A DNA stretch of 42,588 nt from an uncultured Clostridia bacterium (GTDB lineage Bacteria > Bacillota > Clostridia > Christensenellales > Borkfalkiaceae), in contig CALVWN010000006.1 in assembly GCA_944367415.1 (NCBI GenBank), positions 1 to 42,588 of the forward strand, read 5' to 3'. This document shows, in pieces, positions 1 to 42,588 of this stretch. The notes under the pieces are model-generated. The model saw only the letters and a program-made list of their open reading frames with translations. It ran no database searches and was not told the DNA's origin. The translations under genes were made by a program, and so were the position numbers. Numbering within the stretch: position 1 is the stretch's first letter; each line of letters opens with the position of its first letter.

Positions 1-378
1 CTTGGTCGTGGAGACGTTGACGTTGGAAAAGAGGTAAATCGCATCGTCGCAGAGCGCCATGATGCTCTTTCCGCCGCTCGACTCGGTGACTTCGAGGACG
101 CGCAGCACCGTCGCCCCGACGAGATAGATGCGGTTGTTGGAGAGAACGGTGAACGTCTTGCGCGTGCCGCGATAGGCGAGCAGCGTCTCCCCCGCACAGC
201 GGATATCCGTCGTCAGCGCGGGCAGCGTTCCCTCGAGCGTCTCCCCCTCCGCGCACACGAACGCGCCGCCCTCTTCGCGGAAATGATCGAGCTGCAGCCC
301 TGAGAGGCGCCCCTCCCCCGCACGCATGGAGGACGCGTCGAAATGCAAGAGATACCGCCCGGCATCCGGAACGCTCAT
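1..378 (-). CDS. Phage tail-side structural protein, N-terminal fragment (cut by window edge)
   Basis: 126 codons are visible with no stop before the window edge. The ATG at 378 lies in an ATGA overlap with the stop of the preceding connector gene, so translation is probably coupled. The visible part is beta-strand rich, with short repeated hydrophobic blades around LLAYRGT, RIYLVGAT and AIYLFSN, which recalls propeller-like tail hub or accessory proteins. In P22-like phages the gene after the gp4-type connector encodes the gp10 tail hub, so position suggests a tail-hub or head-closure role. That is inference from gene order; I recognise no diagnostic motif in the fragment. Confidence 0.6.
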   Translation of the reverse strand, partial: MSVPDAGRYLLHFDASSMRAGEGRLSGLQLDHFREEGGAFVCAEGETLEGTLPALTTDIRCAGETLLAYRGTRKTFTVLSNNRIYLVGATVLRVLEVTESSGGKSIMALCDDAIYLFSNVNVSTTK

Positions 379-947
379 ACCCACCTCCTCGCGCCGATCC
401 AGAGCTTTCTGCGGTCAAGCCCCGCGGCGCGCAGCGCGGCGCGGAACTTCTCCTCCCAGACCGCCGCCTCGGCATACCGTCCGCCCGTGAGCAGGTACTC
501 GTATGCCACGCCGTAGGAGAGAAGCCGGCCGGAGATCTTGTCGGAAAACGCCGTCTCTCCGGTGATCTGCGCCCGCGCGGGCACATAGGAATAGACGACC
601 GTCACCTCCCCCGTTGCGTGCGGAAGGAGGATACGCGTGGGCTGCACGGTGTACGCAACGCGTTCCCCGCCCGCGCCGCGCACGTCGAGAACGTCGACGG
701 GCGTCTTGGAGAACCGGGTGAACAGCACGGCACCGTCCGCAGGAAGAAAATTTTCCGCCGCCTTGAGCGGAATGTGATCGAGCGCGACCTCGTTTTCGAC
801 GAGATGATAGCAGCGAAGCAGCTCCGCAGCCTCCCCCTCCGGCTCCGTTCCGGATGCGGCGGCGGTATATGCCTGCTCGATGAGAGGGACGAAGTCCGCC
901 CGCCCAAGCTCCCCGGCAGCGAGGATGAGTACATCTTTGATGAGCAT
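375..947 (-). CDS. Phage head-tail connector/adaptor-like protein
   Basis: 190 aa, preceded by GGGAGGG five bases before the ATG. It lies 16 bp downstream of the capsid gene and overlaps the next tail-side gene by 4 nt. The N-terminus is helical (IKDVLILAAGELGRADF), a beta-rich middle follows, and the C-terminal half is helical and arginine-rich, ending RRWV. Size and position directly after the capsid match head-tail adaptors (P22 gp4-like or HK97 gp6-like), which dock onto the portal ring after packaging. The role is inferred mainly from gene order and length; a different head-completion protein is possible. Confidence 0.55.
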   Translation of the reverse strand: MLIKDVLILAAGELGRADFVPLIEQAYTAAASGTEPEGEAAELLRCYHLVENEVALDHIPLKAAENFLPADGAVLFTRFSKTPVDVLDVRGAGGERVAYTVQPTRILLPHATGEVTVVYSYVPARAQITGETAFSDKISGRLLSYGVAYEYLLTGGRYAEAAVWEEKFRAALRAAGLDRRKLWIGARRWV

Positions 948-963
948 ACCGTCCCTCCCCGTT

Positions 964-2118
964 TTATTCTTCCGAGATGCCCTTGAGCACCGCCTGCCCG
1001 CAGGGGCGACTGCACAGAAGTTCGGCGTACTTGACGAGCGTCGCCGTGTAGACGGGCTTCCCGGGCACCTGCGAGAGGATCCTGCCGTTCTCTCCCTCCA
1101 GCCACTGCCAGTCGCAGAGCTGATGCAGTCGGAAGTCGTCCGTGTTCAGAAGATACATGGTTCCCGAGGGGCAGAATCTGTCCGCGACGACGGGGATGCC
1201 GTTGAAGGTGATCGCCTTGGCACCGCCCGCAAGCTCCACGGAGTCGATCTGACGATATGCGGAAAGCACATGATAGAGTGCGCGCCGCACGCCCCACGAG
1301 CAGACGATAAAGTTGATCCTGCTGCCCGCGCTCTCCTCGACGAGGTCGATCGCCTTCTGGACGGCATTCTCGGTGAGCGTACCGACGGACGTGACCTCGA
1401 CGGGATTGAGCCAGGGGTGGTCGGCGCGGGTGAGCCCGTAGAGCGACGTCGAATCGGAGAAGATGGCGCCGAGGCCCGTGATCTCCATGTCCTTGGAACC
1501 CTGCACATAGATGATGGCGCCCTCCGCGCCGGTGATGGTCGTGCCCGAGAGGGTGATCTTCTTATTCGCGTAGTCCACGCCCGTGACGGTGCGCCCCAGC
1601 GCGACGTCGTCGCCGTCCGCATCCTTCAGATCGACGATCATGCCGACGGCGAAGTTGCGCGCACTGTCCAACGTGTACGTTGTGCCCGAAACGGCGCTGA
1701 CGGTGCCGAGTTTTCCCGACCCGTCGCCGAAAAGCATTCTGCCGAAATTGAACGAGGAGCTTCTGACGAGCTGCTCCATTTCGGTGTTGAGCAGGTCGAT
1801 GAACGCCCCCTCGTCGCTGCGCGACGCGCGCACCGCCTTGTCGCTGATCTCGATCCTGCCGTAGAGATTTTTCAGGGTGGCGGTGAGCTGCGCATAGCCC
1901 CCGCCTCCGGTCGCGGGCAGCGTACCGTCCTCCGTTCCCGCTCCCACGCCGCCGTGTACGCCGTACACGGCGGCCTTTCTCACGTCCTTGCCCCAGACGT
2001 CCGAACTCGTCTGCTCGATGGCGGCGAGCAGCGGGTTCGCCGTCTTGTTGAGTTGTTCCGCCACGGCATCCAGGTAATAGGACTTGAGGACGCCGTCCGC
2101 CGAAGTGGTCGTAACCAT
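964..2118 (-). CDS. Phage major capsid protein
   Basis: 384 aa with a clear SD (GGAGG, seven bases before the ATG). The N-terminal part (KSYYLDAVAEQLNKTANPLL, then an E-loop-like stretch around residues 60-100) and the C-terminal part (FNGIPVVADRFCPSGTMYLLN) are typical of HK97-fold coat proteins. Residues about 135-215 form a beta- and glycine-rich insert (GTVSAVSGTTYTLDSA onwards) that looks like an inserted domain, as seen in some capsid proteins of this fold. It sits between a scaffold-like gene, whose stop is 3 bp upstream, and the connector. The subunit would form the icosahedral shell. Fold family is fairly sure; the exact subfamily is not. Confidence 0.8.
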   Translation of the reverse strand: MVTTTSADGVLKSYYLDAVAEQLNKTANPLLAAIEQTSSDVWGKDVRKAAVYGVHGGVGAGTEDGTLPATGGGGYAQLTATLKNLYGRIEISDKAVRASRSDEGAFIDLLNTEMEQLVRSSSFNFGRMLFGDGSGKLGTVSAVSGTTYTLDSARNFAVGMIVDLKDADGDDVALGRTVTGVDYANKKITLSGTTITGAEGAIIYVQGSKDMEITGLGAIFSDSTSLYGLTRADHPWLNPVEVTSVGTLTENAVQKAIDLVEESAGSRINFIVCSWGVRRALYHVLSAYRQIDSVELAGGAKAITFNGIPVVADRFCPSGTMYLLNTDDFRLHQLCDWQWLEGENGRILSQVPGKPVYTATLVKYAELLCSRPCGQAVLKGISEE

Positions 2119-2121
2119 ACT

Positions 2122-2535
2122 TTAACCTCCGTTCTTTTGATGTTTGAGATAGCCGAGCGCAAGCGCGCCCGCCTGTTTGAGGGTGGTCGCCCTCGTGACG
2201 GGCGCGGTGACGCCCGCGCCCGAACCCGCAAGAAGGGGCACGCCCGAGAGCGATGCGAGGTATTCCCCCACGATGCGTCTGCGCACCTCCTCGTTCCCTC
2301 TGACGGCGTCAAGCAGCGCTTCGTCCGCCGCCCCGTCCCCGGCAGGTTCCCCCGCCTCGGCCGCCGGCTGCTCCCGGCCCGGCTGCTGCGCGGCTGCTTC
2401 AAGAGCCTTCAGGCGTTGACTGCGACGGGTAAATTCCGCCTCCAGCTCCTGATAGGCACGCATGAGGGCTTCCACGTTCTGAAATTTCCCGAGCCCCTGC
2501 CCGGATCTCTCCGTCTTGTTCTCCTCTTCCGTCAT
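2122..2535 (-). CDS. Phage scaffold-like capsid assembly protein
   Basis: 137 aa, charged and helical. The N-terminal half is a likely coiled coil (VEALMRAYQELEAEF and the region after it), the middle is a low-complexity Ala/Gly/Pro/Glu linker, and the C-terminus is a basic helical tail (LGYLKHQKNGG). Its ATG overlaps the portal stop by 4 nt, and its stop lies 3 bp before the capsid start with the capsid SD inside its last codons. A small helical protein between portal and capsid is the normal place and shape for a scaffolding protein, whose basic C-terminal helix contacts the coat. Function is inferred from position and composition; there is no protease motif. Confidence 0.55.
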   Translation of the reverse strand: MTEEENKTERSGQGLGKFQNVEALMRAYQELEAEFTRRSQRLKALEAAAQQPGREQPAAEAGEPAGDGAADEALLDAVRGNEEVRRRIVGEYLASLSGVPLLAGSGAGVTAPVTRATTLKQAGALALGYLKHQKNGG

Positions 2536-4382
2536 ACACTTCCTCCTTTTTCGCGGTGCGACGCAAGGTGGCGCAAGATCCTTGCGCGAACCGCCTCATC
2601 CTTTTCCCCGCCCGAGAGCAGGGCGCGGACGTGTTCGGTGCGGTGCAGCGCGTGATCGTCGTACTCGTCCGCCTCCACGTCCTCCTGCGCCAGCAGGAGA
2701 TTTTCCCGCTCCGCCTTTTTCAGGTGCAGATGGGAAATATCCCTCGCGTTCTCGAACGACCCGAACCCGATCGCCTCCAGCACGCGGTTGCGCGTGTCGT
2801 CCGAGAGCTTTCCCTCCTCGTCCTGCAGCAGCCCGAGCGAGAGGAGCGTGAGGATGTCCTCCTTCTTCTGCTCCGCCGTCCGCTCGTACCCCGGCTCGAA
2901 CTGAACGTCATCCGCCGAGATATCGCTCTGTGAGAACGCAAAGAGCTCGGCATCCCCGCCCGTTCCCGTCATGCGCAGAACGCGCCGCGCGCCGGCGAAC
3001 TGCTTGTAGAGATGCAGGATCTGCTTTCCCGTCTCTCTGACCGCCCGCTCGACGCTCTCCACGCTCATCTGCATCCGGTTGGTGTCCTGGTCGATGAGGA
3101 GCTGCAGACCGGTCGCCGACGTGACGTGCGTCGGGTTGGCGGAATTGCGCGAGATCTCGCTCATGCCCGAGACGAGAATGAACTCGCCCGAGAGCCGCTC
3201 CTCCTCCTTTTCGAACTCCGCGGGGATGCTGCCGCTGTCGAGGAACCCCGGCTTTTCCGAGCCCCTGCGGTAGACGATCACCTTCCCGGGATACAGCCCG
3301 TCCTGCGCAAGTTCCTCCGCATCCACCGAGCCGTCCTCCACCGTCATGACCCCCGTCGAGAGCCGATTCAAAAACTCGTGCTTGCGGTTCCTGACCGCAT
3401 TGTACGCCCGCTGCAGGGGGATCATCCTGTCCACGACGCTCGTTCCGAAAAACGACCCCGCCAGCGCGATGCACGTCTGCCGCACAAAGGGCAGAACGCG
3501 CTCGCCGCGATCCCCGTTGCGGTAGGGAAGACTTCCCTCGTACAACAGTTTGTCAGCCGCCACGATCTCCAGACGCCCGTCGGGATGTTCGCCGTCCGGG
3601 CGGGAATACCGCTCTATGAGAATGACTGCGTCGGCAAGCGCGGGCTTGTCCGCCCCGTCTGCCGGCCGCTTCCAGCCGCTCGCCGCCGAATAGGGCGCGA
3701 ACGGAAAATCGGAGATGGTGCTCCCCGCGATCTCCACGCCGAACTTGTCACGGATATAGGAGACGGGCACCGCCTTGGCGTGGATGATACTGTTCACTTC
3801 CTCCATCCGTTCGGCGGTGAGCGAGTCGGGGTACACCTCGAAGGGCGAGAGCGCGACGACGTTGACGTCCCCCTCCCGCACCGCGTGCCCCGCCGCGTCC
3901 GCGCCGATGACCTTGCCGTCCTCGTAATTCCACACGATCTTGTAAAATGCGGTGCCGCACGTCTCCGACCAGAGCGTTGCGTGCGAAATGATGCCGTCGA
4001 GATCGATGCGGTTCCTCACCGAGCGCAGGATGTTGGAACACAGCCGCGCCGTCTTCATGTCGTCTTCCGCGTCCGAAAACGCGCGCACCTCGAGAGAGGG
4101 ACGCACCTTCGCGAGCCGCGCAAGGCGGGTATCCAGCGTGGGCGCGATATGGTTGAAGCACCTGCGCGACTGCCAGAAAAAGTTTGCCGCCTCCTCTTCC
4201 AGCTCCCCCGCAGGGTTGATGTCGCAGAACTGATTGCCGCTGACGAAGTTCATGTTGAGCTCCCAGCCGCGCTCGAGCGATCTGCGCGCCGCCCGCCGCT
4301 CCTCGAAATCCGCCCGGACGTCCGCGACGAGCGCCTTGACGCGCCGCTCCTCCATCCGCTCCTGCAGTGTATTCTTTGTCAT
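2532..4382 (-). CDS. Phage portal protein (P22-like)
   Basis: 616 aa, in the P22-type portal size class. The N-terminus carries a helical stem leading to WELNMNFVSGNQFCD and the CFNHIAPTLDTRLARLAK segment. Further on are SETCGTAFYKIVWNYEDGK and a crown-like region (GMSEISRNSANPTHVTSATG) followed by helices and a charged C-terminus. These are hallmarks of P22-like portals: a dodecameric ring at one capsid vertex through which the terminase pumps DNA. The ATG overlaps the stop of the preceding small gene (ATGA) and its own stop overlaps the scaffold start, so the head genes are translationally coupled. The reading frame is intact. Confidence 0.85.
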   Translation of the reverse strand: MTKNTLQERMEERRVKALVADVRADFEERRAARRSLERGWELNMNFVSGNQFCDINPAGELEEEAANFFWQSRRCFNHIAPTLDTRLARLAKVRPSLEVRAFSDAEDDMKTARLCSNILRSVRNRIDLDGIISHATLWSETCGTAFYKIVWNYEDGKVIGADAAGHAVREGDVNVVALSPFEVYPDSLTAERMEEVNSIIHAKAVPVSYIRDKFGVEIAGSTISDFPFAPYSAASGWKRPADGADKPALADAVILIERYSRPDGEHPDGRLEIVAADKLLYEGSLPYRNGDRGERVLPFVRQTCIALAGSFFGTSVVDRMIPLQRAYNAVRNRKHEFLNRLSTGVMTVEDGSVDAEELAQDGLYPGKVIVYRRGSEKPGFLDSGSIPAEFEKEEERLSGEFILVSGMSEISRNSANPTHVTSATGLQLLIDQDTNRMQMSVESVERAVRETGKQILHLYKQFAGARRVLRMTGTGGDAELFAFSQSDISADDVQFEPGYERTAEQKKEDILTLLSLGLLQDEEGKLSDDTRNRVLEAIGFGSFENARDISHLHLKKAERENLLLAQEDVEADEYDDHALHRTEHVRALLSGGEKDEAVRARILRHLASHREKGGSV

Positions 4383-4651
4383 GACTTTCCCTCCTTCTCC
4401 TGTTCGGCGAGCGCCGCCTGAAGGCGCGCCCGCTCCGCTTCCAGTTCCTCATCGGAGAGCGCGGAATAATCCGTGCCCTCCAGCAGCAGCCTGACCGCCT
4501 TCAGATCGGGCGGAATATCCTTGTGCGTCTCCCGACGCCGGACGAGCTTGAGTTCCCCGTCCCGCGCGTCGTACTCCTCCGTCACCTCCTCCACCCGAAA
4601 CCCGAGCGCGACCTTGAGTACCGCCTCCTTTACTTCATCCTGCATTGCCAT
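4379..4651 (-). CDS. Small phage protein between terminase and portal
   Basis: 90 aa, charged and helical, starting 21 bp after the terminase stop and ending in an ATGA overlap with the portal. The AAGGAGGGG block lies about 15 bases before this ATG, so spacing is long. A beta-like stretch (VRRRETHKDIPPDL) is followed by KAVRLLLEGTDYSALSDEELEAE. A similar PPDL-plus-helix segment occurs at the C-terminus of small phage proteins near terminases, including some small-subunit-like proteins, but I see no DNA-binding HTH here. It could be a terminase small-subunit remnant or a packaging accessory; I cannot decide. Confidence 0.6.
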   Translation of the reverse strand: MAMQDEVKEAVLKVALGFRVEEVTEEYDARDGELKLVRRRETHKDIPPDLKAVRLLLEGTDYSALSDEELEAERARLQAALAEQEKEGKS

Positions 4652-4672
4652 GTGCCCGCAGGCATCCCCTCC

Positions 4673-6124
4673 TTATCGGTGTTTTCCGCCGCGGCGCGCC
4701 CTCAGAAGCGAGCGGATGCGCCGCTCCTTGTCGCGCGCAATGACGCCGGGGAGCACCTCCTCCTTCGTGCCGCGCGGACGGCTCATGAGAAAATACCGCA
4801 GCTCGTCCATCGCATGGTCGTCCCGCTTGACGGGCATATCGCCGCTCCCCCAGAAATAACTCTTGAACTCGCGGATCATGTTGACGCACCCCGAAAACAC
4901 ATACAGATCGGGCAGCCCGTTGTCGCGGCGCAAGTAGCTCTTGACGCGCTCGATGCCCGAAAAGACGTCCTTCTCGACGCGCATGTCGGCAAAGATCCCG
5001 CGCTCTTCGAACAGCTCCGCGACCGACTTTTCGGCGGCGAGCGTGCGCTGTCCCGCGGCGGAATCGATGAGCGCCTCCACCCGTCCGCGCCCGTCGCGCT
5101 TCCACCCGAGCGCGTCCGCAAGGCGCAAAATGGCGGCAGCGTGGTAGTCGATATCGCGCCCCGCCGCATAGTGCTCGGCGACGACGTAGACGTTCCCGTC
5201 AAAGTCGACCGCGTAAAAATGTGCCGAGAGCGGGTTTTTGAGGCCCGGGTCGATGGCGATGCCCGCCTGCCAGGACGCGGGCACGGGGAACGGCTCGATG
5301 ACGTGAACGCGCTCGTCGAATTCGGAGTAGACAAGCCCCTCCCGCGCGGCAAACCTGCCATAGCGCCTGCTCTCGAGCGTCGCCGCGTCCATCGTCGCCG
5401 TGAGCATGGCGATCTCCTTTTTGGAGAGGTAGGGATTGTCCGCCCACTCCATGAACTCGTACCACACCTCGGGGTTGCCGCCGCGGTTGAGGTAGATCTC
5501 CTCGTACACGAAGGTCAGCCCCTTCAAAGGGGTCATCGTCCCGAAGATATCCCCCTCGCGGTCAATGACGCGCATGAGGCACTCCTCGTAGATGTCGCGG
5601 GGCGGCTCCTCATCGAACCAGACAAAGTCGAGCGAACTGCCCTGAAAGCGCTCCCTGCCCTGGTCGCAGCTCTTGAAGCCGATGACGCTCGTGCCGCCGA
5701 ACACATTTTTGACGACGATCTGGTCGACGATGCCCGCCGCGGGGTTGTCCTTTCTGCCGCTCACCATCACGATATCGGCGATCTGATCGGGCCGCAGGTA
5801 GTAGAGGATCTTCTTCTGCGCGACGTCGCGCTGCACCTGCAGGGTGGGCGACACCACCCAGCCGAACACGTTCCTGCGGTTTTTGCGGTAGGGATGGTTG
5901 CCGCGCGCCATCCACACCGCCTCCACGGCGCCGCACTCCGTCTTTCCCGAACGGTTGCCGCCGAACACCCAGCGATTGCGCTTTCTGCACTTATGAAAGG
6001 CGAGCTGCTTTTTGTGCTTTTTCCTGCCCGTATTGTATGCCGCAAGATGATCCGCCGCCCGCCGCGCCGCGATCTCCCGCTCCACGGCGCGCAGTTTCAG
6101 CGATAATTCGTTTTCATTCGTCAA
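4673..6124 (-). CDS. Phage terminase large subunit
   Basis: 483 aa. This is the ATP-driven packaging motor and nuclease. Walker A is GGNRSGKT (residues 55-62) and Walker B with the catalytic glutamate is LDFVWFDEE (about 165-173). The C-terminal RNase H-like nuclease begins with GIAIDPGLKNP (about 290) and continues to the acidic RDDHAMDELRYFLMS region. The start is TTG at 6124, chosen because no in-frame ATG precedes Walker A and a strong GGAGGGGGAGAG site sits just upstream. It opens the structural block with small gene, portal, scaffold and capsid downstream. The gene is intact, and both active sites look complete. Confidence 0.9.
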   Translation of the reverse strand: MTNENELSLKLRAVEREIAARRAADHLAAYNTGRKKHKKQLAFHKCRKRNRWVFGGNRSGKTECGAVEAVWMARGNHPYRKNRRNVFGWVVSPTLQVQRDVAQKKILYYLRPDQIADIVMVSGRKDNPAAGIVDQIVVKNVFGGTSVIGFKSCDQGRERFQGSSLDFVWFDEEPPRDIYEECLMRVIDREGDIFGTMTPLKGLTFVYEEIYLNRGGNPEVWYEFMEWADNPYLSKKEIAMLTATMDAATLESRRYGRFAAREGLVYSEFDERVHVIEPFPVPASWQAGIAIDPGLKNPLSAHFYAVDFDGNVYVVAEHYAAGRDIDYHAAAILRLADALGWKRDGRGRVEALIDSAAGQRTLAAEKSVAELFEERGIFADMRVEKDVFSGIERVKSYLRRDNGLPDLYVFSGCVNMIREFKSYFWGSGDMPVKRDDHAMDELRYFLMSRPRGTKEEVLPGVIARDKERRIRSLLRARRGGKHR

Positions 6125-6125
6125 A

Positions 6126-6137
6126 ACTCTCCCCCTC
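6126..6137 (-). promoter_or_regulatory. Ribosome binding site deciding the TTG start of the terminase gene
   Basis: Read on the minus strand, a purine run GGAGGGGGAGAG ends a few bases before TTG at 6124. The next in-frame ATG is beyond Walker A, so this SD fixes the unusual TTG initiation. Confidence 0.7.
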
Positions 6138-6151
6138 CCGCACCCCGGAAC

Positions 6152-6166
6152 GCGCTACCATAGCGC
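6152..6166. promoter_or_regulatory. Dyad upstream of the envelope gene at 6169
   Basis: GCGCTA-CCA-TAGCGC, a 6-bp perfect inverted repeat ending 2 bases before the ATG at 6169. It lies in the 44-bp gap between two divergent genes and includes a weak -10-like TACCAT (6156-6161). Operator or RNA hairpin function is inference. Confidence 0.35.
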
Positions 6167-6168
6167 TT

Positions 6169-6840
6169 ATGAAACGATTGATCTTTCTCCTCCTGCTGCT
6201 GGCGGCGCTCTGCGGCGCGGGGGGCAGATGTGCTGCCGCCGCCGAGGGGCAGGGCGAATACGCCGTCGCCGTCGGAGACGTGTGGTTCTATACCGCCGCA
6301 GACGAGAGCGCCGCGCTCTTTCTGCTGCCCGAGACCTACTATGTGCGCGTGCTCGACCGGGGCGAGACGTTCTGCACGGTGGAATACCAGCAGGACGACG
6401 CGCCCTACAAAAAGCTCCTCGGCTACTGCCGCACGGACGCGCTCACCTTCGTGGACTTCGTTCCCGTGCGCCCCTATCTGCGCAAGCAGATCACGGTGAC
6501 CTTTTCTCTGCCCGACGGCGGAGAACTCGGCACCCCCTCGCTGACCACCTGGGAGCGCACCTACGTCTACTACGGCGACCGCTACGAGGGCGACCAACTC
6601 TATCTGTATGTCCTGTGCGACGGCACCTTCGGCTACATCCCCGCCGACGCCCCGCCCGAATACGAGCACAACGTCGACTACCTGCAGGATACCTCCGCCG
6701 AAGCGGAGCCGCCCGCCGCCCCTTCCTCCTTCGGAACGGTGCAGATCGTCGTCATCGTCCTCGCCTGCGTCGCCGCCGTCGCGGTCGCCGTCATTTTGCT
6801 GCGCGGCAAGCGCCCGCCCCGCGAACAGCAGGAATTCTGA
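6169..6840 (+). CDS. Membrane-anchored envelope protein with SH3-like domain
   Basis: 223 aa. It has a Sec signal peptide (KRLIFLLLLLAALCGAGG, ending near AAA), an SH3-like beta domain (YAVAVGDVWFYTAADESA through KKLLGYCRTDAL, about residues 28-90), a second beta-rich segment with aromatic-rich WERTYVYYGDRYEGD, an Ala/Pro linker, one C-terminal membrane helix (about 187-208) and a basic cytoplasmic tail. It would be exported and anchored, facing the envelope. No good SD is visible before ATG 6169. It lies on the opposite strand between the phage regulator and the terminase, and its last 163 bases overlap the regulator frame antisense. It resembles the larger protein at 7606 in its overall plan. 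Ligand and role are unknown. Confidence 0.8.
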   Translation: MKRLIFLLLLLAALCGAGGRCAAAAEGQGEYAVAVGDVWFYTAADESAALFLLPETYYVRVLDRGETFCTVEYQQDDAPYKKLLGYCRTDALTFVDFVPVRPYLRKQITVTFSLPDGGELGTPSLTTWERTYVYYGDRYEGDQLYLYVLCDGTFGYIPADAPPEYEHNVDYLQDTSAEAEPPAAPSSFGTVQIVVIVLACVAAVAVAVILLRGKRPPREQQEF

Positions 6841-7349
6841 ACGCCCCCGAACACCAGCCCGCACCGCTCCCGCCGCGCCGTCACGGCGCTCTCCCGCCCG
6901 TCGCAGATGGCGCGCAGGAGCTTTGCGAAGGGCGCGTATCCCGCAAACGCCTCCGCATACGCCTGCTGCGTCCACCCCAGCGCGGCAAATTCGCCCGCCG
7001 CCTTGCGCAAAAGCGCGCTCTGCCGACGGAAATACGTCCGCTCCGAACAGGGCACGACGTGCCCGCCGTACGCGCGCAGCATCTTTTTGCGGCGAAAATA
7101 CCGGTACTCGAGCAAAAACAGCTCCTCCCCGGAACACTGCGCCAAAAACGCGTCCGCCGCCTCCTTGACGCGCAGCAGCCGCAGCCGCACGGCAAGCTCC
7201 TCCGTCACCCGCTCCATCTCCTCGAGCGCCCCGCGGCGCGAACGGAAGGAGAGAAGGGCACGGTTCTCCGCCGCAACGCCCGCCGCCTCCGCAAGCGACG
7301 CAAGGTGCGGGTATGCGTACAGAATGACTTTGACATATTCGTAAGCCAT
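6678..7349 (-). CDS. Phage-type HTH regulator (sigma region 4/ArpU-like), 3' end overlapping a convergent gene
   Basis: 223 codons as read. Start chosen at ATG 7349 (MAYEYVKVILYAYP) because AAGGAGG lies six bases upstream; an in-frame ATG at 7415 overlaps the promoter -10 and has no SD. Residues about 75-125 (ELFLLEYRYFRRKKML, then CSERTYFRRQSALLRKAA) look like a sigma-70 region 4 type helix-turn-helix, as in ArpU/RinA-like late-gene activators of Firmicutes prophages, which usually stand just upstream of the terminase. After about residue 165 the sequence becomes low-complexity Thr/Ala/Arg and is antisense to the 6169 gene, so the natural stop seems to be missing. Assignment to the ArpU class is tentative. 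Confidence 0.55.
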   Translation of the reverse strand: MAYEYVKVILYAYPHLASLAEAAGVAAENRALLSFRSRRGALEEMERVTEELAVRLRLLRVKEAADAFLAQCSGEELFLLEYRYFRRKKMLRAYGGHVVPCSERTYFRRQSALLRKAAGEFAALGWTQQAYAEAFAGYAPFAKLLRAICDGRESAVTARRERCGLVFGGVQNSCCSRGGRLPRSKMTATATAATQARTMTTICTVPKEEGAAGGSASAEVSCR

Positions 7350-7389
7350 CGGTGCCTCCTTCCTCGTCCGCGCCCCGGCGAACGAAATC

Positions 7390-7403
7390 CGAACATTTGT
7401 TTG
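7390..7403. promoter_or_regulatory. LexA (SOS) box-like site
   Basis: CGAAC-ATTT-GTTTG closely matches the Bacillus-type LexA operator CGAAC-N4-GTTCG, with one core mismatch (GTTT for GTTC). It lies just downstream of the -10 (7411-7416) of the phage regulator, where a bound repressor would block transcription. Confidence 0.45.
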
Positions 7404-7410
7404 TATTTTT

Positions 7411-7416
7411 ATCATA
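7411..7416 (-). promoter_or_regulatory. Extended -10 promoter element for the phage regulator
   Basis: On the minus strand, TGG-TATGAT forms an extended -10 without a good -35 at 17 bp. Transcription would begin near 7404 and run through the LexA-like box into the regulator at 7349. Confidence 0.4.
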
Positions 7417-7426
7417 CCATTGAATG

Positions 7427-7452
7427 TTGACAGACGTCTGCCTGTATGTCAA
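7427..7452. repeat. Inverted repeat TTGACA-N14-TGTCAA
   Basis: TTGACA (7427-7432) and TGTCAA (7447-7452) flank 14 bases that include the 10-bp palindrome CAGACGTCTG (7431-7440). It lies directly upstream of the regulator -10 and may be an operator for a phage repressor or activator; inference only. Confidence 0.35.
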
Positions 7453-7494
7453 AAAATTTTCCGAAAAAGATATGATTTTTTTCGGGAAAATCGG

Positions 7495-7528
7495 GGGGCG
7501 GCGCCGCGCGAACGCGCGGCGCCGCCCC
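7495..7528. repeat. Perfect 16-bp inverted repeat with 2-nt loop
   Basis: GGGGCGGCGCCGCGCG (7495-7510), AA, then the exact reverse complement (7513-7528). There is no adjacent T-run on either strand, so it is not a standard intrinsic terminator. It lies between the divergent promoters of the phage regulator and the 7606 gene. Confidence 0.6.
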
Positions 7529-7570
7529 TTCGGCTCATGAAATTTTTTTCGAGAAGGTTGCGATGAGCAA

Positions 7571-7599
7571 TTGTCTTTTTCGCGCGCGCATGGTATAAT
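7571..7599 (+). promoter_or_regulatory. Sigma-A promoter, leaderless arrangement
   Basis: TTGTCT (7571-7576), 17-bp spacer, TATAAT (7594-7599) with an extended TGG. Only six bases separate the -10 from the ATG at 7606, so the expected transcription start coincides with the start codon. Confidence 0.75.
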
Positions 7600-7605
7600 G
7601 AATGC

Positions 7606-10170
7606 ATGACGATCGGAAAAAGCACGGGCGCCGCGCTCGCCCTCCTGCTCGTATGCGGGACGGTGTGCGCCGCGATCCCGCAGATGACAGTTTCACCCCG
7701 GACGCTTGCGGCAGAGGCGGCAGAGACGGAACAGGCGGCAGTCCTCACGCAGGAGAATGCCTCTCTCTTCCTGCCCGAGACGTACGAACAGTACCTCGGG
7801 CTGGAGACGCCTGCCGACGCCGCCGTCACCGACCGCTACGTCGCCGTTGCGGACGGAAGAACGCTCTATCTCTACGAGCGCGGCACGCAGTCCTACCGTT
7901 CCTACACGGCGGACGCGACCATCACCAAGATCCAGTTTTCGGGCGACCGCCTGTACTTCACCCAACGCGGCACCTCCAACTCCTTCTGGTACTACGACTG
8001 CACGACGGACACGGCGCAGCGCATCGACCCGCTCAACTGTTCCACCTTCCTCATCGTGGAAAATACCCTGTACACGGCGGTCATTGCGGGCAGCCAGATG
8101 ACGCTCGCGCAGCGCAGCCTCGACGACCTCGAGAGCGACGGCGTCTCGCTCGGCACCCTCTCCACGGGAACGGAGCCCTGGCTCACCTGGGCGAACAACT
8201 CCCTCTACTGCGTCGTGGGCGCGACCATCTACTTCTCGGACAGCAGCGGAATGTTCGACGACCGCAACGGCTACTACATCGGCGAATTCGCGCAGACCAC
8301 CGACATCTCCTCCGTCTGCTCGGACGGAACGGCGCTCTACTTCTCCTCCGCGGCGGGCTTCTTCCGCCGGGAGACCTCCGCAGGCGCGTCGCCCGTTCTC
8401 CTCTCCGACGATCCCGCGATGTGCGGCATCTCCGCGCTCACCTATGAAAACGGCGCCATCTACGGCATCCGCGGCACGTCCGTCCACAAGATCGAAGTGA
8501 CGCAGACGTCCGCCGCCTTCACCGACTACGAGATCGCCGCCGCGTCCTCCTCCCTCAACCGCCTCTCGGATGCCTCCGACACGGCGCGCGCGGGCGAACT
8601 GCTGGTGACGGCGGATACGGGCAACGCCCGCGTGAGCGTCTACAACATGACGACGCACGAATACGCCGCCATCGCCTGCGAGACGGCGCCCTCCCTCGTC
8701 GCCACCGACGGCGAGACGATCGCCTATGCCTCGGGCGCGCAGGTGTACACCTGCGACTATGCGGCGGGCGAGACCGCCTTCACCTCGGCGGAACTGTCGG
8801 GCGCCAACATTGCGGGGATCGCCGTCGTCTACGGCGAGACCTACTACATCAAGGGCAACGGCACGCGCGGCGTCGCGGGCGGCACGACGGTGGAAGTGGG
8901 CAGCGCCATTCCGACGGGGCTGACCGCCGACATCTACGGCAATCTGTACGTCTCCTATGCGAGCGGCAACGCCTTCTCCTTTACGGAGGAAGAATTTCTT
9001 TCGGGCGGCGCAGGCACCGACACCGGCATCCCCGTTCCCGCCGGCGCGCGCTCGCTGAAAGCAGACTTCGAGGGCAGCCTCTACTACCTCTTAAGCGGCG
9101 ATCTGTACCGCAACGGCACCCTCTTCGCCTCCGTCGACGGAAGCGGATTCGTATACGGCGGCAGCAGCACACGCCCGCTCTCCTTCGCGCTCGGCTTTGA
9201 GGACGACGCCGTCTACTTCAACTTCGGCGACTACGTCGTCGTCAGCAACAAGAGCACCGAACTTGCGCCCGGCCCCCTGTCGGGCATCCCCACGCTCGGG
9301 GAGATCGCGGAGGACGGTGCGCGGCAGGCGACCTTCTCGCTGCACGAAGCGGACGGTCTGATCGCCACCGTCGCCGCGCGCTCGGTGGGCATCGATACCG
9401 ACCTCGCCGCCTTCCGCGATTCGCAGAGTGCCTACTTCCCCTACCGCGGCTACGGCCGCTCGGTGGAGGAGCGCAGCGGGCTGCTGCTCGCCGCGACCTC
9501 GGCGGAGGCGGGCGGCTATTCGCTCATCGCCTTCCCCGAAGAGGACGGCAGCTACACCGCCCGGCTGTACCGCTCGGACGCGGTCACCGTGCAGTCCTCC
9601 CCCCTTCGCGAGGAGCAGGCGCAGCGCTGGATCACCAACGACGTGTGCGTCTCCTACGCGCCCTGCCTCGAGTCGGGCAGTCCCGCTCTTGCGATCGGAA
9701 CGCTCGCGCGCGGCACGCGCGTGACGACGGTGGGCTATCTCACCGCGCCCGACCGCGAATACGCCCTCGTCGAATATGAGAGCGAAACGAGAGAGACCGC
9801 GCGCGGCTGGGTTCCCGCCTCCTATCTCTCCCCCGTCTCCGCCTCCCCCGAGGAGGGCGACGACTACCTGTTCGCCTATCTGCGGGCGAGCGACGAAGGC
9901 GTCCTGTTCACGGCGGAGGACGGCACGCAGAAGAACGTCACCGAGCGCGTACAGGTGCGCCTGTACACGAACGGCGACGGCACCTACACGGCGCAGCTCG
10001 TCGACGATCCCGCCTTCACGGCGGTCGTGACCGAAGAGATGCTCGACCGCGACAACGCGGAAGTGCTGCGCATCTCGCTCATCATCATCCTCACGGTGCT
10101 CGCGCTCGTCATCGTCGGCGTGTATCTCTTTCTGCTTCCCTGGGAAAAATATAAAAAATCGCGCAAATAA
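7606..10170 (+). CDS. Large extracellular beta-propeller/SH3-like protein with C-terminal anchor
   Basis: 854 aa. An N-terminal hydrophobic signal (ALALLLVCGTVCAA) is followed by about 600 residues of repeated short beta segments with Tyr-rich motifs (RTLYLYERGTQSYRS, DRLYFTQRG, GTALYFSSAAGFF, GNLYVSYASGNAF), consistent with one or more beta-propellers. Around residues 670-745 is an SH3-like domain ending ARGWVPASYLSPV. A single membrane helix (ISLIIILTVLALVIVGVYLF) and a short basic tail (WEKYKKSRK) close the protein. It would sit outside the cell, anchored by its C-terminus. No enzyme motif is seen. It starts directly behind a promoter with no room for an SD, suggesting a leaderless mRNA. 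Function unknown; a wall-associated sensor or scaffold is possible. Confidence 0.8.
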   Translation: MTIGKSTGAALALLLVCGTVCAAIPQMTVSPRTLAAEAAETEQAAVLTQENASLFLPETYEQYLGLETPADAAVTDRYVAVADGRTLYLYERGTQSYRSYTADATITKIQFSGDRLYFTQRGTSNSFWYYDCTTDTAQRIDPLNCSTFLIVENTLYTAVIAGSQMTLAQRSLDDLESDGVSLGTLSTGTEPWLTWANNSLYCVVGATIYFSDSSGMFDDRNGYYIGEFAQTTDISSVCSDGTALYFSSAAGFFRRETSAGASPVLLSDDPAMCGISALTYENGAIYGIRGTSVHKIEVTQTSAAFTDYEIAAASSSLNRLSDASDTARAGELLVTADTGNARVSVYNMTTHEYAAIACETAPSLVATDGETIAYASGAQVYTCDYAAGETAFTSAELSGANIAGIAVVYGETYYIKGNGTRGVAGGTTVEVGSAIPTGLTADIYGNLYVSYASGNAFSFTEEEFLSGGAGTDTGIPVPAGARSLKADFEGSLYYLLSGDLYRNGTLFASVDGSGFVYGGSSTRPLSFALGFEDDAVYFNFGDYVVVSNKSTELAPGPLSGIPTLGEIAEDGARQATFSLHEADGLIATVAARSVGIDTDLAAFRDSQSAYFPYRGYGRSVEERSGLLLAATSAEAGGYSLIAFPEEDGSYTARLYRSDAVTVQSSPLREEQAQRWITNDVCVSYAPCLESGSPALAIGTLARGTRVTTVGYLTAPDREYALVEYESETRETARGWVPASYLSPVSASPEEGDDYLFAYLRASDEGVLFTAEDGTQKNVTERVQVRLYTNGDGTYTAQLVDDPAFTAVVTEEMLDRDNAEVLRISLIIILTVLALVIVGVYLFLLPWEKYKKSRK

Positions 10171-10185
10171 TTTTCCGCGCCCCCG

Positions 10186-10214
10186 TTGACAACCGTCAAA
10201 AAGTGTAGTATTTT
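10186..10214 (+). promoter_or_regulatory. Sigma-A promoter for the GH43 gene
   Basis: TTGACA (10186-10191), 17-bp spacer, TATTTT (10209-10214). The leader is about 58 nt and carries AAAGGAA as SD before ATG 10278. Confidence 0.6.
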
Positions 10215-10277
10215 ATAACCGTGAAGGGGCACGTTGCGCACCCTTCCGAAATCAAAACGATCAAAAGGAATGAAGCT

Positions 10278-11300
10278 ATGGCAACCTATCTCTCTCCGCT
10301 CGCGCCGCAGCGCGCCGACCCCTATCTCTGCAAGTACAACGGCAAGTATTACTTCACGGCGACCTGCCCGCTCTACGACCGCATCGAACTCTCCTGCGCC
10401 GACACGGTGAACGGCATCGCGACCGCTCCCGCGCGCACCGTCTGGATGAAGCACGACACGGGCGCGCTCGCCTCTCACATCTGGGCGCCCGAACTGCACT
10501 ACGTGATGGGCAAATGGGTGATCTACTTCGCCGCAGGGCATCAGCCCGACGTCTGGGACATCCGCCCCTACGCGCTCATCTGCAAGGGAGACGACCCCAT
10601 GACGGACGACTGGGGAGACGCCTTCCCCATGCAGCCCGCCGACAACGACCCCTATCCCTTCACCGACTTTTCGCTCGACATGACGGTGTTTGAGAACAAG
10701 GGCAGATGGTATGCGATCTGGGCGCAGAAATTCGGCTGCTCCCGCGCGCCGACGCCCATCTCCGACCTGCTCATCGCCGAGCTGGAGACGCCCACCAAAC
10801 TCAAGACGGTGTTCGTCCGCATCACCTCTCCCGACTACGATTGGGAGCGCGACGGCGGCTTCTGGGTCAACGAAGGCCCCGCCATCCTGCACTGCCCCGA
10901 GACGAAGGGCAGGATCTACATGACCTACTCTGCCTCCGCGACGGGCGCCTGCTACTGCATGGGAATGCTCTCTGCGGACGAAAATGCCGACCTGCTCGAT
11001 CCGAGAAGCTGGTCGAAGGAGCGCCGGCCCGTTCTCAAGACGGATGCAAAGCGCAAGGTGTTCGGCCCCGGGCACAACACCTTCGTGCGCGGCGACGAGG
11101 ACGAAGTGCTCACCCTTCTGCACTTCCGCGACTATGAGAAGATCGTCGGCGACCCGCTCGACGACCACAACCGCCATGCACACGTCCTCAAGGTGCAGTT
11201 TGAAGAGAGCGGCCGCCCCGTCTTCTCCCTCGAAGGCGCCTCCCTCTACAATACCCCCTACGAGAACGAAAAACAAAAGGGCATCAACGCAGACCTCTGA
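10278..11300 (+). CDS. Glycoside hydrolase family 43 protein
   Basis: 340 aa, cytoplasmic (no signal peptide). It belongs to the five-bladed beta-propeller GH43 clan of beta-xylosidases and alpha-L-arabinofuranosidases. The three acidic positions are recognisable: RADPYLCKYNGKYYF (catalytic base Asp), FSLDMTVFENKGRWY (pKa-modulating Asp) and NEGPAIL (acid Glu). HIWAPELHY and FGPGHNTF are further family signatures. Start at ATG 10278 follows AAAGGAA; an upstream GTG frame extension lacks an SD. It is a single-gene unit closed by the terminator at 11302. Intracellular location suggests action on imported oligosaccharides of arabinose or xylose; substrate is not decidable from motifs. Confidence 0.88.
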   Translation: MATYLSPLAPQRADPYLCKYNGKYYFTATCPLYDRIELSCADTVNGIATAPARTVWMKHDTGALASHIWAPELHYVMGKWVIYFAAGHQPDVWDIRPYALICKGDDPMTDDWGDAFPMQPADNDPYPFTDFSLDMTVFENKGRWYAIWAQKFGCSRAPTPISDLLIAELETPTKLKTVFVRITSPDYDWERDGGFWVNEGPAILHCPETKGRIYMTYSASATGACYCMGMLSADENADLLDPRSWSKERRPVLKTDAKRKVFGPGHNTFVRGDEDEVLTLLHFRDYEKIVGDPLDDHNRHAHVLKVQFEESGRPVFSLEGASLYNTPYENEKQKGINADL

Positions 11301-11301
11301 A

Positions 11302-11335
11302 CAAAAAAAACGGCTCCCCGGAGCCGTTTTTTTTG
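11302..11335. terminator. Bidirectional intrinsic terminator
   Basis: An A-run, CGGCTCC-CC-GGAGCCG (7-bp stem, 11311-11326), then an eight-base T-run. It is symmetric and serves both the GH43 gene (plus) and the nucleoside hydrolase gene (minus) that converge here. Confidence 0.9.
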
Positions 11336-11342
11336 ATGCCTT

Positions 11343-12146
11343 CTATCTGCCGATGATCTCCTTGTACGCCTTCCCCAGCCGGTAGCGCGCGACGTTGAGC
11401 ACGTTCCCGTCCCGGTCGACGGCGCGTTCGCAGGTAAACCAGTCGGGATGGCGCAGCGCCTTGACCGCCATGTCATCCCAGATATAGCTCCCCTTTTCGC
11501 CCGAGACAAAGGTCATCTCCCGCGCCCGCCGCACGATCGCGGAGAGCAGATCCTCCCCCTCCGGCGGATCGTCCTGCACGTTGAGGCAGGGCACGCGGCA
11601 GGTGTCCATCGTCACCGCCGTATGCGCATATGCGCGCACGACCTCGGAAAACGCCCGCCTGTCCAGCGCGTGATTGAACTCATACCCGTGAAAATTCGGC
11701 TCCTCGGCGATGTTTCCGCCCATAAAGACCAACCGGCGCGGCGCTTTGCGCGCGAGCATCACGGGAAGGAGCGTCATCGGCCCCAGGCTCAGCAGATCGT
11801 ACTCCCCCGAAAAACCGGAGAGCCAATCGTCAAACCCCTGCACGGGTGCGGAAAATCCCGCATCGTCTTCAAACAGATCGCCCATGCCGTCGCCGCCGTG
11901 GATGTCCTTTAAGAACTCGAAGGGCTGTTCCTTCTCTCGCGTATCCACCACCGTCAGCGGCACGGTCGCAAAGGGCAGGTGCGCGACGAGCTTTTTCGCA
12001 TTTTGAAGCGCGACGTCGGGCGGCACGTTCCCGCCGATGGCGACGAGCGCCGCCGCCTCGTATCCGTCCGCCTTCGCGTGCGCGAGCGCGTCGACGGTCG
12101 CCGCCGCGTCGTCCAGACCGTAATCGCAAAACAAGACAAGTTTCAT
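11343..12146 (-). CDS. Nucleoside hydrolase (IUNH) family protein
   Basis: 267 aa. The N-terminal signature reads FCDYGLDDA (residues 6-14) where the family normally has DxDPGxDDA: the second Asp and the DD pair, which hold the calcium and the catalytic water, are kept, while the first Asp is Phe and the Pro is Tyr. Other family elements are IGGN (28-31), LGPMTLLP, FMGGN and YEFNHALD near the C-terminal metal ligand. Members cleave the N-glycosidic bond of nucleosides, releasing base and ribose. The promoter lies six bases before ATG, so the transcript is probably leaderless. The gene is monocistronic. Substrate is unknown, and the altered motif leaves room for a different activity. Confidence 0.75.
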   Translation of the reverse strand: MKLVLFCDYGLDDAAATVDALAHAKADGYEAAALVAIGGNVPPDVALQNAKKLVAHLPFATVPLTVVDTREKEQPFEFLKDIHGGDGMGDLFEDDAGFSAPVQGFDDWLSGFSGEYDLLSLGPMTLLPVMLARKAPRRLVFMGGNIAEEPNFHGYEFNHALDRRAFSEVVRAYAHTAVTMDTCRVPCLNVQDDPPEGEDLLSAIVRRAREMTFVSGEKGSYIWDDMAVKALRHPDWFTCERAVDRDGNVLNVARYRLGKAYKEIIGR

Positions 12147-12152
12147 ATCCGC

Positions 12153-12181
12153 ATTATAGCACGGCGCGCCCCTTTTTTCAA
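12153..12181 (-). promoter_or_regulatory. Sigma-A promoter embedded in a hairpin, leaderless arrangement
   Basis: On the minus strand: TTGAAA (12176-12181), 17-bp spacer, TATAAT (12153-12158), then six bases to the ATG at 12146. The -35 falls in the loop and arm of the inverted repeat at 12162-12192. Confidence 0.75.
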
Positions 12182-12192
12182 GGGGCGCGCCG
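12162..12192 (-). terminator. 13-bp-stem hairpin downstream of asnS
   Basis: CGGCGCGCCCCTT (12162-12174), a 5-nt loop, and its exact complement (12180-12192). It follows the asnS stop by about 10 bases, but on that strand no U-run follows, so termination would be non-canonical. It overlaps the promoter of the next gene. Confidence 0.5.
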
Positions 12193-12202
12193 CAGATTTT
12201 CT

Positions 12203-13576
12203 TCACATGATGTTGTTGACCGTGCGCGGGAAGAGCACGACGTCGCGGATGTTCTCCATGCCCGTGACGTACATGACGAAGCGATCGAAGCCCAGCCCGA
12301 ACCCGCCGTGGGGCGCCGTTCCGAACTTTCTCAGATCGAGGTACTGCCGGTAGGCGGCGATGTCCATGCCGCGCGCCTGCATCGCGGCGAGCAGCTTGTC
12401 GGGATCCGCCTCGCGCTCGCTCCCGCCGATGATCTCGCCGATGCCGGGCACGAGCAGATCGGTCGCCGCGACCGTCTTGCCGTCGGCATTCTGCTTCATG
12501 TAGAAGGACTTGATCTCCTTCGGGTAGTTGGTGACGAACACCGGCTTTTTGAACACCTTCTCGGTGAGGTACCGCTCGTGTTCGGTCTGCAGGTCGCACC
12601 CCCATTCGACGGGGAACTGGAAGTTCTCGTCCGCCTTCTTCAACAGCTCGATCGCCTCGGTGTATTCGAGCACCGCAAACTTGCTCTCCACGATGTTGGC
12701 GAGCTTCTCCTTCAGCCCGGGCTCGACGAACTTCTCGAAGAAATCCATCTCGTCGGGGCATTCCTCGAGCACGGCGCGCACGACGTACTTGATCATTGCC
12801 TCCGCAAGCTCCATGACCTCGGGCAGCTCGGCAAAGACGATCTCCGGCTCGACGTGCCAGAACTCGGCGAGGTGGCGGGTCGTGTTGGAGTTCTCGGCGC
12901 GGAAGGAGGGGCCGAAGGTATAGATCTTGCCGAACGCCATCGCCGCGACCTCCCCTTCGAGCTGACCGGAGACGGAGAGCCCCGCCTTCTGCCCGAAGAA
13001 GTCGTCCTTATAGTACGCCGCCTCGCTCTCGTACTTCGCGTTCCACGGCTGCGTGGTCACGCGGAACATCTCGCCCGCGCCCTCGCAGTCGCTCGCCGTG
13101 ATGAGCGGCGTATGCACATAGTAGAACCTGTTCTCGTGGAAGAAGCGGTGGATCGCCTGCGCCGCCACGCTGCGCACGCGGAAGACGGCGGAGAAGGTGT
13201 TCGTCCGCAGCCGCAGATGGGGAATGGTGCGCAAAAACTCGAGCGTGGTGCGCTTTTTCTGAATGGGATAGTCGCCGGGGCACTTGCCGAGCAGCGTGAC
13301 CGACTCGGCATTCAGCTCCGCGCCCTCCCCCTTGAACGCCTTGACGACGACGCCCGTCGCCGCGATGGACGCGCCGCACTTGGTACATTCGGGGTCGAGT
13401 TCGAACTTGGACTTATCCACGACCACCTGCAGGCGGGAAAAGCTCGAGCCGTCCGTCACTTCCAGAAAGGCGACCGCCGCCGAATCGCGCGCCGTGCGCA
13501 CCCAGCCGCAGACGGTCACTTTGCTCCCGAGGAGCGTCTTGTCCTGTAAAATGTTTGCAATGTCGATATGTTTCAT
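12203..13576 (-). CDS. asnS: Asparaginyl-tRNA synthetase
   Basis: 457 aa, class IIb synthetase that charges tRNA-Asn. The N-terminal OB-fold anticodon-binding domain contains VTVCGWVRTARDSAAVAF. The catalytic domain holds motif 2 (around VFRVRSV onwards and FGPSFRAENSNTTRHLAEFWHVEPE) and motif 3 (GFGLGFDRFVMYVTG). A CTKC pair near residue 65 is a small local oddity. SD is AGAGG about 10 bases upstream of ATG 13576. It is the last gene of a proS-GH13-asnS run, 13 bp behind the glycosidase. Length and all class II motifs are normal. Confidence 0.95.
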   Translation of the reverse strand: MKHIDIANILQDKTLLGSKVTVCGWVRTARDSAAVAFLEVTDGSSFSRLQVVVDKSKFELDPECTKCGASIAATGVVVKAFKGEGAELNAESVTLLGKCPGDYPIQKKRTTLEFLRTIPHLRLRTNTFSAVFRVRSVAAQAIHRFFHENRFYYVHTPLITASDCEGAGEMFRVTTQPWNAKYESEAAYYKDDFFGQKAGLSVSGQLEGEVAAMAFGKIYTFGPSFRAENSNTTRHLAEFWHVEPEIVFAELPEVMELAEAMIKYVVRAVLEECPDEMDFFEKFVEPGLKEKLANIVESKFAVLEYTEAIELLKKADENFQFPVEWGCDLQTEHERYLTEKVFKKPVFVTNYPKEIKSFYMKQNADGKTVAATDLLVPGIGEIIGGSEREADPDKLLAAMQARGMDIAAYRQYLDLRKFGTAPHGGFGLGFDRFVMYVTGMENIRDVVLFPRTVNNIM

Positions 13577-13589
13577 GGTAAAAAACCTC

Positions 13590-15119
13590 TTATTTCACAA
13601 GTACGCAGGCGCTGCAGGCAGGCATCCTTCCGCCTTCCGGCACGCCGCCAACGCAAAACAGCACCTTCCCCGTCAGCGGGAAGGGAACTTCCTCCTCCCG
13701 GTCTGCAGGATTGAGCGCAACGACGATGCGCTCGCCCTCCGCCGCCCGCTCGTAGACGAAGGGATATTTCCCCTTTTCGGCATAGAGAGGCGTGAACGCG
13801 CCGAACGACTGCAGCGCCCTGTGCGCCCTGCGCAGCGCAAGCAGCTCCTTCACCGCATGCAGAAGGGATGTTTCATCCCCCTCCTGCTCCGCGACGGTGG
13901 GTGCGTCGGCACGCCTGTCAAACGGGATATAGGAGGTCGCCGAGGAGGTAAACCCGAACCCGCTCCCCTTTTTCCACTGCATGGGCGAGCGTGAACCGGT
14001 GCGGTCATAGCCGCCCTCCACCGAAGTAAGCCCCTCGAGATAGCGCATCCCGATCTCGTCGCCGTAGTAGAGGAAGGGCGCGCCCGGCATGGTCAAAAGA
14101 AACGCAAAGCAGATCTTCAGATCGCGCATATCCCTGCCGCGCGCAAGGCGGGGCATATCGTGGTTGCCCGACGGGAGGCAGATCAGCCCCTTGCCCTCGG
14201 TGGACGCGAGATCCGCCGAATAGGCGTCGAGAAAGACGGTGATGTCCCCCTTCCCCTCCCTGGAGAAGAAGGGATGCTCGCTGCGGAAGAGCGACGTATA
14301 GGCGGGCGGGCCGAAGTGCAGCATGAAATCCATGTGGAAGCCGCCCGCAATGGACTCCTTGGGGACGCCCCACTCCGAGACCATCGCGCAGTCCGGATAT
14401 TCCTTCTCCAGAAAGGCGCGGAAATCCTGCCAGAGGCGGATATTTGCGGGATGACCTGCGTCATCCTCCTTGACAAGGCTCGCCGCCATGTCGACGCGGA
14501 AGCCGTCCGCGCCCAGGTCGAGCCAGAAGCGCATGACGTCCTTGATCGCCTCGCGCGTCGCAAGCGCGGCGGGGCTGTCCGCCGGACACTGCCATGCGCG
14601 TTCAGGATGCGCATAGCCGTAGTTGAGAGCAGGCTGATGGGAAAAGAAGTTGACGACCGCGCTGCCGTTGCGGTCGGAAATACCGCGCAGCGTTGCCGCC
14701 TCGCCCGCGCCCTCCCAGACGCTGTTCGTCCACACATAGCGGTCGGAGTATTCGTTCCGCTCCGCCCGCATGGACGCCCTGAACCACGCGTGGTCGATCG
14801 AGGTGTGCCCGGGCACGAGATCGATGAGAACGTGCATCCCGCGCCGGTGCGCCTCCTCGAAGAAGCGCCTTGCATCCTCGTTGGTGCCGTAGCGCGGCGC
14901 GATCTTTTTGTAGTCGCGCACGTCATACCCGGCGTCGCCGAAGGGCGAGTCGTACCACGGATTCACCCAGATCGCATTGCACCCGAGTTCCCTGATATAG
15001 TCGAGACGGGCGATCATGCCGGGAATATCGCCGATCCCGTCGCCGTTCGAATCCTGAAAGGACTGCGGATAGATCTCATAGAACACGGCATCGCCCAGCC
15101 ATGCGGGAAGCGAACCCAT
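13590..15119 (-). CDS. GH13 family alpha-glucosidase/alpha-amylase
   Basis: 509 aa, cytoplasmic. It has the (beta/alpha)8 GH13 fold: FYEIYPQSFQDSNGDGIGD opens the barrel, region I is DLVPGHTS, region II GFRVDMAASL carries the nucleophile Asp, region III VSEWG the acid/base Glu, and region IV SGNHDMPR the transition-state Asp. The C-terminal part (VYERAAEGERIVVALNPAD) is the usual beta domain. Oligo-1,6-glucosidase-like activity on maltodextrins is the likeliest reading, but subfamily needs comparison. ATG 15119 was preferred to 15125 because the SD AAGGAGG ends seven bases before it. It is sandwiched between proS and asnS, an unusual context. Confidence 0.87.
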   Translation of the reverse strand: MGSLPAWLGDAVFYEIYPQSFQDSNGDGIGDIPGMIARLDYIRELGCNAIWVNPWYDSPFGDAGYDVRDYKKIAPRYGTNEDARRFFEEAHRRGMHVLIDLVPGHTSIDHAWFRASMRAERNEYSDRYVWTNSVWEGAGEAATLRGISDRNGSAVVNFFSHQPALNYGYAHPERAWQCPADSPAALATREAIKDVMRFWLDLGADGFRVDMAASLVKEDDAGHPANIRLWQDFRAFLEKEYPDCAMVSEWGVPKESIAGGFHMDFMLHFGPPAYTSLFRSEHPFFSREGKGDITVFLDAYSADLASTEGKGLICLPSGNHDMPRLARGRDMRDLKICFAFLLTMPGAPFLYYGDEIGMRYLEGLTSVEGGYDRTGSRSPMQWKKGSGFGFTSSATSYIPFDRRADAPTVAEQEGDETSLLHAVKELLALRRAHRALQSFGAFTPLYAEKGKYPFVYERAAEGERIVVALNPADREEEVPFPLTGKVLFCVGGVPEGGRMPACSACVLVK

Positions 15120-15148
15120 ACCCATTCCTCCTTTTTGCCGCCCGGCGA

Positions 15149-16576
15149 TCAGTATGCCCTTGCAAAGATGACGGTGCTCTCCGCCTTCTTTCCGCAGACG
15201 ATGCATTTTTCGTGCGTGTTTTCCTTGTCGAGCACGCGGGCGGTCGCCTGCGCGAACTCCTTGACTTTGTCCTCGCATTCGCGGCAGCCGCACCAGCCGG
15301 CGCGCACGAACTTGCCGCCGTCCACGCCCGCCAGCAACTCATCGAGCGTCTCCGCGTCGACGATGCGTGCATCCATGCGCGCCTTTGCGCGCTCGTACAT
15401 CTTCTCCGAAATGTCGGAGAGCAGCGCTCTGACGGTGTTTTCCGCATCCGCAAGCGCGCACTCCGTCTTTTCCAGCGTGTCGCGGCGGAACAGCAGGCAC
15501 TTGCCCGCCTCCAGGTCGCGGGGGCCGAGTTCGATGCGGACGGGAACGCCCTTCATCTCCCACTCGTTGAACTTCCAGCCGGGGGAATTTTCCGAATCGT
15601 CCAGAATGACGCGCACGCCGGCAGCCGCAAGACGGTCTTTGAGCGCGCGGCACGCCTCCATGACGCCCTCTTTCTTGGACGCGATGGGCACGATGACCGC
15701 CTGCACGGGCGCGACGACGGGCGGCATGACAAGCCCGCGCTTGTCGCCGTGCGTCATGATGATGGCGCCGATAAGGCGGGTGGAGACGCCGAACGACGTC
15801 GTATAGCCGTACTTGAGCGCGCCGTCCTTGTCAAGGAACTTGATGTCGAACGCCTTGGAAAAGTTCTGCCCGAGATAGTGCGTGGTACCCGCCTGCAGGC
15901 TCTTGCCGTCATGCATCATCGCCTCCATGCCGAAGGTCGCGACGGCGCCCGCAAACTTCTCCTTCTCCGTCTTGCGCCCCGTCAGAACGGGCATCGCGAG
16001 ACAGGTCTTTGCAAACTCCTCATAGACGGCGAGCATCCTGAGCGTCATCTCCATCGCCTCCTCCTCGGACGCGTGGACGGTATGCCCCTCCTGCCACAAA
16101 AATTCGCTCGTGCGCAGGAAAGGCCGGGTGGTCTTCTCCCACCGCATGACGTTCGCCCACTGGTTCATGAGCACGGGCAGATCGCGGTAGGACTGGATCC
16201 ACTTGGAATACATACTGCCGATGATGGTCTCCGACGTGGGACGGATGCAGAGCGGCTCCGCAAGTTTCTCCCCGCCCGCGTGCGTGACGACGGCGACTTC
16301 GGGGGCGAACCCTTCGACGTGCTCCGCCTCCTTGGTCATAAAACTCATGGGGATGAGCAGCGGGAAGTACGCGTTCTCGATGCCCGCCGCACGGAAGCGG
16401 TCGTTCATCTCCCTTTGAATGTTCTCCCAGATCGCATATCCGTAGGGACGAATGACCATCGTGCCCTTGACGGGGCCGTAGTCGACGAGCTTGGTCTTGA
16501 TGACCACGTCGGTGTACCACTGCGGAAAATCGGTGTCAATATCCGCGATCTGCTCCACAAAATTATCCTTTGCCAT
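15149..16576 (-). CDS. proS: Prolyl-tRNA synthetase, archaeal/eukaryote-like type
   Basis: 475 aa, class II synthetase charging tRNA-Pro. It lacks the roughly 180-residue editing insertion of the Escherichia coli type and instead has a C-terminal zinc-binding-like domain with GWCGCREC and CIVCGK, ending in Tyr (FARAY), as in the short archaeal/eukaryotic-like form. Motif 2 is around RPTSETIIG and VMRWEKTTRPFLRTSEFLWQ, and motif 3 around GVSTRLIGAIIMTHGD. GGAG seven bases upstream supports ATG 16576. It is the first gene of a three-gene run with a promoter at 16632-16661. No T-box fits in the short leader. Confidence 0.95.
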   Translation of the reverse strand: MAKDNFVEQIADIDTDFPQWYTDVVIKTKLVDYGPVKGTMVIRPYGYAIWENIQREMNDRFRAAGIENAYFPLLIPMSFMTKEAEHVEGFAPEVAVVTHAGGEKLAEPLCIRPTSETIIGSMYSKWIQSYRDLPVLMNQWANVMRWEKTTRPFLRTSEFLWQEGHTVHASEEEAMEMTLRMLAVYEEFAKTCLAMPVLTGRKTEKEKFAGAVATFGMEAMMHDGKSLQAGTTHYLGQNFSKAFDIKFLDKDGALKYGYTTSFGVSTRLIGAIIMTHGDKRGLVMPPVVAPVQAVIVPIASKKEGVMEACRALKDRLAAAGVRVILDDSENSPGWKFNEWEMKGVPVRIELGPRDLEAGKCLLFRRDTLEKTECALADAENTVRALLSDISEKMYERAKARMDARIVDAETLDELLAGVDGGKFVRAGWCGCRECEDKVKEFAQATARVLDKENTHEKCIVCGKKAESTVIFARAY

Positions 16577-16591
16577 GTTCTGCTCCAAAAC

Positions 16592-16608
16592 GGCGCCAAT
16601 GTGGCGCC
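16592..16608 (-). promoter_or_regulatory. Leader hairpin of proS
   Basis: GGCGCC-N5-GGCGCC, a 6-bp stem directly upstream of the proS SD in a leader of about 50 nt. It could affect ribosome access; it is too small for a T-box. Confidence 0.4.
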
Positions 16609-16631
16609 CATCAATGAAAAGAGATATGGCT

Positions 16632-16661
16632 ATTATACCATATCTCGCCTCATTCGTCCAA
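16632..16661 (-). promoter_or_regulatory. Promoter of the proS operon inside a dyad
   Basis: TTGGAC (16656-16661), 18-bp spacer, extended TGG-TATAAT (16632-16637). The -10 sits in the loop and arm of a 9-bp inverted repeat, GAGATATGG (16621-16629) and CCATATCTC (16638-16646). Confidence 0.65.
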
Positions 16662-17357
16662 TGTTTGCGGGGGAATTTTGCGCCCGCCCCCGAAAATTCT
16701 TGCAAAGACGGGGAATAATACAACTACGCTCACGGCGGCGCACAGTGTCTGCGGGATCATCGCCAGCAGCCCCGTATAAAAATACCCGAGCGCCGCATCC
16801 GGAGTATAGCCGTAAAAGAGCGGCGTCAGCACATCGTCCAGAAGGGTAAAAAAGACGGTAAAGAACGCGGCGCACGCCGCCAACGTCGCCGCGCGCACCT
16901 CCCGCTTTCCCGCGAGCAGCCCGCCCCACAGGAGGAGCAGCGCGCACGCAACGGCAAAGAGCGCCCACGCGGCGCCCCGGAGCCCCGGAAGAAGGGAGGC
17001 GCTCAGGGGGATCTGCGCCAACGCGACGGCAAGCGCGCCCGCCGCGACCGGCACGAGCAGCGCGGGGCACACCCATGCGGCGATCCTCCGCCCCGCCGTT
17101 CCGAAAAAGAGCGCAAAGAGATTGAAATAGATGAGATAGAGCAGGATGACGTTGGGGTAGAACCCGAACAGGAAACATCTCAGAAGAGAGAATGAAGTCG
17201 CGGCAAGCATCCCGCACTTCCAACCGAAAACGACGCAGAAGGATAACAGCAGTGCCGTGACTATCTCCACGCCCGGCACGAAGGAGAGCACGAACTGCGC
17301 GACGAGCAGCAGCGCGCACATGACCGCCGAGAGAGCGATCTGCTGCGACGGGCGCAT
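16650..17357 (-). CDS. ECF transporter S component-like membrane protein
   Basis: 235 aa, almost wholly hydrophobic, with about six membrane helices beginning QIALSAVMCALLLVAQFVLS, and a C-terminal polar tail (RKIPPQTLDE). Size, topology and the loop FGFYPNVILLYLIYFNLF fit the substrate-binding S component of energy-coupling-factor vitamin transporters. Start ATG 17357 follows a weak GGGGG SD. It lies 19 bp behind a DUF4430-like lipoprotein, a pairing I associate with cobalamin-type uptake in Clostridia. That substrate is inference: no B12 riboswitch is visible, and no ECF ATPase or T component is nearby, so it would use shared EcfAAT modules. Confidence 0.6.
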   Translation of the reverse strand: MRPSQQIALSAVMCALLLVAQFVLSFVPGVEIVTALLLSFCVVFGWKCGMLAATSFSLLRCFLFGFYPNVILLYLIYFNLFALFFGTAGRRIAAWVCPALLVPVAAGALAVALAQIPLSASLLPGLRGAAWALFAVACALLLLWGGLLAGKREVRAATLAACAAFFTVFFTLLDDVLTPLFYGYTPDAALGYFYTGLLAMIPQTLCAAVSVVVLFPVFARIFGGGRKIPPQTLDE

Positions 17358-17376
17358 GGCGCGCCCCCGCGCGGCG

Positions 17377-17838
17377 TTATGCGACGGAAGTCCGGATGAG
17401 CGCATACAGCTCCCCTTCGACGAGCGGAAGCCCCGACACGCCGTAGGAGGCACTTGCAAGCGTCCGCCCGTCATACTCCCACGTTCCGTACGAGGCGTCC
17501 GAATAGGAGACGCCGTCCAGCGTTCCCAGCGTCGTGTAGAGCGCCCAATAGTTCTCCGCATCCGCCTCGACGCCGTTGAGAGAGGTGAGGTAGAACCCGT
17601 ACTCCGACTGCGTGCCGTCGAAGGCGATCTCGCCGTTTTGTTCAAAAATGCAGAGGACGTCATAGAGATTTTTGTCCATATCCCCCTCCGTCACGCGGAC
17701 GACGAGGCGGGTGCCGTCGCTTTCGAGAAGCTCCGCCCGCGCATTGCCCATCCCCGCCGACGGCGTGCAGGCGGCAAACGCAATACATAAGAGGGCGGCG
17801 CCCGCCGCCCCCGCAATTTTTGCAAACCAATGTTTCAT
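17377..17838 (-). CDS. DUF4430-like (transcobalamin C-terminal-type) lipoprotein
   Basis: 153 aa. The signal peptide ends in a lipobox, AFAAC (Cys 22), so it would be lipid-anchored outside the membrane. The mature part has LLESDGTRLVVRVTEGDMDKNL followed by GFYLTSLNGVEADAENYWALYTT and a Tyr/Ala-rich end, a layout that matches DUF4430 domains, which are related to the transcobalamin C-terminal domain (the W-x-LY signature). GGAGG six bases upstream supports ATG 17838. Together with the S component behind it, it may capture a vitamin-like ligand at the surface. Ligand and even the transport role are inferred. Confidence 0.65.
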   Translation of the reverse strand: MKHWFAKIAGAAGAALLCIAFAACTPSAGMGNARAELLESDGTRLVVRVTEGDMDKNLYDVLCIFEQNGEIAFDGTQSEYGFYLTSLNGVEADAENYWALYTTLGTLDGVSYSDASYGTWEYDGRTLASASYGVSGLPLVEGELYALIRTSVA

Positions 17839-18063
17839 ATCATCCTCCTTCGCCGCACCGCGGATAGAATGATCTTTATCAATAAATTCGGTCAAGCACT
17901 TTTCCGCCAACGGGAAGTTGTTCCGTTCGGCGCACGCGCACAGCGCACCGCGCTGATGCGCATCACGTGCGCCTCACCCCTCAAAGAGGGAGACTTGGAA
18001 CAAGGTTATAAATCACGCCGCAAGCAGGGTTCCCCTGCGCCTCGTCGCGATAAGGGACAGAAT

Positions 18064-18144
18064 GGCTCCCTCTCCGAGGGAGCTGGCGCGGAGCGCCTGA
18101 GGGAGTTGTTTCGCAAAAATCTTTGCAAGCAAATCTTTTGCGAG
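18064..18144. repeat. Dispersed structured repeat, copy A (hairpins 1-3)
   Basis: Hairpin 1 is GCTCCCTC-TCC-GAGGGAGC; hairpin 2 is GGCGC-GGA-GCGCC (18085-18097); hairpin 3 runs from CGCAAAA to TTTTGCG with inner stem TTTGC-AA-GCAAA. A second GAGGGAG (18099-18105) could pair with CTCCCTC in place of the first. The same order recurs at 42309 and 42511. Confidence 0.8.
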
Positions 18145-18160
18145 TGTTTATAGAATACTC

Positions 18161-18226
18161 GCGCAAGCAGGGTTCCCCTGCGCTGTGGGACTCAATTTGC
18201 GCATACCTGCGCACGTCGCGGCGAGG
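18161..18226. repeat. Dispersed structured repeat, 3' modules (GCAGGG stem variant)
   Basis: Hairpin 4 variant GCAGGG-TTC-CCCTGC (18167-18181), then the shared block GGGACTCAATTTGCGCATAC and CGTCGCGG. A shorter fragment with the same stem is at 18024-18038. Confidence 0.7.
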
Positions 18227-18235
18227 CAAATTTCT

Positions 18236-18263
18236 TGAGAAATCCGGCAAGCCGAATTTCTCA
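18236..18263. repeat. Two-tier hairpin
   Basis: TGAGAAAT outer arm, CGGC-AA-GCCG inner hairpin, ATTTCTCA outer arm, with one mismatch between tiers. It has the same two-tier, AA-loop plan as hairpin 3 of copy A but unrelated stem sequence. Confidence 0.6.
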
Positions 18264-18287
18264 CCTTTCCCGCCTGCCGCTCCTCTC

Positions 18288-18386
18288 TCGCAAAAATCTT
18301 TGCTACGCAAATATTTTTGCGAATTAAATAATGACGCAAGCAAAACCGCGTTTTGCGCTGCGGGACTCAATTTGCGCATACCTGCA
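18288..18386. repeat. Dispersed structured repeat, copy B (hairpins 3-4 and tail)
   Basis: Contains hairpin 3 (TCGCAAAAA outer arm, with a slightly decayed partner), hairpin 4 in the GCAAAAC-CGC-GTTTTGC form (18340-18356) and the GGGACTCAATTTGCGCATAC tail. It matches 42388-42486 closely. Confidence 0.75.
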
Positions 18387-18405
18387 CTTACGGGGAAAGG
18401 GTGAA

Positions 18406-18767
18406 TGCGGGCGCAGCAGATTGTTAAGCCCCGAGGTGCGCCCGCAGAGGGAAAACGAGAAGGAGCCGCGCCAAAGGCGCTGTCCCTTCGGCGTTTTCCA
18501 TAAAACTCACGGCAAAGATTTTCGCCTTTGCGAAAAGATTTGCGTGAATTTGCTTTCGGCGTTTTCCCTAAAACTCACGGAATTTATCCGAGCCTTTGCT
18601 CGGAGAAATTCGTGAACTCTTTTCTGCGGAAAGGTGAGGCGGCGCGGGCTATGACTGTTGCGAATTCAGCGCCGCCGAGGAAAACCGACGGTCAAGCATT
18701 GCGCGCCCGTGGGTTTTCCTCCCCCCTCACGAGATTTCTTTTTGTCAGTTCAAAAAGAAATCTGTGA
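18406..18767. repeat. Array of seven consecutive inverted repeats
   Basis: In order: TGCGGGCGCA/TGCGCCCGCA (18406-18446); GGAAAACG/CGTTTTCC with inner stem GCGCC-AAA-GGCGC (18450-18498); TCAC to GTGA with inner TTTTCGC-CTTT-GCGAAAA (18507-18547); TCACG to CGTGA with inner CCGAGC-CTTT-GCTCGG (18575-18615); GGCGGCGC/GCGCCGCC (18638-18676); AGGAAAACC/GGTTTTCCT (18678-18720); TCAC-bulge-AGATTTCTTTTTG and its complement (18727-18767). A near-identical 26-base unit starts at 18487 and at 18555. Confidence 0.75.
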
Positions 18768-18773
18768 ACTCCC

Positions 18774-19664
18774 TTAAAACTCATTCCTCAGCGACTTGGT
18801 AAAATACCCGAGCGCGAAGGCATTGGGGCCGAGATGGGAGCCGATCACAGGCCCCATGATCTGAACGTGGGGCTGAATGCCGAAGCGCTCGATGACATAC
18901 GCCTCCAGCTCTTTGGCGGCAGGTTCGTTGTCGGTATGCACGATAAAGACGTGCTTCGGCTCGGAAGGCCCCTCCTTTTCCATCTTCGCCTTGATGAAGG
19001 CGATCGCCTTCTTGGTGCCCTTCACCTTGTCGATGACGGTGAGCTTGCCCGCATTGTCGAAGGTGAGCACGGGCTTGATGTTGAGCATGGTGCCGATGGT
19101 AGCGCTCGCCGCCCCCACTCTGCCGCCGCGGCGCAGATACTTCAGATCGTCCGCAATGACGAAATGCTGCAGATGCAGCCGCAGCCCGTTGACATAGTCA
19201 TAGGTCTCCTGCGCCGTCTTGCCCGCGTTGCGGCAGGCGAGCGCCTGTTCGACGAGCGCGCCCTGTCCGACGGTCGCGGTCAGCGGATCGACGACAAACA
19301 CCCTGAACTTCGGGAACTCCTTCTTCACGTCCTCCGCCGCCTTTGCGGCGACGTCCTTGGTGGGCGACAGCCCCGACGAGATCGTGAAATGCACGACGTC
19401 CTCCGCGCCCTCTCGGGCAAGCTTGAGGAAATGCTCGTAGTGCGACTCATAGTTGAGCATCGACGTGCGGGAGAATGCCCCCGCGCGCAGTTCGTTGTAG
19501 AAGTCGACGTACTGCCGGTACTGCGTGAAGTTATCGAGATGATCTTCGAGCTTGCCGTCCTTTTCCACCGTGAAGGTGAGCGGAACAAACTTGATGTCGT
19601 TCTCGACGATGAAATCGTGGTACAGATCGCACGTCGAATCCGTCGAAAGGGTAAATTTTTGCAT
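18774..19664 (-). CDS. DegV family fatty-acid-binding protein
   Basis: 296 aa, normal family length. DegV proteins bind a fatty acyl chain and, as FakB, present it to the FakA kinase for phospholipid synthesis; FakA is not in this window. Visible motifs are TLSTDSTCDL near the N-terminus, SRTSMLNYESHYEHF with the conserved Ser/Thr, HFTISSGLSPTKD (lipid-headgroup Ser) and DDLKYLRRGGRVGAASATIG, with C-terminal GPVIGSHLGPNAFALGYF. GGAG eight bases upstream supports ATG 19664. It is single, divergent from the mutase gene, and controlled by a promoter with a dyad. Its 3' end is followed directly by the hairpin island. Confidence 0.9.
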   Translation of the reverse strand: MQKFTLSTDSTCDLYHDFIVENDIKFVPLTFTVEKDGKLEDHLDNFTQYRQYVDFYNELRAGAFSRTSMLNYESHYEHFLKLAREGAEDVVHFTISSGLSPTKDVAAKAAEDVKKEFPKFRVFVVDPLTATVGQGALVEQALACRNAGKTAQETYDYVNGLRLHLQHFVIADDLKYLRRGGRVGAASATIGTMLNIKPVLTFDNAGKLTVIDKVKGTKKAIAFIKAKMEKEGPSEPKHVFIVHTDNEPAAKELEAYVIERFGIQPHVQIMGPVIGSHLGPNAFALGYFTKSLRNEF

Positions 19665-19690
19665 AGGACACTCTCCGAATATTTTCTTTC

Positions 19691-19719
19691 AGTATATCAC
19701 AAAAATGTGATAACCGCAA
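19691..19719 (-). promoter_or_regulatory. degV promoter with operator-like dyad in the spacer
   Basis: TTGCGG (19714-19719), 17-bp spacer, TATACT (19691-19696). The spacer is filled by TATCACA-N4-TGTGATA (19695-19712), a 7-bp inverted repeat, suggesting control by a dimeric regulator. Confidence 0.6.
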
Positions 19720-19758
19720 TATTTTTTCGAAAAAAGTATTCTTTTTTACAAAAAGGTC

Positions 19759-19787
19759 TTGAAAAATGCCCTCCGAATCGGTATAAT
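19759..19787 (+). promoter_or_regulatory. Sigma-A promoter of the phosphohexomutase-transketolase operon
   Basis: TTGAAA (19759-19764), 17-bp spacer, TATAAT (19782-19787); leader about 60 nt to ATG 19855. Confidence 0.75.
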
Positions 19788-19830
19788 ATTGGCATACGGG
19801 CAGATGCGGCGGCGCTCGCGCGCACGCATC

Positions 19831-19842
19831 GACAATATTGTC
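19831..19842. promoter_or_regulatory. Perfect 12-bp palindrome in the mutase leader
   Basis: GACAATATTGTC lies just upstream of the SD (GGGGGGA) of the gene at 19855. It may be an operator acting as a roadblock or a small RNA hairpin; inference. Confidence 0.4.
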
Positions 19843-19854
19843 CGCGGGGGGATT

Positions 19855-21357
19855 ATGACCGAACAGGAATTTTTGAACTTGCGCAACGGCACGGACGTGC
19901 GCGGAACCGCCCTTGCGGGGGTGGAGAACGACCCCGTGACGCTGACCGACGAAGCGGTGCTCGCCATCGCGAAGGCGTTCTTCGTCTGGGCGAAGAACAA
20001 GACGGGGCTGGAGCGCCCCACGCTCGCCGTCGGGCACGACTCGCGGCTGTCGGCAGAACATCTCTGCCGGCTCGTCACGGAAGGATACACCTCCTGCGGC
20101 GGCGACGTCATCGAGACGGGGCTCTCGTCCACGCCCTCCATGTTTATGCTTCTGCAGGATGACTTCGGCGCGGACGTCTCCGTCATGATCACGGCGAGCC
20201 ACCTGCCCTGGCAGAAGAACGGGCTGAAATTCTTTGCCAAAGACGGCGGGCTGGAGGGCAGCGACGTCGCCGACATCCTGCGCATCGCCGCGAAGGGAGA
20301 CTTCCCCTCCGGCACGGGAAGGGTGACAAAAAAGCGCTATCTCGACAAATACGCCGCCGACCTTGTGGAAAAGGTCAGACGGGCAGTCGGCTCGGACAAG
20401 CCGCTCGCGGGCAAGCGCATCCTCGTCGACGCGGGCAACGGCGCGGGCGGATTCTACGTCGACCTCGTCTTGAAGCCGCTCGGCGCGGACACGACGGGTT
20501 CGCAATTTTTAGACCCCGACGGACGCTTCCCCAACCACATCCCCAACCCCGAGAACGAGACGGCGATGCAGTCCGTCTGCGCGGCGGTCGTAAAAAGTCA
20601 CGCGGACTTCGGCATCATCTTCGACACCGACGTCGACCGGGCGGGCGCCGTCGCCCCGGACGGGGAGGAGATCAACCGCAACCGCCTCATCGCACTCATC
20701 TCCGCCATCCTTCTGGAGGAAAAGAAGGGCGTCATCGTCACCTACTCAGTGACGAGCGCCGGGCTTGCGGCGTTCATCCGCGCCCACGGCGGCGTCCACC
20801 GCAGATTCAAGCGCGGCTACAAGAACGTCATCAATGAGGCAAAGCGCCTCAACGCCGAGGGGCAGTATTCCCCTCTCGCCATCGAGACGAGCGGCCACGC
20901 CGCGCTCAAGGAAAATTATTTTCTCGACGACGGCGCCTACCTCGTCACCCGTCTCCTCATCGCGCTCGCAAAGCGCGCTCGGGAGGGAAAAGATCTCATG
21001 TCCCTCATCGCCGACCTTCCCGAACCTGCGGAAGCGGCGGAAGTGCGGCTCTCGTTCACGCCCGGATGCGACTTCAAGACGCTGGGCGCGGGCGTCATCG
21101 CGGACTTCACGAAGTACGCCGAGGAGACGCCCGGACTTTCGCTCGCCCCCGATAACTGTGAAGGCGTGCGCGTGAACTTCGCAAAGGACGCGGGCGACGG
21201 CTGGGCGCTCCTGCGCATGAGCCTGCACGAGCCCATCCTTCCCGTCAACGCGGAGAGCAACGAACAGGGCGGCAGCAAGCGCATCCTGCGCACGCTCGCC
21301 GATTTCCTCTCCAAATACCCCTTCCTCAATCTCGACACCCTGAAAAAACAATTATAA
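19855..21357 (+). CDS. Phosphoglucomutase/phosphomannomutase family protein
   Basis: 500 aa, four-domain alpha-D-phosphohexomutase. Seen: the phosphoserine loop ITASHLPWQKNGLKFF (Ser is the phosphate carrier; the usual N-P is L-P here), the metal loop FDTDVDRAG, and the sugar-binding loop ETSGHAALKENYFLDDGAYL, with the C-terminal phosphate-binding domain after it. The reaction interconverts hexose 1- and 6-phosphates, feeding glycogen, wall or nucleotide-sugar synthesis. ATG 19855 has a GGGGGG SD; an upstream in-frame ATG at 19759 overlaps the promoter and is rejected. Transketolase follows after 24 bp, so they form a carbon-metabolism operon. Sugar specificity is not settled. Confidence 0.88.
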   Translation: MTEQEFLNLRNGTDVRGTALAGVENDPVTLTDEAVLAIAKAFFVWAKNKTGLERPTLAVGHDSRLSAEHLCRLVTEGYTSCGGDVIETGLSSTPSMFMLLQDDFGADVSVMITASHLPWQKNGLKFFAKDGGLEGSDVADILRIAAKGDFPSGTGRVTKKRYLDKYAADLVEKVRRAVGSDKPLAGKRILVDAGNGAGGFYVDLVLKPLGADTTGSQFLDPDGRFPNHIPNPENETAMQSVCAAVVKSHADFGIIFDTDVDRAGAVAPDGEEINRNRLIALISAILLEEKKGVIVTYSVTSAGLAAFIRAHGGVHRRFKRGYKNVINEAKRLNAEGQYSPLAIETSGHAALKENYFLDDGAYLVTRLLIALAKRAREGKDLMSLIADLPEPAEAAEVRLSFTPGCDFKTLGAGVIADFTKYAEETPGLSLAPDNCEGVRVNFAKDAGDGWALLRMSLHEPILPVNAESNEQGGSKRILRTLADFLSKYPFLNLDTLKKQL

Positions 21358-21381
21358 AAATCAAGTAAGGAGAACGCAATC

Positions 21382-23388
21382 ATGAAAGAAGTCAAACAGA
21401 CGACCATCAACGCCATCCGCATCCTCTCCGCGGAGGCGATCCAGAAGGCAAATTCCGGCCATCCGGGCCTCCCCATCGGCTCCGCGCCCATCGCCTACAC
21501 GCTCTGGCAGGAGTTTCTGAAATTCAACAACGAAGACCCCAAGTGGGACGACAGAGACCGCTTTATCCTCTCCGCGGGGCACGGCTCCATGCTCGACTAT
21601 TCCCTGCTCTATCTCTACGGCTACGGGCTCACGAAGGAAGACCTCATGAACTTCCGTCAGCTCGGCTCCAAGACGCCCGGACATCCCGAATACGGCCACA
21701 CCGTCGGCATCGAAACGACGACCGGCCCCCTCGGACAGGGCATCGCGAACGCCGTCGGCATGGCGGTCGCGGAGGCGCACCTCGCGGCGGTGTTCAATCG
21801 TGAAGGCTTCCCCGTCGTCGACCACTACACCTATGCACTGTGCGGCGACGGCTGTCTCGAGGAGGGCATCTCCTACGAGGCGTGCTCCTTTGCGGGAACG
21901 CACGAACTCGGCAAACTCATCCTCTTCTACGACGACAACGACATCACCATCGAGGGCGACACGGACATCACCTTCAAGGAGGACGTCGCGGAGCGCTTCA
22001 AGGCGCAGAACTGGCAGGTACTCAAAGTCGATCTCGTCGCCAATCCCGACGACGTCGATCTGATCGCCGACGCCATCAAGAAGGCGAAGAAGGAGACGAA
22101 GAAGCCCTCCATCATCATCTGCAAGACCAAGATCGGCTACGGCACCCCGCTCGAGGGCAGCCACAAGTGCCACGGCTCCCCTCTGGGCGTCGAGAACCTG
22201 CAAAAGACCAAGGAGCGCTTCGGCTGGACGTGCGCGCCCTTCGAAGTGCCCGACGAAGTGTTCGAACACACCGCCAAGGCGGGAAAGCGCGGCGCAAAGA
22301 AGGAGAGCGAATGGAAGGAGATGTTCGCCGAATACGAGAAGCAGTATCCCGAACTCGCCGCGGCATACAAGGCGGCGATGCGCGGCGACATGGTCGATCT
22401 CACCAAGGTCGACGACCTCATGAAGTTTGACAAGCCGATGGCGACCCGCCAGACCTCCGCGACGGTGCTCAACAAGATCGCGGCGCTCGTTCCCAGCCTC
22501 ATGGGCGGTTCGGCGGATCTCGCGCCCTCCAACCTCTCCGACATGAAGGACACCGATACCGTCAAGTACGGCAACTTCTCGGCAAACGACAAGAGCGGCA
22601 GGAATATGCACTTCGGCATCCGCGAGCACGCGATGGCGGCGATCACCAACGGCATGCAGCTCCACGGCGGCCTCAGATGCTACTGCGCGACCTTCTTCAT
22701 CTTCTCCGACTACTGCAAGCACGCGATGCGCCTCTCCGCGCTCATGAACATCCCCGTCATCTATATCCTGACGCACGACTCCATCGGCGTCGGCGAGGAC
22801 GGGCCCACGCATGAGCCCGTCGAGCAGCTCATCGCGCTCCGCTCCATCCCCAACATGAAGGTGTACCGTCCCGCAGACGGCAAGGAGACGGCGGCGGCGT
22901 GGATCTCCGCGCTCACGGGCACGGCGCCCACCGCGCTCGTCCTCACCCGTCAGAACCTGCCCCAGTACGCGGGAAGCGGGCTCATCGCCCTCAAGGGCGG
23001 CTATGTGCTCGAGGACTGCGACGGCACGCCCGACGTCCTGCTCATCGCGAGCGGCTCGGAAGTGGAGCAGTGCGTCGGCGCCAAGGCGAAGCTCGCCGAG
23101 GAAGGCATCAAGGCGCGCGTCATCTCCATGCCCTGCTTCGAGGAATTTGAAAAGCAGAGCGCCGAGTACAAGGAGAGCGTCATGCCCGCCGCCGTCAAGG
23201 CGCGCGTGTGCGTCGAGGCAGGCTCGCCCTACAGCTGGTACAAGTACGCGGGCGACAACGGCGAGATCATCGGCATGAGCACCTTCGGCGCGAGCGGCCC
23301 CGCCGCCCAGCTCTTCAAACTGTTCGGCTTCACCGTCGAGAACGTCGTCGAAAAGGCGAAAGCGTCTCTCGCAAAAGTCGGCAAATAA
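21382..23388 (+). CDS. tkt: Transketolase
   Basis: 668 aa, full-length single-chain enzyme of the pentose phosphate pathway, moving two-carbon units between sugar phosphates with thiamine diphosphate. Seen: KANSGHPGLPIGSAPIAY at the N-terminus, GDGCLEEGISYEACSFAG (ThDP/metal GDG...N motif, with DDNDITIEGDT), GIREHAMAAITNGM with the catalytic Glu, and THDSIGVGEDGPTHEPVEQ in the pyrimidine domain. AAGGAG before ATG 21382 is well spaced. It lies 24 bp after the mutase and ends at a strong terminator. Nothing unusual in sequence or length. Confidence 0.96.
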   Translation: MKEVKQTTINAIRILSAEAIQKANSGHPGLPIGSAPIAYTLWQEFLKFNNEDPKWDDRDRFILSAGHGSMLDYSLLYLYGYGLTKEDLMNFRQLGSKTPGHPEYGHTVGIETTTGPLGQGIANAVGMAVAEAHLAAVFNREGFPVVDHYTYALCGDGCLEEGISYEACSFAGTHELGKLILFYDDNDITIEGDTDITFKEDVAERFKAQNWQVLKVDLVANPDDVDLIADAIKKAKKETKKPSIIICKTKIGYGTPLEGSHKCHGSPLGVENLQKTKERFGWTCAPFEVPDEVFEHTAKAGKRGAKKESEWKEMFAEYEKQYPELAAAYKAAMRGDMVDLTKVDDLMKFDKPMATRQTSATVLNKIAALVPSLMGGSADLAPSNLSDMKDTDTVKYGNFSANDKSGRNMHFGIREHAMAAITNGMQLHGGLRCYCATFFIFSDYCKHAMRLSALMNIPVIYILTHDSIGVGEDGPTHEPVEQLIALRSIPNMKVYRPADGKETAAAWISALTGTAPTALVLTRQNLPQYAGSGLIALKGGYVLEDCDGTPDVLLIASGSEVEQCVGAKAKLAEEGIKARVISMPCFEEFEKQSAEYKESVMPAAVKARVCVEAGSPYSWYKYAGDNGEIIGMSTFGASGPAAQLFKLFGFTVENVVEKAKASLAKVGK

Positions 23389-23400
23389 CGACAAACGGCG

Positions 23401-23431
23401 CGGGCGCGGCACTTGCCGCGCCCGTATTTTT
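23401..23431 (+). terminator. Intrinsic terminator after transketolase
   Basis: CGGGCGCGGC-ACTT-GCCGCGCCCG, a 10-bp GC stem followed by TATTTTT. The nitroreductase SD begins only a few bases further on. Confidence 0.85.
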
Positions 23432-23445
23432 CTCGGGAGGATCTT

Positions 23446-23982
23446 ATGCAACTCGATGACATCCGAAACCTCTACCTGCACCGCCAGAGCTGCCGCAGCT
23501 TTGACGGACGGGAAGTGCCCGAAGAGACGGTACGCGCCATCTGCGAGACCGCCCTTCTCGCCCCTTCCGCCTGCAACGCGCAGCCCTGGAAGCTCGTCGC
23601 CGTCCTGCACGAAAAGCGCGCCGCCGTCGCGGCGTGTCTGCAGGGGCTGGGCATGAACAAATTCGCCTCGGATGCGGGCGCGCTCGTCGCCGTATGCGAG
23701 GGCAAGAGCAACCTCACGGCGAAACTGGGCGGCAGGATGAAGGGCACCGACTTCACGGCAAACGATCTGGGCATCCTCACGGCGCATCTCGTACTCGCCG
23801 CCGACGCCGCGGGCGTTGCAAGCTGCATCCTCGGCTGGCGGAACGAGGAACAGCTGCGCGCCCTGCTCGGACTCGGCGACAAGACGCGCATCCCCGTCGT
23901 CGTCGCGCTCGGCTATCCGAAGACGGAGGACATCCGCCCCAAACAGCGCAAGCCGCTTTCGGAAACCTTCACCATCCTGTAA
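23446..23982 (+). CDS. Nitroreductase family FMN protein
   Basis: 178 aa. The N-terminal FMN-phosphate signature RQSCRSFDGREVPEETV and LLAPSACNAQPWKLVAV are typical, as are GILTAHLVLAADAAGVASCILGW and the C-terminal VVALGYPKTED. Members form homodimers that reduce nitro or quinone-like compounds with NAD(P)H; the physiological substrate here is unknown. GGGAGG six bases before ATG 23446 sets the start. No promoter of its own is seen; it follows the terminator at 23401 by 15 bases, so read-through from tkt probably supplies transcription. The family is one of small oxidoreductases common in anaerobes. Confidence 0.88.
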   Translation: MQLDDIRNLYLHRQSCRSFDGREVPEETVRAICETALLAPSACNAQPWKLVAVLHEKRAAVAACLQGLGMNKFASDAGALVAVCEGKSNLTAKLGGRMKGTDFTANDLGILTAHLVLAADAAGVASCILGWRNEEQLRALLGLGDKTRIPVVVALGYPKTEDIRPKQRKPLSETFTIL

Positions 23983-23985
23983 GCC

Positions 23986-24014
23986 TTGACTTTTTCCGTG
24001 CGGGAAGGTATAAT
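23986..24014 (+). promoter_or_regulatory. Sigma-A promoter for the DUF697-like gene
   Basis: TTGACT (23986-23991), 17-bp spacer, TATAAT (24009-24014). The -35 begins four bases after the nitroreductase stop; the leader is about 23 nt. Confidence 0.8.
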
Positions 24015-24043
24015 GTTTCCATCACCGACACGAGGGAAATACG

Positions 24044-25120
24044 ATGGCAAAGAAGAACGACCGACTTCCGCCCCCGCAGGCAGTGCAGCCCGCGCAGGGC
24101 GCGCCCTCCGGGCAAGCGCCGCAGCCGGCGGAAGAGAAGAAACTCTCCATCTACGAATATGAGGAAAAGTACGTCCGCCGTCAGAACGCGCGCGGCGCCC
24201 GCCTTCTTTTGGGACTTCTGGCGGGCGTCATCGGCGTGTTCATCGGCTGGTGCCTCTTCTCCTTCACCATGCAGCTCCGGGAGCTGCACCCCTACGCGGG
24301 CTATGCGGGCGCCGCGGTCAGCGTGCTGCTCTTCCTGCTCGTATTCGTCGTGCCGCTCGTCAGGATCCTGCGCTCCGACTACTTCATCACCAACGTCAAC
24401 GACGCCTATGCGGGCAAGGCAAAGCGGCACAACCGCCGCGTCCGCCGCAACATCGCCGAAAAGATGGTGGATCTCCACGACAGCGTCAACGGCGCGGGCT
24501 GGTACGACTCCGCCGTCATCGCCGATCTGCGCACCGCACTGCGGTTGGGCAACGACGAGGGAGTCAAGACGGCGCTCTCCGCCATGTACAAGGGCAAGGT
24601 GAAAAAGACGGCGAAGGAGATCATCTTCAAGTGCGCCTTAAAATCGGCGGCATACTCCACCGTCTCGCAGAGTTCGCGCACGGACGCGCTGCTCGTGGCG
24701 GTCGTCAACCTGCAGATGATCAAGGATATCGTCTTTTTGTACGGCTTCCGCCCCTCCGACGCCAAACTCGTCAAGATCTTCGGCGCAGTGGTGCGCAACT
24801 CCCTCGTCTCCTTCGGACTGGGATCGCTGCAGATCGGCAACGCCGTCATCAAGACGATGGGCGACGCCGCCAACACCATCCCCTTCCTCGGCACGGCGAT
24901 CTCCGCCCTCATCGACAGTTCCATCCAGGGGCTGACGAACGGCACGCTGACCGCCGTCATCGGCTTTCAGACCATCCGATATCTCAACCGCGAATACCGC
25001 CTGCAGAACATCCTCGACGGCATCGAAGTCGCCGAATCGCAGGAGGAACTTGCGCAGACGTGCAGCGAGATCCGCGACGAACTCAAGCGCCGCCCCGCCC
25101 GCGTCCGCCAAGGCGCCTGA
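24044..25120 (+). CDS. DUF697/YcjF-like membrane protein
   Basis: 358 aa. A Pro/Gln/Ala-rich cytoplasmic N-terminus (to about residue 45) precedes two membrane helices (LLLGLLAGVIGVFIGWCLF and VSVLLFLLVFVVPLVRIL). A charged helical domain follows, then a DUF697-like hydrophobic helical domain (LLVAVVNLQMIKDIVFLYGF; FLGTAISALIDSSIQGLTNG), and a charged C-terminal helix. DUF697/YcjF proteins often accompany GTPases, but none is next to it here. AGGGAAA precedes ATG 24044. It is monocistronic, between a consensus promoter and a bidirectional terminator. Function unknown. Confidence 0.7.
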   Translation: MAKKNDRLPPPQAVQPAQGAPSGQAPQPAEEKKLSIYEYEEKYVRRQNARGARLLLGLLAGVIGVFIGWCLFSFTMQLRELHPYAGYAGAAVSVLLFLLVFVVPLVRILRSDYFITNVNDAYAGKAKRHNRRVRRNIAEKMVDLHDSVNGAGWYDSAVIADLRTALRLGNDEGVKTALSAMYKGKVKKTAKEIIFKCALKSAAYSTVSQSSRTDALLVAVVNLQMIKDIVFLYGFRPSDAKLVKIFGAVVRNSLVSFGLGSLQIGNAVIKTMGDAANTIPFLGTAISALIDSSIQGLTNGTLTAVIGFQTIRYLNREYRLQNILDGIEVAESQEELAQTCSEIRDELKRRPARVRQGA

Positions 25121-25129
25121 AAGGACAAC

Positions 25130-25165
25130 AAAAAAACGGGAACGCCCCACGCGTTCCCGTTTTTT
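25130..25165. terminator. Bidirectional intrinsic terminator
   Basis: A-run, ACGGGAACGC-CCCAC-GCGTTCCCGT (10-bp stem, 25136-25160), T-run. Shared by the converging DUF697-like and lipoprotein genes. Confidence 0.9.
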
Positions 25166-25174
25166 ATTGCACGA

Positions 25175-26401
25175 TCATACCCATTGGATGCGCCAGATCG
25201 CAGGCTGTCCATCGACATAGTGCCAGAAATTCCCGCTCGACGCGGATGGCATCTCCTCGCTGTAAAAATAGACTGCGGAGACCGGGATCGTCTGGCTCCC
25301 CGAGATCTGCAACCATTGCTCCTGCGTACCGCGGAAATATACCGCCTCGAGCGGGCAACTGTGGAAGGCATACTGACCGATCCGCGTAAGAGAAACGGGC
25401 AGCACGACAGAAGTCAGCGAAGTACATCCGTAAAATGCCCCGAGGTCGATCTTCTGAATGCCCTCGCTCACATCGACGAACTTCAGGCTCTTGCAGCGTT
25501 CAAAGGCATACCAATCGATGCTCTCCACCTGTTTCCCGAGGTGCGTAGGCGCGATCGTGATGCGCTCCAGCGTCCGGTCAAAGGGGCCGTAAACCTTATA
25601 TCCGCTCTCCGTTTCCGTATAGAGCAACAAACTTTCATCGTGTTCGACGTCATTTTCGGCGACCGTACCGACCTTGACGATCTCGCCGCCACTGTAGAGA
25701 AGCAACAGCTCGCTCTGAAAATTCAACAAGAACCCGTCGATCGTATCTTGATTTTGCGGCTCGGCATACACGGTAAAGACGCCGAACGACTTCGTCGATC
25801 CCGTTCTGTCGCTGACGAACAACTGTCCGTTTTTGATCTCCGCGCGCATGAGAACGCCAAGCTCCGCTTCTGCCGAAAAGGGCGCATCGACGCACACTTC
25901 GCCGACGTCGGAGACAACTCCGTCCGCCGTTACCTTCAGTCTGTTGCTCCCGTTGAGATACAAATCGGTAAAAACCACGTTTTCGGCAAATTGATAAAAT
26001 TCCTCTGCCGTATACGCAAACCCGAGCAGCTGAGACTTCTCATAAACATCCTTGAACGACATAAATAACGTGCGGTCGGGCAGCGGTTCCTCTGTTTCCC
26101 CGGGATCGTCCGTTCCGCCCGGCTCCTCGCCTTCTCCCGGCTCTTCCGTCCCATCGGGATCTTGCACTTCCCCGCAGACCACGCAGACACCGTCCTTCCA
26201 TGTATGCCCAAGCGGCTGAAGCGGCTCGTAGACCTTTTCGCCGCAAATTGTACAGACGCGCTCGATCATGCCCTCTTTGACGCACGAAGGTTCCACAATG
26301 ACATAGTTTGTAAAATCATGCTCGCACGCTTCCTGTGTCGGCGCACAGCCCGACGCAAGCACGAGAATACAGCAAAGCACTGTTGCCAAAAACTTCTTCA
26401 T
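25175..26401 (-). CDS. BspA-like leucine-rich-repeat lipoprotein
   Basis: 408 aa. Signal peptide with lipobox LASGC (Cys 19). Next comes a Cys/His-rich part (CEHDFTNY, CTICGEKV, LGHTW and CVVCGE at about 25-78), a zinc-ribbon-like motif that is common in Clostridial surface proteins. A Gly/Glu/Asp/Pro linker (about 80-108) leads to a unique domain resembling lipoprotein ligand-binding folds, then three BspA-type repeats (WYAFERCKSLKFVDVSEG, LGAFYGCTSLTSVVLP, YAFHSCPLEAVYFRG). It is probably exposed on the cell surface and involved in adhesion or ligand binding; this is family-level inference. Its promoter is TTGACA-17-TATACT, and a hairpin lies in the leader before a GGAGG SD. Confidence 0.82.
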   Translation of the reverse strand: MKKFLATVLCCILVLASGCAPTQEACEHDFTNYVIVEPSCVKEGMIERVCTICGEKVYEPLQPLGHTWKDGVCVVCGEVQDPDGTEEPGEGEEPGGTDDPGETEEPLPDRTLFMSFKDVYEKSQLLGFAYTAEEFYQFAENVVFTDLYLNGSNRLKVTADGVVSDVGEVCVDAPFSAEAELGVLMRAEIKNGQLFVSDRTGSTKSFGVFTVYAEPQNQDTIDGFLLNFQSELLLLYSGGEIVKVGTVAENDVEHDESLLLYTETESGYKVYGPFDRTLERITIAPTHLGKQVESIDWYAFERCKSLKFVDVSEGIQKIDLGAFYGCTSLTSVVLPVSLTRIGQYAFHSCPLEAVYFRGTQEQWLQISGSQTIPVSAVYFYSEEMPSASSGNFWHYVDGQPAIWRIQWV

Positions 26402-26411
26402 GATCCCTCCT

Positions 26412-26430
26412 CGTGACGCAACGCGTCACG
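26412..26430 (-). promoter_or_regulatory. Leader hairpin of the lipoprotein gene
   Basis: CGTGACGC-AAC-GCGTCACG, an 8-bp perfect stem with a 3-nt loop, directly upstream of the GGAGG SD. It may modulate translation or act as an operator. Confidence 0.45.
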
Positions 26431-26447
26431 TCTCACTGTCATAAAAA

Positions 26448-26476
26448 AGTATATCCCCTTCCTCCCCTTCTGTCAA
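26448..26476 (-). promoter_or_regulatory. Sigma-A promoter of the lipoprotein gene
   Basis: Minus strand: TTGACA (26471-26476), 17-bp spacer, TATACT (26448-26453); leader about 40 nt. Confidence 0.8.
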
Positions 26477-26526
26477 GGGCTTTTTATGTAGCAAAATCTG
26501 CGACACGGCCCGCCGGAAACAGTCCC

Positions 26527-26835
26527 CTATACAAATCCCTTCAGGAACGTGAGCAGCGCCGCTTTGCGTTCGTCGGAAAGCTCGCGCACCTTTTTGACGA
26601 GCAGCCGGTCAAGCCCCTCCAGGCGCGCCGTCTCGGACGAGGCGCCCTCCCTGCCGAACAGTTCGTCGATGCTCACGCCGAAAATATCCGCCAGCAGGAC
26701 GACGGTCGAGAGATCCGGCTCGCTCACCCCCGTCTCCCAATTACTCACGTTGCGCTGCGACGTCGAGAGCTTCTGCGCAAGCTCCCGCTGCGTCAGCTCC
26801 GCCTCCTCGCGCAGCTCCCTTATCTTTAGTTTCAT
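26527..26835 (-). CDS. XRE-family transcriptional regulator
   Basis: 102 aa. The N-terminal HTH_3 domain (IRELREEAELTQRELAQKLS, then QRNVSNWETGVSEPDLSTVV and LLADIFGVSIDELFG) fills residues 5-65; a short charged helical tail (about 75-102) likely dimerises. AAGGAG nine bases upstream supports ATG 26835; an ATG at 26844 abuts the SD and is less likely. The gene is divergent from a consensus promoter at 26890-26918 whose spacer is an inverted repeat, a natural operator for this protein, which would make it the repressor of the candidate small RNA. That link is inferred from position only. Confidence 0.85.
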   Translation of the reverse strand: MKLKIRELREEAELTQRELAQKLSTSQRNVSNWETGVSEPDLSTVVLLADIFGVSIDELFGREGASSETARLEGLDRLLVKKVRELSDERKAALLTFLKGFV

Positions 26836-26889
26836 GGAAAGCATCTCCTTTCTCTGTCAATAAAATACCAAAAAAATTTCTGGTAACGC

Positions 26890-26918
26890 TTGACATAGCA
26901 AATTAAATGCTATATAAT
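26890..26918 (+). promoter_or_regulatory. Consensus sigma-A promoter of the candidate small RNA
   Basis: TTGACA (26890-26895), 17-bp spacer, TATAAT (26913-26918): both boxes match the consensus perfectly. No gene with an SD follows before the terminator at 27067. Confidence 0.9.
26895..26913. promoter_or_regulatory. Operator-like dyad between -35 and -10
   Basis: ATAGCA-N7-TGCTAT fills the promoter spacer exactly, the usual place for a steric repressor site. The neighbouring XRE protein is the obvious candidate ligand. Confidence 0.6.
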
Positions 26919-26924
26919 GCCATT

Positions 26925-27104
26925 GAAATAGAAATATAATTTCTAAATTGCAAATGTCGCCCCGAAGCGTCGCCGTCCGGAACGCGCGTCGGGTGCGGCG
27001 ACCGAAACGCCCATTCGCGCAGCAGAAGCGCGCGCCCTACCTCGCGCGCAGCGCATCGCCCCAACGGGCGCCCCGCCGTCTCCTCGGCGGGGCGCCTCAT
27101 TTTT
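26925..27104 (+). ncRNA. Candidate structured small regulatory RNA
   Basis: About 180 nt between a perfect promoter and a strong terminator. Predicted elements: a 5' A/U hairpin TAGAAAT-ATA-ATTTCTA (26929-26945); GTCGCCG (26969-26975) pairing with CGGCGAC (26996-27002); GCGCGCG (27028-27034) pairing with CGCGCGC (27043-27049), loop CCCTACCT; and the terminator stem with loop TCTCCT. The last loop is complementary to AGGAGA, a Shine-Dalgarno-like sequence, as in C-rich-loop sRNAs of Firmicutes. A 50-codon frame (ATG 26954) has no SD and runs through the terminator, so I do not call it coding. It does not look like 6S, SRP RNA or tmRNA to me. The start and fold are inferred by eye. Confidence 0.65.
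27067..27104 (+). terminator. Intrinsic terminator of the candidate small RNA
   Basis: GGCGCCCCGCCG-TCTCCT-CGGCGGGGCGCC, a perfect 12-bp stem, followed by TCATTTTT. Confidence 0.85.
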
Positions 27105-27135
27105 GACAAAACTGCATCAAAATTGTTTTACCCCC

Positions 27136-27164
27136 TTGACAATCGTATTCCGGCGCTGTATAAT
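27136..27164 (+). promoter_or_regulatory. Consensus sigma-A promoter of the zinc-ribbon pair
   Basis: TTGACA (27136-27141), 17-bp spacer, TATAAT (27159-27164), both perfect; leader about 25 nt with GGGAGG before ATG 27196. Confidence 0.88.
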
Positions 27165-27183
27165 ATCACCAGACCAAATTTGA

Positions 27184-27904
<721 letters not shown>

Positions 27905-27916
27905 TTTCGGAGCGCA

Positions 27917-27953
27917 CGCGCCCGCCGCAAACCTTGCGGCGGGCGCGTTTTTT
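27917..27953 (+). terminator. Intrinsic terminator of the zinc-ribbon operon
   Basis: CGCGCCCGCCGCAA-ACC-TTGCGGCGGGCGCG, a perfect 14-bp stem, with TTTTTT after it. The T-run abuts the rarA stop on the other strand. Confidence 0.92.
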
Positions 27954-29254
27954 CACATTCCCTTGTGTTTTCTCGTTTCCTTGACGGTCTTTTCATAGCC
28001 GTTATCGGTCGGCTCGTAATATACCCTGTCCTTGAGCGAGTCGGGCAGGTACTGCTGCGCCACCCACCCGCCGAAGTCGTGCGGATAGAGATATCCCTTG
28101 CGCGCCTCCTTCGCCTCCCGCCCCGCATAGGAGACGTCGCGCAGATACGCGGGCACGGCGTCGTCGCGGTTTTCGCGCGCGTCCTTCCGTGCGGCAAGCA
28201 TGGCGTTTTTTACCGCCCCGCTCTTCTCCGCTTCGCACACATAGACGATCGCCTCGGAGAGCGGGATGAGCCCTTCGGGATAGCCGAGATTCTGATAGGC
28301 GGTCAGCGCGGACGTCGCCACGACGAGCGCGTCGGGATCCGCCATGCCGACGTCCTCCGCGGAATGGACGATGAGCCGCCGCAGCACGAGCAGCGGATCG
28401 CATCCGCCCTCGATGAGCCGCATCGCATAGTAGAGCGCCGCATTGGCGTCGCTCCCGCGCAGCGACTTGCAGAACGCAGACAGCAGATCGTAATAGAGAT
28501 CCTCGTTGTAGGAGAGCGCCTTGCGCTGAATGGACTGTTCGGCATCGGCGAGCGTGACACGGATGCTCCCGTCCGCCTGCGGCGGCGTGGTGAGCACGGC
28601 AAGCTCGAGCGCGTTGTAGGCGGTGCGCAGATCGCCGCCCGCCGTCTTGGCGATATGGTCGAGCGCCGCGTCCTCCACCTTTGCGTCATAATTTCCAAGC
28701 CCCTTGCGCCGATCGCGGAGCGCCCGCACGAGCGCGCCGCGGATCTCCTCGGACGTGAGCGGCTTGAACTCGAATACGCGGCAGCTCGACACAATGGCGG
28801 GCGTCATGGAGGCGTAGGGATTTTCCGTCGTCGAACCGATAAAGACGATCGTCCCCTGCTCGATGGCGGGCAGGAGAGAATCCGACTGCGCCTTGTTGAA
28901 GCGGTGGCACTCGTCGAGCATGAGATAGGTGCGTCGATTGTACAGCTTTAAGTTGTCCCGTGCGCGGTCGACCGCCTTTTTGACGTCGGCGACGCCCGCA
29001 TTGACGGCGTTGAGCTTGATGAAATCGGCGTTGGTCTTCGCCGCAATGACGTTGGCGAGCGTCGTCTTGCCGCAGCCGGGCGGCCCCCAGAAGATGCAGC
29101 TCCCCAGCCGATCGAGCGCGATCGCCCGCCGCAAAAGGCTCCCCTCCGCGACGAGATGCCGCTGTCCCACGAAGTCGTCGAGCGTCGCGGCGCGCATCCG
29201 CTCGGCGAGCGGCTTCGCCTTTTCCTCGTTGTCGTTGAAATCAAACAGATCCAT
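27953..29254 (-). CDS. rarA: Replication-associated recombination protein A (MgsA/WRNIP1 AAA+ ATPase)
   Basis: 433 aa, clamp-loader-like AAA+ ATPase that acts at stalled replication forks. Walker A is GPPGCGKT (residues 57-64), Walker B MLDECHRF, sensor 1 IVFIGSTTENPYASM, and the C-terminal MgsA domain includes SDANAALYYAMRLIEGGCDP and the conserved end with YLYPHDFGGWVAQQYLP. The ATG at 29254 shares its A with the TAA of the patatin gene (TAATG), so the two are translationally coupled. A convergent terminator stands at its 3' end. Sequence and length are typical. Confidence 0.94.
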   Translation of the reverse strand: MDLFDFNDNEEKAKPLAERMRAATLDDFVGQRHLVAEGSLLRRAIALDRLGSCIFWGPPGCGKTTLANVIAAKTNADFIKLNAVNAGVADVKKAVDRARDNLKLYNRRTYLMLDECHRFNKAQSDSLLPAIEQGTIVFIGSTTENPYASMTPAIVSSCRVFEFKPLTSEEIRGALVRALRDRRKGLGNYDAKVEDAALDHIAKTAGGDLRTAYNALELAVLTTPPQADGSIRVTLADAEQSIQRKALSYNEDLYYDLLSAFCKSLRGSDANAALYYAMRLIEGGCDPLLVLRRLIVHSAEDVGMADPDALVVATSALTAYQNLGYPEGLIPLSEAIVYVCEAEKSGAVKNAMLAARKDARENRDDAVPAYLRDVSYAGREAKEARKGYLYPHDFGGWVAQQYLPDSLKDRVYYEPTDNGYEKTVKETRKHKGM

Positions 29255-30054
29255 TATTCTTCCAGCAATGCCCCGATCTTCTCCACATTCGCCCTGCCGA
29301 GTTCATATCCCTTCTGATAGGCAAATTCGAGATTTTTCACCTTATACTGATCCATGTCGCCCAGCGCGGGAACGAGCCAGAGCGCGATGTCCTTTCTGCG
29401 CGAGCGCCGCTTGCTCTGCGTGACGCGCGTATCGATGACGTCGATATAGCGCAGGAAGGTATCGATGAGGTTGGCGGGCGGCTCCGCCGCAGCGGTCACA
29501 AGGTCTCCCAGAACGTCCACCGCGACGATGACTTCCGCCCCCATCTGCTTGTTCTCGCGCACGGGAACGCGCTCGATGACGCCGCCGTCCACGAGGAGCA
29601 TCCCCTCCCGTTCAACGGGAGAAAAGGCGCCCGGAACGGAGCTGGAGGCGATGATGGCGTCGATGACGCTTCCCTCCGAGAGACACACCGTCTTTCCGGA
29701 GATGAGATCGGTCGCAACGCAGCGGAAGGGCGTCTTGAGGTCGGCGAAGGTGGTCTCCGCGCCGATGTAGTCCTCGAGCAGCTTGCGCGCCCTGTTGAGG
29801 CGGAACAGCCCGCATGCGCGCAGCGGATTGGCGTTGAGCGTCGCGATGCGCGAAAGTTTGATCTGGGAAACGGCGTCATGCACGACCGACATGGGGATGC
29901 CCGCGCAATAGCACGCCCCCACGATGGAGCCCATCGAACACCCCGTCACGAAGTCGGCGTGGATGTCCGCCTCCTCGAGCGCCTGCAAAAAACCGATGTG
30001 CGCCACCCCGCGGGCGCCGCCCGCGCCGAGCGCAAGTCCCAATTTTTTCCGCAT
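29254..30054 (-). CDS. Patatin-like phospholipase (RssA/NTE type)
   Basis: 266 aa. Serine hydrolase with the oxyanion loop GAGGARG (residues 10-16), nucleophile elbow GCSMG (Ser 40) and the catalytic Asp in LLVDGGVIERVPV. No signal or membrane segment, so cytoplasmic. Members hydrolyse acyl ester bonds in lipids or lysophospholipids; the substrate here is unknown. AAGGTGA precedes ATG 30054. It is transcribed with rarA, an association whose meaning is unclear, and is divergent from ylbJ with a 31-bp gap. The C-terminal part carries a basic stretch, SKRRSRRKD. Confidence 0.88.
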   Translation of the reverse strand: MRKKLGLALGAGGARGVAHIGFLQALEEADIHADFVTGCSMGSIVGACYCAGIPMSVVHDAVSQIKLSRIATLNANPLRACGLFRLNRARKLLEDYIGAETTFADLKTPFRCVATDLISGKTVCLSEGSVIDAIIASSSVPGAFSPVEREGMLLVDGGVIERVPVRENKQMGAEVIVAVDVLGDLVTAAAEPPANLIDTFLRYIDVIDTRVTQSKRRSRRKDIALWLVPALGDMDQYKVKNLEFAYQKGYELGRANVEKIGALLEE

Positions 30055-30080
30055 AAACTGTCACCTTCCCTTCGTATATT
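30051..30080 (+). promoter_or_regulatory. SigE-like promoter of ylbJ
   Basis: GCATAAA (30051-30057) fits the -35 pattern KMATAWW of the mother-cell factor SigE; after 15 bases comes CGTATATT (30073-30080), a partial match (5 of 8) to CATACAAT. The GTG start lies five bases further on. Confidence 0.4.
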
Positions 30081-30085
30081 GAACC

Positions 30086-31018
30086 GTGAAAGTATCCTTC
30101 CGCCCCGCCGCCGCCCTGGCGACAGGCTGTCTTCTGACGGCATTCGCCGCCTTTCTCGCGTTCCCGCAGCGGGCGCTCGGTTACATCTCGGAGGGCGTCT
30201 CCCTCTGGGCGGTGAGCGTTCTGCCCGCCGCGCTCCCCTTCCTCTTCTTCACGGGAATGCTCGCGGAGACGCCCCTCTTCGCGCGCGCCGCGCGCCTGCT
30301 CGCGCCCCTCTGGAAACCCTTCGGCATATCGGGCGCGGGCGGCTGCGCCGCACTGTTGTCGCTGCTCTCGGGCTACCCCGCGGGCGCAAAGGCGGTGCAG
30401 CAGATGGCGGCGCGCGGACAGATCGAAAGGGAGGAATGTCTGCGCTGCGCCTGCCTCGCCTCGACGAGCGGCCCCGCCTTTCTCGTCGGCGTCGCCGGCA
30501 CGGCGATGGCGGGCGATCCCGCCGTCGGATGGCTGCTTTTTGCCGCACACGTCTTCGGGATCTTTGTCATTTCCCTTCTGCTCGGCGCATCCGCACGCCG
30601 ACAGGAGACGCACATTGCGATCGATACGCGCCCCCTCGCGCAGGCATTTCCGGAGACGCTCGCCTCCTCCGTGCTTTCCGTTCTGACGGTGGGCGGCGCG
30701 GTCGCGCTCTTTTATGCCTTCGGGAAGCTCCTCTCGGACGCGCTTGCGCCCCTCGCGCTGCCCGCAGCGCTCACGGCGACGCTCGCGGGGCTGATGGAAC
30801 TCACCTCGGGATGCGCCGCCCTGCTCGCCTCCCCCTCCCTGCTCACCCTGCCGATCGCCGCCTTTCTCATCACCTTCGGCGGCGTGTGCGTCCTCGCACA
30901 GCAGTGGAGCTTCCTCGCAAAGACGGGGATCTCGCTCGGAAAATTTCTGCTCGTCAAACTCGCGCAGGCGACGCTTGCCGCCCTCGCCTGCCTCGCGCTC
31001 GTGCTCCTCACTCAGTAG
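30086..31018 (+). CDS. ylbJ: YlbJ-like sporulation integral membrane protein
   Basis: 310 aa, about eight membrane helices. It resembles the nucleoside-recognition/Gate fold of YlbJ: ISEGVSLWAVSVLPAALPFLFFTGML, LLSLLSGYPAGAKAVQQM, LASTSGPAFLVGVAGTAM and the second half GLMELTSGCAALL. In Bacillus ylbJ is a SigE-controlled gene needed for spore cortex or heat resistance. The start is GTG 30086, without an SD and five bases behind a TATATT box, so the transcript may be nearly leaderless. An alternative in-frame start is not apparent. Its stop overlaps the convergent pheA end by 7 bp. Good family call; the sporulation role is by homology. Confidence 0.8.
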   Translation: MKVSFRPAAALATGCLLTAFAAFLAFPQRALGYISEGVSLWAVSVLPAALPFLFFTGMLAETPLFARAARLLAPLWKPFGISGAGGCAALLSLLSGYPAGAKAVQQMAARGQIEREECLRCACLASTSGPAFLVGVAGTAMAGDPAVGWLLFAAHVFGIFVISLLLGASARRQETHIAIDTRPLAQAFPETLASSVLSVLTVGGAVALFYAFGKLLSDALAPLALPAALTATLAGLMELTSGCAALLASPSLLTLPIAAFLITFGGVCVLAQQWSFLAKTGISLGKFLLVKLAQATLAALACLALVLLTQ

Positions 31019-31818
31019 ATACCGAGGATGCGGAAGCTGCTGCAGCGGCTGCGCGCCTCCTCGAGCGCCGCGCGGACATTCGCGGAGGCGGGATCGCCGT
31101 CGATCTCGATGAAGAAGCGGTACTCCCCCGGCACGGCGGGAATGGGCCGGCTCTCGATGCGCGTCAGGTTGATGGCGCGCTCCGAAAATCCCTGCAGCAG
31201 CCCCAGAAGGCTCCCGGGACGGTGTTCGCACACGGCAGAAAAGAACACCGTATTCCCGCGCGCGGGCAGCCCTTCCGAGCGGCGGCGCAGCAGGAAAAAC
31301 TGCGTGAAGTTGTTTTTCTCGTCGGCGATATTCTCCGCGGAGAGTACGACGCCCTTTGCACGGATATGCGCCCCGACGATGCCCGCCGAATGTGCATCGA
31401 GCAGAGCGAGGCTCTTCGCCGTCGACTGTGTGAAGATGCGCTCCGCGTTCGGCAGAACGCGGTCGAGATAGTGCGAACACTGCCCGATCGCCTGTTCGTG
31501 CGAATAGACGCGCGTCACGTCGGAAAGACGCACCCCCTCCCGGAGAGCGAGGCGATGGTCGATGCGCAGCCGCATCTCGCGGCAGGCGCAGGCGTCACGC
31601 GTCTCGAGCAGGTCGAGATTTTGCAGCACGCCGCCCTGGATGGAATTTTCAATGGGAATGACGGCGCGGTCTGCCTCCCCGCGTTCCAATGCGTCGAACA
31701 CGGCGGAAAAGTTGGCACGCATGAGGATCTCCGCGTCCGGGCAGAGAAGGGTCGCCGCAAGTTCGGAATAGCTCCCCGCCGGGCCGAGACAGACCGCCCG
31801 GGATGCGCCGCCCGTCAT
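31012..31818 (-). CDS. pheA: Prephenate dehydratase with ACT domain
   Basis: 268 aa. It converts prephenate to phenylpyruvate, the committed step to phenylalanine. The PDT domain starts CLGPAGSYSELAA and includes PIENSIQGGV and the STAKSLALL segment. The catalytic TRF motif reads TQF (Thr 172 to Phe 174). The ACT regulatory domain follows (PGSLLGLLQGFSERAINLTRIESRP), giving feedback control by Phe. ATG 31818 overlaps the DAHP synthase stop (ATGA), so the two aromatic genes are coupled. It is the last gene of the long minus-strand run, and its end overlaps ylbJ. The Gln in TQF is unusual and may or may not affect activity. Confidence 0.88.
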   Translation of the reverse strand: MTGGASRAVCLGPAGSYSELAATLLCPDAEILMRANFSAVFDALERGEADRAVIPIENSIQGGVLQNLDLLETRDACACREMRLRIDHRLALREGVRLSDVTRVYSHEQAIGQCSHYLDRVLPNAERIFTQSTAKSLALLDAHSAGIVGAHIRAKGVVLSAENIADEKNNFTQFFLLRRRSEGLPARGNTVFFSAVCEHRPGSLLGLLQGFSERAINLTRIESRPIPAVPGEYRFFIEIDGDPASANVRAALEEARSRCSSFRILGIY

Positions 31819-32843
31819 ACTTTCTCCGCGATGTCGAGGATGAGCCGCTCGGTATCCTCCCATCCGAGACAGGGGTCGGTGATGGATTTGCCGAAGACGA
31901 TGTCGTGTTTTTGGTTCCCCTCGACGAGAAAGCTCTCGATCATGAACCCCTTGACGATGCGCTTGAAGTCCTTGTCGTACAGCCTGTTCTGCAGCACTTC
32001 CTCGACGATGCGGATCTGCTGACGGAACTGCTTTTTGGAATTGGAGTGATTGGAGTCGATGACGACGGCGGGATTTTTCAGCTCGCCGTCCGACTTGGCA
32101 TACCCCTCAAAGACCTGCATGACCGTCTCGTAGTGGTAATTGGGGATGTCGTTGCCGTAGTGATCCACCCTGCCGCGCAGCACGACGTGCGCATACTCGT
32201 TGCCCTGCGTCGCGACCTGGTAATTGTGATAGAGGAACACCTGCGGGCTTTGGGCGGCAAACACCGAATTGAGCGTGACGGGAATGCTTCCCCCCGTCGG
32301 GTTCTTGATGCCGACGGGCAGCTCGATGCCGCTCGAGACGAGGCGGTGCAGCTGGTTCTCGCTCGAACGCGCCCCCACCGCCACATAGGTAAGCAGATCT
32401 TCGACGTATGCGTAATTTTCGGGATAGAGCATCTCGTCTGCCGCGGAAAGCCCCGACTGCTCGATGGCGTGCAGGTGCAGTTCGCGGATGGTGAGGATGC
32501 CCTTCAGGATATTTTCACGATTCTCGGGATCGGGCTGGGAAAACATCCCCTTGTACCCGACGCCGCGCGTGCGCGGCTTGTTGGTATAGATGCGCGGCAC
32601 GAGCACGAGCTTGTCTTTGACGCGCTCGTTGAGCCTGCCGAGACGGCGGACGTATTCGAGCACGGGCGCGCTCTCATGCGCGGAGCAAGGCCCCACGACG
32701 ACGAGGAGCTTGTCGCTCCTGCCCGCGATGACATCCTTGACGAGCGCATCCCGCTCCTCCTTGATCCGGGCGAGATCGGCGGGCATGGGAATGCGCGCGC
32801 GGATCTCCTCCGCCGAAGGGATCTCGATCTGACGTTCAAACAT
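31815..32843 (-). CDS. 3-deoxy-7-phosphoheptulonate (DAHP) synthase, class I
   Basis: 342 aa, AroF/G/H-type enzyme joining phosphoenolpyruvate and erythrose 4-phosphate at the entry to aromatic amino acid synthesis. Seen: LLVVVGPCSAHESAPVLEY (PEP-binding), RIYTNKPRTRGVGYKGMF, VGARSSENQLHRLVSSG, IKNPTGGS and IDSNHSNSKKQF with the metal-binding His. ATG 32843 lies behind GGAAGGAAG and overlaps the coaD end by 8 bp. With pheA directly behind, it makes a short aromatic module at the end of a housekeeping operon. Length and motifs are typical. Confidence 0.94.
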   Translation of the reverse strand: MFERQIEIPSAEEIRARIPMPADLARIKEERDALVKDVIAGRSDKLLVVVGPCSAHESAPVLEYVRRLGRLNERVKDKLVLVPRIYTNKPRTRGVGYKGMFSQPDPENRENILKGILTIRELHLHAIEQSGLSAADEMLYPENYAYVEDLLTYVAVGARSSENQLHRLVSSGIELPVGIKNPTGGSIPVTLNSVFAAQSPQVFLYHNYQVATQGNEYAHVVLRGRVDHYGNDIPNYHYETVMQVFEGYAKSDGELKNPAVVIDSNHSNSKKQFRQQIRIVEEVLQNRLYDKDFKRIVKGFMIESFLVEGNQKHDIVFGKSITDPCLGWEDTERLILDIAEKV

Positions 32844-33324
32844 GGTGGCTTCCTTCCTTTTTCCGGATGTAGTCGTATATCGCGCGCGGAACATATGCCT
32901 CGTAGGGCGTTCCGAAGGCGATGCAGTTTTTCACAAGCGTGGAACTGACGTGAAGATGCCGCTGCCGCGCGGGAACATAGAGCGCGACGATGGAGGGATC
33001 GAGGTCGCAGCTCGCATAGTAATCCGCCGTCTCGTACTCGAAATCGGCGGCATTGCGCACGCCGCGCACATAGAAGGGCGTCCCCTCCTGCCCGAGCAGC
33101 GCGGCAACGGTACCCCCCCAGCGCATGACGCGCACGCGCCGCTCGTCCCGATAGACGGCGGCGACCATTTCGGCGCGCTCCTGCGCGGAAAAGGCACACG
33201 TCTTCTGCCTGTTTTCGGCAATGGCGACGATGACTTCGTCAAAGAGTGCAAGGCACGTTTCCACGGTATCCGCATGGCCGACGGTAAAGGGATCGAACGT
33301 CCCCGCAAACACGCACTTTTTCAT
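32836..33324 (-). CDS. coaD: Phosphopantetheine adenylyltransferase
   Basis: 162 aa. It transfers AMP to 4'-phosphopantetheine in coenzyme A synthesis. The nucleotidyltransferase motif is GTFDPFTVGH near the N-terminus; YVRGVRNAADFEYE and the C-terminal HLHVSSTLVKNCIAFG (the usual ISSS motif reads VSST) follow. ATG 33324 overlaps the rsmD stop by 4 nt. The rsmD-coaD pair is a standard Firmicutes arrangement. Nothing is missing. Confidence 0.95.
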   Translation of the reverse strand: MKKCVFAGTFDPFTVGHADTVETCLALFDEVIVAIAENRQKTCAFSAQERAEMVAAVYRDERRVRVMRWGGTVAALLGQEGTPFYVRGVRNAADFEYETADYYASCDLDPSIVALYVPARQRHLHVSSTLVKNCIAFGTPYEAYVPRAIYDYIRKKEGSHHV

Positions 33325-33851
33325 GATTTCCTCGCAAAGAAAACGATCTTCGTCCGCCCGTACCCGCGCCGGTCGGCGATTGCCCAGCCCTCGGGCGCGC
33401 ACTCCTCGCGCTCGCTCTCCCAGACGACAAGCCCGTCCGCGGCGAGCAGCTCCCGCGCCGCGATGAGGGAGAGCGCCTCCTCCGCCGCGTCCATCGCATA
33501 GGGCGGATCGGCGAAGATGAGATCGAACTTGCCCTCCGCCCGCGCAAGGCAGGCGCGGAAGTCGAGATTGTATGTGACGCCGCGCTCCCCGAGCGCGGCA
33601 AGATTTTTTTTGCAGATCGCAAGGCTGTCCCGCGAGACGTCGTTGAACACCGCCTCCGCCGCTCCGCGCGAGAGCGCCTCCAGCCCGAGTGCGCCGCTTC
33701 CGCAGAAGAGATCGAGCACGCGCGCTCCGACGAGCCGTCCGGACAAGATCTGAAAGAGCGATTCCTTGACGCGGTCGGAGGTCGGCCGCACGTCAGATCC
33801 GCGGAACTGCGCCAGAACGCGCCCGCGGTGCCTGCCCGCAATGATCCTCAT
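33321..33851 (-). CDS. rsmD: 16S rRNA (guanine-966-N2)-methyltransferase
   Basis: 176 aa, Rossmann-fold SAM methyltransferase modifying G966 of 16S rRNA. MRIIAGRHRGR opens the protein, the RPTSDRVKESLFQIL segment is family-specific, the SAM site is LDLFCGSGALGLEAL and the catalytic motif is FADPPY. It overlaps its upstream neighbour and coaD by 4 nt each, so the three genes are translationally coupled. Typical length. Confidence 0.94.
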   Translation of the reverse strand: MRIIAGRHRGRVLAQFRGSDVRPTSDRVKESLFQILSGRLVGARVLDLFCGSGALGLEALSRGAAEAVFNDVSRDSLAICKKNLAALGERGVTYNLDFRACLARAEGKFDLIFADPPYAMDAAEEALSLIAARELLAADGLVVWESEREECAPEGWAIADRRGYGRTKIVFFARKS

Positions 33852-34546
33852 TTTTTCTTCCTTCCCGCCTCGGCGACCCGCGCGGCGCGCTCCGCCTCCT
33901 GCTCCTTATTGCGCCTCCGGATGTTCGCGCCGATGAGATACGCCACGCCCGAGACGACGACGGGAAGCACGATCATGAGCATACTGTACCCGCCGCTGAT
34001 GGGCGGATACGCCCACTCGTTCACCCCGGGATAGCGCAGCGAGCGCACCCACTGCACGGGGAAGATCGCCCAGCCGGCAAACATGACGAGCGCCGTCTCG
34101 CCCCCCTTCCACGTCGCGGGGATGGCGGCAAACAGCCCGAGCAGCAGCACGGGAACGCCGACGTAAAATCCGATGAGGAACCCCTTCCAGGGGCGGAACT
34201 CCTTTTCGGGGCGGTGGTCGCCGCCCGACTCGATGCCGAACAGCTTGTTCTTCTCGTGGATGCGCCCCGTCAGATAGGCGTCGTAATGGATCTTCCCGCG
34301 CTCCAACAGAAGATGCGCGTTGAAGAAGGCGCCGAACAGGATGCAGAGCACGCCGATGACGATCTCATACCACTCCGTCGTCTCGGGCGAGATCGCCTGG
34401 CAGGCGAGCGCGATGAGGCTCATGAAGAGGTACATCATGAAAGGCGTGATGGCGCGCAGCGCACATTCGCCCTGGATGCGCCAGAAGTACCGCCATCCTG
34501 TGAGCGGCTTGCGTTTCTTTTCTTTCTTGGGTAAGTCGTTGAGCAT
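33848..34546 (-). CDS. Integral membrane protein of unknown function
   Basis: 232 aa with about five membrane helices (around residues 30-52, 60-82, 125-147, 152-170 and 190-212), a lysine-rich N-terminus (PKKEKKRKP) and a strongly basic, helical cytoplasmic tail. Between helices 2 and 3 is a charged loop with HEKNKLFGIESGGDHRPE. ATG 34546 was chosen because GGAGG lies five bases upstream; ATG 34564 lacks an SD. It starts a transcription unit at a consensus promoter (34588-34617) and overlaps rsmD by 4 nt. I do not recognise the family. Confidence 0.75.
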   Translation of the reverse strand: MLNDLPKKEKKRKPLTGWRYFWRIQGECALRAITPFMMYLFMSLIALACQAISPETTEWYEIVIGVLCILFGAFFNAHLLLERGKIHYDAYLTGRIHEKNKLFGIESGGDHRPEKEFRPWKGFLIGFYVGVPVLLLGLFAAIPATWKGGETALVMFAGWAIFPVQWVRSLRYPGVNEWAYPPISGGYSMLMIVLPVVVSGVAYLIGANIRRRNKEQEAERAARVAEAGRKKK

Positions 34547-34573
34547 AGCTTCCTCCGCGGGCATGGCCCGTCC

Positions 34574-34586
34574 CCTGTATTACAGG
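34574..34586. promoter_or_regulatory. Dyad at the transcription start
   Basis: CCTGTA-T-TACAGG lies immediately downstream of the TATAAT at 34588, over the expected start site. A repressor site is plausible. Confidence 0.4.
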
Positions 34587-34587
34587 T

Positions 34588-34617
34588 ATTATAGCGCGCC
34601 CGGGCGGGCGCTGTCAA
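34588..34617 (-). promoter_or_regulatory. Internal sigma-A promoter of the membrane protein-rsmD-coaD-aro unit
   Basis: Minus strand: TTGACA (34612-34617), 18-bp GC-rich spacer containing GCGCCCG/CGGGCGC, TATAAT (34588-34593). The -35 overlaps the stop codon of the upstream cyclo-ligase gene. Confidence 0.82.
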
Positions 34618-35147
34618 GTATTCGGAAAGCAGCGCACGCCCGCCTCGGTCACGACGGCGTGCAGCCCCGCATCCCACGCAGCGCGGGGGAGTTTCTCCGC
34701 ACGCTGCGCCTCATAGGCAAGTCCTATGCGCAGCGTCTGCGGCGTGCGCGCGAAATAGGCGTCGTAGAACCCGCCGCCGTAGCCCAGCCGCGTGCCCTCC
34801 CCGTCAAAGGCGAGCAGCGGCGTCACGGTGACTTCGCAAAACGTGTCCTCCCCGCCGCGCGGCGCAGGGATGCCGAACGCGCCCGTCTCGAGCGGCGCGA
34901 AGGGCACGGCAAGCATCCTGCCCCCTTCGATGCGCGGCACGCACACCCGTTTCCCCGCCGCAAGCAGCGCGGCGATCAGCTTGTCCGTCGCCGCTTCGCT
35001 GCGGATGCTGCAGTAGACAAAAAAGCTCTTGTACGCAAAATAGGGCGAACGCAGGAAACATTCCGTGACCGCGTCGTCCTTTTCCGCACTCTTTTCCCTC
35101 TCGCGCAGGCGCGAGAAATGCGCCCGCAGTTCTCTCTTATCCGACAT
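34614..35147 (-). CDS. 5-formyltetrahydrofolate cyclo-ligase
   Basis: 177 aa. It converts 5-formyl-THF with ATP to methenyl-THF. The N-terminus (KRELRAHFSRLREREK) is the usual basic helix, the ATP-binding middle has AGKRVCVPRIEG, and the signature LGYGGGFYDAYF is complete. It overlaps the alr end by 11 bp and its TGA lies in the -35 of the next promoter. Length is normal for the family. Confidence 0.92.
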   Translation of the reverse strand: MSDKRELRAHFSRLREREKSAEKDDAVTECFLRSPYFAYKSFFVYCSIRSEAATDKLIAALLAAGKRVCVPRIEGGRMLAVPFAPLETGAFGIPAPRGGEDTFCEVTVTPLLAFDGEGTRLGYGGGFYDAYFARTPQTLRIGLAYEAQRAEKLPRAAWDAGLHAVVTEAGVRCFPNT

Positions 35148-36120
35148 AGATCTTTCTCAGGCCGCGCAGGGCGGTCAGCACTTCGTACGCCGTCGTGCCG
35201 TGTTCCGCGCCGTACGCCGCGGCATCCCGCAGCACGCACACCCGCGTTCCGAAGGGCATCCTCCCCTCCCGCACGCAGGCGTCCATGCAGAGCGCGCCGA
35301 CGGCGCCCAGTCCTCCCGCACGGAAGAACCCGTCGCCGTACCCCGCGCACAGCGTGTGCAGCGCGGAGTAAGTCTTCTGCGCGGGCGCATACCCCGCGCC
35401 GCCCCCGAAGGGGATCGTCTCCTGCCCGACGGCGGCATATACCCGCATGGCGGGCAGCAGCCCCTGCCCCGAAAAGGGCGGCGGCGCATAGCCGTACAGT
35501 CCCAGCCCCGGGCGCACGGCGTCGAACGGCGCACCGCCCGCCAGGATCCCGCCCGTCGCCTGAAGATGGCGCAAGGCATCCGGAAAAAAGCGGCGCACGA
35601 TGCGGCAGCACTCTGCAAAGACGCGCGTCTGTTCCTCCCGCGCGCCCGCATCCGCGGGCGCATACAGATGGGAGAACACGCCCTCGACGCGCACGCCGCG
35701 CTCCGCGCACAGGCGGCAGGCGCGTTCCACGCGGTCGGGCGAAAACCCGTACCGGTTCATGCCCGTGTTGACGGCGAGGTGGGCGCGCATCCCCTCACAC
35801 AGGGGGAGCGCCGCAAAGGACGCCGCCGTGACGATGAGGCCGTAAAACGCCGCGCGCGCCGCATCCTCCCGGGAGAGAAGGGGCGTGAGCACGAGGATAT
35901 CCGCGCCGACGCCCGCAACGCGCAGCCGCACGCCCTCCTCCACCGCCGAGACGGCGAAGAGCGCGGCGTCCCCGCCGATCGCGTGCGCCACAGCCTCCGC
36001 ACCGTGCCCGTAGGCATCGTCCTTGACGACGGCAATGACGGCGCTGCCCGCGCGGCGCGCGAGCAGACGCAGGTTATGACGGATCGCGGAGCGCGAGACG
36101 ACGGCAACAGGTTTCTGCAT
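35137..36120 (-). CDS. alr: Alanine racemase
   Basis: 327 aa, slightly short for the family. It makes D-alanine for peptidoglycan, using pyridoxal phosphate. The PLP lysine is Lys 33 in VVKDDAYGHG, and NTGMNRYGF and RPGLGLYGYAP are conserved. The Tyr of the opposite subunit is probably in GGAGYAPAQKTYS, where the family has a GYG-type motif, and CMDACV follows in place of the usual CMDQ. The C-terminus is trimmed. AGGA seven bases upstream supports ATG 36120. A 51-bp gap separates it from the zinc-ribbon gene before it. Confidence 0.9.
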   Translation of the reverse strand: MQKPVAVVSRSAIRHNLRLLARRAGSAVIAVVKDDAYGHGAEAVAHAIGGDAALFAVSAVEEGVRLRVAGVGADILVLTPLLSREDAARAAFYGLIVTAASFAALPLCEGMRAHLAVNTGMNRYGFSPDRVERACRLCAERGVRVEGVFSHLYAPADAGAREEQTRVFAECCRIVRRFFPDALRHLQATGGILAGGAPFDAVRPGLGLYGYAPPPFSGQGLLPAMRVYAAVGQETIPFGGGAGYAPAQKTYSALHTLCAGYGDGFFRAGGLGAVGALCMDACVREGRMPFGTRVCVLRDAAAYGAEHGTTAYEVLTALRGLRKIYVG

Positions 36121-36171
36121 ACGCCCATCCTATGCGGCGGCGGCAAATGTTGTTCGCGCCCGGCGGACGGC

Positions 36172-36870
36172 TCATTTCTTATAGACGAACCGGCGGCAGT
36201 GCTCGCACTCGACGACGTTGCCGCCCGAGAGCTTCTCCTGCAGGGCAAGGGGGAAATCCATGCCGCAGATGCACATATTCCCGTTGAGCGGAGCGATGAT
36301 GGGGAAGATATTCTCCTTGCGCTTCTGCTGATACTTTGCGAGCAGTTCGGGGGGGATCTTCGCGGCGATCTCCGCGAGCTTGGCGCGCAGCGCGGCGACT
36401 TCCTCCTTGTGCGAATTGACCAGCTCGTCGCGCTTCGCCTTGTACTCCTTGTACTGCTTCTGCATGGCGGCACCCTGCTTCTTGAAGCGGTCGTACTCCT
36501 CGACGGTCGCGGCGATGTCGGCGTTGAGCTTCTGCAGCTCCCCCTTGAGCGCGCGCAGCCTGTCGAGCAGCGCCTGGGCGTTCTTCTTATAGAAGGAGAC
36601 GTCGCCTCCCTCCTCCACCATCTCATCCAGCTCGGAATACTCCGCGATCTGTTTGGTGATATCCTCGCTGCGGCGGATCAGCTCCTCGCGCAGCGACGCA
36701 AGCTCGGCGGCGCGCTTGTCCTGCGCCTCGAAGCGCTCGGGCGCCGACTTCATAAATTTATTCGCCTGCGAGAACTTCTTCTGTTCCTCGCTCGCGGAGA
36801 CTTCGTGTTCGATCTTGCGCAGCTGCGCGTCCACTTTCTGATACTCCAACAGTTCATTCAGTACCGGCAT
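36172..36870 (-). CDS. C4-type zinc-ribbon coiled-coil protein
   Basis: 232 aa. Residues 1-180 are an almost unbroken coiled coil. The C-terminal zinc ribbon has CICGMDFPLALQEKL and VECEHCRRFVYKK (CxC...CxxC). This is the CT398/YqfO-neighbour type of protein found beside nif3 and the sigma-factor operon in many bacteria. Its precise role is unknown; links to secretion or flagellar and sigma-54 partners are reported for chlamydial CT398 and need not apply here. AAGGAG is six bases before the ATG, overlapping the nif3 stop region. Confidence 0.88.
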   Translation of the reverse strand: MPVLNELLEYQKVDAQLRKIEHEVSASEEQKKFSQANKFMKSAPERFEAQDKRAAELASLREELIRRSEDITKQIAEYSELDEMVEEGGDVSFYKKNAQALLDRLRALKGELQKLNADIAATVEEYDRFKKQGAAMQKQYKEYKAKRDELVNSHKEEVAALRAKLAEIAAKIPPELLAKYQQKRKENIFPIIAPLNGNMCICGMDFPLALQEKLSGGNVVECEHCRRFVYKK

Positions 36871-36880
36871 AACATTCTCC

Positions 36881-37648
36881 TTATAACAGGCGCTCGTCGG
36901 TAAACACGCCGACGGGCACCCCCTTTAATTTCGATTTGAGGTTTTCGACGAAGCGGACGAAGCCGTAATTCTCCGCCGCGTAGTGCGTGAGCAGCACGAC
37001 GTTGACGCCGTGCCCGACCAGCTCGGCGATGAGGTGGTGCTTCCCGTCCGAGGAGAGGAAGGTGTCCGCTCCCTCGGCAAGGGCGAAGGCGACGGAGTCC
37101 TCCCCCATCCCCGCGCCGCAGAAGCTCGCCACCTTTTTGACGGGGCGGTCGCCGTAGACGACGACGCGTTCGGTGGAAAAGCGCGCCCTGACGCGCTCCA
37201 CGAAGGAGGCAAGCGGCTCCTCGTGCACGGGGAAGACGTGCCCGTATCCCCCTTCCGAGAGCGGGTGCATGGTCTTGCCCGCGCTGCCGCCCAGCCCGAA
37301 CATCAGTTCCTCGTCGATCCCGCCGCGCGCGCCGTCCAGATTGAGGTGCGCGGAGATGACGGAGATGCCCGCCTTCGCGCACGCGGTGAGCGGTTCGCCG
37401 TCGCGCAGCGCGTAGATCGGGTTGAAAATGGCGGGATGGTGGGTGAAAATGACGTTCGCCCCCTCCGCCTTCGCCGCCTCGACGGCGCGCATCGAGAGGT
37501 CGAGGGAACAGAGCATGCCCCGCACCTCCCCGCCGCAGTCGAGGATGATCCCGCTGTTGTCGCGGAACCCGTAACTTTCGCAGTATTCCGCGCTCAGCGC
37601 AAAGGGCGCGAGCGCGTCGATCGCATCATAGACATTCTTCAATTGCAT
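36881..37648 (-). CDS. Nif3-like dinuclear metal centre protein (YqfO/YbgI family)
   Basis: 255 aa. Metal ligands are visible in IFTHHPAIFN (His pair), SAHLNLDGARGG and LLTHYAAENYG (H...E). The toroidal hexamer family is linked to GTP cyclohydrolase-like folds, and its biochemical role is still uncertain. ATG 37648 overlaps the trmK end by 23 bp. The longer YqfO form with a central PII-like insert is not present, so this is the short YbgI form. Position after trmK is the standard Firmicutes order. Confidence 0.9.
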   Translation of the reverse strand: MQLKNVYDAIDALAPFALSAEYCESYGFRDNSGIILDCGGEVRGMLCSLDLSMRAVEAAKAEGANVIFTHHPAIFNPIYALRDGEPLTACAKAGISVISAHLNLDGARGGIDEELMFGLGGSAGKTMHPLSEGGYGHVFPVHEEPLASFVERVRARFSTERVVVYGDRPVKKVASFCGAGMGEDSVAFALAEGADTFLSSDGKHHLIAELVGHGVNVVLLTHYAAENYGFVRFVENLKSKLKGVPVGVFTDERLL

Positions 37649-38288
37649 CGCAGATCGCCTCCAATTCTCCGAGACGGACGAGCAGCTCCTCCCGCTGTCC
37701 GCGCGTGCGGACGCAGCGCAGTGCCTCCTGCACCGTCGCGACGTCCCGTCCGATCTTCTCATAAAACGCCCGCCCGGGCGCCTTGAGGTTATCCCGCCCG
37801 TAGCGGTATTCGTGTTCGGAATATTCGTCTCCGCCCCTTCCCGATCCCGCGAGCAGGTCGTAAAACTTCCCGTCGTCCGAAAACGTCACATCGCGTGCAA
37901 TGTGCGCCCCGCGCGCGACGAGAAAGCGGCGCACCTTCTCGCTGTTCTTCATGGGCTGCAGTACGAACCGTGCGGGCAGCGGATGTTCCGAGAGGATGCG
38001 CACGATCTCCTCGCCGCCCAGCCCCGCGCAGAGAACGCAGTCGGGCGCCTCGGGGAGCCCCTCCATCCCGTCCGCACAGACGGGAATGCATCTGCCCGTC
38101 TGTACCTCTTTTGCAAGCAGCGTCTCCGCCTTTTTGAGACACGCGGCGCTCACATCGCTGATGTATGCCCGCTTGCACAGCCCGTTTTCGAGGGCGTACT
38201 GCGTACAGTAGCCGTGGTCACAGCCGATGTCCGCAAACACCTCGCAGGAAGGGATGTGCGCGCAGATAAATTGCAGCCGCCCCGTCAT
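37626..38288 (-). CDS. trmK: tRNA (adenine-22-N1)-methyltransferase
   Basis: 220 aa, SAM-dependent enzyme (YqfN in Bacillus) modifying A22 of tRNA. N-terminal LQFICAHIP and the SAM site FADIGCDHGYCTQYAL are diagnostic; CAGLGGEEIVRIL and LQPMKNSEKVRRFL follow, with a helical C-terminal domain. Its ATG overlaps the rpoD stop (TGATG). It stands directly downstream of rpoD, as in other Firmicutes. Confidence 0.93.
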   Translation of the reverse strand: MTGRLQFICAHIPSCEVFADIGCDHGYCTQYALENGLCKRAYISDVSAACLKKAETLLAKEVQTGRCIPVCADGMEGLPEAPDCVLCAGLGGEEIVRILSEHPLPARFVLQPMKNSEKVRRFLVARGAHIARDVTFSDDGKFYDLLAGSGRGGDEYSEHEYRYGRDNLKAPGRAFYEKIGRDVATVQEALRCVRTRGQREELLVRLGELEAICDAIEECL

Positions 38289-39343
38289 CAGTCGAGGAAG
38301 TCCTTCAGCTTTCTGCTGCGGCTGGGGTGACGGAGCTTGCGCAGCGCCTTCGCCTCGATCTGGCGGATGCGCTCACGGGTGACGTTGAACTCCCTGCCCA
38401 CCTCCTCGAGGGTGCGCGGCTTGCCGTCGTCGATGCCGTAGCGCAGGCGCAGCACCTTCTCCTCGCGGGGGGTGAGCGTGTCGAGCACGCTCAGAAGCTG
38501 CTCCTTGAGCATGATGAACGCGACGGAATCGCCGGGCGTCTGCGTCTTGTCGTCCTCGATGAAGTCGCCGAGGTGGGAATCCTCCTCCTCGCCGATGGGC
38601 GTCTCGAGGGAGACGGGATCCTGCGCGATCTTCTGGATCTCGCGCACCTTGGAGACCTCCACCCCCATCGCCTCGGCGATCTCCTCGGGCGTCGGCTCTC
38701 TGCCGTTCTCCTGCAAAAGCATCCGCGAGACGCGGGTGAGCTTGTTGATGGTCTCCACCATATGCACGGGAATACGGATGGTGCGCGCCTGATCGGCGAT
38801 CGCGCGCGTGATGGACTGTCTGATCCACCACGTCGCATAGGTGGAGAACTTGAAGCCCTTCTGGTAGTCGAACTTCTCCACCGCCTTCACCAGGCCGAGA
38901 TTGCCCTCCTGAAGGAGGTCGAGAAAGAGCATCCCGCGCCCGACGTACCGCTTTGCGATGGAGACGACAAGGCGGAGATTTGCCTCGGAGAGGCGGCGCT
39001 TCGCCTCCTCGTCCCCCTCCTGCATCTTCTTGGCAAGCTCGATCTCCTCGTCGCTCGAAAGAAGGGGCACCCGCCCGATGTCCTTCAGGTACATCTTGAC
39101 GGGATCGTCCAGTCCGATATCGGAGAGCGCCTGCTCGAACAGCTCTTTCTCGCGCTCCTCCTCGTCGTAGATGGAGACGCCCATCTCGGGCAGCGCCTTG
39201 TAGACGATTTCGATCTGCTGGGGAGACAGGTCGTACTTCTCCAGCGCGTCGTAGAGGTCGTTGGTGGAGATGCTCCCCTTCATCTTGTAGTCGGAAGCGA
39301 TCCTCTCGACCAACTCATTCAGCTTTTCATCGGTAATGTTCAT
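38288..39343 (-). CDS. rpoD: RNA polymerase primary sigma factor SigA
   Basis: 351 aa. Region 1.2 starts near [12 protein letters not shown]; region 2 contains [20 protein letters not shown] and [11 protein letters not shown] for -10 recognition and melting; region 3 is [14 protein letters not shown]; region 4 ends in [18 protein letters not shown] for -35 recognition. Region 1.1 is short, as in other Firmicutes. Its ATG overlaps the dnaG stop by 4 nt. The many TTGACA/TATAAT promoters in the window fit this protein as their sigma factor. Confidence 0.97.
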
Positions 39344-41133
39344 ACGTTTCCTCCTGCCGACAGGTTTTTCAGTTCTTTGGTATATGCATTGATGCGGGTC
39401 AGGATCTCCCGCTTCTCGTCCGGTGTCGCGGCGCCCGCATGAGCGGCGCGCAGCGAAGCGATCTTGTCTTTGAGCACGCGGCGGCGCAGCGTCACAACGC
39501 AGTCGCGGAAATATTTCTCCGCCGCGGGCGGCTCGAGGTTATCTCCGTAGTCGAGATCGAGGATCTCGGCAAGTTCTCCGTCCGCAGGCAGCAGATCGAA
39601 GATGCCGCTCGGGCAGAAATTCCCCTCCCGGCGCGCGCGCATCACATACCCCGCCACCGTCGTGTGAACGGGGTCGTCAAAGGGCAATGCCGCAAGGTCG
39701 CACGTCCGCGCATAGGGCTTATCGAGCAGGCAGGCAGCCAGCACGAAGCGCGCCGCCTTCTTCTCCAGCCCCGCGTCGTCATCCTTGTTGGGCAGCACGG
39801 GCTGCGCCGTCTCGGCGACGGGCGCCCTGGGCACGTTCTCGAAGTCGCGCATGAGCGAGGCGACGCTCACCCCCGTCTCGGCGGAGAGGCGGCGCAGCAG
39901 CTCCTCGCGCTCCGTCGCGCTCTCGGCATCCCGCACGACGGTGAGCGCCTCGGCAACGTAGTCGCGCTTCTCGTCCGTCGTGGTGAGGTCGTACTTGCGC
40001 TTCACGGCAAGCAGCCGGAAATCGATGAGCGGCATCGCCCCGTCCAGACAGGTCTGATAGCCCTGCCTTCCCTGCGTCTTGATGACGTCGTCGGGGTCAA
40101 GTCCGTCGGGCAGCGGCACGACGCGTACTTTGAGTCCCTCCTGCTTCAAGATTTCCAGCCCGCGCAGGTTTGCCTTCTGCCCCGCGAAGTCGCCGTCATA
40201 GCTGATGAACACGTTCTCGGTGTAGCGCTTCAGAAGGCGCGCCTGCTCCTTGGTGAGCGACGTTCCCATGCTCGCGGCGACGCCGTGAAAGCCCGCCTCG
40301 TACAGCGAGATGGCGTCCATATACCCCTCGACGAGGATGATGGAGGGAAGTCCGCCCGCCCGTTTCTCCCGTTTGACGAGATTGATGTTGTAGAGCGTCT
40401 TGCTCTTGTTGAACAGCACCGTCTCGCGCGTGTTCTTGTATTTGGCGCGGTCGCTCTTTTTGAGGAGGCGCCCGCCGAAGGCGATCACCTCGTCCATATG
40501 GTTGATAATGGGAATGATGAGCCGTTCCCCCTCCGCGTCGATAAGCCGCCCCTCCTCCGTCACGGAACAGGTGCCACTCTCCGCACACTCCTCGGCCGTA
40601 TATCCCTGTGCGCGCAGGTGCGCGGGCAGAGAGACATAGTCGAGCGACGCGCCCAACCCGAATTTCTTTGCCGTCGAGGGCGAGATGCCCCGCTTCTGCA
40701 GATAGGCGAGGTGCGCGTCCGCCCTGCCCGAGTAGAGATTGCCGAGGTAAAAGCGCGCCGCGTCCTTCATGAGGGCGACCAGCCTGTCCCGCTTCTTCTT
40801 TTTCGCCGCCGCTTCTTCGGCGGAGCGCTCGTCGTAGGCGGGCACCTCCATCTTCGCGCGCGCGGCGAGGATCTGCACCGCCTGCATGAAGTCGACGTTC
40901 TCGTAGTTTTTGACGAACCCGATGACGTCGCCCGACGCGCCGCATCCGAAACAGTGATAGTATTTGTCCGCCGCGTTGACGGAAAAGGAGGGCGTCTTTT
41001 CATGGTGGAACGGGCAGCACGCCCAGTAATTATAGCCGCGCCGCTCAAGTTTTATATAGCTTCCGATGACTTCCACAATGTCGCTGCGCTCTTTCAGCTC
41101 GCGGATGAAGTCCTGAAAGGTCTCCTTGTTCAC
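39340..41133 (-). CDS. dnaG: DNA primase
   Basis: 597 aa. The CHC2 zinc-binding domain ([11 protein letters not shown], then [12 protein letters not shown]), the TOPRIM catalytic core ([14 protein letters not shown] and [12 protein letters not shown]) and the C-terminal helicase-binding domain are all present. The start is GTG 41133, chosen because AAGGAGGGG lies five bases upstream and the frame before it is out of the family; its GTGA overlaps the dgt stop. It makes RNA primers for replication and belongs to the dnaG-rpoD macromolecular synthesis operon. Confidence 0.96.
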
Positions 41134-42134
41134 ACGCTCCCCTCCTTCGGCACGAACAGCTTCTTGAAGACCCCGATCGCATAGCGGTCGGTCATCGAGG
41201 AGAGATAGTCGCAGATCGCCTGCGGCACGTCGCTCTGCGCCGTCTCCAGATAGAGCACGGGCAGCTCCTCCGGGCGCTCGGAAAAGTATCCGTACAGGGA
41301 TCGGAGCAGCCGCTCCGCGCTCTCCTGAATGAGACGGTTGGCGTGTTCGTAGACGTGTTCGAACATGAACGCACGCAGATCGTCGAGCGCCTTCTGCTTC
41401 TCCTCCGACATTCTGACGTACGGTTTTCCCACAGACGTCTCGTAGATATCCATGACACAGGTGTTGATGCGCGCCGACGTATCCCGTCCGAAGATGCGCA
41501 CGCTCTCGGCGGGCAGCTCGTCGTCCGTGATGATACCCGCGCGGATGGCGTCCTCGATATCGTGGTTTATGTAGGCGATGCGGTCGGCGAGGGAGACCGC
41601 GCATCCCTCGAGCGTCGCGGGGTGTCCGCTCTTGGTGTGGTTGACGATACCGTCGCGCACTTCAAAGGTGAGATTGAGCCCCTTGCCGTCCTTTTCGAGC
41701 TTGTCCACCACGCGCAGCGACTGCTCGCTGTGGCGGAACCCCGCAGGGTTGAGCGCGGCGAGCACGCGCTCGCCGACGTGCCCGAAGGGAGTGTGCCCGA
41801 GGTCGTGTCCCAAGGCGATCGCCTCGGCGAGATCCTCGTTGAGGGAGAGCGCACGCGCCAGCGACCTTGCGATCTGCGAGACGTCGAGCGTATGCGTGAG
41901 CCGCGACATATAGTGATCGCCGTCCGGCGCAAAAAAGACCTGCGTCTTGTTTTTCAGGCGCAGAAAGGCCTTGGAGTAGATGATGCGATCCCGGTCGCGC
42001 TGAAAGTCGGTGCGCATGGGGCAGGGCGTCTCCTCCCGCGCTCTTCCCCTGCTCTCGTACGACCGCGTCGCATAGGGCGAGAGAAAGGCGCGCTCCTTCT
42101 CGTATGTCTTTTCCTTGAGCGTAAATTTGTTCAT
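41130..42134 (-). CDS. dgt: dGTPase-like HD-domain protein
   Basis: 334 aa. The HD signature is split across RLTHTLDVSQIARSLA and IALGHDLGHTPFGHVGE, followed by FRHSEQSLRVVDKLE and ADRIAYINHDIEDA, all typical of dNTP triphosphohydrolases that release triphosphate from dGTP. ATG 42134 has no convincing SD; an AAGGAG lies too far upstream, and an in-frame TTG at 42152 is an alternative start, so the N-terminus is uncertain. It leads the dnaG-rpoD operon and is coupled to dnaG by GTGA. The upstream region is A/T-rich, then repeat-filled. Confidence 0.9.
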   Translation of the reverse strand: MNKFTLKEKTYEKERAFLSPYATRSYESRGRAREETPCPMRTDFQRDRDRIIYSKAFLRLKNKTQVFFAPDGDHYMSRLTHTLDVSQIARSLARALSLNEDLAEAIALGHDLGHTPFGHVGERVLAALNPAGFRHSEQSLRVVDKLEKDGKGLNLTFEVRDGIVNHTKSGHPATLEGCAVSLADRIAYINHDIEDAIRAGIITDDELPAESVRIFGRDTSARINTCVMDIYETSVGKPYVRMSEEKQKALDDLRAFMFEHVYEHANRLIQESAERLLRSLYGYFSERPEELPVLYLETAQSDVPQAICDYLSSMTDRYAIGVFKKLFVPKEGSV

Positions 42135-42308
42135 CACTTGGTTATTTCGCAAAAAAAAGAAAAACTCCTTGTTTTTCGCCAAAATTTTTTCAAAATTTTT
42201 TTCCGCGCACAACAACGCCGGCTCCACCGCGGTGAACAGATCGAGCTTTCCCCTCGTCGCGGCGAGGAGGCAAAAAGGCTCCCTCCCCTCTCGCGGCAAG
42301 GGAAGAAG

Positions 42309-42500
42309 GGCTCCCTCTCCGAGGGAGCTGGCGCGGAGCGCCTGAAGGAGTTGCTCGGAGCTGTCACGAAGTGACTGAGGGAGTTGTTTCGCAAAAATCT
42401 TTGCTGCGCAAATCTTTTTGCGAGTTAAATCATGACGCGAGCAAAACTGCGTTTTGCGCTGCGGGACTCAATTTGCGCATACCTGCGCGCGTCGCGGCAA
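42309..42500. repeat. Dispersed structured repeat, full copy C
   Basis: It carries hairpin 1 (GCTCCCTC/GAGGGAGC), both forms of hairpin 2 in tandem (GGCGC-GGA-GCGCC at 42330-42342, then GTCAC-GAA-GTGAC at 42363-42375), hairpin 3 (TCGCAAAAA to TTTTTGCGA with inner TTTGC-TGC-GCAAA), hairpin 4 (GCAAAAC-TGC-GTTTTGC, 42441-42457) and the tail. It is the most complete unit in the window. Confidence 0.85.
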
Positions 42501-42510
42501 GGCACAGAAA

Positions 42511-42588
42511 GGCTCCCTCCCCGAGGGAGCTGTCACGAAGTGACTGAGGGAGTTGTTTCGCAAAAATCTTTGCTGCGCAAATCTTTTT
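42511..42588. repeat. Dispersed structured repeat, copy D (runs off the window)
   Basis: Hairpin 1, then hairpin 2 as GTCAC-GAA-GTGAC (42532-42544), and hairpin 3 to the last base. It starts 202 bp after copy C in the same orientation, so the units are in tandem. Confidence 0.85.

Follow-up and report, generated by a model that had tools for sequence, protein, structure and literature searches.

Promoter P1, which carries putative operators of a neighbouring XRE-type repressor, has probably been cut off from its ancestral target in an uncultured Clostridia bacterium and would now yield a short untranslated transcript. The window, i.e., the whole stretch of 42,588 nucleotides that was analysed, belongs to a draft genome of 1.73 Mb that is 74% complete (Table 1). 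P1 would act as the outward promoter of the local XRE repressor, which probably binds O1 in the spacer of P1 as well as O2 just past the transcription start, thereby blocking RNA polymerase, and probably also binds O3 near its own gene, resulting in self-control. The usual P1 product in relatives appears to be a protein, namely a zinc-ribbon DUF4190 protein in the nearest XRE relatives. In the window, P1 would have been separated from this target by about 190–235 bp of DNA carrying a terminator and a second promoter, P2, which lacks the palindrome and may now serve gene A. On firing, P1 would yield an untranslated RNA of roughly 180 nt, ending at the terminator and most likely a by-product with no role of its own. 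The sequence itself shows the sites, their conservation, the relatives' protein genes, the missing gene and P2, whereas we infer binding, repression, transcription, a loss or displacement rather than a gain, and the lack of function.

Table 1. Features of the XRE locus, with positions counted from the first letter of the window.
Feature	Position	Strand	Basis or remark
XRE-type repressor, 102 aa	26527–26835	-	Pfam HTH_3; likely SD
Operator O3 (putative), 17 bp	26866–26882	.	between P1 and XRE gene; weakest of the three
Promoter P1, TTGACA-17-TATAAT	26890–26918	+	consensus 12/12
Operator O1 (putative), in P1 spacer	26896–26912	.	second-ranked matrix site; extended palindrome 26895–26913
Operator O2 (putative), about +5 to +21	26929–26945	.	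top-ranked matrix site
Gene-less body of the predicted transcript	26946–27065	+	fold z +0.23; short partial matches only in the genus
Intrinsic terminator with T tract	27066–27104	+	13 pairs, 12 of them G-C; z -6.43
Promoter P2, TTGACA-17-TATAAT	27136–27164	+	consensus 12/12; no spacer palindrome seen
Gene A, zinc-ribbon DUF4190 protein	27196–27525	+	zinc ribbon above Pfam cut-off; ribosome site by filter
Gene B, second zinc-ribbon protein	27548–27904	+	DUF4190 below cut-off
rarA (MgsA-type AAA+ ATPase), synteny marker	27953–29254	-	MgsA_C, 4.7e-57

Promoters, repressor and putative operators

The first-pass annotation had described a perfect promoter with its spacer filled by the palindrome ATAGCA-N7-TGCTAT, followed by a terminator and facing a divergent XRE gene; these four elements were borne out, while its internal hairpins as a structural signal were not, and its loop match proved unspecific. 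P1 agrees with the consensus at every hexamer position. With at most one mismatch, TTGACA-17-TATAAT occurs six times on the two strands of the window against a shuffle mean of 0.02, and the two perfect copies are P1 and P2. Of the 24 XRE loci described below, 21 have a recognisable P1, the window included, and its pattern with up to three mismatches occurs once in the window's genome. A looser promoter pattern matched 69 of 103 genomes, many of them at three mismatches, against one match for the reversed control, and the matches examined further were the P1-like ones. The alignment of the region upstream of P1 with those of gene C of G004 and gene A of G111 beats all 500 shuffles. For P2, shuffles were as good in 49, 40 and 11 of 500 cases against the upstream regions of G004 gene A, G004 gene C and G111 gene A, respectively.

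The gene that diverges from P1 encodes an XRE protein with an HTH_3 match of 2.3e-17 (63.2 bits; cut-off 23). Translation probably begins at ATG 26835, preceded by AGGAGA at 26844–26849 on the minus strand, and an alternative start of the frame is ATG 26844. The residues Q, R, N, S, N, W and E of its QRN-SNWE stretch are invariant among 13 aligned orthologues, which fits a shared DNA site.

The view of the spacer palindrome as an operator gains support from comparison, as similar sites, putatively bound by the orthologues, lie in their promoter spacers and near their transcription starts; related sites, repeated within the target promoter, thus recur among the XRE orthologues. A matrix built from 36 sites of 18 relatives, with the window left out and one row (O2 of G118) in the wrong register, ranks O2 (29.3), O1 (23.1) and O3 (17.8) as the three best sites in the window, the fourth scoring 13.9. 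This is a fairer test than a pattern written from the family: such a pattern was reached in 0 of 2,000 shuffles, a partly circular result since it was written after the family had been seen, and its only match without mismatches is O2. The generic palindrome test was equalled by 117 of 2,000 shuffles. P1 layouts were compared at 19 of the 24 XRE loci, with O1 and O2 placed by comparison. The O1–O2 distance among relatives is either 22 or 32–33 bp, two spacings that differ by about one helical turn, and at least six of eight arm pairs are palindromic in O1 at 8 and in O2 at 11 of the 19 loci, the remaining sites being weaker. In the window's own genome, searches for extra operator copies with up to two mismatches gave five and six matches against seven and eight in the reversed control. 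Overall, a promoter of the XRE–operator type is well supported by these comparisons and is ordinary in kind.

Cargo of the promoter in relatives and history of the locus

At an E value of 1e-22, 24 of the 103 genomes of the genus, the window's own among them, have this XRE protein. Among the weaker matches, the first 16 loci were examined; G011 carries another XRE type and stands outside the 24. Downstream of the operators, 18 of the 24 loci open a protein gene, two have a shortened gene and four have none that was recognised. The protein genes are of six kinds: a helix-like protein (G037, G123, G020, G009, G134, G059, G118, G136), a zinc-ribbon protein with probable membrane helices (G054, G044, G107), an LRR protein (G047, G003), a DUF4190 zinc ribbon (G004, G111), a probable membrane protein (G051, G130) and a camelysin-like protein (G042). 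These kinds were assigned by Pfam on one example each and by eye for the others, the labels "helix" and "membrane" being by eye, and the Pfam match of the helix-like protein is below the cut-off only. The cargo genes of G047, G042 and G136 extend beyond the examined stretch. The ribosome-site filter flagged most relatives after O2, G136 being an exception.

The two shortened genes are a helix gene in G018, with 111 aa against 151–158 in seven others, and a DUF4190 gene of about 39 aa in G108. The former enters a G+C-rich hairpin that the terminator scan does not call; the latter runs into a scan-called terminator, and its P1 and the XRE start are missing, so that G108 (L222, near 1797–1963) looks like a decaying copy of the module. 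The loci without a recognised gene are those of the window, G028, G126 and G036. G028 has a P1 of 11/12 and then a hairpin bearing A and T tracts, which was seen by eye and not flagged by the terminator scan. In G126, P1 was not found by the scan, and a hairpin seen by eye is again uncalled. Both P1 hexamers of G036 have decayed, as judged by eye, and operator-like sites, also judged by eye, persist in G126 and G036. A filter-flagged frame of 150 codons in G036, 214 bases upstream of the XRE gene, was judged spurious from its make-up. The gene-less stretch of G028 (L204, about 1900–2055) has extra operator-like sites and a hairpin with a long C- and A-rich loop; it folds at z -3.40 with the operators and -2.97 without them, and that of G126 at z -2.26 with its end hairpin included. 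The G028 stretch is perhaps a better small-RNA candidate than that of the window.

Two other arrangements were seen. In G123 (L192, 1756–3086), the helix-like protein, which has no Pfam family above the cut-off, has a frame for a patatin-like phospholipase (1.5e-11) close behind it. In seven relatives examined (L201, 2134–2249; L198, 3130–3245; L173, 964–1079; L074, 950–1066; L190; L182; L176), the DUF4190 genes at the rarA locus are preceded by a divergent XRE gene of a second, shorter type, whose different palindrome TTCCCA-N6-TGGGAA, with small departures, also sits in the promoter spacer.

The XRE tree places the window as the sister of G111 and G004, both of which drive DUF4190 genes, with G108 and then G018 outside. 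The supports are 88/83, 84/84 and 88/93, the first two at the window's forks, and none is at the strong mark. Gene loss is no more clustered on this tree than with the labels shuffled, 222 of 500 shuffles being as low. In the window, G004 and G018, a DUF697 gene and rarA flank the locus, and rarA lies near DUF4190 and XRE genes in several relatives. A BspA-type LRR gene (25175–26401) adjoins the XRE gene in the window; its relative in G018 is on the opposite side of the XRE unit, which indicates that the locus has been rearranged.

The DUF4190 match of gene A (4.7e-8, 33.1 bits) is slightly below the Pfam cut-off of 35. Gene A scores 424 to the P1-driven gene A of G111, the best of six DUF4190 proteins, against 362 and 354 for two genes of G004. 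By identity, the DUF4190 protein of G101 is closest (74% over residues 3–109 vs. 72% for G111), and the promoter of its gene lies off the contig. By score, gene A is probably orthologous to the gene that P1 drives in G111. The simplest reading of these comparisons would be that P1 once drove the DUF4190 gene and is now separated from it by a stretch with a terminator and P2; alternatively, an extra gene like gene C of G004 may have been deleted. Both histories are indirect readings, since the body resembles nothing with which it was compared. No close sister species of the window genome was found.

The predicted transcript and its possible roles

The terminator proposed as a perfect 12-bp stem is indeed strong and has one pair more than described (-32.3 kcal/mol), with TCTCCT as its loop and the stem and loop spanning 27066–27097. 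The three internal hairpins that had been reported are in the predicted fold, but they are no signal beyond shuffles: 119 of 200 shuffles of the body fold equally well or better, the two body hairpins alone reach z -1.36 and -1.19, and the first supposed RNA hairpin coincides with the O2 palindrome of the DNA. For the full 180 nt, z is -3.35, which weakens to -0.77 with the terminator left out and O2 included.

Queries of the relatives for a conserved RNA gave little beyond the promoter. With 331 bp spanning the whole unit as the query, three of 100 relatives matched, at 26860–26946 (promoter and operators) only. For a second query, 26945–27110, with up to eight candidates scored per genome, 80 of the 103 genomes of the genus, its own included, had matches at E ≤0.1; these are scattered and, outside the own locus, shorter than 60 nt. 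Among the candidates scored, the best one in another genome covers 26 nt of the terminator stem (2.2e-5), and G109 has 46 nt at 79% across 27027–27072 (2.1e-4). No match was found in viral contigs scanned with a 24-base piece across the body start. A gene remnant in the body was sought at the nucleotide level and in six frames against the post-P1 regions of seven relatives and genes A and B, and nothing was clearly above shuffles; the lowest tails were 28/200 for nucleotides and 11/100 for proteins, the protein comparison being weak as the longest frame, not the true cargo, was used for several relatives. A common origin of the gene-less stretches was likewise rejected, with shuffles as good in 80 of 500 cases for the window against G126 and 459 of 500 against G028.

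The first-pass annotation had combined a repressor with its operators, a half that comparison supports, and a base-pairing regulatory RNA, a half that found no support. A regulatory RNA is unlikely here, and so is the specific version of a functional small RNA under repressor control that acts through base-pairing, even with a perfect promoter, a strong terminator, the whole-transcript z and the like layout in G028 in its favour. Its body has no excess structure, matches the 103 genus genomes in short pieces only and resembles the G028 and G126 stretches no more than shuffles do, and a protein gene occupies this place at most XRE loci of relatives. The proposed pairing of the loop TCTCCT with AGGAGA is not specific. 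This string is a general ribosome-site-like one, found 67 times in the 42.6 kb of the window (one of them the terminator loop itself) against 18.5 in shuffles, and the loop match therefore gives no specific target. In line with a transcript not obviously of a known class, the Rfam scan of the window gave zero families at the cut-off and, at a low threshold, three weak matches, all far under it. Riboswitch and leader families were rejected on the same scan. 6S RNA, a neighbour of rarA in Bacillus, was also rejected, the one 6S-like match of the genome (RF00013, 40 bits, below the cut-off of 46.4) lying on another contig, at C59:9252–9442. An RNA may have a role, perhaps one gained since, in some lineages, given the layout of G028 and the G028 and G126 stretches, both of which fold better than shuffles.

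It is quite unlikely that the XRE–operator unit is a target-swapping cassette in which a short RNA, silenced until induced, has replaced the protein in the window and G028. A leader of gene A, i.e., a switch that lets polymerase past the terminator under some signal, would find the probable ancestral target next downstream; the reading is very unlikely against a lack of Rfam leaders at the cut-off, the great stability of the terminator stem, a predicted fold in which no competing stem was seen, and the perfect promoter that gene A owns in P2. Least credible of all is a small protein from ATG 26954, in line with the earlier view that the roughly 180 nt hold no credible gene. Its frame is open for 50 codons, its ATG is near the cargo-gene starts of relatives, and its codon-position G+C (0.72/0.62/0.79) is lowest at the second position, an order as in genes. 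Against it, the frame enters the terminator, matches zero Pfam families when read from 26948, has no ribosome site by the filter that flags most relatives after O2, and has a second-position G+C well above the 0.38–0.47 of five neighbouring genes.

Several findings also count against the preferred reading of a promoter cut off from its target. The window has kept both P1 hexamers perfect and G028 nearly perfect, but those of the likewise gene-less G126 and G036 have decayed; a perfect promoter is not expected to persist over a useless transcript unless the change is recent, and this hints at use or at a recent event. No fragment of a cargo gene was recognised in the body, and many operator sites of the relatives are poor palindromes. 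Together with the terminators uncalled at G018, G028 and G126, these imperfect palindromes trimmed the confidence in this reading and slightly raised the two RNA rivals.

Likeness to known systems and significance

Phage- and element-type XRE/Cro-CI repressors of the RstR, DicA and ImmR types use paired palindromic operators. Similarly, the window has a small HTH_3 repressor, a divergent target promoter and putative operators in this promoter and toward the repressor's own gene, and RstR is the best NCBIfam match of its XRE protein (59.4 bits, under the cut-off of 80). Unlike those systems, the six Pfam-named genes of the locus include no phage or integrative-element gene, and the targets of the window-type XRE vary between genomes. 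The top PADLOC match of the XRE protein is to CapH-type anti-phage regulators (2.2e-10), and the cargo of G123 includes a patatin-like phospholipase; a general HTH match is not evidence of CapH membership. In PADLOC, the helix protein and patatin of G123, the window DUF4190 protein and one membrane protein match no family, and one zinc-ribbon protein weakly matches an REase model. With bacterial small RNAs of Rfam, the window stretch shares an intergenic position and its own promoter and terminator; it differs from them in having no family above the cut-off, no long homologue found and no excess structure outside the terminator.

The C protein C.Kpn2I is reported to stall elongating polymerase from a site within its own gene (PMC6237814). 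By analogy with this account, the window's regulator is small, as are the C proteins of restriction-modification systems, and O2 might stall polymerase just after the start; unlike in C.Kpn2I systems, the Pfam-named locus genes include no restriction or methylase gene. Literature searches, judged by abstract openings, found no publication on such an arrangement.

What was suspected to be a new regulatory RNA thus becomes a readable case of regulatory rewiring, in which a repressor and its operators would outlive or change their target. The more interesting lead is that one XRE type, with related operators, is found before six kinds of genes within one bacterial genus.
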